Assembly: GCF_012931685.1 (NCBI RefSeq)
Contig: NZ_JABANC010000005.1
Span: 1 to 64,000 of the forward strand
Length of the DNA stretch: 64,000 bases
From: Hanstruepera ponticola
GTDB taxonomy: Bacteria > Bacteroidota > Bacteroidia > Flavobacteriales > Flavobacteriaceae
Direction: 5' to 3'
This document shows positions 1 to 64,000 of the stretch, in pieces. Under the pieces are notes generated by a model that was given only the letters and a program-made list of their open reading frames with translations, made no database searches and was not told where the DNA came from. Position 1 is the first letter of the stretch. Every line of letters begins with the position of its first letter. The position numbers and the translations under genes were made by a program.

Positions 1-54
1 ATGTCTATGAACTTTTTCTCTCGGTTCTTAAGGCGTTTATCTCTTAAGCGGGTG

Positions 55-86
55 CAAATATAAATACTCTTTTTTTTACCCACAAA
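55..86 (-). promoter_or_regulatory. Minus-strand promoter, downstream of a tandem pair
   Basis: On the minus strand a TTTG -33 box (83-86) and a TATATTTG -7 box (55-62) are separated by exactly 20 bases, matching the Bacteroidota sigma-ABfr consensus. It points left out of the window. The 54 bases beyond it contain no start codon in context and look like a stable-RNA leader, so the target is likely an rRNA or tRNA operon, which is inference. Confidence 0.6.
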
Positions 87-191
87 CGTTTTTGAAAAAA
101 AATTAAAATTATTTTTTAACCCCTCACAAAAAACCAATAATAATCCCTGAACCTTTTCGTTTACTTCACTAATGTGACGCTAACGAGGGCG

Positions 192-224
192 CAAATATAC
201 AACCCTTTCTATCTTCTAAACAAA
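192..224 (-). promoter_or_regulatory. Minus-strand promoter, upstream of a tandem pair
   Basis: A TTTG -33 box (221-224) and a TATATTTG -7 box (192-199) on the minus strand have a 21-base spacer. It lies about 137 bases upstream of the second promoter at 55-86 in the same direction. Tandem strong promoters are typical of rRNA operons. The interval 87-191 between them is AT-rich with no coding signal. Confidence 0.55.
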
Positions 225-317
225 CTTTTTTTTACCTTTTTTATAAAGTATTTTTTAAGCCCTTGTTTTCAATAAGTTGCAACTTAAAATAATTATATAA
301 TTACTCCATAGTATATA

Positions 318-348
318 TTGTATGTCAATTAATAACCTATTATCTTTG
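318..348 (+). promoter_or_regulatory. Promoter of the thrS operon
   Basis: TTG (318-320) and TATCTTTG (341-348) are separated by 20 bases, a full match to the Bacteroidota promoter layout. It lies 26 bases before the thrS ATG and is divergent from the tandem promoters at 55-224. No gene is visible in 1-374. Confidence 0.65.
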
Positions 349-374
349 CGTCTTCAAAATATGACATATATATA

Positions 375-2312
375 ATGATAGAAATTACATTACCAGATGG
401 TAGTATAAAATCGGTTGAAAAGAATACCACTCCTATGGATGTGGCTAAATCTATAAGTGAAGGGTTGGCTAGAAATGTTATTTCGGCTAAATTCAACGAC
501 ACAATAGTTGAAACTAAAACACCCTTAACCGAAAACGGCAGTCTTATATTGTATACATGGAATGACGACCAAGGTAAAAAAGCCTTCTGGCATTCATCTG
601 CTCATATACTAGCTCAAGCTATTGAAGAATTATACCCTTTAGCCAAACTATGGGTAGGGCCAGCCATTGAAAATGGGTTTTATTATGATATAGATTTAGG
701 TAACGATACCATTTCGGAAAAAGACTTTAAAACTATTGAAAATAAGATGCTGGAAATAGCTCGTGGAAAACATGAGTTTAATATGCGTTCAGTAACAAAA
801 GATGAAGCCTTATCCTATTACAAAGGTAATAATGAATATAAAGTTGAATTAGTTAATGGCTTGGAAGATGGAACCATTACGTTTTGCGACCATTCTACTT
901 TTACCGATTTATGTCGTGGTGGACATATTCCTAATACTGGAATTGTCAAAGCTGTAAAAATATTAAGTGTAGCTGGTGCCTATTGGAAAGGTGATGAAAA
1001 CAACAAACAGTTAACTCGTGTTTATGGGATTTCTTTTCCAAAACAAAAAGAACTAACTGAATATTTAGAACTGCTTGAAGAGGCCAAAAAGCGTGACCAT
1101 AGAAAACTTGGTAAAGAACTTGATCTGTTTACTTTTTCACAAAAGGTTGGACAAGGGCTACCATTATGGCTCCCTAAAGGAGCAGCATTGAGAGAACGAT
1201 TAGAGAATTTCTTGAAAAGTGCTCAAAAGAAAGCTGGTTATGAAATGGTTGTAACACCACATATTGGTCAAAAAGAGCTTTATGTAACATCTGGACATTA
1301 CGCTAAATATGGTGAAGATAGCTTTCAACCCATTCATACTCCAAAAGAAGATGAAGAATTTTTATTAAAACCTATGAATTGTCCTCACCATTGTGAGATT
1401 TACAAAAACAACCAATGGTCTTATAAAGATTTACCGAAGCGTTTTGCTGAATTTGGAACTGTATATCGCTATGAACAGAGTGGTGAGTTGCATGGATTAA
1501 CTAGAGTGCGTGGCTTCACACAAGATGACGCGCATTTATTTTGTACGCCAGATCAACTAGACAAAGAATTTAAAGATGTTATTGATTTGGTACTTTATGT
1601 ATTTGGATCACTAGGATTTGAAAATTTCACAGCTCAAGTTTCTCTGCGAGATCCTGAAAATCCAGAAAAATATATAGGTAGTGACGAAAATTGGGAAAAG
1701 GCAGAATCTGCTATTCTGAATGCAGCAAAAGATAAAGGTCTTAATTATGTTGTTGAAACTGGTGAAGCTGCCTTTTATGGTCCAAAATTAGATTTCATGG
1801 TAAAAGATGCACTTGGCAGACAATGGCAGTTGGGAACCATTCAAGTTGATTACAACCTTCCTGAACGTTTCGATTTAACTTACAAAGGCAGTGATAATGA
1901 ATTACACAGACCCGTAATGATTCACCGAGCTCCGTTTGGAAGTATGGAACGTTTTGTAGCTATCTTGCTAGAACATACGGCAGGAAATTTCCCATTATGG
2001 CTAGTTCCAGATCAAGTTATTGTACTGTCAATTAGTGAGAAATATGAAAAATACGCTAAAAAAGTTTTAAATTTGTTAGAAAATCACGAAATTCGCGCCC
2101 TAATTGACAATAGGAACGAGACGATGGGTAAAAAAATTCGGGAAGCCGAAATGAAAAAAATCCCATATATGATAATTGTTGGTGAGAATGAAGAACAGGA
2201 GGATAAGATTTCTGTTCGTCAACATGGAGGTGAAGATCTTGGCATGATAAGTGTACTAGATTTTGCACAAATTGTTGAGAATGAAATAAATAAAAATTTA
2301 AAACAATTTTAA
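375..2312 (+). CDS. thrS: Threonine--tRNA ligase
   Basis: Charges tRNA-Thr with threonine in the cytoplasm. The 645-residue product has the family's full layout: an N-terminal TGS domain (about 1-60), the editing domain with HSSAH (about 75-79) and CRGGH metal-type motifs, the class II catalytic core with the zinc ligand Cys in PMNCPHH and motif 3 [13 protein letters not shown], and a C-terminal anticodon-binding domain starting near VPDQVIVL. Length is normal for a bacterial enzyme. It is the first gene of a translation operon; infC begins 28 bases after its stop. The ATG at 375 follows a good promoter at 318-348 and there is no competing upstream start. Function is certain from sequence. 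Confidence 0.98.
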
Positions 2313-2340
2313 AAATAAGTTAAACTAAAATTATAAAGCC

Positions 2341-2895
2341 ATAGCAATACGTAGAAGAAGACAAGCTCCAAGGCGAGTAAATCAGGAAGATCAACACAGA
2401 ATCAACTCTAAAATTAGAGCAGAAAAAGTACGCTTAGTAGGTGATAATGTTGAAGTAGGAATCTATCCAACGAAACAAGCACTAACAATAGCTGATGAAC
2501 AGGGTTTAGACCTTGTAGAAATTTCACCAAAAGCAGATCCACCTGTATGTAAAGTAATGGATTATAAAAAGTTTCTTTATGAGCAAAAGAAACGTGAAAA
2601 GGCTTTGAAAGCAAAGGCTTCTAAAGTAGTAGTGAAAGAAATTCGTTTTGGTCCACAAACCGATGATCACGATTACGAGTTTAAAAAGAAGCATGCTGAA
2701 AAGTTCTTAAAAGAAGGTGCTAAATTAAAAGCTTTTGTGTTCTTTAAAGGACGTTCAATTGTCTTTAAAGAACAAGGTCAAATTTTACTATTACGTCTAG
2801 CACAAGATTTAGAGGAAATTGGTAAAGTAGAGCAAATGCCGAAATTAGAAGGTAAACGTATGACCATGTTTATAGCCCCTAAAAAAACGAAATAA
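2341..2895 (+). CDS. infC: Translation initiation factor IF-3 with AUA start codon
   Basis: IF-3 binds the 30S subunit, blocks 50S joining and checks start-codon pairing. The first ATG in this frame (2557) would give only 112 residues and lose the N-terminal domain. The frame is open from just after a TAA at 2326, and translation from ATA at 2341 gives a normal 184-residue protein. It has the basic start ([12 protein letters not shown]), the N-domain signature [14 protein letters not shown], the linker region [16 protein letters not shown], and the C-terminal domain ending [16 protein letters not shown]. No ATG, GTG in a sensible place or TTG gives that N-terminus; ATA at 2347 is the only close rival. 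A rare start codon is known for infC elsewhere (AUU in Escherichia coli), where IF-3 represses its own rare-start message. The same logic here is inference. Confidence 0.93.
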
Positions 2896-2899
2896 AAAT

Positions 2900-2918
2900 C
2901 CTGAATAATTCAGGTTTA
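2900..2918 (+). terminator. Small hairpin after infC, possible attenuator
   Basis: A perfect 6-bp stem CCTGAA / TTCAGG with a 3-base loop (2900-2914) starts 5 bases after the infC stop and is followed by an A/T-rich run. It lacks a strong U tract, so partial attenuation or RNA processing between infC and rpmI is more likely than full termination. Confidence 0.3.
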
Positions 2919-2955
2919 AAATAATAAGCGAAGTAAATTAAACTAGGAAGAAAAG

Positions 2956-3153
2956 ATGCCTAAAATGAAAACGAAATCTAGTGCCAAAAAGAGATTTAAA
3001 ATCACTGGTACTGGAAAAATTAAAAGAAAGCACGCTTTTAAAAGTCATATCTTAACAAAGAAGTCTAAAAAGCGTAAGTTAGCATTAACTCATAGTACTT
3101 TGGTACATGATCATGATGTTGACAGCATTAAAGAACAATTACGTTTAAAGTAA
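2956..3153 (+). CDS. rpmI: 50S ribosomal protein bL35
   Basis: Structural protein of the large ribosomal subunit. The 65-residue, Lys/Arg-rich product opens with the family signature [15 protein letters not shown], followed by [15 protein letters not shown]. Length is typical. It sits between infC and rplT, the order conserved across bacteria. The ATG at 2956 follows a purine-rich stretch (aggaagaaaag), one of the few plausible ribosome binding sites in the window. Confidence 0.98.
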
Positions 3154-3186
3154 TAACGTTCGGTTAAATTATTTATAAACCCTGGA

Positions 3187-3222
3187 GTTAGGCTCAATTA
3201 AAGTATCGGAAACGGTCGCCTA
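3187..3222 (+). promoter_or_regulatory. Possible structured RNA in the rpmI-rplT gap
   Basis: The 89-base gap between rpmI and rplT contains a block much richer in G and C than usual gaps here. TAGGC (3189-3193) can pair with GCCTA (3218-3222), and an internal ccg/cgg can stack inside. A ribosomal-protein-binding autoregulatory leader for bL20 is possible; the pairing is short and unproven. Confidence 0.25.
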
Positions 3223-3242
3223 CTACAAAAACAATTAAAATT

Positions 3243-3587
3243 ATGCCAAGATCAGTAAATTCTGTAGCAAAAAGAGCCAGAAGAAAAAAGGTTCTTAAAC
3301 AAGCAAAAGGTTACTTTGGACGTCGTAAAAACGTTTGGACAGTAGCAAAAAATGCGGTTGATAAAGCGATGCAATACTCGTATAGAGACCGTAGAAACAA
3401 AAAGAGAACATTCCGTGCCTTATGGATTACACGTATTAATGCAGGTGCCAGACAACACGGTATGTCTTATTCGCAGTTTATGGGTAAATTAAAAGCTAAC
3501 AATATCGAATTAAACCGTAAGGTTTTAGCCGATTTAGCTATGAATAACCCAGAAGCATTTGCGGCAATAGTAAACAAAGTAAAGTAA
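3243..3587 (+). CDS. rplT: 50S ribosomal protein bL20
   Basis: Large-subunit assembly protein that binds 23S rRNA and, in other bacteria, represses its own operon. The 114-residue product shows the family pattern: basic start [31 protein letters not shown], then [20 protein letters not shown] and the C-terminal [17 protein letters not shown]. Length is typical. It is the last gene of the thrS operon and is followed by a strong terminator at 3623-3654. Confidence 0.98.
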
Positions 3588-3622
3588 GGCGTTTCGCCTA
3601 TTGTAAAACATATTTCGCTTAT

Positions 3623-3654
3623 AAAAACCGACTCATATGAGTCGGTTTTTTTTT
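3623..3654 (+). terminator. Rho-independent terminator of the thrS operon
   Basis: Palindrome CCGACTCATATGAGTCGG (3628-3645), flanked by five A on the left and nine T on the right (3646-3654). It lies 36 bases after the rplT stop. Confidence 0.9.
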
Positions 3655-3727
3655 AATCAAAATTCTAGATTTTTTTAATAATAATTGCCTCGAGAAACAA
3701 AAAGATAAAAACCATAACTTTACACTC

Positions 3728-4501
3728 ATGGATTATGTTATTATTTGTTTGGTCGCTTTTGTTGCGTCAATTTTAACCTTCTTTTCCGGATTTGGGCTAG
3801 GAACTATTTTATTACCTGCCTTTTCATTATTCTTCCCTGTTGAAATCGCTATAGCTCTAACAGGTGTAGTACATTTTTTCAATAATATTTATAAGCTATT
3901 TCTGGTCGGTAAAAATGCAAACAAAAATGTGCTTATTTATTTTGGAATTCCAGCAGTTATCGCTTCATTTCTTGGTGCTTATTTGCTAATAAATATAACT
4001 GATTTAACACCTTTGTATGAATATACAATCGGTAACAAGCTGTTTATTATTACACCAGTAAAGCTTATCATAGCTATACTACTGATTGCTTTTGCTATTA
4101 TTGAGCTTCTACCTTTCTTAAAAAAACTAAACTTTAAGAAAAAGCATCTACCAATTGGTGGTTTTTTAAGCGGTTTTTTTGGTGGTCTTTCAGGTCATCA
4201 AGGTGCGTTAAGAAGTGCCTTCTTAATTAATGCAGGTCTGACTAAAGAAGTTTTTATCGGTTCTGCAGTTGTCATTTCGGCTTTTGTGGATTTTACTAGA
4301 ATATCCATGTATTCAACACGTTTTTTAGAATCTGGGCTAAATGATAATATTCCACTTATACTTTGTGCAACTATTTCAGCCATTGTTGGGGCCTATTTTG
4401 GGAATAAAATGTTGAAAAAAGTCACTCTAGAATTTATCCAAAAGTTAGTAGCAGTATTACTTATTGCAATATCAATTGCGCTAGGCGTAGGATTACTTTA
4501 G
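3728..4501 (+). CDS. TauE/SafE family membrane permease
   Basis: A 257-residue integral inner-membrane protein with about eight hydrophobic segments arranged in two halves. The family-typical glycine-rich stretches are FFSGFGLGTILLPAF near the N-terminus and GGFLSGFFGGLSGHQGALR near residue 140. The TauE/SafE (DUF81) family exports or imports small anions such as sulfite or sulfoacetate, but the substrate here cannot be read from sequence or context. It is a single gene between the rplT terminator and a convergent gene whose 3' end overlaps it by 4 bases (4498-4501). The start at 3728 puts the first membrane segment at residues 3-25. Confidence 0.85.
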   Translation: MDYVIICLVAFVASILTFFSGFGLGTILLPAFSLFFPVEIAIALTGVVHFFNNIYKLFLVGKNANKNVLIYFGIPAVIASFLGAYLLINITDLTPLYEYTIGNKLFIITPVKLIIAILLIAFAIIELLPFLKKLNFKKKHLPIGGFLSGFFGGLSGHQGALRSAFLINAGLTKEVFIGSAVVISAFVDFTRISMYSTRFLESGLNDNIPLILCATISAIVGAYFGNKMLKKVTLEFIQKLVAVLLIAISIALGVGLL

Positions 4502-5754
4502 GTTTTTTGCTTTTTCTTTTTAGCAGCTGGAAACAAAACATTATTCAATATTAACCGATAACCAGGAGATGTTGGATATAAATCTAATTCTGTTTTAGGG
4601 TCTCCTACTCTATGCGTATAATCTTCAGGGTCATGGCCTCCATAAAATGTAAAGAACCCTTTCCCTTTAATACCATGGATATATTTGGCTTCGCCATTGG
4701 TTTTATTTTCACCCATAACCAATACATTAGATTTTATTTCATCTCTTGTAAATGCTGTTGTTTGGCCCATAAAACCTTTAACTAGAGCTGTATGATTCTG
4801 ACAAAGCATAGTTGGAATTGGATCCCATTTAGCCGAAAAATCCATAAGTGTAAAATAATCAGTCATTTTTGGAATTCTTCGTTTTTGAGTCATATCAATT
4901 GATGAAAATTCATAAACCATCGGACTTCGCTCTAAAGTAAAATCTTTGAAAGCGAAAGTTCTATTATATTCAATTTTCGATTGATAACTTGGGTCACTAG
5001 GGTCTCCATCAAACATAGGCTCACAAATATCAACTCCTTCGGCCGACAAAGCAATATCAAAACTATCAGTAGCACTACACATGGCGAACATAAAGCCGCC
5101 ACCTATAACATAATCTCTTATTTTTTTTGCCACTGCTAATTTCTCTTCGGAAACCTTATCAAATCCTAATTTCGTTGCCAAAGCTTCAGCTTCTTTCTTT
5201 TCTTCAATATACCAGGCTGCGGTTCGATAATTGGCATAAAATTTACCATATTGTCCTGTGAAATCTTCGTGATGTAGATGAAGCCAATCAAATAATAATA
5301 ACCCATCTTCCAGAACCTCTTCGTCGTAAATAGTTTCGTAAGGGATTTCAGCGTATGTTAAAACCATAGTTACCGCATCATCCCAAGGTAGTTTACCTTT
5401 AGGTGTATAGACAGCTATTTTAGGTGCTTTTTCCAAGACCACTGCTTCCATATTTTTACTTGGACTACTGATCTCTTCTAAAATGGATTCTGCTTTGGAG
5501 TTAGAAAGCACTTCAAAGGAAACCCCTCTAATTTGACATTCCTTCTGAATGCGTTCAGAATCTGGTAATAAAAAAGAACCTCCTCTATAATTTAATAACC
5601 ATTTTACTTTGAGTTGTTGCTCAAGTGTCCAATAGGTAATTCCATAAGCTTTTAAATGATTTTTTTGAGTCTCGGCATCCATAGGAATGAGAATATAGGA
5701 TGCAAACGTCTTAATAGACAGGAGCATAAATACTACAAGTAATATCTTTTTCAT
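4498..5754 (-). CDS. Secreted Bacteroidota-conserved protein of unknown function
   Basis: The 418-residue product has a signal peptide (MKKILLVVFMLLSIKTFAS) followed by YILIPMDAETQKNHLKAYG. I recall homologues in Flavobacteriaceae labelled asparagine synthetase B, but none of that enzyme's landmarks are present: there is no N-terminal catalytic Cys and no SGGVDS pyrophosphate loop. Around residues 105-260 it has a Rossmann-like run (APKIAVYTPKGKLPWDDAV, YVIGGGFMFAMCSATDSFD) that resembles the class I glutamine-amidotransferase-like or ThuA-like fold, with a possible nucleophile Cys in MFAMCSAT. That reading is inference. The C-terminal third includes GKGFFTFYGGHDPEDYTHR. It is convergent with the TauE-like gene and has 64 bases between it and the downstream permease. 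Confidence 0.75.
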   Translation of the reverse strand: MKKILLVVFMLLSIKTFASYILIPMDAETQKNHLKAYGITYWTLEQQLKVKWLLNYRGGSFLLPDSERIQKECQIRGVSFEVLSNSKAESILEEISSPSKNMEAVVLEKAPKIAVYTPKGKLPWDDAVTMVLTYAEIPYETIYDEEVLEDGLLLFDWLHLHHEDFTGQYGKFYANYRTAAWYIEEKKEAEALATKLGFDKVSEEKLAVAKKIRDYVIGGGFMFAMCSATDSFDIALSAEGVDICEPMFDGDPSDPSYQSKIEYNRTFAFKDFTLERSPMVYEFSSIDMTQKRRIPKMTDYFTLMDFSAKWDPIPTMLCQNHTALVKGFMGQTTAFTRDEIKSNVLVMGENKTNGEAKYIHGIKGKGFFTFYGGHDPEDYTHRVGDPKTELDLYPTSPGYRLILNNVLFPAAKKKKQKT

Positions 5755-5818
5755 AATCGAAATATACTCAAAAAATATACCTTTTCAATCGTTTTAAAAC
5801 AAATTTAACCTTGCATTG

Positions 5819-6838
5819 TTAGTGCTTACCAGATAATAAGTTGGCAATAACTTTGGTATTAGGGAATTGTTCTAACATAATTTTTAAAAAAACTGTAATA
5901 GGTATGGACATAATCAGTCCTGGAACACCCCAAATATAACCCCATAGCATAAGCATTACCAGAACTGTTATAACATTTAATGAAAATGACTTACCCATAA
6001 ATATAGGCTCAAGTATCGTACCGAATAGCACCTGAACACTGGTTATAGCCACTACAAAAAAGAATAATGTGCTTGTTGGATCTAACTCGATGAATGCAAA
6101 AATTGATAGCATTACTACTGTTATTATGGAGCCAACCATTTGAACGAAATTTATTAGAAAAGCAAAAAGTCCCCAAAATATAGGGAAACTCACTCCAAAT
6201 ATATAACAGGCTAAACCTGTACATATTCCTGTAGCAGCACTTACCAGAAACTTAACTTTTATAAATGTAATAAGGTCTTTTTCAATTTTCACAAAAGTCT
6301 TTACAGAGGTATGCTTCTGCTTAAGCACAATAGTGTTTAGTACTTTTTGAATATTAATAGATTCTGCCAACCATAAGACTACAAAAAAAGCAGTCATTAA
6401 AATCATGGTTATTGTTTTACGAATAAATTCGATAGTTACACTGATGTTTTCTGTATGAATAAACTCTTTTAGGACACTTTTCTTGTCTTCAATTTGAAAC
6501 CCAAAAGTTTCTTGCGCAGTTAATAACAATAAATCAAACTTTTCTTCAGCCTTTACAAAAAAATCAGTTTCAGAATTTAATATTTCACGGCTAGATATTT
6601 GAACCAGCTCAACTCCTATTTTCATTCCACCGGCAATAATTAAAGCAACTATTATAATACTTACTGCTTTAGGCACCTTTTTTTTACCAAGCCATCTCAT
6701 TAGCGGTAAAAACAGCAGAGCGATAAACATTGAAAAAATAAGTGGTATGAATATGAACGATAATATCTTTAATAAATAGAACACCAGTGGTATTACTATT
6801 ATTAATAACAATATATTAGTGGTTCTTCTCTGTTCCAT
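5819..6838 (-). CDS. AI-2E family transporter
   Basis: A 339-residue polytopic membrane protein of the AI-2E (PerM/YdiK/TqsA) family. It begins with paired hydrophobic segments (residues about 8-30 and 30-70), has a hydrophilic middle (about 80-130), then further helices including FPIFWGLFAFLINFVQMVG and the family-typical end WGVPGLIMSIPITVFLKI. Members export varied small solutes or ions; autoinducer-2 export has been shown for only some, so the substrate is open. It starts 31 bases after the dnaB stop and may be co-transcribed with dnaB. Confidence 0.85.
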   Translation of the reverse strand: MEQRRTTNILLLIIVIPLVFYLLKILSFIFIPLIFSMFIALLFLPLMRWLGKKKVPKAVSIIIVALIIAGGMKIGVELVQISSREILNSETDFFVKAEEKFDLLLLTAQETFGFQIEDKKSVLKEFIHTENISVTIEFIRKTITMILMTAFFVVLWLAESINIQKVLNTIVLKQKHTSVKTFVKIEKDLITFIKVKFLVSAATGICTGLACYIFGVSFPIFWGLFAFLINFVQMVGSIITVVMLSIFAFIELDPTSTLFFFVVAITSVQVLFGTILEPIFMGKSFSLNVITVLVMLMLWGYIWGVPGLIMSIPITVFLKIMLEQFPNTKVIANLLSGKH

Positions 6839-6869
6839 GATTTACGATTAGGGCTAGTTACAATAAAAA

Positions 6870-8405
6870 CTAAAAAGGCACATCATTATCCTCTTCTGGC
6901 GCACCAAAAGCGTCATTTGGACTTGGAAAATTATCGGGCTTGAATGTGTTATCATTTGCGGCATCATTCATTTTTGAATGAAACTCATGGTCAAATGGCG
7001 TGTCAAAATCATCCAAATTATCAAATTTACCTAAATGCCCAATAAACTTCAGTCTGATATTTTCAAGTCCACCGTTTCTGTGTTTTGCTACAATAAATTC
7101 TGCTTGACCTTCAGTTGGCGAACGTTCTTCATCATCCCATTCGTCAATTTTATAATATTCAGGTCGGTAGATAAAACTAACGATATCAGCATCTTGCTCA
7201 ATAGCACCAGATTCACGTAAATCAGAGAGCAATGGACGTTTGCTACCACCTCGCGTTTCAACTGCACGAGACAGCTGCGAAAGTGCAATGACTGGCACGT
7301 CTAATTCTTTTGCCAATGCTTTCAAGTTTCTTGAAATCATAGAAATTTCCTGCTCACGATTACCACCATGACTACTACCACCAGTCATCAACTGCAAGTA
7401 ATCAATCATAATCAATTTAATACCATGTTGGGATGATAAACGCCTGGCTTTTGCACGTAAATCAAAAATAGATAAAGAAGGCGTATCATCTATAAATAAA
7501 GGTGCCTTTTCTAATCCTTTTACTTTAACGTTTAATTGTTCCCATTCATGCTTTTCCAATTTTCCAGTACGCAATTTTTCAGATGATAAACCTGTTTCAC
7601 TAGAAATCAATCTAGTAATTAATTGTACTGAAGCCATCTCTAATGAAAAGAATGCCACTGGAATGTTTTGATCAACAGCAATATTCCTCGCCATAGATAG
7701 GGTGAGTGCTGTTTTACCCATACCTGGACGAGCTGCAACAATTATTAAATCTGAAGGTTGCCAACCAGATGTGAGCTTATCAAGTTTGCCAAATCCTGTA
7801 GGAATACCACTTAAGCCTTCTTTATTGGAGATTTCTTCAATCTTCTTTTTTGCTTGAATAACTAGATCTTGAGCCGTTTCACTTGATTTTTTTATGTTTC
7901 CTTGTGTAACTTCATAAAGTTTAGATTCTGCTTTATCTAATAAATCAAAGACGTCTTTGGTTTCGTCATAGGAATCTTCAATAATTTCATTCGAAATTTT
8001 AATCAAACTACGCTGAATAAACTTCTGTAGAATTATACGTGCATGGAACTCAATATGTGCTGAAGATGAGACCTTTTGTGTCAATGAAATGAGGTAAAAA
8101 TCACCTCCAGAAACTTCCAATCTTGAATTTTTCTTTAATTGGCTCGAAACGGTTAATAAGTCAATAGGCTCACTATTCTCAAATAGTTGAAATATTGCCT
8201 CAAAAATATGTTGATGGGCTTCTTTATAAAAAGCATCAGGGCTCAAAATATCAATAACCTCATCGACTCCTTTTTTATCGATCATCATTGCTCCAAGCAC
8301 AACCTCCTCTAAATCAATTGCTTGAGGAGGTATTTTCCCTTTTTCAAGATTAATTAGAGTGCTTTTATCTACTTGATATCCTTTAATTTGGTTTGGTTGT
8401 TTCAT
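6870..8405 (-). CDS. dnaB: Replicative DNA helicase DnaB
   Basis: Hexameric 5'-3' helicase that unwinds DNA at the replication fork. In the 511-residue product the N-terminal helical domain (about 25-130, VVLGAMMIDKKGVDEVIDIL) binds primase. The RecA-like domain has Walker A AARPGMGKTALT (about residue 227), a Walker B region LIMIDYLQLMTGG, and DLRESGAIEQDAD. The length is slightly above the family norm because of a C-terminal linker of about 50 residues rich in Asn, Asp and Pro that ends in an acidic tip EEDNDVPF, closely resembling the SSB protein tail. Upstream lies a cluster of TGTTAATAAG motifs (8486-8515). Function is certain; the role of the tail is inference. Confidence 0.97.
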   Translation of the reverse strand: MKQPNQIKGYQVDKSTLINLEKGKIPPQAIDLEEVVLGAMMIDKKGVDEVIDILSPDAFYKEAHQHIFEAIFQLFENSEPIDLLTVSSQLKKNSRLEVSGGDFYLISLTQKVSSSAHIEFHARIILQKFIQRSLIKISNEIIEDSYDETKDVFDLLDKAESKLYEVTQGNIKKSSETAQDLVIQAKKKIEEISNKEGLSGIPTGFGKLDKLTSGWQPSDLIIVAARPGMGKTALTLSMARNIAVDQNIPVAFFSLEMASVQLITRLISSETGLSSEKLRTGKLEKHEWEQLNVKVKGLEKAPLFIDDTPSLSIFDLRAKARRLSSQHGIKLIMIDYLQLMTGGSSHGGNREQEISMISRNLKALAKELDVPVIALSQLSRAVETRGGSKRPLLSDLRESGAIEQDADIVSFIYRPEYYKIDEWDDEERSPTEGQAEFIVAKHRNGGLENIRLKFIGHLGKFDNLDDFDTPFDHEFHSKMNDAANDNTFKPDNFPSPNDAFGAPEEDNDVPF

Positions 8406-8485
8406 GTTGACGAAAGTAGTTAAAACAACGCTATATTAGAAGCGTCAAAGAAGTTACATTGTTAACCGTAAATTAACAATCTAAC

Positions 8486-8515
8486 TGTTAATAAGTTGAT
8501 TTTATTGTTAATAAG
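8486..8515. promoter_or_regulatory. Paired TGTTAATAAG motifs upstream of dnaB
   Basis: Two identical 10-mers, TGTTAATAAG at 8486-8495 and 8506-8515, start exactly 20 bases apart. Related half-matches are nearby (attgttaacc at 8458-8467, attaacaat at 8472-8480). The reverse 9-mer TTATTAACA differs at one position from the DnaA-box consensus TTATNCACA. A similar pair lies at 12757-12786. The binding protein is unknown. Confidence 0.4.
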
Positions 8516-8518
8516 CAT

Positions 8519-8549
8519 AAAAAAATCTGAAATACAAAATTTCAGATTT
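8519..8549 (-). terminator. Terminator of accA
   Basis: An 11-bp stem, AAATCTGAAAT (8523-8533) with ATTTCAGATTT (8539-8549), has a run of A on its left side that reads as a U tract on the minus strand. It lies 24 bases past the accA stop. Confidence 0.75.
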
Positions 8550-8573
8550 ATAGGTTGTATGATTATAGGGAAG

Positions 8574-9527
8574 TTACCCTTTAAAAACACCCATTTCCAA
8601 ATATTTTTCCATTCTATTTGACACCAAATCTTTTGGTGATAAGTTTTTTAATTCATCATGAGTTTTCAAAATAGTATCTCTAACCGCTAAATATGTTTTT
8701 TCACGATCATTGTGAGCACCACCAAGTGGTTCTTTAATAATTTCATCAACCAGTTTCAATCGCTTCATATCTTTTGCCGTTAACTTCAGAGCATCTGCTG
8801 CTTGTTCTTTATATTCCCAACTTCTCCAAAGAATGGATGAACAGGATTCAGGTGAAATAACAGAATACCAAGTATTTTCAAGCATAAGAACTCTATCTCC
8901 TACACCTATACCCAAAGCACCTCCAGAAGCACCTTCACCAATTATAACCGTAATGATTGGTACTTTTAGGCGTGTCATTTCCAAGATATTTCTGGCAATG
9001 GCTTCACCTTGCCCACGTTCTTCGGCTTCAAGTCCTGGATAAGCACCAGGTGTATCAATTAAAGTAATAACAGGTATTCCAAACTTTTCGGCAGATTTCA
9101 TTAATCTTAAAGCCTTTCTATAGCCTTCAGGATTTGCCATTCCAAAATTGCGATATTGTCTGGTTTTGGTATTATATCCTTTTTGTTGACCAACAATCAT
9201 AAAACTTTGATCTCCGATTTTTCCCAAACCACCAATCATGGCTTTATCATCCTTAACGTTTCTATCACCATGTAATTCCAAAAAGGAATCACCACAAAGC
9301 GCTTTGATATAATCTAAAGTATAAGGCCTGTTAGGGTGACGAGACATTTGTACACGCTGCCAAGGCGTTAAGTTTTTATATATCTCTTTTTTGGTAGCTA
9401 ATAATTTTTTTTCAATCTGTTTACAGGTCTCTGTAACATCAACATCACTTTCTTCACCAATAACCTGACATTTTTCTAGTTGCTCTTCTAATTCTTTAAT
9501 AGGAAGTTCAAATTCTAAATATTCCAT
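8574..9527 (-). CDS. accA: Acetyl-CoA carboxylase carboxyltransferase subunit alpha
   Basis: Alpha half of the carboxyltransferase that moves the carboxyl group from biotin to acetyl-CoA, the first committed step of fatty-acid synthesis. The 317-residue product shows the family features in order: [15 protein letters not shown] at the start, [20 protein letters not shown], the CoA-site region [23 protein letters not shown] (quoted in part: [18 protein letters not shown]), and [20 protein letters not shown]. Length is typical. It is a stand-alone gene with its own terminator and a -7 box at 9559-9566. accB, accC and accD are not in the window. Confidence 0.97.
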
Positions 9528-9558
9528 AGAAATTTGTAATTAAATTTTAGTTAGTGTA

Positions 9559-9566
9559 CAAATATA
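9559..9566 (-). promoter_or_regulatory. -7 box of accA promoter
   Basis: TATATTTG on the minus strand, 31 bases before the accA ATG. No clear TTG is seen at the expected -33 distance, so only the -7 element is supported. Confidence 0.45.
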
Positions 9567-9589
9567 AAAACTTTAATTGTCTTAAAATG

Positions 9590-10486
9590 TTATGAGAGTT
9601 TTCTTTTTGCTTTTTTCGTATTCTTTAAGATTCCATTAATTAAAACCACACTAATAATAACAATAGCTCCGATATAAAAATCCAAACTCATTTTTTCCTT
9701 TTCAGGAAAAATAATTATAGCTAATACAATCCCATAAATAGGTTCTAAATTATAAGTTAATACAACTGTATAAGGACTAATATATCGCATAACATATACT
9801 GAAGCAATAAAGGCATAAGCTGTGCAGATAGATGCTAAAATAAATAAGTAAATAAAATCTGAAAGATGTAAAGTAAAGAATATTTGAGAAAAACCGTTTT
9901 TAGCAATAAACAAATAAACACTTATGAAAAGTACACCACTTATAAATTCATAAAAGGTAATTACAGTTGCTGTATGTTTCTCTAAAAATTTCCCATTTAA
10001 CACAGCAAACATTGATGAAAAAAAAGCTGAAATAATGCCTAGAACAATTCCTAATAAATGTTTAAGCTCACTCTGCGTTATAATATAAACTCCTACAATT
10101 ACGATTACTCCAAAAACAATTTCGTACCAAATAATTTTTCGTTTGTAAATCATAGGCTCTATCAAAGATGCAAAAAATGCACCCGTTGAAAACATGGCTA
10201 GTGCGATTGAAATGTTAGAAGCCTTAATTGACCCAAAAAAAGTAATCCAATGCAATGCGATTAAAATACCTGCAAAACTTAATTTTAAAATGGATTTAAA
10301 AGGAATCTTGACGTTTGCTTTAGAAAAATAAGCATACAATCCTATAAAGACAAGAGCAAATAGCATACGATACCATACCAATGGTATAGCTTCAATTGTG
10401 ATAAGTTGACCGAGAATAGCTGTAAATCCTGCAATAAACACCAGAACATGAAGGTGTAAGTAATTTTTTAGCTTATCGTTTGGCAT
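9590..10486 (-). CDS. EamA/DMT family transporter
   Basis: A 298-residue inner-membrane protein with about ten hydrophobic helices in two EamA repeats: an N-terminal half including LITIEAIPLVWYRMLFA and a C-terminal half including YTVVLTYNLEPIYGIVLA. This is the drug/metabolite transporter fold; substrates of family members include amino acids and metabolites and cannot be assigned here. The last helix is followed by a basic tail (KNTKKAKRKLS). Its start overlaps the end of the LptF/LptG-like gene by 14 bases, which suggests translation from the tgt operon message. Confidence 0.88.
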   Translation of the reverse strand: MPNDKLKNYLHLHVLVFIAGFTAILGQLITIEAIPLVWYRMLFALVFIGLYAYFSKANVKIPFKSILKLSFAGILIALHWITFFGSIKASNISIALAMFSTGAFFASLIEPMIYKRKIIWYEIVFGVIVIVGVYIITQSELKHLLGIVLGIISAFFSSMFAVLNGKFLEKHTATVITFYEFISGVLFISVYLFIAKNGFSQIFFTLHLSDFIYLFILASICTAYAFIASVYVMRYISPYTVVLTYNLEPIYGIVLAIIIFPEKEKMSLDFYIGAIVIISVVLINGILKNTKKAKRKLS

Positions 10487-11549
10487 TATACAGTAAATAA
10501 GCAGCTAAAATACCAAATAATACATTTGGAAACCACACAGCCACTAAAGGTGGAAAATCTGATTGCGATGCCAAAACTCCAAAGATTTTATCAAAAAACA
10601 CAAAGACCATTGCAATACATATCCCAAAAGCTAGGTTTACTCCCATTCCACCACGACGTTTTATAGAAGAAACTGCCACCGCAATAATAGTTAAAATAAA
10701 TACCGAGACAGGCAAACTCCATTTTCTATATTGCACCAATTTATAGCGACTAATATATGATGAGCCTCGTTTTTCTTCCTTTTCAATAAATTTGTTTAAC
10801 TCGCCATATGGCAGCGTTTCTGCAATGTATTCTACCGGAGTTAAATCTTCTAAATCAAAACTAAAAAGCGTATCCTTTCTTCTAGCATTTTCAATAATAT
10901 CTCCATTTTCTCCAATAGTGCGCTTTACATAAGACATTAAACGATAGGTAGTATCCTTTTCCATATACCTTATGGAATTGGCACTAATTTTATAGACCAA
11001 TTCGTTATCAACAATATGCTCTAAAGTGAAATTTTGTCCAAGATTTTGCTTGGCATCAAAGCTACTAACATATATGTAATCGTTATCATTTATTTGCCTA
11101 AATACATTTTGATTATCAACGGCACTTTTGTTATTCTTTAAATATTTGTAATTAAAATCATTAAACCCTTTACTAGCCATAGGTGCCAAATAGAGTCCTA
11201 ACGCCAATGCCAATATTGATACGATAAGCGCACCAAACATATAAGGTCTTAAAAAACGTGAGAAAGACACTCCAGAACTTAAGAAAGCAATAACCTCGGT
11301 ATTATTGGCCAATTTGGATGTAAACCAAATAACCGAAAGGAATAAAAACAGTGGAAACAGTAAATGCGCAAAGTAAATAGTAAAGTCTAAAAAATATAAC
11401 ATAACCTCACTAAACGGCACTTTGTTTTCTAGAATTTTTCCAATTTTTTCAGCTAAATGAACTGTTATACCAATGGGAATGAATAACAGCAACATTACAA
11501 AAAATGTAAACAAATAGCGCTTTAGTATGTACCAATCTAAAATCTTCAT
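10473..11549 (-). CDS. LptF/LptG family LPS export permease
   Basis: A 358-residue membrane permease of the YjgP/YjgQ family, part of the LptBFG-C complex that pulls lipopolysaccharide out of the inner membrane. It begins with the family motif MKILDWYILKRYL, has three N-terminal membrane helices with ELLAFLSSG-like ANNTEVIAFLSSGVSFSRF, a periplasmic beta-rich middle (about 120-260), and three C-terminal helices. Length suits the family. LptF and LptG cannot be told apart by eye. It lies 5 bases after tgt, a neighbourhood I recall as common in Bacteroidota. Confidence 0.88.
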   Translation of the reverse strand: MKILDWYILKRYLFTFFVMLLLFIPIGITVHLAEKIGKILENKVPFSEVMLYFLDFTIYFAHLLFPLFLFLSVIWFTSKLANNTEVIAFLSSGVSFSRFLRPYMFGALIVSILALALGLYLAPMASKGFNDFNYKYLKNNKSAVDNQNVFRQINDNDYIYVSSFDAKQNLGQNFTLEHIVDNELVYKISANSIRYMEKDTTYRLMSYVKRTIGENGDIIENARRKDTLFSFDLEDLTPVEYIAETLPYGELNKFIEKEEKRGSSYISRYKLVQYRKWSLPVSVFILTIIAVAVSSIKRRGGMGVNLAFGICIAMVFVFFDKIFGVLASQSDFPPLVAVWFPNVLFGILAAYLLYNAKR

Positions 11550-11554
11550 TTTGA

Positions 11555-12685
11555 CTACAAACGATTATCCATTTGCTTTACCATTTTATCTTTCCAAACT
11601 TTAAAATCACCAGCTAATATATGTTTTCTTGCTTCACGAACCAACCACATGTAAAACCCTAGATTATGAATGGTAGCTATCTGTTTGCCCAATAGCTCAT
11701 TGACTGTAAATAAATGTCTGACATAAGCTTTAGAATATTCGTTATCTACAAAGGTTATACCCATTTCATCTAAAGGTGAAAAATCATCTTTCCATTTAAG
11801 ATTTTTAATGTTTATAGTACCATGTGCTGTAAAAAGCATACCATTTCTCGCATTACGAGTAGGCATTACACAATCAAACATATCCACTCCAAGTGCAATA
11901 TTTTCCAGAATATTTATTGGTGTACCAACACCCATTAAATACCTTGGTTTTTCTTCAGGAAGAATATTGGTTACCACTTCAGTCATTTCGTACATTTCTT
12001 CGGCAGGTTCTCCAACCGATAATCCTCCAATGGCATTGCCTACAGCTCCCGCGTTTGCTATATATTCTGCTGATTGTTTTCTTAAATCCTTATAAGTACT
12101 ACCTTGAACAATGGGAAAAAAAGCTTGATTATAATCATACTTCAAAGGCGTTTTTTCTAAATGATTAATACACCTGTCCAACCACCTGTGAGTCATATGC
12201 ATTGAGCGTTTAGCATAGTTATAGTCACAAGGATATGGTGTACACTCATCAAAAGCCATGATAATATCAGCTCCAATAACCCGCTGAATTTCCATAACAT
12301 TCTCTGGTGTAAATGTATGGTAACTACCGTCAATATGCGATTTGAATTTGACCCCTTCTTCTTTAATTTTTCTGTTGGCTGAAAGCGAATACACTTGATA
12401 GCCTCCAGAATCGGTCAAAATATTTCGATCCCAATTCATAAATTTATGCAAACCACCAGCTTGCTCCAAAATATCAGTTTGTGGTCTTAAGTAAAGATGA
12501 TAGGTATTACCTAAAATTATATCTGGATTTATGTCATTTTTCAGCTCTCGCTGATGAACACCTTTTACAGAAGCTACTGTTCCTACAGGCATAAAAATTG
12601 GTGTTTCAATTTTGCCGTGATCTGTTGTTATAACTCCTGCTCGGGCTTTTGACTGTAGATCTCTTCCTTTTAATTCAAATTTCAT
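11555..12685 (-). CDS. tgt: tRNA-guanine transglycosylase
   Basis: Exchanges guanine for the queuine precursor preQ1 at position 34 of GUN-anticodon tRNAs. The 376-residue product has DSGGYQVYSLS (substrate-binding Asp), a GGLSVGEP loop, LMGVGTPINIL, and the nucleophile region FDCVMPTRNARNG. I start at 12685 (MKFELKGRDLQS) rather than the ATG at 12709, because the family begins at this FEL motif and a -7 box (12707-12714) overlaps the upstream ATG. The usual CxCxxC zinc ligands after RNARNG are absent; the matching stretch reads SPLDEMGITFVDNEYSKAY, with only a later His (TIHNLGFY) left. First gene of a tgt-lptF-eamA unit. Confidence 0.95.
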   Translation of the reverse strand: MKFELKGRDLQSKARAGVITTDHGKIETPIFMPVGTVASVKGVHQRELKNDINPDIILGNTYHLYLRPQTDILEQAGGLHKFMNWDRNILTDSGGYQVYSLSANRKIKEEGVKFKSHIDGSYHTFTPENVMEIQRVIGADIIMAFDECTPYPCDYNYAKRSMHMTHRWLDRCINHLEKTPLKYDYNQAFFPIVQGSTYKDLRKQSAEYIANAGAVGNAIGGLSVGEPAEEMYEMTEVVTNILPEEKPRYLMGVGTPINILENIALGVDMFDCVMPTRNARNGMLFTAHGTINIKNLKWKDDFSPLDEMGITFVDNEYSKAYVRHLFTVNELLGKQIATIHNLGFYMWLVREARKHILAGDFKVWKDKMVKQMDNRL

Positions 12686-12706
12686 ATTCAATAAATGATG
12701 AAGGGA

Positions 12707-12714
12707 CAAAGATA
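12707..12714 (-). promoter_or_regulatory. -7 box of tgt promoter
   Basis: TATCTTTG on the minus strand, 21 bases before the ATG at 12685. A TTG at 12739-12741 is 24 bases further up, longer than the usual 19-21, so only the -7 element is firm. It sets the tgt start downstream of 12707. Confidence 0.45.
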
Positions 12715-12756
12715 ATTAACTGAATAATTTAAGCGTTACAATTGTAATTAAATTAA

Positions 12757-12786
12757 CTTATTAACAATAGCGATACCTTGTTAACA
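12757..12786. promoter_or_regulatory. Paired CTTATTAACA-type motifs between tgt and transketolase
   Basis: CTTATTAACA (12757-12766) is the exact reverse complement of the 10-mer upstream of dnaB. CTTGTTAACA (12777-12786) is a one-mismatch copy starting 20 bases on. Pair spacing is the same as at 8486-8515. The site lies between the divergent tgt and transketolase promoters. Confidence 0.4.
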
Positions 12787-12824
12787 ATACAAATCATTTT
12801 CTTTTATAAGCTATGATAAAAACA

Positions 12825-12832
12825 TATTTTTG
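12825..12832 (+). promoter_or_regulatory. -7 box of transketolase promoter
   Basis: TATTTTTG, 26 bases before the ATG at 12859 and followed by the frequent flavobacterial context gcaccc. No clear -33 TTG is found at the right distance. Confidence 0.45.
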
Positions 12833-12858
12833 CACCCATAAAAATGTAATTACCTATC

Positions 12859-13704
12859 ATGGCAAATATTCAACAATTAGAAGATTTAACAACCCAAGTG
12901 CGCAGAGACATTTTAAGAATGGTTCATAAAGTAAATTCTGGTCATCCAGGAGGTTCTTTAGGTTGTGCAGAATTTTTTGTAGCACTCTATAATGACATCA
13001 TGGAACGTCATGATGATTTTGAAATGGACGGTATTGGTGAAGATTTATTCTTCCTTTCCAACGGTCATATTTCGCCTGTATATTATAGTGTTTTAGCTAG
13101 ATCTGGATATTTTCCTGTTGAAGAATTAAATACGTTCAGAATCATAGATTCAAGACTGCAAGGTCATCCAACTACCCACGAAGGGTTACCTGGTATTCGT
13201 ATTGCTTCAGGGTCTTTAGGTCAAGGTATGTCAGTTGCTCTTGGTGCAGCACAAGCCAAAAAACTAAATAATGATTCACATTTAATTTACAGCTTACATG
13301 GTGATGGTGAATTGCAGGAAGGACAAAACTGGGAAGCTATCATGTATGCTGCAGGTAACAATGTTGACAATATAATTGCAACCATAGATTTAAACGGACA
13401 GCAAATTGATGGACCAACAGACGTTGTATTACCATTGGGTAATGTTAAAGAAAAATTTGAAGCATTTGGATGGACTGTTATTGAAATTAATCAAGGTAAT
13501 AATCTTGAAGAAATTTTAAAAGGCATGAAGGTTGCAAAATCTAAAACAGGACAAGGAAAACCTGTTTGTGTACTGCTTAAAACCGTTATGGGAAATGGCG
13601 TAGATTTTATGATGCACACCCATGCATGGCATGGTAAAGCCCCAAATGATGAGCAATTAGAAATTGGATTGGCACAGAATGCAGAAACTTTAGGGGATTA
13701 TTAA
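12859..13704 (+). CDS. Transketolase, N-terminal (thiamine-diphosphate binding) subunit
   Basis: Supplies the pyrimidine-side half of a two-polypeptide transketolase that moves two-carbon units between sugar phosphates in the pentose phosphate pathway. The 281-residue product has HKVNSGHPGGSLGCAEF, the GSLGQGMSVALGAA loop, and the thiamine-diphosphate/Mg motif HGDGELQEGQNWEA (about residue 154), ending with MHTHAWHGKAPND. Length fits the N-terminal subunit. Normally the C-terminal subunit follows at once; here an unrelated gene begins on the base after this stop (TAA at 13702-13704, ATG at 13705). The enzyme should still assemble from separate chains. Confidence 0.95.
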   Translation: MANIQQLEDLTTQVRRDILRMVHKVNSGHPGGSLGCAEFFVALYNDIMERHDDFEMDGIGEDLFFLSNGHISPVYYSVLARSGYFPVEELNTFRIIDSRLQGHPTTHEGLPGIRIASGSLGQGMSVALGAAQAKKLNNDSHLIYSLHGDGELQEGQNWEAIMYAAGNNVDNIIATIDLNGQQIDGPTDVVLPLGNVKEKFEAFGWTVIEINQGNNLEEILKGMKVAKSKTGQGKPVCVLLKTVMGNGVDFMMHTHAWHGKAPNDEQLEIGLAQNAETLGDY

Positions 13705-14427
13705 ATGATAAGAGTATTTTTATTAGTATTAGTCTTTGTAACTTCAAATTTAACGTTCTCTCAAGATAATTTGAAGAGAAGTTATTATTTTGATGTAGTA
13801 ACAATTTCTAATACAAAAAACTACTCCAATGGATTTATGGGTAAAACCATTTTATTCCAAAATCAAAAGGACTCAACCTATAGTCTTTACATGAGGATTA
13901 ACAACTCTATGAGAGAGGTAAGATTAAGTGATCGTAAAGAGAAAAACTCAATAAGCTTCGACATGAATTTTGAATATAAGTCGGTTGAAGACCTAAATAA
14001 GTTAAATAATTCAAAACTATACACTGTTGTAAATTATGGCAAAAGTAAGAATTACAAAAACTATGTTGAAGAATTTGAATTTGAGACAGATTCAATAAAC
14101 CACAAAACAATTATTCATTTAACTAGTTTTAAAAATTCAAAAAGAAAGAAAATCATTTCAGAACATTACTATTTCTTTGGGTTAAACGATAATTATGATA
14201 TAAATAGTCCTAATTCGATTAAAAATTATGTTTCAGAAACCTATAATTTAAAAATTGCTGACCATAAACATTTGGAAAAAATAATACATCTTGAGGATGG
14301 TAAAATTTCTTATGAATCAAATAATATTATTATTGATTTAATTGATTTTAATTTTGAATTTAAAATTGACGAAGTCTACCCTAAAAGAAAAACTAATACA
14401 CCACACTACAATCATATACAACAATGA
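13705..14427 (+). CDS. Inserted secreted protein of unknown function between transketolase subunits
   Basis: I do not recognise this 240-residue protein. It has a clear signal peptide (MIRVFLLVLVFVTSNLTFSQ) and a mature region rich in Asn, Lys, Tyr and Ser, with no Cys and no lipobox. Predicted strands alternate in short stretches, so a periplasmic or cell-surface beta-rich protein is plausible. Its ATG directly abuts the stop of the N-terminal transketolase subunit, and its TGA overlaps the ATG of the C-terminal subunit (ATGA, 14424-14427), so all three genes should be translationally coupled. Base composition is visibly more A+T-rich than its neighbours. This and its odd place suggest recent acquisition. 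Confidence 0.75.
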   Translation: MIRVFLLVLVFVTSNLTFSQDNLKRSYYFDVVTISNTKNYSNGFMGKTILFQNQKDSTYSLYMRINNSMREVRLSDRKEKNSISFDMNFEYKSVEDLNKLNNSKLYTVVNYGKSKNYKNYVEEFEFETDSINHKTIIHLTSFKNSKRKKIISEHYYFFGLNDNYDINSPNSIKNYVSETYNLKIADHKHLEKIIHLEDGKISYESNNIIIDLIDFNFEFKIDEVYPKRKTNTPHYNHIQQ

Positions 14428-15377
14428 AAACATACACAAATACAGGAAGTAAAGATACACGTTCAGGCTTTGGAGCTGGCTTAACCGAATTAGGACAAAC
14501 CAATGAAAATGTCGTTGCACTTTGTGCTGATTTAATAGGTTCCCTTAAAATGGACGATTTTAAAGCCAATCACCCAGATCGTTTTTTTCAAGTTGGAATT
14601 GCTGAAGCTAATATGATTGGTCTAGCTGCAGGTTTGACAATTGGTGGTAAAATACCATTTACTGGAACTTTTGCAAACTTTTCCACAGGTCGTGTATATG
14701 ATCAAATACGTCAGAGTGTTGCTTATTCAGGTAAAAATGTGAAAATCTGCGCTTCGCATGCAGGATTAACTCTTGGTGAAGATGGAGCTACTCATCAAAT
14801 ATTAGAAGACATTGGTCTAATGAAAATGCTACCTGGTATGGTCGTTATTAATCCTTGTGACTACAATCAAACCAAGGCAGCAACTATAGCAATAGCAGAA
14901 CATAATGGGCCTGTTTATTTGCGTTTTGGCAGACCTAAAGTCGCCAATTTTACTCCAGAGAATCAAACCTTTGAAATTGGTAAAGCTCTACATTTAACAG
15001 AAGGGAGTGATGTGACTATAGTAGCCACTGGACATTTAGTTTGGGAGGCTTTAGAAGCTACCAAAGAACTTAATGAAAAAGGTGTTTCTGCCGAAGTCAT
15101 AAATATTCACACTATAAAACCACTTGATGATAAAGCTATTTTAGAATCTGTTTCAAAAACTGGCTGTATTGTTACAGCTGAAGAACACAATCATCTAGGT
15201 GGTTTAGGCGAAAGCGTTGCACGAGTTCTAGCTACCAACAGACCAACACCTCAAGAGTTTGTTGCCACTAATGATACGTTTGGAGAATCTGGCACACCAG
15301 CCCAGTTAATGGAAAAGTACGGCCTAAATAGTGATGCCATTGTTAAGGCAGTAGAAAAAGTTATGAAACGAAAATAA
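14424..15377 (+). CDS. Transketolase, C-terminal (pyrimidine-binding) subunit
   Basis: Second half of the split transketolase. The 317-residue product has ALCADLIGSLKMDDF, the conserved glutamate region FQVGIAEANMIGLAAGLTIG, the HAGLTLGEDGATHQ loop, and the C-terminal transketolase domain (GSDVTIVATGHLVWEALEA, HTIKPLDDKAI, EEHNHLGGLGESVA). Length is typical for the C-terminal subunit. The start ATG overlaps the stop of the inserted secreted-protein gene by 4 bases, so its translation probably depends on ribosomes finishing that gene. Confidence 0.95.
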   Translation: MKTYTNTGSKDTRSGFGAGLTELGQTNENVVALCADLIGSLKMDDFKANHPDRFFQVGIAEANMIGLAAGLTIGGKIPFTGTFANFSTGRVYDQIRQSVAYSGKNVKICASHAGLTLGEDGATHQILEDIGLMKMLPGMVVINPCDYNQTKAATIAIAEHNGPVYLRFGRPKVANFTPENQTFEIGKALHLTEGSDVTIVATGHLVWEALEATKELNEKGVSAEVINIHTIKPLDDKAILESVSKTGCIVTAEEHNHLGGLGESVARVLATNRPTPQEFVATNDTFGESGTPAQLMEKYGLNSDAIVKAVEKVMKRK

Positions 15378-15424
15378 AAACTTGTTTATCTCGTTTTATT
15401 TGTTGTAATCAAAAAACAACAATT

Positions 15425-16009
15425 ATGAGATATTTAGTTTTAAGCCTTTTGGCTTGTCTTTTATTTACTAATCAGCTACACGCCCAAACAGCAAACGGTT
15501 TTGGATTTAAAGGAGGTATAAACTACAATGCTAATGGCGATTACTTTGAATCAATTAACTCCAATGCAAAAAATCCAGAAAGAAATGTCGGTTTTCACTT
15601 TGGTGTATTTGGAAAAATTGGTAAACAGATTTATTTTAAACCTGAACTAGTTTATACAAGTACAAAAAGCGATTATGATAACGATAGCTTCAAAATGCAA
15701 AAGATTGATGCGCCGCTTTTAGCTGGCATTACATTCTTTAGGCATTTCAATATATTCGCTGGTCCTTCGCTACAATATATATTGGATACAGAATTTGATG
15801 GTGTTTCAATTAGTGAAGTTGAAAACGATTTTACGGTTGGCTTAAATTTTGGTGTAGGTTTTAGCTTAAAGAAATTAGGAATTGATTTACGTTATGAACG
15901 TGGTTTCAAAGAAAATGAGGCTACTTTTCTTAACAACAATGGATTGGGAATAAGTAGAATAGATACGCGACCCGATCAGTTAATACTAAGCTTGTCTCTA
16001 ATTCTATAA
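15425..16009 (+). CDS. PorT-family outer-membrane beta-barrel protein
   Basis: A 194-residue protein with a signal peptide (cleaved near LHAQ, residue 21) and alternating amphipathic strands with glycine-aromatic pairs, e.g. GFGFKGGINYN, VGFHFGVFGKIG, IYFKPELVYTS, FNIFAGPSLQYIL and FTVGLNFGVGFSLKKLGIDLRYERG. This is the small eight-strand outer-membrane barrel type common in Bacteroidota. It ends with the hydrophobic strand DQLILSLSLIL, typical of barrels. Role unknown. It is followed by a strong terminator shared with the convergent FKBP gene. Confidence 0.8.
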   Translation: MRYLVLSLLACLLFTNQLHAQTANGFGFKGGINYNANGDYFESINSNAKNPERNVGFHFGVFGKIGKQIYFKPELVYTSTKSDYDNDSFKMQKIDAPLLAGITFFRHFNIFAGPSLQYILDTEFDGVSISEVENDFTVGLNFGVGFSLKKLGIDLRYERGFKENEATFLNNNGLGISRIDTRPDQLILSLSLIL

Positions 16010-16010
16010 A

Positions 16011-16057
16011 AAAAAAGCCGCTGTTCATTGAGGTTCTCAAAATACAGCGGCTTTTTT
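16011..16057. terminator. Bidirectional terminator
   Basis: A 14-bp stem, AAAAAAGCCGCTGT (16011-16024) pairing with ACAGCGGCTTTTTT (16044-16057), with a 19-base loop. A on one side and T on the other let it serve both the barrel gene and the convergent FKBP lipoprotein gene. Confidence 0.88.
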
Positions 16058-16074
16058 AAATGAAATTTAAATAT

Positions 16075-17124
16075 TTATTCAGGTGTTGTATTCTTATCTA
16101 AATAATCTGGCGTACCATCTCCATTAGAATCTGTAATTATAACAGTGTTCAATGTAAAAGTCCCATCATTATTATCATCTATACTATCAAAAATCTCATT
16201 GGCTAAGGCATTATTATCAAAATATGATTGTGCCTCTTCTTCAGACATAAATGGTGTCATTGTATCATCTTCATCATATGACATTAACTCAACTTCATCT
16301 TTGGTAAAATAACCATCGCCATCATCATCGTTATCTATGAAATTTGGCCCAAAGTCCCCATCTGTATCATCATCATAAACATCACCATTTTCATTCAAAT
16401 CCTCTAAAAAAGAAGGAATATTGTCATTATCATGATCTTTAATCACACGCTCATATAAACTAAATTTAAAAATTAAAGGTGTGTAACTATCGACTCCGAC
16501 AAGTGGTTGGGAAAAATATCCTAATCCAGAAGGAATAAAAACAGCACCAATACCATGATTATGATATGAAACTGTACCATTACCATTGTCAGTAAAACCT
16601 GTACTTGTTTTAAATTCAATAATACCTTGCTGAAATCCTTTTACCACGCCAACTTCAGATCCTGCAGTTATCAAATTAAAACCACTTGGTGATACAGCAC
16701 TGTCAAAAACATACCCTGTTGTCAGACTCCCTTCATAAGTTACAAATGCTTGATCACAAAAATGCACAAGATTACCTTGTCCTTCCCTTACATTTAGGAA
16801 ATAAAGTTTGTAGTCAATATTTCTATCAGTGACAATTTTAAAATCAACCATGTCAATTAATGGTGTTTTGCTAGGGTCTTCACTTAAAGGTGTAAACTCA
16901 ATTTGAAAAGAATCGTTAGCTGGACTGTATGGATCTGTAAAGTCAAAATCCTCATAGTTATAAAAATGAGAATTTAAAAATGCTTCAATCTCCGCCAAAT
17001 CCTCCTCATAAACCACACCTCGATCTCTGTCAGGTATGGCAGTTGGTGTATCATCATCATTATTACATCCAATAAAGAATACAAAACCTAATAATAATGG
17101 TAAAGTAAATTTTCTTAATTTCAT
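16075..17124 (-). CDS. FKBP-type peptidyl-prolyl isomerase lipoprotein with calcium-binding repeats
   Basis: A 349-residue lipoprotein: signal peptide with lipobox FFIGC (Cys about 20), then an acidic tether NNDDDTPTAIPD. An FKBP-like domain spans about residues 95-230, with typical pieces GQGNLVHFCDQAFVTYEG, VVKGFQQGIIEFKT and HNHGIGAVFIPSGLGYF. The C-terminal third is Asp-rich with thrombospondin-type-3/EF-hand-like repeats (DHDNDNIPSFLEDLNENGDV, DTDGDFGPNFIDNDDDGDGY, DSNGDGTPDYLD) expected to bind calcium. It probably helps fold outer-membrane or surface proteins. Single gene, convergent with the barrel gene. Confidence 0.85.
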   Translation of the reverse strand: MKLRKFTLPLLLGFVFFIGCNNDDDTPTAIPDRDRGVVYEEDLAEIEAFLNSHFYNYEDFDFTDPYSPANDSFQIEFTPLSEDPSKTPLIDMVDFKIVTDRNIDYKLYFLNVREGQGNLVHFCDQAFVTYEGSLTTGYVFDSAVSPSGFNLITAGSEVGVVKGFQQGIIEFKTSTGFTDNGNGTVSYHNHGIGAVFIPSGLGYFSQPLVGVDSYTPLIFKFSLYERVIKDHDNDNIPSFLEDLNENGDVYDDDTDGDFGPNFIDNDDDGDGYFTKDEVELMSYDEDDTMTPFMSEEEAQSYFDNNALANEIFDSIDDNNDGTFTLNTVIITDSNGDGTPDYLDKNTTPE

Positions 17125-17205
17125 TATTGCCTATTTTTGTGCAGCAAGATACAATTTTTAAATAATTTTGTGCAATAACATTAACGTAGTTTTTAGACGA
17201 ATTTT

Positions 17206-17580
17206 ATGCGAATAGATAAGTATTTATGGTGTGTTAGATATTATAAAACAAGGTCACTTGCAACAACCGCATGTAAAAAAGGGCATGTAAGGGTAAATGA
17301 TGAAATTGTGAAACCTAGCCGAGATGTTTATCCTACAGATAAAATTCAATTACGAAAAGATCAAATTAATTTTACACTAACCATCAATGACATACCTCCC
17401 AATCGTGTTGGTGCAAAACTAGTAGACATTTATAGAACTGATACCACACCAAAAGAAGCATTTGCAGCGAATGAATTATTGAAATATTCAAAAGATTATT
17501 ATAGAAAAAAAGGCTCTGGAAGACCTACAAAAAAAGACAGGCGCGATATTGATGACTTTACTGAAGAAATTGATAGCTAA
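17206..17580 (+). CDS. S4-domain RNA-binding protein, HslR type
   Basis: A 124-residue protein starting with the S4 domain signature MRIDKYLWCVRYYKTRSLA, followed by ACKKGHVRVNDEIVKPSRDV and a basic, Lys/Arg-rich tail. This matches the heat-shock protein 15 (HslR) group, which in other bacteria binds 50S subunits carrying nascent chains after premature dissociation. Function here is inferred from the family. A -7 box TAATTTTG lies at 17163-17170. Confidence 0.88.
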   Translation: MRIDKYLWCVRYYKTRSLATTACKKGHVRVNDEIVKPSRDVYPTDKIQLRKDQINFTLTINDIPPNRVGAKLVDIYRTDTTPKEAFAANELLKYSKDYYRKKGSGRPTKKDRRDIDDFTEEIDS

Positions 17581-17627
17581 ACACTATATTTTGAGATTTC
17601 TATTTTATCTTTGAAAAAATACTAAAA

Positions 17628-18134
17628 ATGAAACCTAGTATCAAGAACACCATATTAGATCATGACGACATTGTGAATAAGATAAGGCGAATTGCCTATC
17701 AAATTTATGAGAGCAATGTAGATGAAACAGAAGTGATTTTGGCAGGAATAGATTCGAATGGTTATATTTTGGCGAAGAAATTAAAAACAATATTAACAAA
17801 AATATCTCCCATTAATATTATTCTTTGCCGTGTGGAAATTGATAAAAAAAATCCTAGAAACGTAATTAAAACATCTATAAACGCTGAAGATTACAAAAAT
17901 AAATCAGTGGTACTAATTGATGATGTCCTTAATTCAGGAACAACTTTGGTATATGGTGTAAAACATTTTCTTGATGTACCTTTAAAACGGTTTAAAACAG
18001 CTGTATTAGTTAACAGAAACCATAAAAAATATCCTGTAAAAGCTGATTTCAAGGGGATTTCGCTTTCTACTTCATTACATGAGCATATTGACGTCATATT
18101 AAAAGCTAAACCCTACGAGGCTTTTTTAAAATAA
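17628..18134 (+). CDS. Phosphoribosyltransferase family protein (PyrR-like)
   Basis: A 168-residue protein with the PRPP-binding loop VVLIDDVLNSGTTLVYG (about residues 90-106) and the type I phosphoribosyltransferase fold. AGIDSNGYILAKKL near residue 42 and NHKKYPVKADFKG near 128 resemble PyrR, the pyrimidine regulator/uracil phosphoribosyltransferase. There is no pyr operon beside it, so the substrate is uncertain. A -7 box TATCTTTG lies at 17606-17613. Its 3' end overlaps the convergent aroK by 9 bases. Confidence 0.82.
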   Translation: MKPSIKNTILDHDDIVNKIRRIAYQIYESNVDETEVILAGIDSNGYILAKKLKTILTKISPINIILCRVEIDKKNPRNVIKTSINAEDYKNKSVVLIDDVLNSGTTLVYGVKHFLDVPLKRFKTAVLVNRNHKKYPVKADFKGISLSTSLHEHIDVILKAKPYEAFLK

Positions 18135-18644
18135 CTTTAAAATAATTTTTTCAATTATTTCACTTGGTTCACCGTTAGCATCAATGGTTAAATCTGCTTT
18201 GTTATAAAAATCTTTTCGCTCAAATAGGTGTTTACCAATAAACTCGAGCAACTCATCATTTGAATTTATAAATTTCAACAACGGTCGGTTATGCTTCTCA
18301 TCAAATAATCGTTTTGATAGTTCTTGTATTGATACTTGTAGATAAATACTTTTAGAACTTTGGCTATTTGAAATCAACTCCATGTTATTTGCATAGCAAG
18401 GTGTTCCTCCACCTAGAGCAATTACTGCATTGAGATTCGATTTAATAAGTTCCTTTAAACATGCATTTTCTAACTTCCTAAAATATATTTCTCCTTTTGA
18501 ATTAAAAATCTGCTCAATAGTTCTCCCCTCTTTCTTTTCAATATAATCGTCTAAATCTACAAATGGCATATCAAGTACCTTACTCAATTTTTGTCCAACA
18601 TAAGACTTCCCACTACCCATATAACCAAGCAAAAAAATATTCAT
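18126..18644 (-). CDS. aroK: Shikimate kinase
   Basis: Phosphorylates shikimate at O3 in the shikimate pathway to chorismate and the aromatic amino acids. The 172-residue product has Walker A GYMGSGKSYVGQKL (residues 7-20), the shikimate-binding Asp pair FVDLDDYIE and Arg in GEIYFRKLE, the Walker-B-like GGGTPCY loop, and the lid region KHNRPLLKF. Length is typical. It is convergent with the phosphoribosyltransferase. A TTATTAACA 9-mer (18663-18671) lies upstream. Confidence 0.95.
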   Translation of the reverse strand: MNIFLLGYMGSGKSYVGQKLSKVLDMPFVDLDDYIEKKEGRTIEQIFNSKGEIYFRKLENACLKELIKSNLNAVIALGGGTPCYANNMELISNSQSSKSIYLQVSIQELSKRLFDEKHNRPLLKFINSNDELLEFIGKHLFERKDFYNKADLTIDANGEPSEIIEKIILKLF

Positions 18645-18720
18645 AAACCTGTTTGAAATTGATTATTAACACCCTAACAAAGTAAGCAACAAAAAAACAA
18701 AAATTTATCTAAAAAAAGTA

Positions 18721-18750
18721 TTGTTTTATTAATTAAACATTTTATATTTG
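18721..18750 (+). promoter_or_regulatory. Promoter of tRNA-Lys
   Basis: TTG (18721-18723) and TATATTTG (18743-18750) with a 19-base spacer, 23 bases before the tRNA-Lys gene. Confidence 0.65.
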
Positions 18751-18773
18751 CACCCTCATTAGAGAAAACAAAT

Positions 18774-18846
18774 GACCGGGTAGCTCAGTTGGTAGAGCAT
18801 CTCCCTTTTAAGGAGAGGGTCCTGGGTTCGAGCCCCAGCCCGGTCA
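18774..18846 (+). tRNA. tRNA-Lys(TTT)
   Basis: 73 bases fold into a standard cloverleaf: acceptor GACCGGG/CCCGGTC with discriminator A, D arm GCTC/GAGC, anticodon stem TCTCC/GGAGA around loop CTTTTAA (anticodon TTT), and T arm CTGGG/CCCAG with TTCGAGC. No CCA is encoded. It is expressed from the promoter at 18721-18750 and ended by the hairpin at 18849-18880. Confidence 0.97.
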
Positions 18847-18848
18847 CA

Positions 18849-18880
18849 AAAAAAAGTTAAGCGAATGCTTAACTTTTTTT
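18849..18880 (+). terminator. Terminator between tRNA-Lys and tRNA-Leu
   Basis: Stem AAAAAAAGTTAAGC (18849-18862) with GCTTAACTTTTTTT (18867-18880) and a GAAT loop, directly after tRNA-Lys. It separates the two tRNA genes. Confidence 0.85.
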
Positions 18881-18900
18881 ATTTTTGACTTAATTATTAA

Positions 18901-18986
18901 GCGCACGTGGCGGAATTGGTAGACGCGCTAGCTTGAGGGGCTAGTGACCGCTTTTGGTCGTGGAAGTTCGAGTCTTCTCGTGCGCA
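18901..18986 (+). tRNA. tRNA-Leu(GAG)
   Basis: 86 bases with a long variable arm, as in class II tRNAs. Acceptor GCGCACG/CGTGCGC with discriminator A, anticodon stem CTAGC/GCTAG around loop TTGAGGG (anticodon GAG, 18935-18937), variable arm TGACCGCTTTTGGTCGT, and T arm GGAAG/CTTCT with TTCGAGT. No CCA is encoded. A possible own -7 box (TATTTTTG, 18880-18887) begins inside the preceding terminator. Its 3' end is 3 bases from the stop of the convergent TlpA-like gene. Confidence 0.97.
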
Positions 18987-18989
18987 CAA

Positions 18990-19565
18990 TTACAATGGGT
19001 ATTCTGATTTCAGAAGCTCATTCAGTAAGTTTCTTACGGTGTCACTATTCCAATTGGCAGCACCATTCTTTTCGATTCTTATTTTTCCATATTTATCAAT
19101 AACGTACGTTTGTGGAATGCTATTAGAACTCAAAACTTTTGGAGCTACTGTAAGTGTATTATAGTAATTCAAATTGTATTCATTATCAGACAAAAACTGC
19201 TTCACTTTATTGGCGTTTTCATTTGAAACTAAAAGGAATACAACCTCTTCATTATAATCTTGATAGAGCGCATCAATACTTGGCATTTCAGCTATACAAG
19301 GCGGGCACCAAGTAGCCCAAAAATTTAAAAACACGACCTTGCCTTTTACATCTTTAAAATTTAAAATATTACCATCTTGATCTACCAACTCCCATTGATA
19401 ATCTGAAAGCTGTTTTTGCGCTGATTCTTCCGTTTTAGAAGGACTTATCATAGCAAATCCTTTTTGTATAAAAACTTGAATTGGCTGTCTGGTTTGCGGA
19501 ATAATTAATAATAGAATTACTACTAGAAATATAACATTACTTAATTTTATTTTGGAAGTCTTCAT
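18990..19565 (-). CDS. TlpA-like membrane-anchored thioredoxin
   Basis: A 191-residue periplasmic thiol-disulfide oxidoreductase. The N-terminal hydrophobic segment (about residues 10-28) anchors it; the AhpC/TSA-thioredoxin domain starts at YQWELVDQDGNILNF. The active site is in FLNFWATWCPPCIAEMPSI (CxxC about residues 89-92), with the conserved cis-Pro in SIPQTYVID. Likely roles are cytochrome c maturation or periplasmic redox repair; the target is unknown. It is a single gene convergent with tRNA-Leu. Confidence 0.88.
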   Translation of the reverse strand: MKTSKIKLSNVIFLVVILLLIIPQTRQPIQVFIQKGFAMISPSKTEESAQKQLSDYQWELVDQDGNILNFKDVKGKVVFLNFWATWCPPCIAEMPSIDALYQDYNEEVVFLLVSNENANKVKQFLSDNEYNLNYYNTLTVAPKVLSSNSIPQTYVIDKYGKIRIEKNGAANWNSDTVRNLLNELLKSEYPL

Positions 19566-19780
19566 AAAACAAATTGTGATTTTATTACGAAACTATACTT
19601 CTTAACTTAACAGCACAACATTAGTATTTATTATCTGCAAACTAAACTATCTTCAACGAGTAAGCCTAAAATCAAAAATAACGAAACAGGTATTTCGATA
19701 AACAGTATATTCTGATTTTATGTTTTCAATGAAAGGAACTTTATTATCCTGCACTCCTAAAAAAACACCAGCGAAAATAA

Positions 19781-20452
19781 CTATACAGCTTTTTTTAAAA
19801 TTCTAATTTCTTTTCTAGAAAATTGAAGATAATTTTCTTCTTTTAGTTCTTTAAACAAAGTATTTAAAGTAGGTCTAGATGTACCTATTAGGGACGCCAT
19901 GTCCTTTTGAGTATAAGGATGCTTGATAATATGATCTCCTGTTTTATCACAATTATAACCATACTCGGTACATAATTCATCTAAAAACTCCATCAAACGT
20001 GTTTTCGTGTCCTTAAACAGTAGTAATTGTAAACGTCTTTCAAGTTTTTTGAATTTAACACCTATGAACTTATATATTTTGAAACTAAACGTTTGATTTT
20101 TCCGCATAAGGTCATGCATGGTTTCTACGCCTATCTGACAAATGGAAGTTGTATTGTCAATAGATTGAGCAAATTCATCTCGTTTAGATTCACCGAGTAT
20201 TGCCTTCTCACCAAATAACTCTCCTCGGGTCAAAATTGCCATTACAACTTCACCTCCATTTTCATTATAATAACCAATTTTTACCTTCCCTTTCTCTATT
20301 AGATATATTTTATTGGCAGCGTCTTGTTCAAAGTAAATGTAATCCTTCTTCTTGTAAGCATCAAAATCATGATTACTTTTATAATCTTTAAATTTATGCG
20401 GACAAAATACTTTAAAAAGATTCACATCTTCAAAAAACCATAGTGAGTTCAT
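19781..20452 (-). CDS. Crp/Fnr family transcription regulator
   Basis: A 223-residue regulator with an N-terminal cyclic-nucleotide-binding-type domain (YIYFEQDAANKIYLIEKGKV, ILTRGELFGEKAILGE, about residues 35-115), a dimerisation helix (about 120-150), and a C-terminal winged helix with YTQKDMASLIGTSRPTLNTL as recognition region. It lacks the Cys cluster of an oxygen-sensing FNR, and the ligand is unknown. It lies 83 bases from the end of the wzc-like gene, so control of the polysaccharide locus is possible but unproven. Confidence 0.88.
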   Translation of the reverse strand: MNSLWFFEDVNLFKVFCPHKFKDYKSNHDFDAYKKKDYIYFEQDAANKIYLIEKGKVKIGYYNENGGEVVMAILTRGELFGEKAILGESKRDEFAQSIDNTTSICQIGVETMHDLMRKNQTFSFKIYKFIGVKFKKLERRLQLLLFKDTKTRLMEFLDELCTEYGYNCDKTGDHIIKHPYTQKDMASLIGTSRPTLNTLFKELKEENYLQFSRKEIRILKKAV

Positions 20453-20535
20453 TGCAATATAAATAGTTTTAACAATGGTCGGTAAACCAAAGTAAAACTT
20501 ACAATGTCATTTTAAAAGAAACTTAAAAACGGAAT

Positions 20536-22875
20536 CTAACTTACATCACTGTAGCCATAACCATAGCCATAATTATAGCCATAGCCTCGCGACTTACTAG
20601 TCCCAACACTATTTACAACATAAGCCATATTTTTTAATTTACCCGAATCATTCAACTCTTTAGAAAATTCTAACAAATTCTTTTCAGTGTAATTTGCTTT
20701 AACAATATAAACATGTGTATCAGATAAATGCGAAATTAACATAGTATCAGTCACCAAAATTGTTGGAGCCGTATCAACTATAATATAATCATATATATCT
20801 TTGGCCTCATTGATAAGATCATCAAAACGACCGTTAGTTAGTAAATGTGCAGGATTTGGAGGAATAGCACCAGACAAAAGAACATCATGTGTTTTATGAT
20901 TCTTAAACCCTTTTAACAATAATGTCTTCCAATCTAAACTATAATCAAACAAATAATTTGATAAACCTTTAGCATTTTTATCTTTTGTTGAATAGGTATG
21001 AATTTGTGGATTTCTTAAATCTGCACCAATTAAAAGCACTTTTTTATTTAAACTTGATAGTGCCAAGGATAAATTAATACTGACATACGTTTTACCTTCA
21101 CCTTTTATGGTAGATGTACAAAAAATAACATGCCCTTTATTATTTTCTTTTTTAGGCAATACATAACGCACATTTGAGCTTAAAATTCTGAAAGATTCAG
21201 CTAAAATAGATCGGTCATTTGGGTTCTCAAAAATTAGGTGTTCTTTATCTTTAACTTCAGGTATTTGTCCAATTATAGGTACATTCTTCACAGTTTTTTC
21301 AATATCTTTCTTATCATGAACTTTGGTATCTAACATGAAAATCAAATAAAGCACACCAAATGGCAATAATAATCCAGCCAACAATGCTGCAGCATAAATC
21401 ACATTTGATTTAGGAGATATTGGGCTTGAACTTGACAGAGCATTTTCAACAACTTTTACAGAGGGCTCTGTTACTGCTAAATTAATTCCAGCTTCTTCTT
21501 GTTTTTGTAATAACAATAAGTAAAGACTTTCTTTTATTTTTTGTTGCCTATCTATCTCTCTCAATAATTTTTCCTTTTCAGGAATACTACCAACCTCACC
21601 TCTAAACTTCAAATTTCGTGCATCCAATTGTTTCCTTGAAACTTCTAGTTGATTTTTGTAAGTTCTTAAAGATTGGTTAATGTTGGATTTCAACCCCATG
21701 ATTGTAGATTGTAATTGTTTAACCATTGGATTATTAATCCCTCCACTTGCACTATATTTCTCGTATTCAAATACTGCGGTATTATACTCACCAATCAACT
21801 CATTGATACTATTATTTTCTATTCCAATATTTGAAGGAAGCAAACCTCTATCATCGTCATCTCTAGTTAAGGCCTGTTCAACCAAACGCGATAGAGCTAT
21901 TTGATTTTCAATTTTAAATAATTCTTCTTCGGATTGTGTTCTTTTTTGTAAACCTAATTCAGCATCGCTTGGGAGAAAAACTAAATTATTATCCTGTTTA
22001 AATTCTTTCTTCTCTATTTCAATGGTATCAAGTTCTTTGGCTAAATCAACAAATCTTTCCTCAATAAAATTGAGTGTATTTCTAAATACCTGTTGCCGGT
22101 CTTTTATTCCGTCTTGATTAAAAACACTCACCAAAGAATCAAGTACTTTTTCAGACCATTCCGTACTTTCAGATTTCATTGTTAATTTCAGTAAGTCACT
22201 TTGCTCACCAACTGGATCTATTTTTACTTTAGATTTTAATCTGAGTGTTGTGGGCTTAATTGGGGATAATCTCACAACATATTTTTTATCCTCAATTTGA
22301 GCTAAATCTTTTTTATTAAATAGGGTTATATCAAAGGGAAGTCCATGTTCTTTTCCAAAAGAATTATGATTCTCAAACACAAACTCCTTCCCATGTTTTA
22401 AATCAATAACTTCAAAATTATTTTTATTAACCAAAATTTCATATTGATAACTACCAAATATACTATCTGGCTTTATATGTTGCTCAAAATGAAAAGGCAA
22501 TTGGGCAATTCTGGAAATTTGAATTTGTCCTTCTTCTTGAAAAGTAGTATTCAATTTTAACTTTCTAACTACCTGCTCAATTATTGGATAAGATGTGAGA
22601 ATTTCTATTTCATTTTCAAGATTGATATTAGATCGTTTAAAAACAAAAGCTGAGGTTGGCAATTCCAATCCGTCTGACTCATCAAGAATTTTAATTTTAG
22701 TACTAGTCTCATATATTCTTGGAGAATATCTTAAATACACATAAGCAATGGTCATTGACAATGCCAGAGCAAAAACAAACCAAGGCCAATGCCTTAAATA
22801 TTTCTTTATCTCATGCTTGATATCAACATGACTGTCATCTTGCTGAAAATAAGAGTTTATAGGATTGTTTTCCAT
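20536..22875 (-). CDS. Polysaccharide co-polymerase / tyrosine autokinase (Wzc-like)
   Basis: A 779-residue inner-membrane protein that controls chain length and, by cyclic autophosphorylation, assembly of the export complex with the Wza-like channel. The N-terminal Wzz domain starts after FVFALALSMTIAYVYLRY (TM1 about 34-52), is followed by a long periplasmic coiled-coil region (about 260-460) and TM2 near AALLAGLLLPFGVLYLIFML. The cytoplasmic BY-kinase domain has Walker A STIKGEGKTYVSINL, a Walker A'-like LLIGADLRNPQ and Walker B IIVDTAPT. The C-terminal tail is a Tyr cluster, GYGYNYGYGYGYSDVS, the expected phosphorylation site. Co-transcribed with the wza-like gene 3 bases upstream. Confidence 0.93.
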   Translation of the reverse strand: MENNPINSYFQQDDSHVDIKHEIKKYLRHWPWFVFALALSMTIAYVYLRYSPRIYETSTKIKILDESDGLELPTSAFVFKRSNINLENEIEILTSYPIIEQVVRKLKLNTTFQEEGQIQISRIAQLPFHFEQHIKPDSIFGSYQYEILVNKNNFEVIDLKHGKEFVFENHNSFGKEHGLPFDITLFNKKDLAQIEDKKYVVRLSPIKPTTLRLKSKVKIDPVGEQSDLLKLTMKSESTEWSEKVLDSLVSVFNQDGIKDRQQVFRNTLNFIEERFVDLAKELDTIEIEKKEFKQDNNLVFLPSDAELGLQKRTQSEEELFKIENQIALSRLVEQALTRDDDDRGLLPSNIGIENNSINELIGEYNTAVFEYEKYSASGGINNPMVKQLQSTIMGLKSNINQSLRTYKNQLEVSRKQLDARNLKFRGEVGSIPEKEKLLREIDRQQKIKESLYLLLLQKQEEAGINLAVTEPSVKVVENALSSSSPISPKSNVIYAAALLAGLLLPFGVLYLIFMLDTKVHDKKDIEKTVKNVPIIGQIPEVKDKEHLIFENPNDRSILAESFRILSSNVRYVLPKKENNKGHVIFCTSTIKGEGKTYVSINLSLALSSLNKKVLLIGADLRNPQIHTYSTKDKNAKGLSNYLFDYSLDWKTLLLKGFKNHKTHDVLLSGAIPPNPAHLLTNGRFDDLINEAKDIYDYIIVDTAPTILVTDTMLISHLSDTHVYIVKANYTEKNLLEFSKELNDSGKLKNMAYVVNSVGTSKSRGYGYNYGYGYGYSDVS
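20551..20586 (-). repeat. Hexanucleotide tract encoding Gly-Tyr repeats
   Basis: About six near-identical 6-base units (minus strand GGCTAT-like, with GGTTAT and AATTAT variants) encode the Gly-Tyr cluster at the C-terminus of the tyrosine autokinase. Unit gain or loss by slippage would stay in frame and change the number of phospho-acceptor tyrosines. Confidence 0.6.
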
Positions 22876-22878
22876 TTA

Positions 22879-23640
22879 TTATCTAGTTACAAGAATAATG
22901 ACACTTAAAATAACCGATGTTAACCCTAATAAAGTTCCAATATCACCCACATATCCTGCCGAAGTAACTTTTGGAGGGTTTTGATTAACAACAATAACAT
23001 CATTGGGTTTAACAAAGTAAAAAGGGCTTTCTAACCAACTTGATGATGTTAAATCTAAATGTGTCACTTTACGTACTCCATCAACCTCTCTCATGACCAA
23101 AACATCATCTCTTTTCCCTCTTATGGTCAAGTCGCCTGCAAAACCTATGGCTTGAAGCAAAGTAATACTTTCTTCCGTAAACGAATAAGTTCCTGGATTA
23201 TTGACTTCACCAAGCACCGTAACCTTTGCGTTTAAAATACGAATGGTTACAGATGGTTGTACCAAGTGTCCTTCATCTGTTAGTTTTTTTCTAATATGCT
23301 CTTCTAATTGCGCTGTAGTCATTCCCTCAACAGAAATGGTACCAAGATTTGGGAAATCAATTGTCTTATCTTTTGAAACTAAATAACCTTCTAGCTTCAT
23401 GATTTCAAGAGAATTTTGACGCATGTCTCCTTGAAAATTTCTATTGTAGGGTTTAGCTGTTTCAGGTACTAAAGCACCAACGGATATTTTTAAAATATCA
23501 TTAGGTTGAATTGTAATATCTTGATATGATACAGGACTATTATTATAGTCATCAACATCTTGAAGATAAAATATTTCTTTTTTAGAAACACAGGAGCTTA
23601 AAAAAAAAGTAACTAGAATTACAGATAAAAAAATTCTCAT
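22879..23640 (-). CDS. Polysaccharide export outer-membrane lipoprotein (Wza-like)
   Basis: A 253-residue lipoprotein with lipobox FFLSSC (Cys about 17), a poly_export domain (about 40-125: QPNDILKISVGALVPE, LVSKDKTIDFPNLGTISVEG) and an SLBB domain (KVTVLGEVNNPGTYSF, LLQAIGFAGDLTIRGKRDDV). A C-terminal hydrophobic helix (TLLGLTSVILSVIILVTR) could span the outer membrane as in Wza. It should form the periplasm-to-surface channel for the polymer made by the upstream operon. It has its own strong promoter at 23665-23695. Confidence 0.93.
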   Translation of the reverse strand: MRIFLSVILVTFFLSSCVSKKEIFYLQDVDDYNNSPVSYQDITIQPNDILKISVGALVPETAKPYNRNFQGDMRQNSLEIMKLEGYLVSKDKTIDFPNLGTISVEGMTTAQLEEHIRKKLTDEGHLVQPSVTIRILNAKVTVLGEVNNPGTYSFTEESITLLQAIGFAGDLTIRGKRDDVLVMREVDGVRKVTHLDLTSSSWLESPFYFVKPNDVIVVNQNPPKVTSAGYVGDIGTLLGLTSVILSVIILVTR

Positions 23641-23664
23641 AAAGAAAGCGTTCCATTATAAAGA

Positions 23665-23695
23665 CAAATATAGTAGCAATTGTTACAACTACAAA
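23665..23695 (-). promoter_or_regulatory. Promoter of the wza-wzc unit
   Basis: On the minus strand, TTTG (23692-23695) and TATATTTG (23665-23672) with a 19-base spacer, 25 bases before the wza-like ATG. It allows the export pair to be expressed separately from the synthesis operon. Confidence 0.65.
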
Positions 23696-23707
23696 AGCAA
23701 TTGTGCT

Positions 23708-24844
23708 TTAAATGGTCTTCTTATTAAGTGAAGGTTTAGCTTTTAAAATTTCAATTTTTAATAGTTTTTTTTTGGCTAAAAACGGAATTGTATACAATAA
23801 CGAACCATAAATTAAAAGCGCAATAATCTGTGTATTTAAATTCAATTTAATTAAATTAATTGCTATGGCAAAAACACATAAATTAATTGAAACTATTATA
23901 AAAGTTGTGGCTTTGTGGCTGAATCCTGCTTTTAAAAAAAGATGATGGATGTGATTTCTATCAGGCATAAATGGATTTGTCTTCAATTTAAAAACTCTGA
24001 TTATAACTACCCTTAATGTATCAATAAGCGGATAAAATAAAATAGCCAAAGCTATGGCAGGAGATGTTTTATGAATTACTGATGATTCATTAAGTTGAGC
24101 ATTGTTGATAAAACTGACTACAAAAAAGGCAATTAAAAATCCAATAATCATTGATCCAGTGTCTCCCATAAAAAGCTTATTCTTTTTGGAGAAATTCAAT
24201 CTTAAGAATGCTATTAATGAACCCATAACGGCAATAGCTAATGTAGCTAAACTGTAATTTTCACTATTAATAAAAATAAATAATAAAATACCACTAGCAC
24301 CAAGCGCCACAGTACCAGCCAATCCATCAACACCATCTATCAAATTGTATGCGTTAATTATTAAAATATAAACAAACAATGTAAAGCTGATAGACACCCA
24401 GTATGGTAAAGTCTGAATATCAAGAATGTTTGAGAAGCTTATAATTCTGTTGTCAGTAAAAACGATAACAAGTAAAGCAGCGAGAAGTTGACCTATGAAT
24501 TTTTTTCGTGGTGAAAGAACTGTTAAATCATCTTTTAAACCTAGAAAAAAAAGAATTGTCAGTGATCCCATAACCAGTAATAAAGTACTAGAATGTAATA
24601 TCGCACCCGTAATAGTGATTACTAAAGCCATGCTAATATAAATACCAATGCCACCAAGTGTTGGGACACTTTTTGTGTGTGCGCTTCTGCTTCCAGGAAC
24701 ATCAACCAACCCTTTTTTTTGTGCTACATATAATATGGTTGGGAAAGTAGTGTAAGCTATATAAAATGCTAAAACCCCTGCAAAAAGCAGCCATGGAAAC
24801 AAGTAATCTCCAGGGTTGAATGAGTCAAGTAATTCTTTTAACAT
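23708..24844 (-). CDS. MraY/WecA-type glycosyl-1-phosphate transferase
   Basis: A 378-residue membrane enzyme with about ten helices that moves a sugar 1-phosphate, probably GlcNAc-1-P, to undecaprenyl phosphate to start a repeat unit. Family motifs in order: GSRSAHTKSVPTLGGIGIY, LKDDLTVLSPRKKF (Asp pair), NAYNLIDGVDGLAG, MGDTGSMIIGF and DRNHIHHLFLKAGFSHK. I chose the ATG at 24844 over 24871, because the latter overlaps a -7-like box (24869-24876, minus GATATTTG) and adds residues outside the family. With the WecB- and TagA-like genes just upstream it likely forms the primer pathway. Confidence 0.88.
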   Translation of the reverse strand: MLKELLDSFNPGDYLFPWLLFAGVLAFYIAYTTFPTILYVAQKKGLVDVPGSRSAHTKSVPTLGGIGIYISMALVITITGAILHSSTLLLVMGSLTILFFLGLKDDLTVLSPRKKFIGQLLAALLVIVFTDNRIISFSNILDIQTLPYWVSISFTLFVYILIINAYNLIDGVDGLAGTVALGASGILLFIFINSENYSLATLAIAVMGSLIAFLRLNFSKKNKLFMGDTGSMIIGFLIAFFVVSFINNAQLNESSVIHKTSPAIALAILFYPLIDTLRVVIIRVFKLKTNPFMPDRNHIHHLFLKAGFSHKATTFIIVSINLCVFAIAINLIKLNLNTQIIALLIYGSLLYTIPFLAKKKLLKIEILKAKPSLNKKTI

Positions 24845-24946
24845 ATTTACATCAGAATAATTATAATGCAAATATCGTTAATATCTTCGATTATGTTGTG
24901 CTGTTTTCGATAACTTATTGTCTTTTTTACAATTTCTTAAACTACA

Positions 24947-26038
24947 TCAATTCAAATTCAATAAGTGTTTTATTATCCTTTCTGCTGTGTGTCCATCCCA
25001 TAACGGAATGCCTTTTGATTGCTTCCAGTTTCCAGAAAATAGTTTATTTAAATATGGAGCAATATTACTTGGATTTGTTCCTACCAACTCATTAGTGCCT
25101 AAAGTTATGGTTTCTGGTCTTTCTGTGTTATCTCTCAAGGTCATACAGGGTACATTCATAATTGATGCTTCTTCTGTTATTCCTCCTGAATCAGTAATGA
25201 CTGCTTTAGCATTTTTAACCAAGAAATTAAATTCTAGATAGCTTAACGGACTGACTGTATGTAATCGATTATGACTAATATCTAATCCTTCAAGAATCTT
25301 CGCTGTTCTGGGATGAACAGGAAACACAATTGGCATGTTGCCAGAATGTTTCATAATCTCACTAATCATTTCTTTTAGTTGGTTTTCTTCATCAACATTT
25401 GCAGGGCGATGCAAAGTCATTACAATGTATTCTTTTGTTTTCAATGACAATTCATTCCATACTAAAGGCTTCTTAAAATTTGGCATTTGTTTCAAAAGAG
25501 TATCAATCATGGTATTACCAACAAAAAATATTTGTTCATCCTTTACACCACTTTTCTTTAGGTAATCATTCGCAGTCTCTGAAGTTGTAAAAAAATAATT
25601 TGATATACTATCTGTTACCAATCGATTGATTTCTTCAGGCATTGTCCAGTCATTTGAACGAATACCTCCTTCTACATGAGCAACTTCTGTGTGCAACTTT
25701 TGAGCTACTAAAGCGCATGCCATGGTTGAAGTTACATCGCCAACTACCAAAACCAAATCTGTTGGATTTGCAAGTAACTCCTTTTCAAATGCTATCAAAA
25801 TGTTAGCTGTCTGTACTGCCTGACTTCCACCACTACATTCTAAATTAACATGAGGTTCAGGAATTTGAAGTTGTTCAAAAAAATCACCTGACATATTTTT
25901 GTCATAATGCTGACCCGTATGTACTAATCTGTAATCAATTGCATTACCTCTGTTTTTAGCGTTTTCTATTTCATGGATAATAGGTGCTATCTTCATAAAA
26001 TTAGGCCTAGCACCAGCAATGATTGTAATATTGTACAT
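24947..26038 (-). CDS. wecB: UDP-N-acetylglucosamine 2-epimerase, non-hydrolysing
   Basis: Interconverts UDP-GlcNAc and UDP-ManNAc in the cytoplasm. The 363-residue product has the family motifs IIAGARPNFMKIAPI (residues 6-20), HTGQHYDKNMSGDFF, HVEGGIRSND, MTLHRPANVDEE and ITDSGGITEEAS. Length is typical. It is the last gene of the 20-gene operon, 15 bases after the TagA-like transferase. No wecC (UDP-ManNAc dehydrogenase) is in the window, so UDP-ManNAc itself is the likely product used. Confidence 0.95.
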   Translation of the reverse strand: MYNITIIAGARPNFMKIAPIIHEIENAKNRGNAIDYRLVHTGQHYDKNMSGDFFEQLQIPEPHVNLECSGGSQAVQTANILIAFEKELLANPTDLVLVVGDVTSTMACALVAQKLHTEVAHVEGGIRSNDWTMPEEINRLVTDSISNYFFTTSETANDYLKKSGVKDEQIFFVGNTMIDTLLKQMPNFKKPLVWNELSLKTKEYIVMTLHRPANVDEENQLKEMISEIMKHSGNMPIVFPVHPRTAKILEGLDISHNRLHTVSPLSYLEFNFLVKNAKAVITDSGGITEEASIMNVPCMTLRDNTERPETITLGTNELVGTNPSNIAPYLNKLFSGNWKQSKGIPLWDGHTAERIIKHLLNLN

Positions 26039-26053
26039 ATGTTTTAGATAGGT

Positions 26054-26752
26054 TTAGTACTTATTTAGATGCAAATTAACAAAGAATTTAACCAAATGTA
26101 TTTGTCTTTTTATTCTTGATGGTTGATTAATCAATCTATAGGTCCATTCCAAATTGTTTTTAACCCACCAATCTGGTGCTCGTTTAACGTGTCCGGTATA
26201 AACATCAAAACTTCCTCCAAGACCTTGATAAACTGCTGGATGTTTTTTTTGGATGCGCTCCATTAACAATTCCTGTTTAGGCGAACCCATGGCTACAAAA
26301 ACAATGTCGGGTTTGAGCTTTACTATGTCCGCTATTAACTCATCTTCTTCTGCTTCAGTTTTTAGATAACCATTTCTATAATTACAGATGTTGATTCCAG
26401 GAAAATCTCGCTTTATTTTTGCAATAGTATCTTCAATAACATCTTGTTTACCACCAACAAGATAAAAGGATTTATCCTTATAAAATTCTTGAATTAAATC
26501 TAGCCATAGTTCGCAACCTGGAATTTTCACAACCTCTTTATGGCCTTTTTTATGTAATGCCCAAACGGCTCCAATACCATCCGGATAACCAAGATTTCTA
26601 TTAATTAGTTCACGAGTTTCATCTGTGGCATGCAAAATTTTTTCAGCATTAACTGCAATCATAATTTTTTTATGAGCCATTGCATATTGCATCAATTCCT
26701 TTCGAGAATTGGGAGCAAAAGTTTTTACACCATTCAGAGTTTCGGTAATCAT
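26054..26752 (-). CDS. WecG/TagA/CpsF family glycosyltransferase
   Basis: A 232-residue GT26-type transferase. Characteristic pieces are NRNLGYPDGIGAVWAL, FYLVGGKQDVIEDTIAKI, INICNYRNGYL and FVAMGSPKQELLMERIQ near residue 165. TagA of this family transfers ManNAc from UDP-ManNAc to GlcNAc-PP-undecaprenol; WecG uses ManNAcA. Because wecB follows and wecC is missing, the TagA-like reaction is favoured. Its 5' end overlaps the preceding gene by 4 bases. Usual family length. Confidence 0.9.
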   Translation of the reverse strand: MITETLNGVKTFAPNSRKELMQYAMAHKKIMIAVNAEKILHATDETRELINRNLGYPDGIGAVWALHKKGHKEVVKIPGCELWLDLIQEFYKDKSFYLVGGKQDVIEDTIAKIKRDFPGINICNYRNGYLKTEAEEDELIADIVKLKPDIVFVAMGSPKQELLMERIQKKHPAVYQGLGGSFDVYTGHVKRAPDWWVKNNLEWTYRLINQPSRIKRQIHLVKFFVNLHLNKY

Positions 26753-27963
26753 TTGATATCAGAAATCATTTCTAAATTATAATGAGCCATCGCATTAAAC
26801 ATAAAAGCATTACTCCATCGCATATACGATATTTTGGAGCTCATTCCTTTTTTTAATTGGTAGTAAAAATAGCCTTTTTTGTGCTGCATATTTTCAATAG
26901 TCCAATTTAAAACCTTTTCTAAAAGATTATAATTATCCTGAAAAACACCTAATTTAGAACAAGTTACTATTATTTGTGCTGGACAGTGAATATCAATGGG
27001 GTATGTTTTATTATGATAATACTTTGGCATTCCGTTTTCTTCAAAAAAATTAGCGGTATAATAGTCCATCCCTTTATCAATAAATTTCTGAAAGGATGCA
27101 TCACCCGTATTTTGCTGATATGTTTTTATAGCATCCAAGTTGAAACCTGTATGAAAACTATCTATCCATGACTGAATAGGCAATAACCCATAAATCCAAG
27201 AACCATCTTTGTTTTGTAAATCACAAGCAGTTGAAACTGCCTCTCTAGCCAGTGTTAAATGCTTTTCGTTTTTAGTGTATTTATAAGAATAACTCAAAAT
27301 TTTAGCACCTAAAAGAGAGGCATTGATTACTGTATTATTACCGTCTTGAACACTATATGAGAATAGAAATCCATTGCCTTTTGGTGTTCTAGATAAATCG
27401 TTAATCACGAATTCAGCTGCTGTCAAAGTTTCTTTCAGTACAGCTTCATTTTTAGTTATTTCAAAACTCTTTAAAAGTGCCTCAACACAAAAGGCAGTAG
27501 CAACAACAGTAGGCGTGTTTTTTTTAAATAGGAATAATCTTCTGGCTTGCCAATCAAAATTATAGCCCCAACATGCGCCTGAATAGCCTTCAGATTTCAT
27601 ATCTAAAAGCAACAGTGTTAAACTGTTAATCTGATTTAGAATAGTGTCTGGGCTACCAAATGTTTTATCACCATTTAATGAAGCTTCATACAACTTACAA
27701 TACCCAAGTAAAAATAGTGCCACACCTTTGGCGTTGTGCTCTTTAGGTACTAATAGCAATTTTCTGAAATTAATTGGACTTCTTTTAAAACCTTGAATCC
27801 AAGCTAAACGTGCCAAATCCCAATGCTTCAATGGTAATACCTGAAACACTTTAGAGTTAAGACCATCATAAGGATCCCAGCCTTTAAAGTTTTCTGCTTC
27901 ACAATAGGCTTTCAATTTTAAAAAACTTTCTTGAAATTTAGATGTCAACCTGCTCTCCTCCAC
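26749..27963 (-). CDS. Polysaccharide-locus protein, probable alpha/alpha-toroid fold
   Basis: I cannot name this 404-residue cytoplasmic-looking protein (no signal peptide). It is mostly helical, with evenly spaced Trp/Gly-rich turns such as FKGWDPYDGL, CWGYNFDWQARR, DGSWIYGLLPIQSWIDSFHTG and IDIHCPAQIIV. This recalls (alpha/alpha)6-barrel proteins like glycoside-processing epimerases or lyases. Its start lies 26 bases inside the end of the bidomain dehydrogenase gene, so the two are tightly coupled and may act on the same sugar or on a shared intermediate. That link is inference. Confidence 0.6.
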   Translation of the reverse strand: MEESRLTSKFQESFLKLKAYCEAENFKGWDPYDGLNSKVFQVLPLKHWDLARLAWIQGFKRSPINFRKLLLVPKEHNAKGVALFLLGYCKLYEASLNGDKTFGSPDTILNQINSLTLLLLDMKSEGYSGACWGYNFDWQARRLFLFKKNTPTVVATAFCVEALLKSFEITKNEAVLKETLTAAEFVINDLSRTPKGNGFLFSYSVQDGNNTVINASLLGAKILSYSYKYTKNEKHLTLAREAVSTACDLQNKDGSWIYGLLPIQSWIDSFHTGFNLDAIKTYQQNTGDASFQKFIDKGMDYYTANFFEENGMPKYYHNKTYPIDIHCPAQIIVTCSKLGVFQDNYNLLEKVLNWTIENMQHKKGYFYYQLKKGMSSKISYMRWSNAFMFNAMAHYNLEMISDIK

Positions 27964-30076
27964 GTTTTATAGATTCAATAATTCCGAAACAAGTTTTAGT
28001 TACAGCAACTACTTCGCTAAAAGGAATTGGCGCTTTTCCATCCTTAATTAAACCATTGATAAAGGACTCTACCATCTCCTTTTGACCTTTATTTTGATTA
28101 AATAATTTTTTCTTTTTAGGCTTACCTTTTCCATACAATTTCAATTCTTTAAAATCATTAAGAACACCTGAAAAGCCAGCTGAAAACACTTCAATATATT
28201 CTTTAGATAATGATTTTGAACCATTTGAATAATAAGCAATTACTCCTGTAGAACCATTTTCAAATTGAAGCAATACATTAAGCGTATCATTTAACTGGTT
28301 GGCATCTGGTATGGCCGTTGCCGAAACCTTGATTGGTAAACTTCCGTTAATATAAGTTAGGTAGTCTACAAAGTGACAAACCTCACCATGAATACGACCA
28401 CCACCTATTTCCGTATCCTGTATCCAATTATCTTTAGGTATAGCTCCTGCATTAATTCGGTAAATCATGGATACGGGATTATTACCCAAAGATTTCTTAA
28501 GCTTTTCTGTAAGCGGTGAAAAGCGACGGTTAAAACCAATCATAACGGATTTATCAGAAGCTTCTTTCAATTCAATAATCTTTTCCAATTCCTCTTCTTT
28601 TAGGCACAAAGGTTTTTCAACGAATACATGCTTATTAGCTTGTAAGGATTTTATAACATAAGGCCCATGTGAATCATGGCGTGTAGCAATAAAAACTGTA
28701 TTGGTTTTATCGTTTAAAACATCTGCTTCCTCACTGGCGCAAAACTGAAATTTAAATTTTTCAGCAACGCGTTTTGAAGTCGTACCCGAATTGGTTAAAA
28801 CTCCAACCCTTCCAACAATGGAATCGTCTGGAATATTTGGTAATAAATTCCCTTGAGCATAACTTCCGGCACCAATAAAGGAAATATTGACTTTTCCTAA
28901 AGCTTGAGAATCCGAAGTCTTTATAGTATGCTTTGATGGTTCTTTAGTAATATCATACTTTAAGGCAATACCAGTAAAAGGTTCAGATTTATCAACTACC
29001 AAGTCAAAAGCTTGTTTGGCGTTATCAAAATCAAATTCGTGCGTGGTTAAATAATCAATATTAATTTTATTCGCTACCAGAAGTGATTGAAATGCTTCCA
29101 TATTGCGTTTTTCAGTCCACCTGACATACGCAACAGGATAATCGATACCTTTTTCTTCATAATTTAAATCGTAACGTCCTGGCCCATAAGAACAGGCCAT
29201 TTTCAGTTCCAATTCTTTACGATACCAGAATGGATCGCGATCAAATCCAGTTGGCACAGCACCTAAAACAACTACTTTGCCTTTTTTACGCGCTATAGCA
29301 CCAGCAAAATTTATGGGATCCATACTTGAGGTAGCAGCAGCAATAATTACGGCATCTGCTCCTATACCATTAGTAGCGTTTAAAATTTGTTCTTCAATAC
29401 CATGAGCGTTTCGGATTAATCCGACATCAACAGCACCAAATGCAATAGCTTGTTTAACGGCAGATTCAGCGACATCAACGCCAATTACTGTGACACCTGA
29501 AGCCTTCAAAATTAATGCTGCTAATTGACCTAATAATCCTAAACCAATAACGACACAAGATTCCCCAAGACGCAAATCTGCTTGGCGCACACCTTGCATA
29601 GAAATGGCTCCTAAAGTATTATATGCAGCATTTTTTAAATCAGCTGAAGGTTGCAACTTCACACACAAATTTACAGGCACTGAAACAATTTCAGCATGGT
29701 TGGCATAACCTGCACCAGCACACGCTACTCTATCACCTATTTCAAATCCGGTAACACCTTCGCCCACCTCAATAACTTCACCAGCACAGCTGTATCCTAA
29801 AGGTGAGTAGGCATCCAATTTCTTCATAACGGCTCGATAAGTTTGAATAGGTCCTTGCTTTACGAAAGTATCAATAACTTGTTTAACTTGTTGCGGTCGT
29901 TCTTTAGCTTTGCCTAACAAGCTTTTTCTGGCAGCTTGCACTGTAGATCCTTCTGTTCCTGCACTTATTATTGAATAGTGGTTTTTAACAATGACCATTC
30001 CTTTTCCTAATTGTGGATAAGGTACTTCTTGAATAACCATATCACCAGAACCAAGCTTTTGTGTGAGTTGTTGCAT
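27938..30076 (-). CDS. Bidomain oxidoreductase: zinc-type dehydrogenase fused to Gfo/Idh/MocA
   Basis: A 712-residue fusion. The N-terminal half (about 1-370) is a medium-chain alcohol-dehydrogenase-like domain with HYSIISAGTEGST, GYSCAGEVIEVGEGV and the Rossmann loop VVIGLGLLGQLAALILK. The C-terminal half (about 395-710) is a Gfo/Idh/MocA-type domain with FIGAGSYAQGNLLPN, HVFVEKPLCLKEEE (EKP motif) and IGFNRRFSP. The fusion is a known family in capsule and exopolysaccharide loci, but its substrate is not established. Two NAD(P)-binding domains in one chain suggest paired oxidation and reduction of a sugar, e.g. a redox-neutral epimerisation, which is inference. The next gene overlaps it by 26 bases. 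Confidence 0.87.
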   Translation of the reverse strand: MQQLTQKLGSGDMVIQEVPYPQLGKGMVIVKNHYSIISAGTEGSTVQAARKSLLGKAKERPQQVKQVIDTFVKQGPIQTYRAVMKKLDAYSPLGYSCAGEVIEVGEGVTGFEIGDRVACAGAGYANHAEIVSVPVNLCVKLQPSADLKNAAYNTLGAISMQGVRQADLRLGESCVVIGLGLLGQLAALILKASGVTVIGVDVAESAVKQAIAFGAVDVGLIRNAHGIEEQILNATNGIGADAVIIAAATSSMDPINFAGAIARKKGKVVVLGAVPTGFDRDPFWYRKELELKMACSYGPGRYDLNYEEKGIDYPVAYVRWTEKRNMEAFQSLLVANKINIDYLTTHEFDFDNAKQAFDLVVDKSEPFTGIALKYDITKEPSKHTIKTSDSQALGKVNISFIGAGSYAQGNLLPNIPDDSIVGRVGVLTNSGTTSKRVAEKFKFQFCASEEADVLNDKTNTVFIATRHDSHGPYVIKSLQANKHVFVEKPLCLKEEELEKIIELKEASDKSVMIGFNRRFSPLTEKLKKSLGNNPVSMIYRINAGAIPKDNWIQDTEIGGGRIHGEVCHFVDYLTYINGSLPIKVSATAIPDANQLNDTLNVLLQFENGSTGVIAYYSNGSKSLSKEYIEVFSAGFSGVLNDFKELKLYGKGKPKKKKLFNQNKGQKEMVESFINGLIKDGKAPIPFSEVVAVTKTCFGIIESIKRGGEQVDI

Positions 30077-31303
30077 TTAAATTTTCTTAATAAATAAATC
30101 GTTTCTTAATAATAATAGCCCAATAAATCCCCATACCAAAATATTATAATAGTAATAAACACCTGGAACCAGCCCTATACAATCAATCATATACATTCCG
30201 AAGAACATGAGGGCGAACACCCGAACGTTTTTATGAATTTTAAAAACTTTTTTTAGCATTGAGAATACAAAAGTAACCAATAATATCAAGCCTATTATAC
30301 CGTTTGCAAGTAAAACCCTTAAAAATTCATTATGAACTGGTCTCACTAAACCGTCTCCCATCCATTGAAAAAAAACAGTCTGCCTCGTGGTCCAAAATTC
30401 CCAGGCACCTTCCCAAATATAACCTCTTCCTGCCAAGGTATAACGTGCATCTTTTACCTCACCTGAATCATACCCTATTTCCTTGCTGAACAATTGCTCT
30501 AAATTATCATAAAAGGTATCGCCAAATACTAGAAAAATTACTGACATACCTATAACCAAAGAGAAACCTTGGCTTAATTTTGATTTGGAAAACAATAACA
30601 ATAAAACAATCCATAGACCAATTATTCCAACAGCTGCTTTACTAAAAACCAAGTAAATTGAGAAAAAGGCTCCCATACTAATTAAAACCATAAAGATTTT
30701 CAGAAATAGAGAATTCTTTTTGAAAATTGTAGTATGAATCAGTACAGCCATTAAAGTCATCAATCCGTAAAAACGTACAGGAAATGCGTCATGGTAAAAC
30801 CCTACATAACGTATCAATCCTACGGTTTCTCTTTGCTGAAATATTACGCCAGTTTGAAACTGATAAATACTCACCAATATTGGAAATATCCCACATATCA
30901 TTATCGCCAACAATAGCTTTTTAAGTCTGGCTTGATCGGTAACCACCATGGGGATCAAAAAAAAACCTAAATAAGCATTAACACTTAAAAAAACATGCTC
31001 TATTGCTCCAAACGGTTTTTCAATAAAACCCCATACCAATCCAAAAGCCATGGCTAAAAAATAAATATTTGCTAACCGTAACCAACTTGTAGGAAATTGT
31101 TTTCTCTTTTTTAAAACATCAAAAAATAAAACTGGAACCAACACTCCTTGAAGAGATAAAATTGATAGTGGCCCCACTTTAAATTCCCAAAATGCGTCAA
31201 TTATTGATTTTGTTGCAGCAATTATGATTAGAGCTGCAAAAACACCCTTCTGAAGTCTCACAATTACAATTGTGATTAAAATAAGAAGCGCTATTAATAT
31301 CAT
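30077..31303 (-). CDS. O-antigen polymerase/ligase-like membrane protein (Wzy-like)
   Basis: A 408-residue membrane protein with about eleven helices and a large periplasmic loop (about residues 250-315, including RYTLAGRGYIWEGAWEFWTT and PVHNEFLRVLLANGIIG). The H-N-E-(Y/F)-L type motif in this loop is the hallmark of the O-antigen ligase/polymerase superfamily. As the only such protein in the locus it is the probable Wzy polymerase joining flipped repeat units at the periplasmic face. Its 5' end overlaps the hexapeptide acyltransferase gene by 4 bases. Confidence 0.82.
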   Translation of the reverse strand: MILIALLILITIVIVRLQKGVFAALIIIAATKSIIDAFWEFKVGPLSILSLQGVLVPVLFFDVLKKRKQFPTSWLRLANIYFLAMAFGLVWGFIEKPFGAIEHVFLSVNAYLGFFLIPMVVTDQARLKKLLLAIMICGIFPILVSIYQFQTGVIFQQRETVGLIRYVGFYHDAFPVRFYGLMTLMAVLIHTTIFKKNSLFLKIFMVLISMGAFFSIYLVFSKAAVGIIGLWIVLLLLFSKSKLSQGFSLVIGMSVIFLVFGDTFYDNLEQLFSKEIGYDSGEVKDARYTLAGRGYIWEGAWEFWTTRQTVFFQWMGDGLVRPVHNEFLRVLLANGIIGLILLVTFVFSMLKKVFKIHKNVRVFALMFFGMYMIDCIGLVPGVYYYYNILVWGFIGLLLLRNDLFIKKI

Positions 31304-31758
31304 TCTACGGATTTGTGCTTTTTAGGCAATGACTTATATGGCTTTGGTATTTCTTTTAGAATTTTAATTGGGTTGCCAGCCGCAACAACACCTTCAGGAA
31401 TATCCTTATTAACTACGGATCCAGCTCCAATTATAGCATGATTTCCAATAGTGACATTTCGCATAACAACGGTATTTACACCTATAAACACATGATCTCC
31501 AATAGTAACGTATCCTGTTCCTGTATCTTCATCATTAAGTACATGTGCAGCACCATCGTGAGATAAAATATAACAACCATGAGTAATTAAACAATTGTCA
31601 CCAATAATTACTTTGCCTCGCCTAACATCAATTTTAGCACCTAAACTAATCATAGTGTTTTTGCCAATTTGAGCACCTGAAGCCCTTAAAAATGACATGT
31701 GGAAAAACCGAAGTAAGTTACCCAATAGATGTATCATTTTTCTAATAAATGTCTTCAT
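31300..31758 (-). CDS. Hexapeptide-repeat acyltransferase
   Basis: A 152-residue left-handed beta-helix enzyme. Hexapeptide turns run through the chain (IGKNTMISLGAKIDV, VIIGDNCLITHGCYIL, VTIGDHVFIGVNTVV, VTIGNHAIIGAGSVV), with a probable catalytic His in SHDGAAH and the usual exit VAAGNPIKIL. It resembles the NeuD/WcaF-like O-acetyltransferases that acetylate sugars from acetyl-CoA. The hydrophobic start (IHLLGNLLRFFHMSFLRASG) is a common feature of this group. It overlaps both neighbouring genes. Confidence 0.88.
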   Translation of the reverse strand: MKTFIRKMIHLLGNLLRFFHMSFLRASGAQIGKNTMISLGAKIDVRRGKVIIGDNCLITHGCYILSHDGAAHVLNDEDTGTGYVTIGDHVFIGVNTVVMRNVTIGNHAIIGAGSVVNKDIPEGVVAAGNPIKILKEIPKPYKSLPKKHKSVE

Positions 31759-32918
31759 TACGCTAATACCTTTAAAATAATTGCTTTAAAATCTTCTGAA
31801 ATAGTATCGATTGAAAATCGTGATACTACATGCGATCTATTGGTCAAACCAATCTTTATCCGTGTCACTTCATCTTGAAGCATTGTTTTTAAAGCATTTT
31901 TTAAACCGTCCAATTCACCTGGCACAAACGAATAACCGTGCACTGTATTTTCAAAAACTTCACGATGTGCACCCACAGGCGTAAATACGGCTGGTTTACC
32001 AATTGCCATTGCCTCCAATAATGACCTAGAGAAGCCTTCAGAATAGGATGCCGTTAAAAAAATATCAGATGACTGTAAATGCTCCATTTTATTATTTCCG
32101 CTTATAATTCCTAAATTGATGTAATTATCCTTAAATTCTGAATTTAATATCGTATTTTCAACTTCAAAAGGATCCTCATAAGCTATTTTTTCTCCCGTAA
32201 ACTGATTATAAAATACACCGCGTTCGCCTTTTCTAATATTTCCCGCAAAGTAAAATTTAGCAAACGGAAAATCACTACAAATGTCAGGAATTATCTTCAA
32301 TATATCAGTATAACCTTTGGCCTTTGTCATGTGGCCCATCACTAGAATTTTTCCTTTTTCAATTGGTATTTCAGAATTTGGCGAAAACTCTTCAATGTCC
32401 ATGGCCTGATAAAGTACAGCCATTTTATTTAGAGGAATATATGGTGCGAACTGGTCTTTTAAATATGCTGCTTGAACAATACCACAGTCTACTTTTTTTA
32501 GACTAAATCCGACAACTCTTTTTACAATACTATTAAATTCTTTGAAGTTTAATTTAAAATGACTTCCTCTTAAATGAATAATAACTTTAGCACCAAATAG
32601 CTTACTTAACAAAATAGTCCAAACATCCCTTCCTAACCAACCTATTTGAGTTGGTGTAATGGGGTAATAAACACAATTAGGATTTTTTGAAATGAGTAAT
32701 TTCAATAGTTTTGAAAAGAATATAAAGAAATTAGAAAGCATGGATAAATCTAACTTTCCTTTTTTGGTATTATCTTTTCTAAAGTTGGTTTTTAAGAACT
32801 GTATATCGAATTCAGAATTTAATGATTCTGATTCCAAGAATTGTTGCATACTTAATTCAGGACCTGAATATGGTGGTGGTGTTGGGCCTATAAATAGTAT
32901 TTTTGGCTTTTTAGTCAT
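31758..32918 (-). CDS. Glycosyltransferase family 4
   Basis: A 386-residue GT-B enzyme. It begins KILFIGPTPPPYSGPELS, the N-terminal nucleotide-sugar glycosyltransferase pattern, and has a C-terminal domain with KILVMGHMTKAKGYTDIL and the acid motif SEGFSRSLLEAMAIGKP (E-x7-E). It should add one sugar to the lipid-linked repeat. Donor and linkage cannot be read by eye. Start overlaps the previous gene end by 8 bases; stop overlaps the next start by 1. Confidence 0.88.
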   Translation of the reverse strand: MTKKPKILFIGPTPPPYSGPELSMQQFLESESLNSEFDIQFLKTNFRKDNTKKGKLDLSMLSNFFIFFSKLLKLLISKNPNCVYYPITPTQIGWLGRDVWTILLSKLFGAKVIIHLRGSHFKLNFKEFNSIVKRVVGFSLKKVDCGIVQAAYLKDQFAPYIPLNKMAVLYQAMDIEEFSPNSEIPIEKGKILVMGHMTKAKGYTDILKIIPDICSDFPFAKFYFAGNIRKGERGVFYNQFTGEKIAYEDPFEVENTILNSEFKDNYINLGIISGNNKMEHLQSSDIFLTASYSEGFSRSLLEAMAIGKPAVFTPVGAHREVFENTVHGYSFVPGELDGLKNALKTMLQDEVTRIKIGLTNRSHVVSRFSIDTISEDFKAIILKVLA

Positions 32919-34032
32919 ACTGAAGACTTAACTTAAATTGATTAACCCAGTTTTTTACAGCTAAATATTCACCTTTTACTTTAGCGTTTTCACAAAACCC
33001 TTCTAACATGTTTCTATTTAGTAGTAGTTTTTTTAAGATCGAAATGTTAGTATTTATGTCATCGTCTAAAACGTAACCGTTAATACCTGAATCAATATAA
33101 TCCAATTCTGGGGCATGGCTTGGCCCATTGAGCGTAATATAAGGTCGTCCATACGCAAAAGCATGATTAATTGACAGCCCTGAATGTCCTGGAATAAACA
33201 CTAAAGTTGTTTTTTTCATAATTGGTGCTATATCTACCTCATTGACTAATGTACCATGCCATGTAATATCCAAATCCGTTTCAGCTGCTTTTTTTATGAG
33301 AGAATTTTCTGGGCCATCACCAATAATATCCAAAGTAAGGTTTGGGATATGACTCTTTAACTCCTTGTAGTAAGACATTAAATCTTGAATGCGTTTTGTA
33401 GCAATCAACCTTCCTATAAAAAGAATATTAGGTTTATTTTCTGGTGGAAGTTGAAAAATATAATTTTCATCAATTTCATTGGTGTCAATCGTATTATTAG
33501 CCCAAAAAGCTTTTGAAGGTTCAATCAAATTATTCTGTAGAGCCCATTTACAACTCTGTTCTGTATAGAAAACAACCCTATCCAATTTTCTATAATAAAA
33601 TTTAGTCAGAAGTCTATCTAGGTATGAAATCTTACCATTTCCAGACTTTAATATTGGATGGTTGTAAGAAAATAACTTTGTTTTTGAAGATTTTGATTTT
33701 AATAAATTAGCATAGAGAAATAATAACAAATTTTTCTTTTCAGCAGGAATCAATATCCAATCATATTTATTAAAATATACTTTCAAAGATTCTCTCACCA
33801 ATTTAGATGTGCCAAATTTTTTTTTTAGTACATTTAATTTTTTGTGTTGAAATACCCAATCCTCATCAATTTGGGCGTCTCCCATTGCCTCCCTTCCGGC
33901 TCCTGAAAGTATAGTTAAATCTATATCAACTTCTTTTGCTAAATGATTTAAAAAACGTGCCTTATAATGATTAAGGTTTGGTGATAGCCATAATATTTTT
34001 AATGTGGTATTTGTACTGCGGCTATTCATCAC
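32911..34032 (-). CDS. Glycosyltransferase, GT-B fold
   Basis: A 373-residue protein with LKILWLSPNLNHYKARFLNH at the start and a family-4-like C-terminal domain (KPNILFIGRLIATKRIQDLM, LTLDIIGDGPENSLIKKA, LVFIPGHSGLSINHAFAYG). The usual E-x7-E is replaced by a His/Ser-rich stretch GHSGLSINHAFA, so it sits in a divergent subgroup. A retaining mechanism and the sugar used remain open. Translationally coupled on both sides (overlaps of 4 and 8 bases). Confidence 0.8.
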   Translation of the reverse strand: MMNSRSTNTTLKILWLSPNLNHYKARFLNHLAKEVDIDLTILSGAGREAMGDAQIDEDWVFQHKKLNVLKKKFGTSKLVRESLKVYFNKYDWILIPAEKKNLLLFLYANLLKSKSSKTKLFSYNHPILKSGNGKISYLDRLLTKFYYRKLDRVVFYTEQSCKWALQNNLIEPSKAFWANNTIDTNEIDENYIFQLPPENKPNILFIGRLIATKRIQDLMSYYKELKSHIPNLTLDIIGDGPENSLIKKAAETDLDITWHGTLVNEVDIAPIMKKTTLVFIPGHSGLSINHAFAYGRPYITLNGPSHAPELDYIDSGINGYVLDDDINTNISILKKLLLNRNMLEGFCENAKVKGEYLAVKNWVNQFKLSLQYD

Positions 34033-35726
34033 TTTAACATATTTGTTTTCCAGATATGAAATGGTATTAAACGCTCGGCATCTATAGATTTATCAGGAAC
34101 AGCATTAACTAAATATTGGTATGAGTCACTTTCCTTAATCTGTTGAACTTGTTCGTTTATAAAGCTTTTTCCTACTTCAGAGTTTTTTAAATAACTAAAT
34201 GAATTCTGAAGTCCAATTTTTGATAAATTCCAATAACCATCATCTATTTTCAATTTTGCTGCTTTCCTTAAAACCATTTTCGTTGTTCTACCATTAAGCT
34301 TTTGACTTACTGGAATCTCCAATGCCAATTTAACCAATTTATCCGACCAAAATTGCGGATTAGACACAATATTGTGCTTCAATTGTAACTCATAGGGTGT
34401 GTGAAAGAAAAACGTAGGTGTATAATACACACTAAAAAAAGAGAAGAACAGCCACTTATCCTTTTCGCTTGAAAAAGCCTTTAACTCTTCAGGTATAGCA
34501 ATATCATTCAGGAGTTTTTCAAATTCATAATCATAAATTAACTCATTTGGTAATTTGCGCTCTCCATAAAAAGGAAAATTGTTGTTGAATTTTAGGAAAT
34601 AGAATCTCAATTTACTTCCTATGGGATGCCGAACCAATTTCAACATTTTAGCGAGTAACTTATGGACATTTACGTTTTTGGCTGTTGCATATAAATTCAA
34701 AATTTTCTTGAGTTGCAAGTATTTATTCATACCAAGAAACAAACGGTCTGCTCCATCGCCATCAAACATAATATCTACGCCATCTTGATGTGCTTCTTTA
34801 TATATGAAATTTAAGATAGAATTATTAAAACCAATAGGAAAACTAGAATGCTGACTAACTTCAAGATAATTGGATATAATATCTTCTGGGCTTAAAATGA
34901 TTTTTTTAGTCGTAAAATTTAAGCGGTTTGATAGATAATCAACACGATCAAATTCATTATAGTCATTTTTAAAACCCAACGTATAAGCTCTAAAAGTCTT
35001 TCCACATTCATGAATTTTTTGAGCTAAATATCCAGAGTCTACACCACCACTTAAAGCAATTCCAATATTTTTATTACTTGCTAAAACGTTTTTTGTAGAA
35101 TCAAACAAATAATTGTCAAGCGTTTGAATATTTGTATCAATAGTTGCCGTATTAGAGGTTAAATTTTTATAAAACTCAAAATAACTTCGCACGGTTAATT
35201 GATCATTTTTTAGAATAAGCTGCTTCCCTCCAGCTAATGATTTTAAACCATTTATTAATGTATGATCAAAGGATGTAAATCCGAAATTGTAATGAAACAG
35301 TAATCCTTCATTGTTAATTTCAAAGCTTTTCATCCCAGTTGCTTTTAACAACAACTCCAAAGAACTAGAAAAATAAAAGGTTCCATTTTTACTCAAATAG
35401 AACAAAGGAATTTTGGAATAATGATCCGTGTAGATCTCTATAACCTTTTCATGAAAATCTACGCAAACAAATTTATGATCGGCATCTTTTGGCTTAAATT
35501 TATCTAATTCAAAATCTTCCTTTAATTTAAGTCCACCAGTCCATAAAAACCTATTTTTTGAAACAAAATACTTAACCTGATTTTCAGTTTCACCATGAGT
35601 GACAAATAATTTAAAAAACGAACTATTTATAGTTTCTTTTAGATTTACTTCAGCTGTAGGATACTTTTCAACACCTAAACCAACAATTCCTAAAAAACCT
35701 GGGATTATCTGTTCTTTACTATTCAT
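34029..35726 (-). CDS. Asparagine-synthetase-like protein lacking the glutaminase Cys
   Basis: A 565-residue protein. The C-terminal half carries an asparagine-synthetase-type ATP pyrophosphatase loop, IGIALSGGVDSGYLAQKI (about residue 222), followed by DIMFDGDGADRLFLGMNKY. The N-terminal half resembles the class II glutamine amidotransferase fold (GFLGIVGLG, FYFSSSLELLLKA), but it starts MNSKEQIIPGFLG without the catalytic Cys at position 2. It therefore probably cannot use glutamine. It could adenylate a carboxylate, e.g. a uronic acid, and use ammonia or another amine. Sitting inside the glycosyltransferase operon, amidation of a sugar acid is the likely role, by inference. Confidence 0.82.
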   Translation of the reverse strand: MNSKEQIIPGFLGIVGLGVEKYPTAEVNLKETINSSFFKLFVTHGETENQVKYFVSKNRFLWTGGLKLKEDFELDKFKPKDADHKFVCVDFHEKVIEIYTDHYSKIPLFYLSKNGTFYFSSSLELLLKATGMKSFEINNEGLLFHYNFGFTSFDHTLINGLKSLAGGKQLILKNDQLTVRSYFEFYKNLTSNTATIDTNIQTLDNYLFDSTKNVLASNKNIGIALSGGVDSGYLAQKIHECGKTFRAYTLGFKNDYNEFDRVDYLSNRLNFTTKKIILSPEDIISNYLEVSQHSSFPIGFNNSILNFIYKEAHQDGVDIMFDGDGADRLFLGMNKYLQLKKILNLYATAKNVNVHKLLAKMLKLVRHPIGSKLRFYFLKFNNNFPFYGERKLPNELIYDYEFEKLLNDIAIPEELKAFSSEKDKWLFFSFFSVYYTPTFFFHTPYELQLKHNIVSNPQFWSDKLVKLALEIPVSQKLNGRTTKMVLRKAAKLKIDDGYWNLSKIGLQNSFSYLKNSEVGKSFINEQVQQIKESDSYQYLVNAVPDKSIDAERLIPFHIWKTNMLK

Positions 35727-36790
35727 TATACTGCTTCAAATAATTCAAAATACACCTTACTATAGTTTTCTGCCATATGATTTAATGTATATTTTTGTGT
35801 GTAAAGGTTTTTTAACTCCATTTCAATAATCTCCTTTTTTTCAGGATGCTCCTTCCAATATAATACTGCTTCAGCCATTTCGCTAACATTATTTACAAGT
35901 AGTCGTGAAAATTGATTTTCAAATATTTCAGTAGGTCCACCCGAATCATGATATGATAATACCAAGGTTTGACTCATCATGGCTTCCAAAACAACTAAAC
36001 CGAAAGGCTCCATATCAGTAGTCATAAGATATATATCTGAAGAGGCTATAAGATCATAAGCATCTTTACGATAACCTAAAAAGAAAACAGTTTTGTTTAA
36101 TAGATTTCCTGCTTGTTTTTTAAGATTTTCCATTTCATTACCATCACCAATTATTTGCAATTTAATTGATGTGTCTTTGTATAATTCATGCATTAATTCA
36201 ATAGCCAAATGAACTCTTTTTTTTGGTATTAGGCGTGCAGCGATGGTTAAAATGAATTTTTCGTTTTTTATAATGTTTGGCTCATGATATTTCAATCCGT
36301 TATAAATAACAATCTGACTTTTGTTTTTTATGTCTAAATCTTTTTGAATCCATTTTGAAATAAAAATAACTTTATCCACAAACTTTTCTAAAAAGTTTTT
36401 ACCAACAATTCGTTTTTGAATTAAATGTTTGAAATTGGATTTAATATTTGCTTTTTGCAACGTACCATGTTCAGTGTAGACTATTTTTTTATTAGAAAAC
36501 ATAGCCGCCAATTGAATAAATGTAAATGGTCCATGAAAATGAATGATATCATAATCCTTAAATAGTGATAGAACTTTTTTAAATTTTAGTATAGGATTTT
36601 GATTATTAAATTTAATAATATTTACGTTTTGAGGCAATGACTCTGAAAGCAAATCTATAGTTTTGGTTGCCAATATATGGTTCTCAACAGTACCCATTGC
36701 ATTTAACGATGAGGTTAATTCCAATGTTAGTTTTTGAATACCACCATAGGATTGTAAATTAACTATATGAATGATTTTTGGCTTCAACAC
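35726..36790 (-). CDS. Glycosyltransferase family 4
   Basis: A 354-residue GT-B retaining transferase: N-terminal IIHIVNLQSYGGIQKLTLEL, C-terminal domain with ILTIAARLIPKKRVHLAIEL, KLQIIGDGNEMENLKKQ, and acid motif MEPFGLVVLEAMM (E-x7-E) near residue 270. This is one of the clearest family-4 members in the operon. The stop shares one base with the next start and it is 1 base from the sulfotransferase gene. Donor unknown. Confidence 0.9.
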   Translation of the reverse strand: MLKPKIIHIVNLQSYGGIQKLTLELTSSLNAMGTVENHILATKTIDLLSESLPQNVNIIKFNNQNPILKFKKVLSLFKDYDIIHFHGPFTFIQLAAMFSNKKIVYTEHGTLQKANIKSNFKHLIQKRIVGKNFLEKFVDKVIFISKWIQKDLDIKNKSQIVIYNGLKYHEPNIIKNEKFILTIAARLIPKKRVHLAIELMHELYKDTSIKLQIIGDGNEMENLKKQAGNLLNKTVFFLGYRKDAYDLIASSDIYLMTTDMEPFGLVVLEAMMSQTLVLSYHDSGGPTEIFENQFSRLLVNNVSEMAEAVLYWKEHPEKKEIIEMELKNLYTQKYTLNHMAENYSKVYFELFEAV

Positions 36791-36791
36791 T

Positions 36792-37691
36792 TTAGCTTGA
36801 AAAGTTTTTAATTATTTTATTGATTTCAACAAGTTTTTCATCAGGAAAATATTCAGTGTCTTTTTTATTTTGATTGTATACTTTTATTTCTTTCAAATCA
36901 TTTGAAAAATCATATTCTTTCAGGTTTCCTACATCAATAATTTTATTGAGCGTTTGCAAAGGGTTTTCGACAAATTCTTCATAATGTATTTCACTATATT
37001 TTGGTTTTAATTTTCTGACTTCCATTTCTGCAACTTGATCAATTTTACACAATTGAAATACGGTTATTAACGCTGGGTCCGTTTTAATGGATTCAGCAAA
37101 TTCCAATTCTTTGTCAGAATAAGCCCCATACCACCACAGCTTATTATAACCTCGTTTTTTCCAAAAGTTAACTTTTAGAAATGAATTTAAAGTTGGTATT
37201 TTATTTCGTTTTAAACTTATAATAATAGCATCTGGAAACAGCTGTAATAGAAATGAAATTCGAGGTGCTCCATTAATTTTCATTACCAAGCGCTCTTTAT
37301 TTTGATAAATAACCATTTTGCTAAAATAATTTCTTATAAAATCTATTCGCTCTTGGCTTATTTTAGTATCTAATAAAAAATCTCTCGAAAAATCAATGTC
37401 TTCACCGGTTAAGTAATTCCACATGCCAAAATTTTCTCCTGGTATAAAATGGTATTTGTTTAAAAACCCTGTTTTATTAAGTTGTTTTTTTTGGCCAAAC
37501 TTTCGCCAAAGTTTATTGTCAAATATATTTCTAGCTAAATTAATTACTGGGTATTTATAAAATTTTTGCTGATAGTTTGACGGATAGGCTAAACTAGGAT
37601 GCCTACACACAAGTTCATAAATAATGGTTGTTCCTGTTCTTCCTGATCCAATAAATATGATAGGTTGCTGTATGTTTTTATAATTCTTCAA
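36792..37691 (-). CDS. Sulfotransferase family protein
   Basis: A 299-residue cytoplasmic enzyme with the PAPS 5'-phosphosulfate loop IIFIGSGRTGTTIIYELV at residues 11-28 and a 3'-phosphate-binding region IISLKRNKIPTLNSF near residue 155. It would move sulfate from PAPS to a sugar hydroxyl of the repeat unit. No cysDN/cysC genes for PAPS supply are in the window. Its presence predicts a sulfated polymer, as many marine bacteria make. It overlaps the next upstream glycosyltransferase by 14 bases. Confidence 0.87.
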   Translation of the reverse strand: MKNYKNIQQPIIFIGSGRTGTTIIYELVCRHPSLAYPSNYQQKFYKYPVINLARNIFDNKLWRKFGQKKQLNKTGFLNKYHFIPGENFGMWNYLTGEDIDFSRDFLLDTKISQERIDFIRNYFSKMVIYQNKERLVMKINGAPRISFLLQLFPDAIIISLKRNKIPTLNSFLKVNFWKKRGYNKLWWYGAYSDKELEFAESIKTDPALITVFQLCKIDQVAEMEVRKLKPKYSEIHYEEFVENPLQTLNKIIDVGNLKEYDFSNDLKEIKVYNQNKKDTEYFPDEKLVEINKIIKNFSS

Positions 37692-38850
37692 TTCGTACGC
37701 TTGTTTTGTTTTGCTTTAAAACACTTAAAAAGTGATCTGTCATTATTTCTATAGTATGATGGTTCGTAGCGAAAGTTTTGGTATTATTTGCAAGAATTTC
37801 ATACTCATTAAAGTCTGATAAAATTTTCTCTATACTTTTAGCAGCCTCGCTAACATCGTTACACACATAACCAAGATTATTAGATGCAATGACATCACTT
37901 GGGTCAGCTCCAAAAACTAATGTTGGCAAACCACGCAACCAAGCCTGAATATAAGTGTTTGAAAACCCTTCAGATTTAGATGTGTTAACCAATAGTGAAG
38001 CTTTGTCAAAATAGCTTAAGGATTCTTCAAATGATAATTGACCCGTAACCTGCAAACCATCCGGTTTATTTTTCAAAATAGAACTAACATATGCCTTATC
38101 ACTATGGCTTCCTATCATAATAAACTTATAATCTCTTTCAATTAAAGCATTTGCTAATTCAACGAACAGTTGTGGTCGTTTATTTAGTCCAAAATTACCA
38201 CACCATATAATTGTTTTTTTTGAAAAATTAGTTTGGGGTTCAAAATGGAATTTAGGAGTTGGATGTCCAGAAATCATTCTTTCGGATTTCATATCAAACT
38301 CATTCTCTAAAATTTTGGACTGTTTGATATTTTGAGTAAATGCTATATCTACTTGCTTCATTCCCTTATTTCGAAACCAATCCATGATTTGTGCATTTTT
38401 CAAAAACACATGGTACTTTATATATCCAACTTTATCAACTGTGTTATTCTTTTTAAACTTTAATACGTGATAGTTTTTATATGGCGATAAGTTATCTGTA
38501 CATATCCAAATAAATTTACAGGAATTGCTTTTGCAATATTTCCCAATTACATAACTTACGTTTGAGGATAATCTTTGGACTATGATTTCTGGCTGCAGCT
38601 TTTTAAGGATATAATCATATTTATTTTGGTCCATCCAATGGAATCTACCTGAAGGTTTTAACCAATGGATTAGCACATTATTCTTTACCTCATGAGTATT
38701 TACCTTATTAGCAGTAGTAGTTTGACAAACGTAGGAAACTTTAAAGCCTCTTTCAGCTAAAGCTTGAGATAGATAATTCGCTTGCACCTCTGCACCACCT
38801 CCTCTTTCCGATATATGCCAAGGCATTACAATACAGATTCTCTTTTTCAT
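37678..38850 (-). CDS. Glycosyltransferase family 4
   Basis: A 390-residue GT-B enzyme: RICIVMPWHISERGGGAEVQ at the start, TIIWCGNFGLNKRPQLFVEL for the second Rossmann domain, and an altered acid motif SEGFSNTYIQAWLRGLP (E-x7-Q). The same NTYIQAW / NAYIQSW variant appears in the glycosyltransferase two genes upstream, so the two form a subgroup and may be duplicates. Overlaps both neighbours. Confidence 0.87.
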   Translation of the reverse strand: MKKRICIVMPWHISERGGGAEVQANYLSQALAERGFKVSYVCQTTTANKVNTHEVKNNVLIHWLKPSGRFHWMDQNKYDYILKKLQPEIIVQRLSSNVSYVIGKYCKSNSCKFIWICTDNLSPYKNYHVLKFKKNNTVDKVGYIKYHVFLKNAQIMDWFRNKGMKQVDIAFTQNIKQSKILENEFDMKSERMISGHPTPKFHFEPQTNFSKKTIIWCGNFGLNKRPQLFVELANALIERDYKFIMIGSHSDKAYVSSILKNKPDGLQVTGQLSFEESLSYFDKASLLVNTSKSEGFSNTYIQAWLRGLPTLVFGADPSDVIASNNLGYVCNDVSEAAKSIEKILSDFNEYEILANNTKTFATNHHTIEIMTDHFLSVLKQNKTSVRIEEL

Positions 38851-39644
38851 GAATTACTATTCATTTTATATGTCCATAAACCAATCATATGAGCGTACTT
38901 CTTACCAAAAAATTTGTCCAAAATCCATTTTGATCTAATAAAGGTAAATCTAAATAGAGGAAATTTATGAAGTTGTTTAAACAAAAAGTGATATCTTTTT
39001 AATCCAATGTAGGTTGCATAATATGAAACTTTACAAGTCTTTAGCCCGTGCTTTGTTAACAGGTTTTCGATTTCATCTTTATCAAAATAATACTGATAAA
39101 ATTCTCCTTTTTCATTTTCTTTATTTTTAAGCTTGATATAATTTTTCTTTAAAACCGGAGAAAAATATGGAACACTTAAGAATATCAGTCTATTTGTCAC
39201 ACGTTTTGCCTCATTGAGAATTGTTTCCACATCTTCAGGATTACTAAAATGCTCAATAACGCCTAGGGACAGATAGACCGAAAATTCATTGTCCTTAAAA
39301 GGTAAATTTCGAATGTCTCCTTTCTGCACTTTTAAACTAGGTCTAAAATCCTTGATTTCTTCTATAATTTCATTTGAAAAATCAATACCTACTACTTCAA
39401 TACCTCTATGCTCCAGAGCAGCAACAATTTGCCCTTTTCCGCAGCCAGCCTCCAAAACTTTATCATCCTTTACTATGGAGCTTAATAGAAATTTAGAGCC
39501 TCCCATATATCCTGTTTCGGATTTTTCAATGGCGGATTTAACTGATGATTTACCCCAATGTTCAGACCAAAAGTTAGCATTGTCTGCATTTGAAATATCA
39601 AATTCTGCCATTTTACCATTGTTTATTCTTTTATATACTTTCAT
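38847..39644 (-). CDS. Class I SAM-dependent methyltransferase
   Basis: A 265-residue protein with SAM-binding motif I KVLEAGCGKGQIVAALE (about residue 60), motif II VVGIDFSNEIIEEI, and LSLGVIEHFSNPED as the post-motif region. It is of the Methyltransf_11 type. In this operon it most likely O-methylates a sugar or caps the chain, although lipid or protein targets cannot be excluded. Overlaps the neighbours by 4 and 14 bases. Confidence 0.87.
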   Translation of the reverse strand: MKVYKRINNGKMAEFDISNADNANFWSEHWGKSSVKSAIEKSETGYMGGSKFLLSSIVKDDKVLEAGCGKGQIVAALEHRGIEVVGIDFSNEIIEEIKDFRPSLKVQKGDIRNLPFKDNEFSVYLSLGVIEHFSNPEDVETILNEAKRVTNRLIFLSVPYFSPVLKKNYIKLKNKENEKGEFYQYYFDKDEIENLLTKHGLKTCKVSYYATYIGLKRYHFLFKQLHKFPLFRFTFIRSKWILDKFFGKKYAHMIGLWTYKMNSNS

Positions 39645-40779
39645 TACAATTCCTAAAAAGTTTGATATAAGTTTCTATAGTATTACGATTGGAAAAAGTT
39701 TGATTTGCAAATACAATTGCATTATTGCTCATTTCTTTCAAATAATCCTTATCCTTCATTAGGCTCTGAATTTTTTTGGCTAGTAAGTTTAAATTACCAT
39801 CAGCACAAAAACCAATTTTATAATCTTGCATCCAATTATTGGGGTCATGATGTAGAGACAAAACTATGGCTCCACTTAACCAACTTTGTATATAAGCATT
39901 TGGTAACCCATCGGCATCTGGTCTACTTGTGTTTATATAAATTTTAGCGTTTTGATAATATTTAAATGAATTTTCAAACTCAATCTTCCCTGGCATTGAA
40001 ATATCAAATTTAGAGGCTAGATCTTTAATACTCTTTTCGTAACTATTATTAACTGATCCACCAGCCAGAATCGCTTTCCAATTTTTTAAATCAACCTTCT
40101 GGATTAATTTAATAAACAATTCTGGCTGTTTCCCTGGTGAAAGATTTGCCATCCACAAAATTTCATTCTTTTTTGATGTCTCATTCTGAATTGGTAAAAA
40201 ATAACTTGGCAAAATAATTCCATCCTTTTTTAAATACCTTTTAGTAGTTTCTTGCTGATAGACAGATTGATTAACAATATAATCAGGCATCAACATACCT
40301 TTATTGATATACATGTCTTCGTAAAATTTAAAAGGCAAAAGTGCAACTTTGTAAAATAGTGATTTGTTTTTGCCTTTCAATCTTTTTATATTTTTCCAAA
40401 ATTCAGCACTATCTTCTCCATTAGTTCCCCAAACGTAAGGTACATTATGAGCATTAGAGTATTTTCCAGCAACATATTGCAAAACATTTCTACCACGTGT
40501 ATAAATTGCATCTGGCTTTAGTGCATTAAGTTTTTCTTGATAGACTAGCATTAATTTTTTCCATTCCAACAAACCCTGTTCTTTTTGAATCCAATAGAAA
40601 TGAATCCCGTTTGATAATTCGTACTTTGGTTTACTTCTCTCTTTTGTAGCACATATATAATGTACATCCAATCCATATTCACTGAATGCAACAGCTAAAT
40701 TATGAAGCTGTACAAACGTACCATTTACTGGACTGGTCTTATCAAACAAATATGAGTTTGCTAAAATAGCTAGTTTCAT
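39631..40779 (-). CDS. Glycosyltransferase family 4
   Basis: A 382-residue GT-B enzyme: KLAILANSYLFDKTSPVNGT, then KNEILWMANLSPGKQPELFI at the second domain and the variant acid motif ADGLPNAYIQSWLSGA near residue 287. It is close in pattern to the glycosyltransferase at 37678-38850. Donor and linkage unknown. It starts 6 bases after the SGNH-like gene and overlaps the methyltransferase gene by 14 bases. Confidence 0.87.
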   Translation of the reverse strand: MKLAILANSYLFDKTSPVNGTFVQLHNLAVAFSEYGLDVHYICATKERSKPKYELSNGIHFYWIQKEQGLLEWKKLMLVYQEKLNALKPDAIYTRGRNVLQYVAGKYSNAHNVPYVWGTNGEDSAEFWKNIKRLKGKNKSLFYKVALLPFKFYEDMYINKGMLMPDYIVNQSVYQQETTKRYLKKDGIILPSYFLPIQNETSKKNEILWMANLSPGKQPELFIKLIQKVDLKNWKAILAGGSVNNSYEKSIKDLASKFDISMPGKIEFENSFKYYQNAKIYINTSRPDADGLPNAYIQSWLSGAIVLSLHHDPNNWMQDYKIGFCADGNLNLLAKKIQSLMKDKDYLKEMSNNAIVFANQTFSNRNTIETYIKLFRNCNESI

Positions 40780-40785
40780 ATTACT

Positions 40786-41733
40786 TTAATTATTCTTTAA
40801 TATTTCTAAAAAATCTTTAGCAAATGTCTGTGAAAACAACTTTGCTCCCTTTACGTTTAGATGTGTCGCATTGCTAAACAAACTAATATCATCATTTCCG
40901 TACCATTTAGAATAATCTAAAAAATGCATATTGCTATGGTTTAAAGCCAAATCATTTAAACGTTCTATAATTTTATTTTTTCCATTTATTAAGGAATCGG
41001 TAACCTTGTGTTCTGGTGTATATACTAATATTAACTGCTTTTCTTTTTCGGCTGCCAATTTTGCCTCATACTCAATAAAGTTCATGCCTTTGTTAATATC
41101 ATCATCAGATATAACTTTAGACTCTACGGTAATAGTACCATTCCATATATTTTTAAATCCAGTGAATCCTTTATATTTATAATACTCATCATAACTTGGA
41201 TTCACAAAATTCAATTTTAATCCTTTAAGAAAATAGTTGTAGTAACCATGAAATTTATACATTGGTAAGTATTGATCTTTCCACAAATCTGGTTGAATCT
41301 TGGATAGGTTAGACTGCACGTACTGATTATTTAAAAATGGATAAAACTTATATTTCCTAAAAACACCATCTGTTCTTTTTGAAAATTCTAATGATCCAAC
41401 AACATGAACAATATATTCTGTATCACTCACATTGTTTAAAGCTTGTTCCCACAACACTCTTTGCATGTTAAAATCCGCACCTGACAATCCGACTACTCTT
41501 GTGCTTATTCCTGTTATTTTTTGAATTTCACTAACATCAAAGTGATTCCATGCACGAGATGATCCTACAATTAAAACTTCATCATCTATTTCATTGTTGA
41601 ATAGTAAATGTAAATCCTTATAATCATCATCCCGTAACTTATTTAATCCATTTAGCGCCATTTGGTCTAGTGCGTAAAAAATTACTATGACCAACATGAG
41701 AAAAACCAATGATTTTAACAAAAATGTTCTCAT
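40786..41733 (-). CDS. SGNH-type acyltransferase partner of MBOAT
   Basis: A 315-residue protein with one N-terminal membrane anchor (LLKSLVFLMLVIVIFYAL) and a periplasmic domain. It has a GDSL/SGNH block-I-like VLIVGSSRAWNHFDVSEI near residue 52 and a C-terminal block-V-like ATHLNVKGAKLFSQ with the candidate catalytic His. It resembles the AlgJ/AlgX and DltD type proteins that accept an acyl group moved across the membrane by an MBOAT, whose gene is 6 bases upstream. Likely role: O-acylation of the exported polymer. Confidence 0.78.
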   Translation of the reverse strand: MRTFLLKSLVFLMLVIVIFYALDQMALNGLNKLRDDDYKDLHLLFNNEIDDEVLIVGSSRAWNHFDVSEIQKITGISTRVVGLSGADFNMQRVLWEQALNNVSDTEYIVHVVGSLEFSKRTDGVFRKYKFYPFLNNQYVQSNLSKIQPDLWKDQYLPMYKFHGYYNYFLKGLKLNFVNPSYDEYYKYKGFTGFKNIWNGTITVESKVISDDDINKGMNFIEYEAKLAAEKEKQLILVYTPEHKVTDSLINGKNKIIERLNDLALNHSNMHFLDYSKWYGNDDISLFSNATHLNVKGAKLFSQTFAKDFLEILKNN

Positions 41734-41739
41734 AGCAGG

Positions 41740-43170
41740 TTAAAATTGGAAATAAATGAATGAATTAGCCTCATTTGGCATAAATAATATTATTAATAAC
41801 AGTATTGACAAGTAAACTAATTGCCTAAATAATACTGGGTATCCCTCTAAAATTGCTAAAGGGTGTGCCCTTTTCCGACCAATCCATTCAACTAAAATCA
41901 AAATAACAGATAAACATAGTATAACGATTGGATAACGCAAAATCCCTTCATTACCATTTACTATTTGATATAAATAATTCATACTGTCTCCCAATGTTTC
42001 AGCCCTAAAAAATACCCAAGCAAACGTTGTCAATACAAACGTAGAAATTATCCCTAAAAACTCTCTTAATGATGGCAAACTAGAATTAACAGCTACAATA
42101 TCCAAATATGTTCTATTCTTATTCATCAATATAAGCGGTAAAAAAAACAAAGCGTTAAGAAATCCCCAAATTATAAAGGTCCAATTTGCTCCATGCCAAA
42201 AACCACTAACCAAAAAAATCACAAATACATTTCTGATTTTCATTACAGTACCTCCTTTACTACCACCAAGTGGAATATAGACATAGTCTCTAAACCATGT
42301 TGATAATGATATGTGCCAACGTCTCCAAAATTCGGCTATATCCCGAGAAAAATATGGGTATGCAAAATTTTGCATAAGGTTAAAACCAAATAATTTTGCA
42401 GTTCCGATAGCAATATCTGAATATCCAGAAAAATCACCATAAATTTGAAAGGCAAATAGTAACATGCCAAAAATTAGCGTTATAAAACTAAAGTCTTCAG
42501 GAGCATCAAACACTTGATTTACAAAAAGTGCACAATTATCGGCAATAACCATTTTTTTAAAAAATCCCCATAATATTTGTCTCATTCCATCAACTGCATA
42601 ATCATATCGAAATTTCCTTTTAACTTGAAATTGCGGTAATAGATTTTTAGCACGTTCAATTGGGCCAGCAACTAATTGAGGAAAGAAGCTTACATAAGCA
42701 AAAAATTGAACAATATTATTAGTAGGATTGATTTTTCTTCTGTAAACATCAATAGTATAGCCCATGGTTTGAAACGTATAAAAACTTATACCTACTGGTA
42801 GGATAATCTGCAAAGAGGATAAATGCATGGTAATCCCAATAGATTCAAACGCTAATTTAAAATTCTCAATAAAAAAATTACTGTACTTAAAATATCCTAA
42901 AAGACCAATATTGACAATTAGACTGAATGCCAAAAGAAGCTTTCTTTTATTTATTGTTTTTGTTTTATCAATTTGCAATCCAACATTATAATCAACTAGT
43001 GAGCTAAATGCTATTAATGTCAAAAAACGCCAGTCCCACCAACCATAAAAAATGTAACTTATAATTAACAAAAATAAATTCTGCCAATTCAATTTTCTAT
43101 TGAAAGCAAACCAATAAAGCAAGAATACTATTGGTAAAAATATTAAGTATTCAAATGAATTAAATAACAT
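41740..43170 (-). CDS. MBOAT family membrane-bound O-acyltransferase
   Basis: A 476-residue polytopic enzyme with about eleven helices. It has the AlgI-type family signatures NSFEYLIFLPIVFLLYW, ILPVGISFYTFQTMGYTIDV, AGPIERAKNLLPQF, DIAEFWRRWHISLSTWFRDY (in part) and the catalytic His in GFWHGANWTFIIWG near residue 325. It should pass an acetyl group from cytoplasmic acyl-CoA to the periplasmic SGNH partner encoded next. Length matches AlgI homologues. Confidence 0.95.
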   Translation of the reverse strand: MLFNSFEYLIFLPIVFLLYWFAFNRKLNWQNLFLLIISYIFYGWWDWRFLTLIAFSSLVDYNVGLQIDKTKTINKRKLLLAFSLIVNIGLLGYFKYSNFFIENFKLAFESIGITMHLSSLQIILPVGISFYTFQTMGYTIDVYRRKINPTNNIVQFFAYVSFFPQLVAGPIERAKNLLPQFQVKRKFRYDYAVDGMRQILWGFFKKMVIADNCALFVNQVFDAPEDFSFITLIFGMLLFAFQIYGDFSGYSDIAIGTAKLFGFNLMQNFAYPYFSRDIAEFWRRWHISLSTWFRDYVYIPLGGSKGGTVMKIRNVFVIFLVSGFWHGANWTFIIWGFLNALFFLPLILMNKNRTYLDIVAVNSSLPSLREFLGIISTFVLTTFAWVFFRAETLGDSMNYLYQIVNGNEGILRYPIVILCLSVILILVEWIGRKRAHPLAILEGYPVLFRQLVYLSILLLIILFMPNEANSFIYFQF

Positions 43171-43172
43171 AC

Positions 43173-44321
43173 TTAAACTACTGATTTATAAACAGCTCTT
43201 GTTTGAACTGCTATATTTGCCCATGTAAGTTGGGATACAGATTTTTTAATATCAGTTTTAATTGTTTTTAAATATTCTCTTTCCTCGTATAGATGCATGA
43301 TTAGGTCAGCCAATTCACCTGGAGTTTCTTTCGTCATAATCCAACCTGTTTTATTCTTTTCGATAACATCAGAAACACCATGTTTCTGCCCAATAATTAT
43401 TGGCAAGCCACAAGCTAGTGCATCTGTGGCTGCACCACTAAAAGCTTCAACATAAGATGTAGTAATATATAGGTCCGATGACCTGTACCAATTTATAAGA
43501 TCAGCATATGGAGGATTCAATTTATCCGCATTAGATTTAGGAATTCTACCAGGTAAAACAATCTTATCTGTAACATCATATTTAGAAGCTAATTCAGCTA
43601 GATTGGTCTCAGGACCAACACATACACATTTGATTTTTTTTACGGTCTTTAATTTTTGTAATGCTTGAAATAGTAAATCCATCCTTTTTACAGAACTATT
43701 TCTACCTACTGATATCAATACAAAATCCTCTTCTGACAAATTATGACTTGGTCTCTGGTTGATAAAATTTATCTCATTAATTTTATCAATTAAGATTCCA
43801 TTATGTATGACTTCAATTTTATTAGGGTCTGCTCCTAAATCAACCATATTTTCCTTATTTAATTGACTTACAGCAATTAATTTGTCTGAATTCTTAATAG
43901 TATATTTTAATTTTTTCATTAAATCTGGGTAAAGCTGTGCACCATAATCAATCTCTCTAACCACCTGAACATCAGCACCTCTTGAATGCGCGATAACTGG
44001 CAAACCTTTGGTTTTTCCTAATTTAACCGCAGTAAAACCTCCACCATGCAGCATGGGCCCATGAAGCACATTTACTTTTTCTTCGTTAATCATTTTTAAG
44101 CGGTTTTGTTTTAAGAGCCAAGGCGTAAAACGCCAAAAACTCTTTGACCGATAACAACTATAGGGATATTCAAAATCTTTTGGTACTTCTGGTAATGTTG
44201 CACAAGCTACTGAAGCAGTTACATCATTCAAGTTATTTAGGCTTAAAACTAAATTATGGACTGCGTACTCCATACCGCCAAGTCTCGGATAATGATTATT
44301 CATAATAAATCCAACTCTCAT
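43173..44321 (-). CDS. Glycosyltransferase family 4
   Basis: A 382-residue GT-B retaining transferase: VGFIMNNHYPRLGGMEYAVH at the start (the glycine-rich acceptor loop), FVLISVGRNSSVKRMDLLFQ for the donor domain, and acid motif YVEAFSGAATDALACGLP (E-x7-D) near residue 290. Overlaps the deacetylase-like gene by 4 bases and is 2 bases from the MBOAT gene. Donor unknown. Confidence 0.9.
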   Translation of the reverse strand: MRVGFIMNNHYPRLGGMEYAVHNLVLSLNNLNDVTASVACATLPEVPKDFEYPYSCYRSKSFWRFTPWLLKQNRLKMINEEKVNVLHGPMLHGGGFTAVKLGKTKGLPVIAHSRGADVQVVREIDYGAQLYPDLMKKLKYTIKNSDKLIAVSQLNKENMVDLGADPNKIEVIHNGILIDKINEINFINQRPSHNLSEEDFVLISVGRNSSVKRMDLLFQALQKLKTVKKIKCVCVGPETNLAELASKYDVTDKIVLPGRIPKSNADKLNPPYADLINWYRSSDLYITTSYVEAFSGAATDALACGLPIIIGQKHGVSDVIEKNKTGWIMTKETPGELADLIMHLYEEREYLKTIKTDIKKSVSQLTWANIAVQTRAVYKSVV

Positions 44322-45310
44322 GAGGTATAATGCTTTTTAATTTCAGACATACCGATTAAAGAAACATCCATTTCTTTTGTTAACCATTCTAAATAGGAAT
44401 CCAATCTATTAATAATTTTATTCATGTTTTCTAGCTTCATACTATATGGACTCATGCCTAATTCAAATTCATTACTATGAAACATCATACATAAAAAAAC
44501 ATTCTTTCCATTAGAAAGCTTTAAAAAATCTTGCGTTAATACTTTCATTTCCTCAACATTAGAGTAAGTAGGTCTTAACCATTTTGGTTTAGAAAACCTT
44601 GTAGTATAATTGAATAAAATGTGCTGGTAAGATGTATTTAATTTTATTTTTCTTTTTATTGATAAAGGAACTTTTGATAGCGTTCTATTCATTAACGAAA
44701 CTGGCACCTGTAGTATGCGCATATCTCCTTCTTTTCTAAAATCTTTATAAGATGGATAGTAAGGCTGGTAGGGTGATCCAAAAAAATTAACAGAATTACC
44801 ATTTTTGTTATTCCATTGTAAATCTGGTGTTACTGAACTATCCACAGTATATCCTAAATCCTCTAAAAATCTCAACGAATACTTACTTATCCCAAAACGA
44901 CCTGCTCTAAATGACAGCGGTTGATAACCAAATGTGTCACTAAATAATGTAGTTAAATTTTTAAGTTTTTCCTTTTCAATATCGGGCTTAAAATCACTTT
45001 GGTAGTGCTTGGTGTTATCAGCATTAAAATTTGCTTCTGGTTCAATAAATTCTGAATGTAAATGTGTTCCTAACTCAACTTTATTTCCAAAACTTTTAAA
45101 AATCTCAACAGATTTTGAATCTTGAATAACTTCAGGGCTTAACAAATAGGTTGCTTTAACATTATATTTCTCAAATATAGGTTGCAAGTTTTTCACAACC
45201 CCATTATAAATATTAATAAAGGATAATGGCTGTTTAACTTTCCATTTAGCACCTTTATCACATTCAGTATCTATGGTAATTGACAAGTATATTTTTTTAC
45301 TTTTGCTCAA
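44318..45310 (-). CDS. Polysaccharide deacetylase-like (NodB fold) protein
   Basis: A 330-residue protein beginning YLSITIDTECDKG, which places the catalytic/metal Asp of a carbohydrate esterase 4 fold, followed by a His-x-His metal pair in KVELGTHLHSEFIEPE and LSFRAGRFGISKYSL. These fit NodB-type de-N-acetylases or the related WalW-like proteins of exopolysaccharide loci. It has no signal peptide, so action on a cytoplasmic lipid-linked intermediate is more likely than on the exported polymer. Substrate unknown. Confidence 0.8.
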   Translation of the reverse strand: MSKSKKIYLSITIDTECDKGAKWKVKQPLSFINIYNGVVKNLQPIFEKYNVKATYLLSPEVIQDSKSVEIFKSFGNKVELGTHLHSEFIEPEANFNADNTKHYQSDFKPDIEKEKLKNLTTLFSDTFGYQPLSFRAGRFGISKYSLRFLEDLGYTVDSSVTPDLQWNNKNGNSVNFFGSPYQPYYPSYKDFRKEGDMRILQVPVSLMNRTLSKVPLSIKRKIKLNTSYQHILFNYTTRFSKPKWLRPTYSNVEEMKVLTQDFLKLSNGKNVFLCMMFHSNEFELGMSPYSMKLENMNKIINRLDSYLEWLTKEMDVSLIGMSEIKKHYTS

Positions 45311-45313
45311 AAT

Positions 45314-46333
45314 CTATTCGTTTTTGTCTATACGCATATAGTGCATATTTTTTAAGTCACTATCTAAAAACAGTTTATTTTCTCCCACATACTTCAATAA
45401 CGTCTTTATATTATGCTGTGAAAGATTAAAGCCATTCTCATTAAAAACACTTTTGGTTTCATCAAAATTATTTCTGATTACATTGATGTGCTTTACTCCT
45501 TTGTTACGCCAGGCTAAATCAACAATATATTGTAGTAACTTATTCATGTGATGGCTATGACCTTTGGTAAATAAAAAGTCTATTATGTAAATTTTGCTAG
45601 TACTCAATTGTAAAACTGTCGCAGCTCTCAAAACCTGATCTTCATCATAAGTTCCCAATATAGTATATTCACCTTCTGGCTTATCTAAACGCCATTTTAA
45701 GTGTGAAAGTGATTTATCAAAATAAATATCAAATTTTCCCTTATTTGAATTTATGAAAGCATGATAATCTACTAAATCAATTTCTTTAACCGATGTCTTA
45801 CTTCCATTTATTTTCAACCCTTTGATTTTATAGATGATACTATTAACAATGTTGATTGGTTTAAGAAGATTATGGCCAAATCGTATTCGTTTTTGAGCTT
45901 TGAAGGTGGAGAAAAAATCCTGATAGCCTAATTTCATTAATGCTCTCCTTGATTTCTCATTTCCAGTACTGTAAACAAAACTGACGTCAATAATTTTGGA
46001 ATGTGATACGCATTTATTAAGCATCCGTTCAAAAAGGCCATAACGTCTGTAATCTTTATGTGTTGCTCCATCACATAGCAATGCAAATCTCCATTCTTTT
46101 CCAGAAATAACTATTTTATTCACAATCATTTGTATGGTCGCAACGCATAACTTATTATCATAAATACAAAATGTGTATTCCTCTACTTCGTATTCTTTAT
46201 CAAGATTATGTTTCCATCTGTAATATTCAGTTGATTTACTAAAATTACTCTGTAAAAGTTCCAAAAACATTGAAACTTCTTTTTTAGAGCTTTTATCTAA
46301 TAATTGAATAATATAATTACTTTCTTTTTCCAA
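45314..46333 (-). CDS. GNAT-like acyltransferase
   Basis: A 339-residue protein with a GNAT/FemAB-like core: WRFALLCDGATHKDYRRYGL and FERMLNKC near residue 88-110 match the acetyl-CoA pyrophosphate-binding region (here with YRRYG), followed by YSTGNEKSRRALMKLGYQ. A second half (about 190-320) looks like a repeated domain. In a polysaccharide operon it may N-acylate an amino sugar. It overlaps the flippase gene by 17 bases and is 3 bases from the deacetylase-like gene; deacetylation then re-acylation by this pair is an attractive inference. Confidence 0.75.
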   Translation of the reverse strand: MEKESNYIIQLLDKSSKKEVSMFLELLQSNFSKSTEYYRWKHNLDKEYEVEEYTFCIYDNKLCVATIQMIVNKIVISGKEWRFALLCDGATHKDYRRYGLFERMLNKCVSHSKIIDVSFVYSTGNEKSRRALMKLGYQDFFSTFKAQKRIRFGHNLLKPINIVNSIIYKIKGLKINGSKTSVKEIDLVDYHAFINSNKGKFDIYFDKSLSHLKWRLDKPEGEYTILGTYDEDQVLRAATVLQLSTSKIYIIDFLFTKGHSHHMNKLLQYIVDLAWRNKGVKHINVIRNNFDETKSVFNENGFNLSQHNIKTLLKYVGENKLFLDSDLKNMHYMRIDKNE

Positions 46334-47771
46334 TCCGCTCTTTTTTAAATAATCGTATTCTATTTAATAAATCCATGAATAATAGTTTCTCGAAAAAATA
46401 CAATAGCACAACAAACAATAATAAACCAATTACTAATTGTATTGAAAGTGCAATTGGAGAAATAATTTCTATAAAATTGATGCTATAAACACATACAAAA
46501 ATAATGATTGACATGATTATTGCCGATTTGACAGCTAACAAGGCACCGTTTTTGTAATCAATAATACGATTAAAGTAATAAGCTGTATAAATCCAACCGA
46601 ATAAGGCACCTAGCAAATAACCAGTTATCAATCCGTAAATACCATAATCCTGCATTAAAAAATACATTATTGGCAACGAACACACCACCTCAACAATTGT
46701 TGATATGAAGATAACTCGTGACTTTCCTTTTGCTATAATGGCACTTCTTAAGATATGTGAGAGACCTCTTAACAACCCTACTACTGCTAAAATCATTAAG
46801 TAACTACCTGCCTCCTGCCACTTTGTGCCATAAAAAGTTGGTATTAAATTATTACTAATAGCCATTAACATGACCATAAAAGGAATAAAAAGAATGGAGG
46901 TTAAGTTAAGTGCTTTAATATAATTACTTCTAAACTTTTCAACTTGGTATTGAAGCTTTGAAAACCCAGGGGTAAGAACACTTGTCAATACCGACTGGAT
47001 TTTAGTAGCAGGTACTATAGCTAAATTATAGGCTATATTAAATAATCCCATAATTTCTTTACCTAAATAACGACCGGTTAAAAGACCAATCATATTTTCA
47101 GCAAAAAAATACACGATATGAGCACCAAGCATATTAATCCCGAAGTTAAAAAATGGTTTTATACCTTTAAATTCCGGTTTAGAAGGCAACCATTTTCCAA
47201 AATAAAATGATAATGCTCCAAAAATGATTCTTTGAATGATCAATCGCCAAACCAACGACCAAACACCAAAACCATAAAATGCCATAATTATCGCAATGAT
47301 ATTGGATATAACCATTGAAGATATTTCAGCTATTGAGAACCCTTTAAAATCCATTCGCTTTTTCAAAAGAATATTAGGAAATTGAAACGTTTGTAACAGT
47401 ATAACAAATCCTAAAACTTGAATAATAGGCTTTAATCCGGGTTCTTCAAAAAATGACGCAGCTAAACCAGATCCGAAAACAACAATAGCCGTTAAGAAAG
47501 TATTTAAAGCAAGTTGAACATAAAATATAGCAGAAATTTGGCCTTTAGTAATTTCTTGACTTTGAATAATAGCTGCACCAAAACCAATACTTGTTAATGC
47601 CTTCACAAAACGATTAACAATAAGTGCCATAGCAACCAAACCAAAATCACCTCTTGTTAATAAACGAGCCAACACAATGGTAAACACAATCTGAAGAACT
47701 TGTTGTGCTATATCTGCACTACCTCTCCAAGCCAATCCACTAAAAACTTGTTTTTTTAATGTTTTTTGCAA
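46317..47771 (-). CDS. Polysaccharide flippase (Wzx/WzxC-like, MOP superfamily)
   Basis: A 484-residue membrane protein with about 14 helices. The start (KKQVFSGLAWRGSADIAQQV) and LARLLTRGDFGLVAMALIV match the WzxC/TuaB group of polysaccharide exporters. It flips lipid-linked repeat units to the periplasmic side, where the Wzy-like protein polymerises them. It is the first gene of the 20-gene minus-strand operon, with a promoter at 47825-47853. The C-terminal tail is basic (RLFKKERIGKRK). Confidence 0.9.
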   Translation of the reverse strand: MQKTLKKQVFSGLAWRGSADIAQQVLQIVFTIVLARLLTRGDFGLVAMALIVNRFVKALTSIGFGAAIIQSQEITKGQISAIFYVQLALNTFLTAIVVFGSGLAASFFEEPGLKPIIQVLGFVILLQTFQFPNILLKKRMDFKGFSIAEISSMVISNIIAIIMAFYGFGVWSLVWRLIIQRIIFGALSFYFGKWLPSKPEFKGIKPFFNFGINMLGAHIVYFFAENMIGLLTGRYLGKEIMGLFNIAYNLAIVPATKIQSVLTSVLTPGFSKLQYQVEKFRSNYIKALNLTSILFIPFMVMLMAISNNLIPTFYGTKWQEAGSYLMILAVVGLLRGLSHILRSAIIAKGKSRVIFISTIVEVVCSLPIMYFLMQDYGIYGLITGYLLGALFGWIYTAYYFNRIIDYKNGALLAVKSAIIMSIIIFVCVYSINFIEIISPIALSIQLVIGLLLFVVLLYFFEKLLFMDLLNRIRLFKKERIGKRK

Positions 47772-47824
47772 TGTGGTTACTAGTGATTTATAGTTAGTGA
47801 GAAACTCAAATTCGAAATATTAAG

Positions 47825-47853
47825 CAAATATATTTCAATTATTGATTCAACAA
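47825..47853 (-). promoter_or_regulatory. Promoter of the polysaccharide synthesis operon
   Basis: On the minus strand, TTG (47851-47853) and TATATTTG (47825-47832) with an 18-base spacer, one short of the usual range, 54 bases before the flippase ATG. It is the only good promoter ahead of the 20 tightly packed genes. Confidence 0.5.
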
Positions 47854-47938
47854 TGCCCATTCATCGATAATATTATGCTCTTTCACAACTATTATTAACG
47901 ATATTTAAATCTTGCTTTAATTAGTTGCGTACTTTTAT

Positions 47939-47946
47939 TACCTTTG
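47939..47946 (+). promoter_or_regulatory. -7 box of the type IX secreted protein gene
   Basis: TACCTTTG on the plus strand, 64 bases before the ATG at 48010. No clear TTG lies at the normal -33 distance. It is divergent from the flippase promoter, about 100 bases away. Confidence 0.4.
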
Positions 47947-48009
47947 AATATTAAATTGCCTATGATAAGGGTTTACCTCATCATTAACAGGATATTAATA
48001 AAAGCTATT

Positions 48010-51000
48010 ATGAAAAAAATCTACTATTTATTATCTACATTGTTATTAACTTGTGTTTGTTACAGCCAATCAGTAATTGTAACAATTGATAGAGAAAACG
48101 GTCCTGGACCTACTGCTACTGGAAATGTAGGCACCATTTCTTCAATGGGTTTAACAAGAGGTTCTGGTATAGAACAAGCAGGTACACCTGATTTTGCTTC
48201 GAGACTATGGGATGGAAACAACAGGGTTCAAGCCCAAAATAATAATGAATACATTCAATGGTCAGTTACTGCAAGTGCTAACAACAGTATAAATATCAAT
48301 CAAATTGAATTTAAATTAAGACGTACAATTGATGGTCCAGCAAATTTTAGATTGTACTACAGTACGAACAATTTTGCTACTAATGGAACTGCGGTCAATG
48401 GTAACACTAGCCTTCCGGCGGAAACAGATACCACTTACAGTTACAGTGGTTTAAATATAGTCTCTGGAACTGGACAAACCATCACTTTTAGACTCTATGC
48501 GTGGAATGCATCTGATACTAGTGGTTTTTTAAGATTTAGGTCAACTATTTTTTGGGCAGATTACGGTATCGATCGCCCTGGTATTCGCCTTTTTGGGAAT
48601 GTTATTGTTACTACTCCCAACAGCATAGAATCCAATATTGTTACTTCAGCAGTTTTCAACCCAACTGACAATATTAATTACCAATTGTATAATACTACAT
48701 CTGGCCTTACAACGTCCAACTCGATTAAGATCGGAGAATTTGTGATTCAAGATGGTGGTGATGACCTAAATGACCCTGATGCTTTACCAACAATTTTAGA
48801 GGATTTGGAATTTAATATTGATGGTTTTGAAAATCTAGCCACTTTAGCTGTTTTTGATGGCCTAACAAATGTTGGTGAAACAACTATCAATAGTGATACG
48901 GCATCGTTTACAGGTCTTAATGGAGGTAGCGGTATTAGTACTCCAGATAATAGCTCAAAAACCTTCAGTGTGCACGCTACTTTTAATAGTACAGTATCAG
49001 ATAACGACCAAATACAACTTGCTATAACTGCTGCCTTGGCAGATGCAACTAACGGATCCTCATTTTTTCAATTTGATGCAGGAGGTGCTGTCACACCAAT
49101 TGATGGAGACGATAACAGAATTGAAGTGACGGCTTCAGAAATAATATATGTTCAACAGCCTTCAGATGTTAATCAATTTGAAGTAATGGCTCCATACCCA
49201 GCAATCAATGCCATTGATTCAAATGGTAATTTGGATGTTGATTTTAATGATATAATCAGTGTCACAGCTACGGGACCTTTAGATCCTCCTTTAATTTCTT
49301 ACAGTATAATTAATGGTATTGGTGTTTTTGATACCATAGCATTTTCTGAACAAGCTACAGGAGTTACATTATTAGCAACCCCTACAGTATTGCCAACTAT
49401 AATTAGCGATACATTTAATATTCTAGGTCCTATAGTTACAATAGCTATTCAAGATTTTGACATGTCATCTCCTGAATGGACATATACTAGTGATGTAGCA
49501 TTTTTTGATAATGGTTGGGGGATAGATGGCTATTTTGGACCTATTGATATAGACAGTGCTGCACCTCTAGATTACCAATTATTTTCCAATAATATTTTAG
49601 GTGAAAATGACTTGGATGATGAGGGTGACAATGGTACAGCTGATTTTGCGACAATTACATTTGATGATATAGACATAAGCATGTTTGACAATGTACAAGT
49701 TCGTTTTGATTGGCAAGTTATTGGTTATGCAAATTCAACTGATGATGCCAAATATGAAATTTTCTATGATGGTGTTGGGCAAGGAGAAGTATATTTATTA
49801 GATGGTTTTGTAGATTTTGAGAACGATTCTGGTTCTGTGTTAGTTAATGTTCCTGACAGCGTAGATACAGTAAGCTTAGTGCTCAAGATAAGAGATGATG
49901 GAACAAATGCCTATTCTGGCTTCGACAACTTTAAAGTAGTTAGTGTTTTTGATGGTCTTATTTATGCCAATAATTCCTGGACACCATATGCTCCATCTGA
50001 CGTTACAGGCCTTGAAAATGCCTATGTAAGAGATGGTAACTACATTGTAGGAACAGATATTGAACTAGACAATTTGTTTATTGAAGCTGGTGCTAATGTG
50101 AGTGTTTCTGAAGGACAATCCATTCTAGTCAATAACAATATTTACAATGGAGGCCTTTTACAATTAAACTCAATTTCAACAAGCTTTTCCAGTTTAATTG
50201 TTGATGGTGAATCTTATGGAGCTGTAAGATATAGTAGATATACAAATCAAAATGCTGCTTCTGGAGGAAATGATTTGGTTTCTGCACCTGTTACAGGGCA
50301 AACGTTTAGTGATTTTGCTGTAGAAAATATCAACTTATATGAAAATCCGACCAACCCAACAGAAAAATTATTCGGACCTTTTGATAAAGTTACAGGTTTA
50401 TACTTAACTTATGATACAGCTATCCCTGCTGAAGCAGCCGTAGTTCTTGAACCAGGAATTGGTTACAGAGCTGCAACTAGCGATGGTAGTAATTTAGATT
50501 TTACTGGAACAATAACAACAGGATCTCTAGATGTTCCAATTGTTATAGCAGGACCTAATAACCCTGAATGGAACTTAATTGGAAACCCATACCCATCTTA
50601 CTTATCATTATCTGATTTTTTAGCTATTAACAATTCATTATTTGATACTGAAAGTTCTGGAATATATGGATACGATGGTAATGCTTCTGATGGCTGGACT
50701 ATTTGGAATCAAGCATACTCTGATGCCAATCCAGGGGCAGTACTTACTCCTGGTCAAGGATTTTTTGTTGCATCAGCTGTGGCAAGTGGAACGGTGTCCT
50801 TTACACCAGATATGAGAGTAAATGGAAATTCAGATGATTTCATACCTGGGAGAGTTTCTAATCCAGAACCAATTGAACATTTAAAAATCCAACTTTCAGG
50901 TAATAACCAATCCTACAATACCGATTTTTACTTTACAGACAACGCTACATTAGGTTTGGATTCGGGTTATGATGCTAGTATCTTTGGTGGTGTTGCACCA

Positions 51001-51561
51001 AGTTTTTCAATTTACTCACATTTATTAGAGGAGAATGTTGAACGTGACTATGCTATTCAGTCATTAGGATATTCAGATTTTTCAGATGTAACAATTCCGT
51101 TGGGAATTAACGCTAATCAAAATCAAGAAATTACTATATCAATTGTAGAATCTACATTACCAGAAAGCGTTGATGTTTATTTAGATGATACAGTTGCCAA
51201 TACGGCCACTTTATTGAATAATGAGGACTACACTATCACACCCTCAGTGGATTTAAATGGAACAGGTCGTTTCTTTTTAAGGTTTTCTGATGCTTCTTTA
51301 TCAACCGATGAGTTTATTGATAGTAACAATATTCAAATTTTTGCAACTATCAATCCTAAAAGCCTGTTTGTAAAAGGAACTTTAGATAGTCCTACAAATA
51401 TTAAAATTTATGATATGCAAGGACGAATTGTATTGAATACTAATTTGAATACTGCTAGCAACTATAATCAAGTTGACCTGTCTAATTTACTTTCAGGAGT
51501 TTACAGTGTCTCATTATCAAACAAAACCCTATCAAAAACAGAAAAAATAATCATTAAATAA
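48010..51561 (+). CDS. Large surface protein with type IX secretion sorting domain
   Basis: A 1183-residue secreted protein. I start at the ATG at 48010 (MKKIYYLLSTLLLTCVCYSQ, a clean signal peptide) instead of the upstream TTG at 47944, which would add 22 residues and sits on the -7 box. The body is beta-rich, Asp/Asn/Ser/Thr-rich and contains several sandwich-like regions (e.g. GEFVIQDGGDDLNDPDALP, DNGWGIDGYFGPIDID). The last 75 residues form a type A sorting domain: IKIYDMQGRIVLNTNL, VDLSNLLSGVYSVSL, TEKIIIK. It should cross the outer membrane by the type IX system and be anchored or released. Function of the body is unknown. Confidence 0.88.
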   Translation: MKKIYYLLSTLLLTCVCYSQSVIVTIDRENGPGPTATGNVGTISSMGLTRGSGIEQAGTPDFASRLWDGNNRVQAQNNNEYIQWSVTASANNSININQIEFKLRRTIDGPANFRLYYSTNNFATNGTAVNGNTSLPAETDTTYSYSGLNIVSGTGQTITFRLYAWNASDTSGFLRFRSTIFWADYGIDRPGIRLFGNVIVTTPNSIESNIVTSAVFNPTDNINYQLYNTTSGLTTSNSIKIGEFVIQDGGDDLNDPDALPTILEDLEFNIDGFENLATLAVFDGLTNVGETTINSDTASFTGLNGGSGISTPDNSSKTFSVHATFNSTVSDNDQIQLAITAALADATNGSSFFQFDAGGAVTPIDGDDNRIEVTASEIIYVQQPSDVNQFEVMAPYPAINAIDSNGNLDVDFNDIISVTATGPLDPPLISYSIINGIGVFDTIAFSEQATGVTLLATPTVLPTIISDTFNILGPIVTIAIQDFDMSSPEWTYTSDVAFFDNGWGIDGYFGPIDIDSAAPLDYQLFSNNILGENDLDDEGDNGTADFATITFDDIDISMFDNVQVRFDWQVIGYANSTDDAKYEIFYDGVGQGEVYLLDGFVDFENDSGSVLVNVPDSVDTVSLVLKIRDDGTNAYSGFDNFKVVSVFDGLIYANNSWTPYAPSDVTGLENAYVRDGNYIVGTDIELDNLFIEAGANVSVSEGQSILVNNNIYNGGLLQLNSISTSFSSLIVDGESYGAVRYSRYTNQNAASGGNDLVSAPVTGQTFSDFAVENINLYENPTNPTEKLFGPFDKVTGLYLTYDTAIPAEAAVVLEPGIGYRAATSDGSNLDFTGTITTGSLDVPIVIAGPNNPEWNLIGNPYPSYLSLSDFLAINNSLFDTESSGIYGYDGNASDGWTIWNQAYSDANPGAVLTPGQGFFVASAVASGTVSFTPDMRVNGNSDDFIPGRVSNPEPIEHLKIQLSGNNQSYNTDFYFTDNATLGLDSGYDASIFGGVAPSFSIYSHLLEENVERDYAIQSLGYSDFSDVTIPLGINANQNQEITISIVESTLPESVDVYLDDTVANTATLLNNEDYTITPSVDLNGTGRFFLRFSDASLSTDEFIDSNNIQIFATINPKSLFVKGTLDSPTNIKIYDMQGRIVLNTNLNTASNYNQVDLSNLLSGVYSVSLSNKTLSKTEKIIIK

Positions 51562-51568
51562 TTAAACA

Positions 51569-51614
51569 ATCAGCACATTAAATAGTTTTACCTCTTTAAT
51601 GTGCTGATATTTTA
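51569..51614 (+). terminator. Terminator after the surface protein gene
   Basis: A 14-bp stem, ATCAGCACATTAAA (51569-51582) with TTTAATGTGCTGAT (51595-51608), a 12-base loop and a weak T-rich tail. It ends 8 bases after the stop and separates this gene from the triad that follows. Confidence 0.75.
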
Positions 51615-51663
51615 ACTAAAAACTATTAAGCTCATATAATTTATTTATTTTTGAAATGATTTA

Positions 51664-51671
51664 TATATTTG
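51664..51671 (+). promoter_or_regulatory. -7 box of the small-peptide triad
   Basis: TATATTTG at 51664-51671; a second match, TATTTTTG, is at 51646-51653. Neither has a good TTG at -33. If the 51664 box is used, transcription starts after the ATG at 51676 and the in-frame ATG at 51688 would be the start of the peptide. Confidence 0.4.
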
Positions 51672-51675
51672 TACC

Positions 51676-51867
51676 ATGAACGAAAAAATGTCCAAAAACC
51701 AAATAACACGTAAAGAAGCGTTAAAAAAGATGGGGAAATACGCAGCTATTACTGCGGTGGGTACATTTTTAATTTTAAGTCCCAAAAAAGCACATGCTAC
51801 ATCACCTCCTGATCCAGGTGGAGGGTTTGGTAGAGAAAGTAATCCTGAAGATTTATTTGAAGAATAA
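51676..51867 (+). CDS. Small signal-bearing peptide, possible precursor
   Basis: A 63-residue product (59 if started at the ATG at 51688). The N-terminal part is basic (KNQITRKEALKKMGKYA), followed by a hydrophobic stretch (AAITAVGTFLILS) and a probable cleavage site after KKAHA. TRKEALKK is a weak variant of the twin-arginine motif. The remaining 22 residues are Pro/Gly-rich then acidic: TSPPDPGGGFGRESNPED plus LFEE. The gene is 2 bases before the kinase-like gene. The layout of leader plus short core next to peptide-modification-like enzymes suggests a precursor peptide, by inference only. No function can be stated. Confidence 0.65.
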   Translation: MNEKMSKNQITRKEALKKMGKYAAITAVGTFLILSPKKAHATSPPDPGGGFGRESNPEDLFEE

Positions 51868-51869
51868 TT

Positions 51870-53003
51870 TTGGACAGTTATATAGCTCCTGAACTAGTTA
51901 AAACAATAAATGGAGTCAATATTTTATGGTTTGAAAATTCAAACAAATATATTTTGATGGATGATACTAACCTATCTCTATTAAATTACTTTTTAGATAG
52001 TTCAAATAAGCAAGAATTCACAAAGCGCCTTTCCAATCCGCTGATTATTTCTGAAGAAACCTCACATCGTGTTTATGAGGATTTAAAACAGCTTTTATTA
52101 CAATGCAACAGCCTTCCCAACGAAGCATTAAAGTCTGAAATTCCACTTGACACATTTCAATTTACTAAAACAGTTACTTATCACATAAAAAACAAACTAT
52201 TAGAAGTTTGTTTTAGCAATGACTTAATTAAACAATTAATCCATCCACAGTTCAAACACCTTGAACACGAAACCACTAAAACAGCTGACTTTACATTTCA
52301 TGTAGCATCCAAAGATAATTTGCTGTATTTATTTACTAATAGAAATCATAGTGAATCATTTAAAAAGTCTGACACCCACTTACTTCAAGGTAAATTTGCC
52401 ATGGAATTACTTTGTTTACTTACCAACAGCCTTGAGGATGACTGGCTAGGCACATTCCATGCATCCACAATTTCTAATGAAAAAGAAGCAGTAATGCTGC
52501 TTGGTAAATCTGGCAAAGGAAAAAGTACGCTGTCGGCTATATTGATGCACAATGGCTTTAATCTTATTGCTGATGACTTCACACCAGTCTTAGCCAAAAC
52601 CCAATCTATTTATACGTATCCCTCTGCCATATCCCTTAAAGAAGGTTCGTTTAAGGTTATAGAAAATTATATAGATGACTTTAACGATATTGAAACAATT
52701 GATAGCCATACAGCTAAAGGAAAAATTAAATACATCACGCCGTTAAATAAAGTAGGCTTAAATAATATACCTTGCTACAAAATGGTACTAGTTAATTACC
52801 AAAAAGATGTACCTACTACTATTGAAAAAGCACCTATTGAATCAGTCTTAGAAACATTGATTCCAGATTCTTGGCTTTCACCTAAAACCGAAAATGCTAA
52901 ACTTTTTTTAAATTGGCTAGAAAAAATCACTTTTTACAAACTCACTTATTCCAATAATAACGAAGTTATTGATATATTTAAAAATGAGTTACTTACTAAT
53001 TAG
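51870..53003 (+). CDS. HPr-kinase-like ATPase with possible PqqD-like N-terminus
   Basis: A 377-residue protein read from a TTG at 51870, 2 bases after the peptide stop; the next ATG would cut the first 28 residues. The central domain (about 190-340) has a Walker A loop MLLGKSGKGKSTLSAIL, LIADDFTPVLAK and TYPSAISLKEGSF, the pattern of HPr kinase/phosphorylase-like proteins that phosphorylate Ser or other hydroxyls. The first 85 residues (VNILWFENSNKYILMDDTN, LNYFLDSSNKQEF) have the layout of a PqqD-like peptide-binding domain; this match is by eye and uncertain. Such kinases occur beside RiPP genes, for example in the paeninodin lasso-peptide cluster. Confidence 0.72.
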   Translation: MDSYIAPELVKTINGVNILWFENSNKYILMDDTNLSLLNYFLDSSNKQEFTKRLSNPLIISEETSHRVYEDLKQLLLQCNSLPNEALKSEIPLDTFQFTKTVTYHIKNKLLEVCFSNDLIKQLIHPQFKHLEHETTKTADFTFHVASKDNLLYLFTNRNHSESFKKSDTHLLQGKFAMELLCLLTNSLEDDWLGTFHASTISNEKEAVMLLGKSGKGKSTLSAILMHNGFNLIADDFTPVLAKTQSIYTYPSAISLKEGSFKVIENYIDDFNDIETIDSHTAKGKIKYITPLNKVGLNNIPCYKMVLVNYQKDVPTTIEKAPIESVLETLIPDSWLSPKTENAKLFLNWLEKITFYKLTYSNNNEVIDIFKNELLTN

Positions 53004-53031
53004 TATCCGTTTATAGAACACGTTTATTATT

Positions 53032-54063
53032 ATGGCATCATTACACGAAACGTATAAATACATTGCTGATATTATTAGTTTTAAAAGTGATTTAGCTCAA
53101 CTACAAGATAATATAACTTCCAAAAGGATAGACTGGAGCGATATTGTTAAAGTTGCGAGTGATCATTTGGTTTTAACAACAGTTTATTGTCGCTTAAAAG
53201 ACAAGTCTCTATTACAATATCTTCCAGAAGACCTTAAAGATTATTTAACTGAATTAACAGCCATAAATAGAAACAGAAATGATGTCCTCGTAGAAGACAT
53301 TACAGAAATCTCTAAATTATTTTCTACAAATCATATTAACCATGTTTTTTTAAAAGGTGCTGCAATAATCATATCTGGTTATTACGAAGACTCTGGTGAA
53401 CGCATGATAGGAGATATTGATATTTTAGTTGAAAGGTCTCAAGTTAACCTAGCTAAAAAGCTACTTATCACAATGGACTATCTTCCTGGCGACATACTAT
53501 TGAGCGAAAAATATCAAGACAAACGACATATTCCAAGACTTGTAAACGAAACAAAACTAGCTCCTATTGAAATTCATACTGAACTACTAATGAAAAAACA
53601 CCTTAACAAATTAAGTTCAAAGGATGTTTTAATTAAAAAACAGTATGTTAATGGAGTTTTTGTGCCTCATGCTAGCCATCTTTTGAATCATTGCATATTA
53701 AGTTTTCAAATTAATGATAATGGTAATTACTTCAACTCTATACATTTAAAAAACATCTATGATAGTTTAGTAATAACAAAAAAGCATCAAAGTCTAGCAA
53801 TTCAATTGCATGACAATGCCTATCAAAAATTTTTCCTTTTTAGTTCAATATATTTTCAAGATATTCAAAAGCCCAATCAAACTCTTAAAAACAAAATACT
53901 TTCAAGATGCTTTGTTCTCAACACAAAGAATAATACCATAGGCTTACTTAAGACTCAGTTCTTAAAAAACATCTTAAATATGAAAGTATTAATAAATAGA
54001 TTTTTATTGTTTTTAAAGAACAAAAATTACAGAGCAGATTTAATACAATCGTTAAAGCAATGA
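53032..54063 (+). CDS. NTP_transf_5-type nucleotidyltransferase
   Basis: A 343-residue protein with the uncharacterised nucleotidyltransferase pattern: VFLKGAAIIISGYYEDSGER, then MIGDIDILVERSQ (the Asp-x-Asp metal site, about residue 128) and PIEIHTELLMKKH near 185. It belongs to the family often found next to HPr-kinase-like genes and PqqD-like genes in polysaccharide and RiPP loci. The expected reaction is transfer of a nucleoside monophosphate to a small molecule, peptide or sugar; the target is unknown. It starts 28 bases after the kinase-like gene and is the last of the triad. Confidence 0.78.
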   Translation: MASLHETYKYIADIISFKSDLAQLQDNITSKRIDWSDIVKVASDHLVLTTVYCRLKDKSLLQYLPEDLKDYLTELTAINRNRNDVLVEDITEISKLFSTNHINHVFLKGAAIIISGYYEDSGERMIGDIDILVERSQVNLAKKLLITMDYLPGDILLSEKYQDKRHIPRLVNETKLAPIEIHTELLMKKHLNKLSSKDVLIKKQYVNGVFVPHASHLLNHCILSFQINDNGNYFNSIHLKNIYDSLVITKKHQSLAIQLHDNAYQKFFLFSSIYFQDIQKPNQTLKNKILSRCFVLNTKNNTIGLLKTQFLKNILNMKVLINRFLLFLKNKNYRADLIQSLKQ

Positions 54064-54192
54064 AGTTTTTGTTTATTTCTTATTGTAGCATGTTATCTAA
54101 TGAGAGCTTTGCTAGAAATTCATTTTTATTATCCGAAATTTAATTTGATAATGTTTTAATTAATCTTATTTTTACTCTTAAATACATAATTT

Positions 54193-54771
54193 ATGAATAA
54201 ATATGTTTTTATAGGATTCTTTTTTATATCCTCATTAATGTCTTCTCAATCTATCAATTTGGACACAGATGTTCCATGGACAATTGGGGTTGGTGTGAAC
54301 ATTGTTGATAACGATGGTTTTAGATTTGATGATCCATTTGATGCAGATAATTGGAATTTTAAAAATCCTTTATCAATAAATGTTGAAAGAAAATGGCGTG
54401 ATTTTTTTTCAACTAATCTTGCAATTACACTGAATAAGCTTACAAAAGATAATAAGCAAAACAACGGTTATTTAACAGAATCTAGCAATTTGTTTGCTAT
54501 TGATTTAACAGGACGTTTCATATTTGATCAATATATATGGGAACAAAACCCTAGGATAGACCCTTTTGAAGGTTATGTTCTTGCTGGATTTGGCTATACA
54601 TCAGTATTAAGCAAAGACAGTATGATGTTTGATGTTGGTTTAGGTTTTAACTTTTGGTTGTATGAAGATATAGGTATTAGATTACAAACTATGGGTAAAT
54701 TTGGATTCAATGACTATCAATATCTAAAGAATTACATTCAACACACTGCAGAATTTATTATTAGGTTCTAA
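54193..54771 (+). CDS. Outer-membrane beta-barrel protein
   Basis: A 192-residue protein with a signal peptide (MNKYVFIGFFFISSLMSSQ) and alternating strands typical of small outer-membrane barrels: WTIGVGVNIVDNDGF, LSINVERKWRDFFSTNLAITL (in part), FEGYVLAGFGYTSVL, MFDVGLGFNFWLYEDIGIRL (in part), and a final aromatic-ending strand HTAEFIIRF. It may be the OmpA-like surface barrel I recall near capsule loci in this family. Role unknown. Separate from the triad by 129 bases and followed by a terminator. Confidence 0.8.
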   Translation: MNKYVFIGFFFISSLMSSQSINLDTDVPWTIGVGVNIVDNDGFRFDDPFDADNWNFKNPLSINVERKWRDFFSTNLAITLNKLTKDNKQNNGYLTESSNLFAIDLTGRFIFDQYIWEQNPRIDPFEGYVLAGFGYTSVLSKDSMMFDVGLGFNFWLYEDIGIRLQTMGKFGFNDYQYLKNYIQHTAEFIIRF

Positions 54772-54790
54772 CTAAATAAAGGTTTAAATA

Positions 54791-54826
54791 AAAAAGCTCT
54801 TGACATATTTCAAGAGCTTTTTTTTT
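54791..54826. terminator. Bidirectional terminator
   Basis: Stem AAAAAGCTCTTGA (54791-54803) with TCAAGAGCTTTTT (54810-54822), loop CATATT, continued by more T. It lies between the barrel gene and the convergent aconitase gene and can serve both. Confidence 0.88.
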
Positions 54827-54845
54827 GTGAATTAGTTAATACTTT

Positions 54846-57113
54846 TTATGACGCTGCATTTTCTTTTTTAATTAAGTTCAATGCAGAACCTTCATTATAC
54901 CAATCTATTTGAGCTTGATTGTAAGTATGATTTGCTTTAATAACATCTTTAGTCCCATCAGCATGTACAAATTCAATGGTTAATGGTTTATCAGGTGAAA
55001 AAGTATCTAAATCCAAGAAATTAATGGTATCATCCTCTTGAATTAAGTCATAATCACTTTCATTAGCAAAAGTTAAGCCTAACATTCCTTGCTTCTTCAA
55101 ATTGGTTTCATGAATCCTTGCAAATGACTTAACTATAACTGCAGCGACACCCAAATGTCTTGGCTCCATAGCTGCATGCTCACGAGAAGAACCCTCTCCA
55201 TAATTATGATCTCCTACAACTACCGAATATATACCTTTTGCTTTGTATTGACGAGCCACATCTGGCACGCCTTCATAATCTCCTGTGAATTGATTTTTTA
55301 TAAAATTCGTTTTCTTATTAAAGGCATTAACAGCTCCAATTAGCATGTTATTTGATATATTGTCTAAATGCCCTCTGAAACGCAACCATGGTCCTGCCAT
55401 TGAAATATGATCCGTTGTACATTTGCCAAACGCCTTGATTAATAATTTAGCTCCTTTTATTTCATTCCCAATAGGCTCAAAAGGTGTTAAGAGTTGTAAA
55501 CGTTCAGAAGTTGGGCTTACGCTTACTTCAACATGGCTACCATCAGCAACTGGTTCAACATAACCAGCATCTTCAACATCAAAACCAAGAGGTGGTAACT
55601 CAATACCTTTAGGCTCATCAAGCTTAACTTCCTGTCCTTCCTCATTGATTAATGTGTCATTCATGGGATCAAAGTCCAAACGCCCTGAAATTGCTATTGC
55701 AGCAACCATTTCTGGTGAACCTACAAACGCATGCGTATTTGGGTTTCCATCAGCACGTTTTGAGAAATTTCTGTTAAAAGAATGAACAATAGTATTCTTT
55801 TCCTCTCCTTTTAAATCACTTCTATCCCACTGTCCAATACAAGGTCCACAGGCATTTGTAAATATAGTAGCATCTAAATCTTCAAATATCTTTAATATAC
55901 CATCACGTTCAGCAGTAAACCTAATTTGCTCTGAACCTGGATTGATTCCAAAATCAGACTTCGCCTTTATTTTTTTATCAACTGCTTGTTTAGCAATAGA
56001 CGCTGCACGCGTTAAATCTTCATAAGATGAATTGGTACAAGAACCTATTAAACCCCAATCAACTTTTATAGGCCAATCATGTTTTCTGGCTTTAGCTCCC
56101 AACTCTCCAACAGGCGTGGCTAAATCAGGCGTAAATGGTCCGTTTAAATGTGGGCGTAATGTATCTAAATCGATTTCAATCACTTGGTCAAAGTACTCTT
56201 CCGGATTTGCATAAACGGCATCATCACCAGTTAAATATTCTCTTATTTTATTGGCTTCATCAGCAATTTCACTCCTATCTGTCGCTCGTAAATAACGCTC
56301 CATAGAATCATCATAACCAAAAGTAGAAGTAGTAGCACCAATCTCGGCACCCATGTTACAAATTGTTCCTTTTCCCGTACAGGAAAGATTTTTAGCTCCT
56401 GGTCCAAAATATTCAACAATAGCTCCAGTACCACCCTTTACAGTAAGGATACCGGCTACTTTTAAAATCACATCCTTAGCAGAGGTCCAACCATTCAGCT
56501 TACCAGTTAATTTAACACCAATAAGTTTTGGGAATTTTAATTCCCAAGCCATACCAGCCATAACATCAACTGCATCAGCTCCTCCAACTCCTATGGCAAC
56601 CATTCCTAAACCACCAGCATTTACTGTATGAGAATCAGTACCAATCATCATACCTCCAGGAAATGCATAATTCTCTAAAACTACTTGATGAATAATTCCG
56701 GCTCCTGGTTTCCAAAAACCAATACCATATTTATTAGAAACAGATGCTAAAAAATCAAATACTTCATTACTGGTTTCATTAGCGCGTTTTAAATCGGCAG
56801 CAGCACCTTGTTTTGCTTGAATTAAATGGTCACAATGGACCGTAGTTGGAACGGCTACTTTAGATTTTCCAGCTTGCATAAATTGCAATAATGCCATTTG
56901 TGCAGTAGCATCTTGACAAGCAATGCGATCTGGAGCAAAGTCTACGTAATCTTTACCTCTTACAAAGGCTTTTGTAGGATTTCCATCCCATAAATGTGAG
57001 TATAAAATCTTTTCAGAGAGTGTTAAAGGTTTACCTACAATGTCACGCGCTTTATCAACACGCTCTGCCATATTAGCGTAAACTTTTTTAATCATATCTA
57101 CATCGAATGCCAT
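54846..57113 (-). CDS. Aconitate hydratase, mitochondrial-type
   Basis: Interconverts citrate and isocitrate in the TCA cycle through cis-aconitate, using a [4Fe-4S] cluster. The 755-residue product matches the mitochondrial-type aconitase in length and motifs: [31 protein letters not shown], the cluster Cys in [12 protein letters not shown] and [15 protein letters not shown], and the swivel domain with [17 protein letters not shown]. It is neither AcnB nor the longer AcnA/IRP form. Single gene; a -7 box TAATTTTG lies at 57154-57161. Confidence 0.96.
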
Positions 57114-57153
57114 AAATATTTATTTTAGGTTTGATTAATTTTTTTGAGTTTGG

Positions 57154-57161
57154 CAAAATTA
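57154..57161 (-). promoter_or_regulatory. -7 box of aconitase promoter
   Basis: TAATTTTG on the minus strand, 40 bases before the aconitase ATG. No clear -33 element. The rest of 57114-57316 is A/T-rich with no coding signal. Confidence 0.35.
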
Positions 57162-57316
57162 CAAATTTTAATAGACATTTAAAAATAATGTAATGAACTC
57201 CTTGTTTTAATGAGAATTATTCAATTTTAGGAAATAAAAAAACGCAAAATTTATTAAAAACACATTTTTAGTGCTAAAAAAATAATAAATTAACAATAAT
57301 TAGAAAATGAAAGAGA

Positions 57317-58270
57317 CTAAAACAAGTCTTTAATAATTTGCTCTTCAGAAATACCTTCAGCTTCAGCTTTGTAGTTTTTTATAATTCTATGTTTAAAAAT
57401 AGAATTGGCAACTGCTTGAACATTTTCAATATCTGGTGAAAACTTTCCATTAATCGCTGCATGAGTTTTTGCAGCAAGTATTAAATTTTGTGAGGCTCTT
57501 GGTCCTGCTCCCCAATCAATATAATTTTTAACCAACTCTGTTGCTTGCGGACTGTTAGGACGTGTTTTACCTGTCATTCTAACAGCATATTCAATAACAT
57601 TATCAGCTACAGGAATGCGTCTTATTAAATGTTGAATATCTATAATTTCTTGAGCAGTAAATAGAGCATTTACTTTATTCTCAATATCTGTAGTAGTAGA
57701 TTTGACGACTTGTACTTCTTCTTCAAAAGTTGGATAATCCAAATTAACAGCAAACATAAAACGGTCCAACTGGGCTTCTGGTAATGGATAAGTTCCTTCT
57801 TGTTCTATTGGGTTTTGAGTTGCTAAAACAAAATATGGTAAACTTAACTTATAATGATGACCAGCTACAGTTACTGCTCTTTCTTGCATAGCTTCCAATA
57901 AGGCAGCTTGAGTTTTAGGTGGCGTTCTATTAATTTCATCAGCCAAAATAATATTTGAAAAAATAGGTCCTTTTATAAATTTAAAGTTCCTGTTCTCATC
58001 CAATATTTCACTTCCTAGTATATCACTTGGCATTAAATCTGGCGTAAATTGAATACGCTTAAAATCCAACCCTAAAGCTTGCGATATAGTGTTAACCATT
58101 AGGGTTTTGGCTAATCCAGGAACACCAATCAACAACGCATGTCCTCCAGAAAATATAGCAATTAAAATTTGATTTACCACCTCATCTTGACCAATAATTA
58201 CTTTAGCAATTTCAGTTTTTAATGATTGGTACTTTTTTACAAATCCCTCAATAGCAGCTACATCCGACAT
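57317..58270 (-). CDS. MoxR family AAA+ ATPase
   Basis: A 317-residue ATPase: GQDEVVNQILIAIFSGGHAL, Walker A GVPGLAKTLMVNT (about residue 48), Walker B ILADEINRTPPKTQAALLEA, sensor 1 LATQNPIEQEGTYPLPEAQL, and the C-terminal lid. MoxR proteins act as chaperones, usually for von Willebrand factor A proteins that bind them; no such partner gene is in the window, because the next genes downstream on this strand belong to aconitase. Its start is 2 bases after the stop of the SurA-like gene, so it is co-expressed with the foldases. Confidence 0.93.
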   Translation of the reverse strand: MSDVAAIEGFVKKYQSLKTEIAKVIIGQDEVVNQILIAIFSGGHALLIGVPGLAKTLMVNTISQALGLDFKRIQFTPDLMPSDILGSEILDENRNFKFIKGPIFSNIILADEINRTPPKTQAALLEAMQERAVTVAGHHYKLSLPYFVLATQNPIEQEGTYPLPEAQLDRFMFAVNLDYPTFEEEVQVVKSTTTDIENKVNALFTAQEIIDIQHLIRRIPVADNVIEYAVRMTGKTRPNSPQATELVKNYIDWGAGPRASQNLILAAKTHAAINGKFSPDIENVQAVANSIFKHRIIKNYKAEAEGISEEQIIKDLF

Positions 58271-58272
58271 AT

Positions 58273-59715
58273 TTAATTTTTTAACCAGTTTCCAGTAAAT
58301 TCACAATCTCTATACTCGCCATTAATCTTAATGTAAGTATCCATTATTTTTTCTTCTTGCCATTTATCAATTGCCCGAAAACGTTTTTCATTTAACGCTA
58401 AATCCTTAATTTTCAAATAATCTCTTGAATAATCTGCAACATGTTCATCAACACGATCACTTACTTTTAAAATTTGAAATTTTACATTACCAGTTTGACC
58501 ACGATCCGTTTGTACCAAACTAACCTCACCTTCCTTTAAGTCTTGAATTTGACCATATAATTCTGGATCCATTTTCGTAAGCTCAAAATTATAGTCTTGA
58601 GTCACTGGATTAATCAAAAAACCACCTTCACTCCTAGTTTCCTTTTCGTCACTGGATTCTCTAGCTGCATCCTCGAAACTGATGTCACCATCTACAATTC
58701 GTTGTCTTATTTTTACTAATTTTTCACGAGCTTCTTTTACAGCATCATCAGAAACCTTGGGGATTAACAGAATATGACGAACATCATATTCTTGTCCTCT
58801 TACTTTTTCTAAATAAATGATATGATACCCAAAATCTGTTTCGAATGGGTCAGAGATTTCTCCTTCTTGTAATGAAAAGGCTACTTCTCGAAATTCCTTT
58901 ACCATTCTTGGCTGTTTTCTATTAAGCGTGTACAACCCACCTTGAGGTATAGACGCCTTATCATCAGAATACAAGACAACTTTAGACCTAAAACTAGCAC
59001 CATTATCAAGAACATCTGCCTTGAACTGTTTTAATTGATTTATAACACGTTGTTTTTCTTCTTCTGAAACTTGAGGTTCTATAACGATTCGTGAAACCTT
59101 GAGTTCAGTACCAAATGTTGGACGCTCGTCTTTTGGTATTTTATTAAAAAACTGTCTAACCTCTTCAGGTGTGACTTCAATTTCATCAATAATTTTGCTC
59201 TGCATTTCACTGGCTAGCTTATTACTTTTATTGATTTCATACATCTCATCCCTAAAGCTTTTCTCATCAGGTTTGTTATAAAACTCTAATAACTCCTCCA
59301 TAGATTTACCTGATTGAGCTAAAAATTGCTGAATTTGATAATCTACATTTGAACGAATTTCAGCGTCTGAAACCTCAATACTATCCTGAATGGCATGATG
59401 AGCATAAAGCTTATCTTCCAACAACTTACCAAATAATTGACATCTGGTTACGCCTTCTAATGATGCTCCTTGTGCCTTAAGCTGTATAATGGTTCTATCA
59501 ATATCAGAATCCAAAACTACATAGTCACCAACTACTGCAGCCACACCATCTAATTTTTGAGCACCTTCAGTAAGCACACTATCAACCTTTTTTTCAGGCT
59601 CCTTGACGTCATCTTCAATTATCTCTTGAGCTACCAAAACACTTGGAAGTATTATAGCTGCAAGAAACAAAAAGGTTTTAGTTATAAATTTCAAATTGTT
59701 TATTTTTAATGGCAT
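58273..59715 (-). CDS. SurA-like periplasmic peptidyl-prolyl isomerase
   Basis: A 480-residue protein with a signal peptide (about 1-29), a SurA N-terminal domain (VAAVVGDYVVLDSDIDRTII to about 190) and two parvulin (PpiC) domains: residues about 205-310 (VSRIVIEPQVSEEE, DPFETDFGYHIIYLEKVRG) and about 315-420 (YDVRHILLIPKVSDDAVKEA, EGGFLINPV). It should escort outer-membrane and type IX substrates across the periplasm. The 5' end overlaps the previous gene by 38 bases, a strikingly long coupling. MoxR follows 2 bases later. Confidence 0.92.
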   Translation of the reverse strand: MPLKINNLKFITKTFLFLAAIILPSVLVAQEIIEDDVKEPEKKVDSVLTEGAQKLDGVAAVVGDYVVLDSDIDRTIIQLKAQGASLEGVTRCQLFGKLLEDKLYAHHAIQDSIEVSDAEIRSNVDYQIQQFLAQSGKSMEELLEFYNKPDEKSFRDEMYEINKSNKLASEMQSKIIDEIEVTPEEVRQFFNKIPKDERPTFGTELKVSRIVIEPQVSEEEKQRVINQLKQFKADVLDNGASFRSKVVLYSDDKASIPQGGLYTLNRKQPRMVKEFREVAFSLQEGEISDPFETDFGYHIIYLEKVRGQEYDVRHILLIPKVSDDAVKEAREKLVKIRQRIVDGDISFEDAARESSDEKETRSEGGFLINPVTQDYNFELTKMDPELYGQIQDLKEGEVSLVQTDRGQTGNVKFQILKVSDRVDEHVADYSRDYLKIKDLALNEKRFRAIDKWQEEKIMDTYIKINGEYRDCEFTGNWLKN

Positions 59716-60535
59716 CCTTTGTTATGTCTTTTTCTAATTCTTTTATGAGTTCTAATTTTCGCTTGTTTATGACTATTTGGTCAATGGTAGGTTTTACATA
59801 TTCAAGCGGTGCCAAACTATTTCTTTCTAGCACATCCTTAATTTGCATCAAATATAATCCTAATGAATCTTTGAGTTGTATAAAATTAGATTTTTTTAAC
59901 AATTCATTTTTATTTTCGGTAGTTACGGCTGGTATTTTTTTTATTGCTTGAGTTACCTTAATCCAAATGGAGTCATTCAATGAATAGGATTTAAATTGAA
60001 TGGCAATAGAATCCAACTCCTTTTTGTCAGCTTCATCAAATCGTGTGAATTTGGTTTTTAAGTCTGGTAACTCAAACCTGTTCTCGTCAATATTAATGTA
60101 CCTAAACTTTATAAGGTCTTCATTTAATTTAAATATGTCCTTATTTTCATTGTAATATGCTTCTGCTTCCTGCCAAGTTACCACCGTATCTAAATTCCTC
60201 GTCACTAATGCTTCAAGATAAGCCGTTGAATACAATTCATTCTTGTATTGTTGGGCTAAATCATCAAATCGTTTTAGTTTGTTGTCATTCAAATTTCGTT
60301 TAGCGCCATCTACAAGTAATTGCTCCGCCGCCCATTGATTAATAAAATTTGTTGCTCTGATAATACTGTCCTCTTCCGATATATTCTCTGCAAAAAGATG
60401 CTGCATATCCTCATGATAAAGATAAACATCATTAACACGAGCAATGGGCTTTCGTTCATCTTCTTGTTTATAGAAATAATTACAAGAAGAAAAACAAATT
60501 ACAGTCAATACAAACAGTAACAGATATCTTTTCAA
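59678..60535 (-). CDS. Periplasmic foldase-like lipoprotein
   Basis: A 285-residue lipoprotein with lipobox VICFSSC (Cys about 18). It resembles the chaperone part of parvulin foldases (ARVNDVYLYHEDMQHLFAEN, FINQWAAEQLLVDGAKR) and the C-terminal helix (IVINKRKLELIKELEKDI), but no recognisable PpiC core with its conserved Gly-rich and FGYH motifs is present. It is likely a SurA_N-type holdase without isomerase activity. It lies between two true parvulin genes, directly abutting one (60535/60536) and overlapping the other by 38 bases. Confidence 0.8.
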   Translation of the reverse strand: MKRYLLLFVLTVICFSSCNYFYKQEDERKPIARVNDVYLYHEDMQHLFAENISEEDSIIRATNFINQWAAEQLLVDGAKRNLNDNKLKRFDDLAQQYKNELYSTAYLEALVTRNLDTVVTWQEAEAYYNENKDIFKLNEDLIKFRYINIDENRFELPDLKTKFTRFDEADKKELDSIAIQFKSYSLNDSIWIKVTQAIKKIPAVTTENKNELLKKSNFIQLKDSLGLYLMQIKDVLERNSLAPLEYVKPTIDQIVINKRKLELIKELEKDITKDAIKNKQFEIYN

Positions 60536-62482
60536 CTATTGATTTTTTATTTGATTTTTCACGTTCTCAAGAACCAATTCATTAATAACCACTGGATATT
60601 TCGCTTTGAGTTCCTTAATCCAATTGGCTTCTTTATAAACTTGATAATCACTCATTATTTGCCCCTTTGCTTCCTCATATGCTTTTGGTTCTTTGGGCAA
60701 TACAGCATTTACTTTGGCCACAATATAAGCATCATTATGATTGTAAATTTTTGAAACACCAGTATGAAACTCAAAATCTTTTGGTAATGCCTGATGCTCT
60801 ATATCCATAATTCCTGAAGTAAAAATAACATTCACGGTATCATCAGTATTCAAAGCTTTTTTAATGGCATCATCTGTTTCGCCATTTTTCAACATTTTTT
60901 TTACCTTCTTAATCGTGCTTTTGTTTGCCGATGATGCAACGGTAGCATCAACACGCTCATTCCAATGATAACTATCTTTGTTTTCGTTGTAGTATTTCTG
61001 TAATCCTATTGAATCGGATTTTGAAGCATTCCATATTTCCGTTTCCATTAAGTCAAACAACAACAGGCCATCTCTATACTCTGCCAAAATATGTGCAAAA
61101 TCCTCATTCTCATTTTCAAGATTGTCTTCTTGATATTGTAATAAATTCATATTCAAGAAATCCTTGTATTGTTCTTCAACTAAAATATTTAATGGTTTTT
61201 TAGGGGCGGATTTTCTTTGGCTTTTTATTAAATATTGCCCAAAATCGTCATAAGTAAGTATTAAATTATCAATCTTAACCAACTCTTTATCTTTATTAAA
61301 GTCCTCTGGTAGCAACCATTTTCCAACAAAATAATCATTAGTCATGATAGTGGTAAAATAAGTTAATGCTGGCTGCTTGTAAGTGACTTTATAACGCTCC
61401 ATTAAATTATTCAAAAGTGAGGTATTAATCAACTGTGATCTTGAATCCTTCTTGACTTTCGCTTCCAGTTCAGGCTTCATTTCTTCAAAAGACCCCACAC
61501 TTTTCATGTCGTGTAACTTAATAATATGCCAACCAAATTCCGTTTTAAAAGGCTGTGATACATCACCAATATTCTCGAGACTGAAGGCTTGTTCTTCAAA
61601 TTCAGTTGAACTCAATTGCCCGCCACTAAAAGGCGCTAACTTACCACCATTCTTTGCTGAACTCTTATCATCAGAAAATTGTTTTGCCAATGATTCAAAT
61701 GACTCACCTTGCTCCAACTTGTTGTATATATCATTAATTCGCGTTTGTGCAGCATTATCATCACCATCATTAATACTAACCATAATGTGCGCTACGGTAC
61801 GTTCACCTCTAGCTTTTCTGACATCATTAACAATGACAATATGATACCCAAATCGGGTTTTAAACGGCATGGATATATCCCCTACTGCTGTGTTGTAAGC
61901 AGCTGTTTCAAAAGGGTAAACCATTTTAAATCCGGTAAAGTACCCTAGGTTTTCAGCATAAATGGTTTGACCGTTGTGAATATCCTTTTTCACCTCATCA
62001 AACCCTTCCATCGCAACACGATCCCTAAATTTCAACAATTGATTGTACGCTGCCAAAGTATCTTCGGGACTAGCATTCTCATTCAAACGTATTAAAATAT
62101 GATCGGCATTAACCTCGTTAGAAACTCTGTCATATGCTTCAGCAACTAGCTCTTCGGTTACTTCAGAATCTGTTAAGTAATTTTTGGCCAATTGCTTTTT
62201 GTAATTATTCAACTCTCTAACATAAGATGGCTTGCTGTCCAATCCTTGCTCTTTAGCTTCTTTTAATTTAAGTTTATAATTGACAAACAATTTTAAATAC
62301 TCATCAACATTCTTTTGAGATTCATCCTTAACTAGATCCAAATTCTTATTGAATATTCTAATAAATTCAGAAGCATAAACGGGTTCTTCAGCTACTGTAA
62401 ACAGAATGTCCTTCTCAACAGTTTGAGCTTGTAAACTTCCCAAACAAAATACCAAAATTAAAGCGTAAATATATCTAGCCAT
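60536..62482 (-). CDS. Periplasmic peptidyl-prolyl isomerase with two parvulin domains
   Basis: A 648-residue protein with a signal peptide (MARYIYALILVFCLGSLQAQ), an N-terminal chaperone region (about 25-125), and two PpiC domains: residues about 125-225 (ADHILIRLNENASPED, YPFETAAYNTAVGDISMPF, RFGYHIVIVNDVRKARGE) and about 230-330 (VAHIMVSINDGDDNAAQT, SKQFSDDKSSAKNGGKL-like AKQFSDDKSSAKNGGKL, EFGWHIIKLHDM). The remaining 300 residues are helical and hold no clear family. It is the first gene of the foldase-MoxR operon, driven by the promoter at 62512-62541. Confidence 0.92.
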   Translation of the reverse strand: MARYIYALILVFCLGSLQAQTVEKDILFTVAEEPVYASEFIRIFNKNLDLVKDESQKNVDEYLKLFVNYKLKLKEAKEQGLDSKPSYVRELNNYKKQLAKNYLTDSEVTEELVAEAYDRVSNEVNADHILIRLNENASPEDTLAAYNQLLKFRDRVAMEGFDEVKKDIHNGQTIYAENLGYFTGFKMVYPFETAAYNTAVGDISMPFKTRFGYHIVIVNDVRKARGERTVAHIMVSINDGDDNAAQTRINDIYNKLEQGESFESLAKQFSDDKSSAKNGGKLAPFSGGQLSSTEFEEQAFSLENIGDVSQPFKTEFGWHIIKLHDMKSVGSFEEMKPELEAKVKKDSRSQLINTSLLNNLMERYKVTYKQPALTYFTTIMTNDYFVGKWLLPEDFNKDKELVKIDNLILTYDDFGQYLIKSQRKSAPKKPLNILVEEQYKDFLNMNLLQYQEDNLENENEDFAHILAEYRDGLLLFDLMETEIWNASKSDSIGLQKYYNENKDSYHWNERVDATVASSANKSTIKKVKKMLKNGETDDAIKKALNTDDTVNVIFTSGIMDIEHQALPKDFEFHTGVSKIYNHNDAYIVAKVNAVLPKEPKAYEEAKGQIMSDYQVYKEANWIKELKAKYPVVINELVLENVKNQIKNQ

Positions 62483-62511
62483 AAGTCGTTATTGATTTTT
62501 ATCAATTCATG

Positions 62512-62541
62512 CAAAAATAGTAATAATAGCCTTTAAAACAA
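62512..62541 (-). promoter_or_regulatory. Promoter of the foldase-MoxR operon
   Basis: On the minus strand TTG (62539-62541) and TATTTTTG (62512-62519) with a 19-base spacer, 30 bases before the ATG of the first foldase gene. Confidence 0.6.
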
Positions 62542-62643
62542 GTTGTAATGACAAACGCTTTTTAAAGTTTTTTAGTATCGCTATAAAATGGCTTTATAGA
62601 ATTTAAAAATACCGTATCTTTATTACTCAAATTGTGATACCAT

Positions 62644-63105
62644 ATGAAATATACCACAGAGATAATAGTGAATGTACCTCTCAAGGAATTCATCAAAAAA
62701 TTAGACAACCCTGAAAACATGAAACACTGGCAACGAGGCTTAATTGATTATGACCATATTTCAGGGACACCAGGAGAAATAGGTTCAAAAATGAGATTAA
62801 TCTACAAAATGGGAAAACGTGAAATGGAATTAATTGAAACCATCACATTTCAGGACTTGCCACATGCGTTTCATGTGACTTATGATACAAAGGGCATGCA
62901 CAATTTGCAGGAAAATTTTTTCGAAGAGATTGATGAGAATAGAACCAAATGGACGTCTAAAAGCGAGTTTTTACCAACCAACTTCATGTTGAGAATGATG
63001 ACACTCATTATGCCAAGCGCCTTTAAGAAACAGTCCAAAAAGTATCTTGAAGATTTTAAGAATTTTGCAGAAAAAGGTGTTTCTGTCGCTCAAAAAAACA
63101 AATAA
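62644..63105 (+). CDS. SRPBCC-fold protein
   Basis: A 153-residue START/SRPBCC-like protein (Polyketide_cyc2 type): TTEIIVNVPLKEFIKKLDNP at the N-terminus, a mid-strand pattern with MRLIYKMGKREMELIETI, and a long C-terminal helix. Such proteins bind a hydrophobic ligand or lipid; no substrate can be given. It is divergent from the foldase operon and is followed by a possible terminator at 63132-63165. Confidence 0.78.
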   Translation: MKYTTEIIVNVPLKEFIKKLDNPENMKHWQRGLIDYDHISGTPGEIGSKMRLIYKMGKREMELIETITFQDLPHAFHVTYDTKGMHNLQENFFEEIDENRTKWTSKSEFLPTNFMLRMMTLIMPSAFKKQSKKYLEDFKNFAEKGVSVAQKNK

Positions 63106-63131
63106 AAAAGCCTTCAATCCCCATCTTTTTT

Positions 63132-63165
63132 TTAACCAAAAACAATTGTTGGTTAACTTTCTTTT
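63132..63165 (+). terminator. Possible terminator before the relA/spoT gene
   Basis: Inverted repeat TTAACCAA (63132-63139) / TTGGTTAA (63149-63156), followed by a T-rich run (ctttctttt). It may end the SRPBCC gene message. A TTG with TATTTTTA pair (63146-63148, 63169-63176; 20-base spacer) overlaps it but would leave almost no leader. Confidence 0.4.
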
Positions 63166-63179
63166 AGTATTTTTAATAT

Positions 63180-64000
63180 ATGACAGAAATTGATATTGAA
63201 AAGGAAAATGCAGCTATAGCTAAAGCCTACAAAGAACTTTTAAGTGTAAGCTATAGAACACTTACGGCAAAAGACAAAAAGCAAATACGTAAGGCATTTG
63301 ATGTTGCTGTTGACGCCCACAAAGACCAACGCAGAAAGTCTGGTGAAGCTTACATATTCCACCCTATTGCAGTTGCAAAAATCGTGGCTCAAGAAATTGG
63401 ATTGGACGCCACATCTATCACCGCGGCATTGTTGCATGATGTTGTTGAAGACAATGATGATTACACATTAAAAGATATTGAACGCATGTTTGGCGAGACT
63501 GTAGCCAAAATTGTTGATGGGTTAACAAAAATTTCTTCGCTTAAAAAAGACATGGACGTATCCATGCAAGCAGAGAATTTCAGAAAAATGCTCCTCACGT
63601 TAAATGATGATGTTCGCGTAATTATAATCAAAATTGCGGACAGACTTCATAACATGCAAACAATGGATTCCATGCGGTCTGACAAGCAAGTGAAAATTGC
63701 TTCTGAAACGCTTTACATTTACGCGCCATTGGCACACAGAATTGGCTTGTATAATATTAAAACTGAACTAGAGGATTTAGGCTTAAAATACACTGAACCT
63801 GAAGTGTACTATGATATTTTAAACAAAATAAAGGAAACCAAAGAAGATCAGGATAATTACATAAAAGAATTCAGTAAAGTCATTTCTACCTCTTTAGACA
63901 AAGAGCATTTAGATTATGAAATTAAAGGACGCCCAAAATCCATTTTTTCCATTCGAAGAAAAATGATGAACCAAGGTGTCAGCTTTGATGAAGTCTATGA
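63180..64000 (+). CDS. RelA/SpoT bifunctional (p)ppGpp synthetase/hydrolase, 5' part
   Basis: The ATG at 63180 opens a frame that runs off the right edge; 273 codons are visible of an expected 730 or so. The N-terminal HD hydrolase domain has the metal and catalytic motifs YIFHPIAVAKIVAQEIG (in part HPIAVAKIVAQ), AALLHDVVEDNDDYT and KIADRLHNMQTMDSM, all intact, so ppGpp hydrolysis is expected. The synthetase domain begins at EIKGRPKSIFSIRRKMM. This is the Rel/SpoT stringent-response enzyme that makes and breaks (p)ppGpp. Whether the synthetase is active cannot be judged from this part. Confidence 0.93.
   Translation, partial: MTEIDIEKENAAIAKAYKELLSVSYRTLTAKDKKQIRKAFDVAVDAHKDQRRKSGEAYIFHPIAVAKIVAQEIGLDATSITAALLHDVVEDNDDYTLKDIERMFGETVAKIVDGLTKISSLKKDMDVSMQAENFRKMLLTLNDDVRVIIIKIADRLHNMQTMDSMRSDKQVKIASETLYIYAPLAHRIGLYNIKTELEDLGLKYTEPEVYYDILNKIKETKEDQDNYIKEFSKVISTSLDKEHLDYEIKGRPKSIFSIRRKMMNQGVSFDEVY

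Follow-up and report, generated by a model that had tools for sequence, protein, structure and literature searches.

In lasso peptide clusters, the kinases PadeK and ThcoK phosphorylate a C-terminal serine, as does PsmK, and PsmN adds a hexose to the phosphoserine; the residues His-Lys-Asp-Asp are essential in these kinases (PMC9266682). In LPPs, LppK phosphorylates Ser3 of the core, and the S3T and S3Y variants are not phosphorylated (Popov et al. 2026 Nat Commun, PMC13381572). The trio of a PqqD or RRE component, an HprK-like kinase, and an NTP_transf_5 enzyme is already known from LPP clusters, from lasso clusters, and from the NCBIfam HPr-rel-A models. The initial annotation of the locus described here had considered that a known non-peptide substrate for this kinase family would argue against a peptide target. 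None was found in the papers searched, where PadeK, ThcoK, PsmK, and LppK phosphorylate a peptide serine. Literature searches on T9SS combined with RiPPs, and on the HPr-rel-A system, found nothing relevant.

The locus was identified in a 64,000-nucleotide stretch of DNA from the marine flavobacterium Hanstruepera ponticola (the window). It resembles LPP clusters (PMC13381572) in its short precursor with a conserved N-terminal part and a highly variable C terminus, an HprK-like kinase with an adjoining NTP transferase, an RRE (here predicted by fold), SPase I-type leader cleavage (here predicted), a serine near the cleavage site (core position 3 in LPPs, position 2 after AxA here), and its location within a polysaccharide locus. 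In contrast to LPP clusters, the RRE-like domain forms part of the kinase rather than being a discrete protein, and the YxxPxVLxHQxIxFETxxS leader is absent, its place being taken by a hydrophobic Tat/Sec-like sequence, [TS]RKEAxKKMGKYAAxTAxGTFxILNPxKAQAxS. Clustering of the neighbors of 60 loci showed no conserved SipW-like peptidase or MsbA-like exporter, a type IX-secreted (T9SS) protein and a beta-barrel gene are present instead, and the system occurs in Bacteroidota and Alphaproteobacteria, whereas LPPs occur in Bacillota. Membership in the LPP family was rejected on the basis of the leader motif, the discrete RRE, the dedicated peptidase, and the exporter.

As in paeninodin and pseudomycoidin clusters, where the enzyme acts on a peptide serine, the kinase carries His-Lys-Asp-Asp, and the NTP_transf-type enzyme recalls PsmN of pseudomycoidin. 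However, the peptide is linear with a candidate serine near the N terminus of the core, not at its C terminus. The genome contains no Transglut_core3 match and so no B2 protease, as the initial annotation had concluded when it excluded a standard lasso cluster, and the ORFs surrounding the locus in the window include no lasso cyclase; the lasso reading was rejected on both grounds. The HPr-rel-A models (TIGR04352 HprK_rel_A and TIGR04353 PqqD_rel_X) likewise involve a PqqD partner and a nucleotidyltransferase neighbor, but the kinase scores only 73 bits against a curated cut-off of 200, and its PqqD-like component is, judging by fold, fused. The idea that the system was undescribed must be narrowed: the enzyme trio is known, but the precursor family, its signal-like leader, the surface-protein partner, and the spread over two phyla were not found described.

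Gene layout and the precursor peptide

The gene order proposed from the sequence (peptide, HPr-kinase-like ATPase with a TTG start two bases later, and NTP_transf_5 nucleotidyltransferase) matches the ORF coordinates on the plus strand. The 63-residue precursor is encoded at 51676..51867, the 377-residue RRE-kinase at 51870..53003, its TTG start at 51870 lying two bases past the peptide stop, and the 343-residue transferase at 53032..54063. The three genes stand as a unit, but the extent first given to it (51646-54063) does not, since the functional unit is larger and includes two partners that had been missed. Upstream is the gene of a type IX-secreted surface protein (47944..51561, plus strand; 1205-residue ORF; Por_Secre_tail 1.4e-10), whose true start is likely the ATG at 48010 (MKKIYYLLST). 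Downstream, an outer-membrane beta-barrel-like protein of 192 residues (54193..54771, plus strand) matches OMP_myx_plus at 1.5e-5, under the cut-off. The minus strand at 43173-47771 carries polysaccharide genes, namely a flippase and glycosyltransferase, deacetylase-like, and acetyltransferase-like genes, the last three identified by eye or on weak matches.

A terminator-like hairpin (51569..51608, plus strand; −19.9 kcal/mol, z = −5.9) follows the T9SS gene, and a Bacteroidota-type −7 box, TATATTTG (51664..51671, plus strand), precedes the peptide gene. The peptide, kinase, and transferase genes therefore probably form a single transcript, adjoining the T9SS gene yet separate from it. The TAnnTTTG box was found 5′ of 56 of 65 kinase-linked peptide genes versus 2 of 18 kinase-less ones and 12% of random windows. 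Since TATATTTG ends about 4 bases 5′ of the peptide ATG (51664-51678, and likewise upstream of position 7001 in the related locus L097), this group may produce a leaderless mRNA.

As judged from sequence comparison, the 63-residue ORF is a real gene: over its first 49 codons, comparison with the two nearest relatives gave a dN of 0.018 and a dS of 0.59 (dN/dS of about 0.03). No NCBIfam or Pfam model matches it, but a scan of 84,980 species (one genome per species) returned 412 relatives; the 79 loci kept apparently all belong to Flavobacteriales or to less precisely labeled Bacteroidota, and no bacteroidotal relative was found outside Flavobacteriaceae in a class-wide sample of 295 genomes. 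The predicted AHA site (residues 39-41) and the 22-residue tail TSPPDPGGGFGRESNPEDLFEE agree with the ORF. AHA ends a conserved leader (residues 11-41; 51706..51798, plus strand; TRKEAxKKMGKYAAxTAxGTFxIL(N/S)PKKA(Q/H)A), its AxA resembling a signal peptidase I site. R12 and A15 are fixed in all 114 distinct peptides covering those sites, and T26, A27, L34, and P36 in 115/115 distinct flavobacterial peptides. The Tat-like start that had been proposed needs a correction. A true twin-arginine motif is lacking, since R12 is followed by lysine or, in 8 of 114 peptides, by asparagine or threonine, and never by arginine in the 114 flavobacterial peptides covering the site. Despite the presence of TatC in the genome, this argues against classical Tat export.

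Aligning the peptides for a conserved core after AHA had been suggested, and one residue past that site proved invariant. Ser43 (codon 51802..51804, plus strand), two residues past AxA, is serine in 115/115 distinct peptides and never threonine (entropy zero), whereas position 42 varies more than most of its neighbors. The rest of the tail varies in sequence and in length (about 10 to 60 residues), apart from a loose Pro/Asp/Gly patch. Ser43, which we infer to be the phosphorylation site, is not the sole conserved hydroxyl, as T26 and T30 are likewise (nearly) invariant.

Relatives in Alphaproteobacteria

The peptide-and-enzyme set has relatives in a second phylum, among rhizobia and further members of the Alphaproteobacteria. 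Alphaproteobacterial relatives of the kinase came to light when plasmid records were searched at the protein level, for which HprK_rel_A is again the nearest family. Small ORFs of 70-103 residues, several of them unannotated, were present in 12 of the 13 loci read, with a layout similar to RRxFLxxxGxFAxxTPPxxTxLLSTSLxSxAIAKSGG, and a transferase adjoins the kinase in most. Flavobacterial and alphaproteobacterial peptides match in a profile-profile comparison (E = 2.7e-8), and R12, G20, A23, L34, A39, and S43 are invariant in the joint alignment, Ser43 aligning with serine in 12/12 alphaproteobacterial peptides. Unlike the flavobacterial peptides, these carry a true RR. In Leisingera and Ensifer, the peptide gene is located beside a large cadherin/Ig/RTX-type gene, and a polysaccharide export gene is also nearby in Leisingera.

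Sinorhizobium meliloti 1021 pSymB encodes a related peptide, RRKFLKSCGRFAIVTPPTVTMLLSTSLTSNAIAKSGG, at 1319047-1319355 (9048-9356 of the stretch retrieved, minus strand), and no recognized kinase gene was seen near the peptide in that stretch. On a plasmid of Methylosinus sp. C49, a kinase relative has efflux genes and an NRPS adjacent, and no recognizable peptide was found near it.

Because the leader has the general features of a Tat/Sec signal, part of the likeness between phyla may be due to export-signal features. Carried further, this would make the two peptide groups unrelated Tat-signal mini-proteins, alike through twin-arginine export alone, and the flavobacterial system a separate one. 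The consensus RRxFLKxxG is indeed Tat-like, two alphaproteobacterial peptides have weak TAT_signal matches, and TatC is present in the H. ponticola genome. However, the AxA-x-Ser spacing, A23, T26, and L34 are shared beyond what Tat export entails, the same three-gene context recurs, and the flavobacterial RK, RN, or RT is poor for Tat, so that we see little chance of this explanation being correct.

The enzymes and their linkage to the peptide

Residues 190-377 of the RRE-kinase form an HprK/PEPCK-type kinase domain. Hpr_kinase_C (Pfam) matches at 2.8e-5, under its cut-off, and the closest NCBIfam model, HprK_rel_A, at 1.8e-20. The structural model (pLDDT 93.9) matches PEPCK (E = 4e-9) and HprK (2e-4). 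The catalytic motif (52458..52577, plus strand) comprises H197, GxSGxGKST at 212-220, and D235 D236; it is invariant in 50 kinases, H197, K218, D235, and D236 corresponding to His-Lys-Asp-Asp. The Walker A motif read from the sequence alone is part of it, and the NTP_transf_5 assignment with a DxD motif was equally well founded: the transferase matches PF14907 at 1.6e-30, and D128, D130, E180, and H182 are invariant in 36 relatives.

The initial annotation had also suspected a PqqD-like fold in residues 1-85 of the kinase. Sequence and profile searches of Pfam, NCBIfam, and PDB yielded no significant match to the N-terminal domain, and fold comparison alone was informative. Modeled on their own (AF2), residues 1-92 adopt three strands and three helices (pLDDT 83.8), and the first seven Foldseek matches in the PDB are all RRE proteins of lasso and sactipeptide systems (TbiB1 with a leader peptide, and CteB, an enzyme of sactipeptide synthesis), followed by PqqD, FusB1, ThcOx, and McbB. 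The E-values are weak (0.07-0.8), but the ranking is consistent and no rival fold was repeated at comparable probability. In two of four alphaproteobacterial kinase relatives scanned (Methylobacterium and Ensifer), Pfam PqqD exceeds its cut-off at the N terminus, and no stand-alone PqqD match was found elsewhere in the H. ponticola genome. On the strength of these models, residues 1-80 (51870..52109, plus strand; beta-beta-beta-alpha-alpha-alpha) are predicted to be a PqqD-like RiPP recognition element; leader binding is inferred from it, without binding data.

The expectation that the peptide would be conserved alongside the enzymes was met in 400 Flavobacteriaceae genomes. The kinase was present in 36, the peptide in 40, and both in 35 (Fisher p = 9e-44), such that 35/36 genomes with a kinase carry the peptide versus 5/364 of the others. 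The single genome with a kinase but no peptide is interrupted at a contig edge, and the five peptide-only assemblies are 82-92% complete. Among 125 peptide genes in related loci (some genomes being counted in both collections), a T9SS-tail gene lies directly upstream on the same strand in 118; the kinase is downstream of 93 and the transferase of 91. In 60/60 loci, the transferase gene is followed immediately by a relative of the beta-barrel gene. Since the H. ponticola genome encodes 73 T9SS tails and one peptide gene, the T9SS-peptide pairing appears specific, and a chance neighborhood was rejected (1 of 73 tails beside a peptide, against 118 of 125 peptides with a T9SS gene upstream). No distinctive sorting domain was seen in the partner proteins, which look like ordinary type A tails and often have further T9SS proteins in tandem with them.

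The substrate of kinase and transferase could instead be a carbohydrate or lipid belonging to the adjacent polysaccharide locus, the peptide being merely a co-regulated membrane or signal peptide. Polysaccharide genes are found at 43173-47771, beside some related loci, and beside the Leisingera and Parasedimentitalea loci, and no native donor has been proven for NTP_transf_5 enzymes. We nevertheless consider this prospect still slimmer than fortuitous Tat likeness: it leaves the RRE domain, a peptide binder, without a role, it does not account for the near-perfect co-occurrence of peptide and kinase, the peptide is constant whereas most loci lack a constant adjoining sugar gene, and a peptide serine is the target of the characterized kinase relatives.

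Kinase-less T9SS-peptide pairs exist, one locus has the kinase apart from the T9SS-peptide pair, and two genomes with no peptide beside the kinase and transferase carry 2 and 6 peptides elsewhere. Kinase-less pairs and such distant peptides suggest that the enzymes act in trans, although this remains an inference. HprK is a bifunctional regulatory kinase acting on a protein. Citing this precedent, the kinase-less pairs, and a leader conservation that could come from binding of the T9SS protein, one might take the peptide for an unmodified secreted or membrane-anchored T9SS chaperone, the kinase regulating it or the T9SS protein by reversible HPr-like phosphorylation, but this is the most doubtful of the alternatives, as the NTP_transf_5 gene that nearly always accompanies the kinase is not needed for reversible signaling, the tail past AxA varies in length and sequence except for Ser43 and a loose Pro/Gly patch, and a similar peptide occurs in Alphaproteobacteria, where T9SS is not known.

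Several loci depart from the common arrangement. Tandem T9SS arrays precede one peptide gene in L104, L109, L120, and others, and a single peptide may serve several surface proteins. Genome G322 (L091, L179-L183) has one kinase-transferase locus and, away from it, six T9SS-peptide pairs. Locus L134 contains three peptides and two T9SS genes, together with an additional short kinase fragment of 86 residues, perhaps a decayed duplication. In L052 (G040:C1:3440235-3441351), the kinase is read as two overlapping ORFs (298 residues and a C-terminal piece), probably through a frameshift in the genome or the assembly, and in L062 (7782-10085) the enzymes are swapped, the order being T9SS, peptide, transferase, and kinase.

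Proposed pathway and significance

Our preferred reading, to which we give a probability of roughly 0.7, is a RiPP-type phosphopeptide system in which leader binding by the RRE, phosphorylation of Ser43, and extension by the transferase are followed by export, release by signal peptidase I, and action at the surface. Judging from its fold, the N-terminal domain of the kinase would bind the conserved leader. By analogy with LppK and with PsmK/PsmN, the kinase domain would place one or more phosphates on Ser43, and the NTP_transf_5 enzyme would add a nucleotidyl or sugar group to the Ser43 phosphate. The leader may double as a Sec or Tat export signal; housekeeping signal peptidase I, which was found elsewhere in the genome, would cut after AxA and free the modified peptide, about 10-60 residues long, into the periplasm, where it could act at the cell surface with the co-encoded type IX-secreted and outer-membrane beta-barrel proteins. 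The gene linkage, the kinase fold and catalytic residues, the invariance of the serine, and the occurrence in a second phylum are what the sequences and models show; the peptide's part as substrate is deduced, as are the chemistry, the modified residue, the way out of the cell, and the function at the surface, there being no biochemistry for any member. The gene set thus probably phosphorylates and then decorates, by inferred modifications, a very small exported peptide encoded next to one particular surface protein. A further idea, which we put forward only as an unlikely possibility, is that the modified peptide serves as an anchor or acceptor of ribosomal origin, coupling surface proteins to surface polysaccharide or lipid, shared by two phyla with different secretion types; the surface proteins concerned would be T9SS proteins in Bacteroidota and the cadherin, Ig-like, or RTX proteins encoded beside the peptide in some alphaproteobacteria.

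Dedicated models exist in annotation libraries for HprK-like kinases that come with PqqD proteins and NTP_transf_5 enzymes, yet no known substrate was found for this branch. Because the precursor is strongly conserved and its invariant serine sits exactly where cleavage by a signal peptidase would leave it exposed, the question of the substrate can be tested directly, and Sinorhizobium meliloti, which is genetically manipulable and has an alphaproteobacterial version, would be useful for genetics. The findings suggest that a RiPP leader may double as an export signal and that peptide phosphorylation may be tied to a defined surface protein. As it is stated not to be known what LPPs and paeninodins do biologically (PMC13381572), such a partner would provide a functional handle. 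With a conserved peptide-enzyme set beside a surface protein and relatives in Alphaproteobacteria, the locus seems to encode a previously unnamed peptide tag linked to the building of the bacterial surface.
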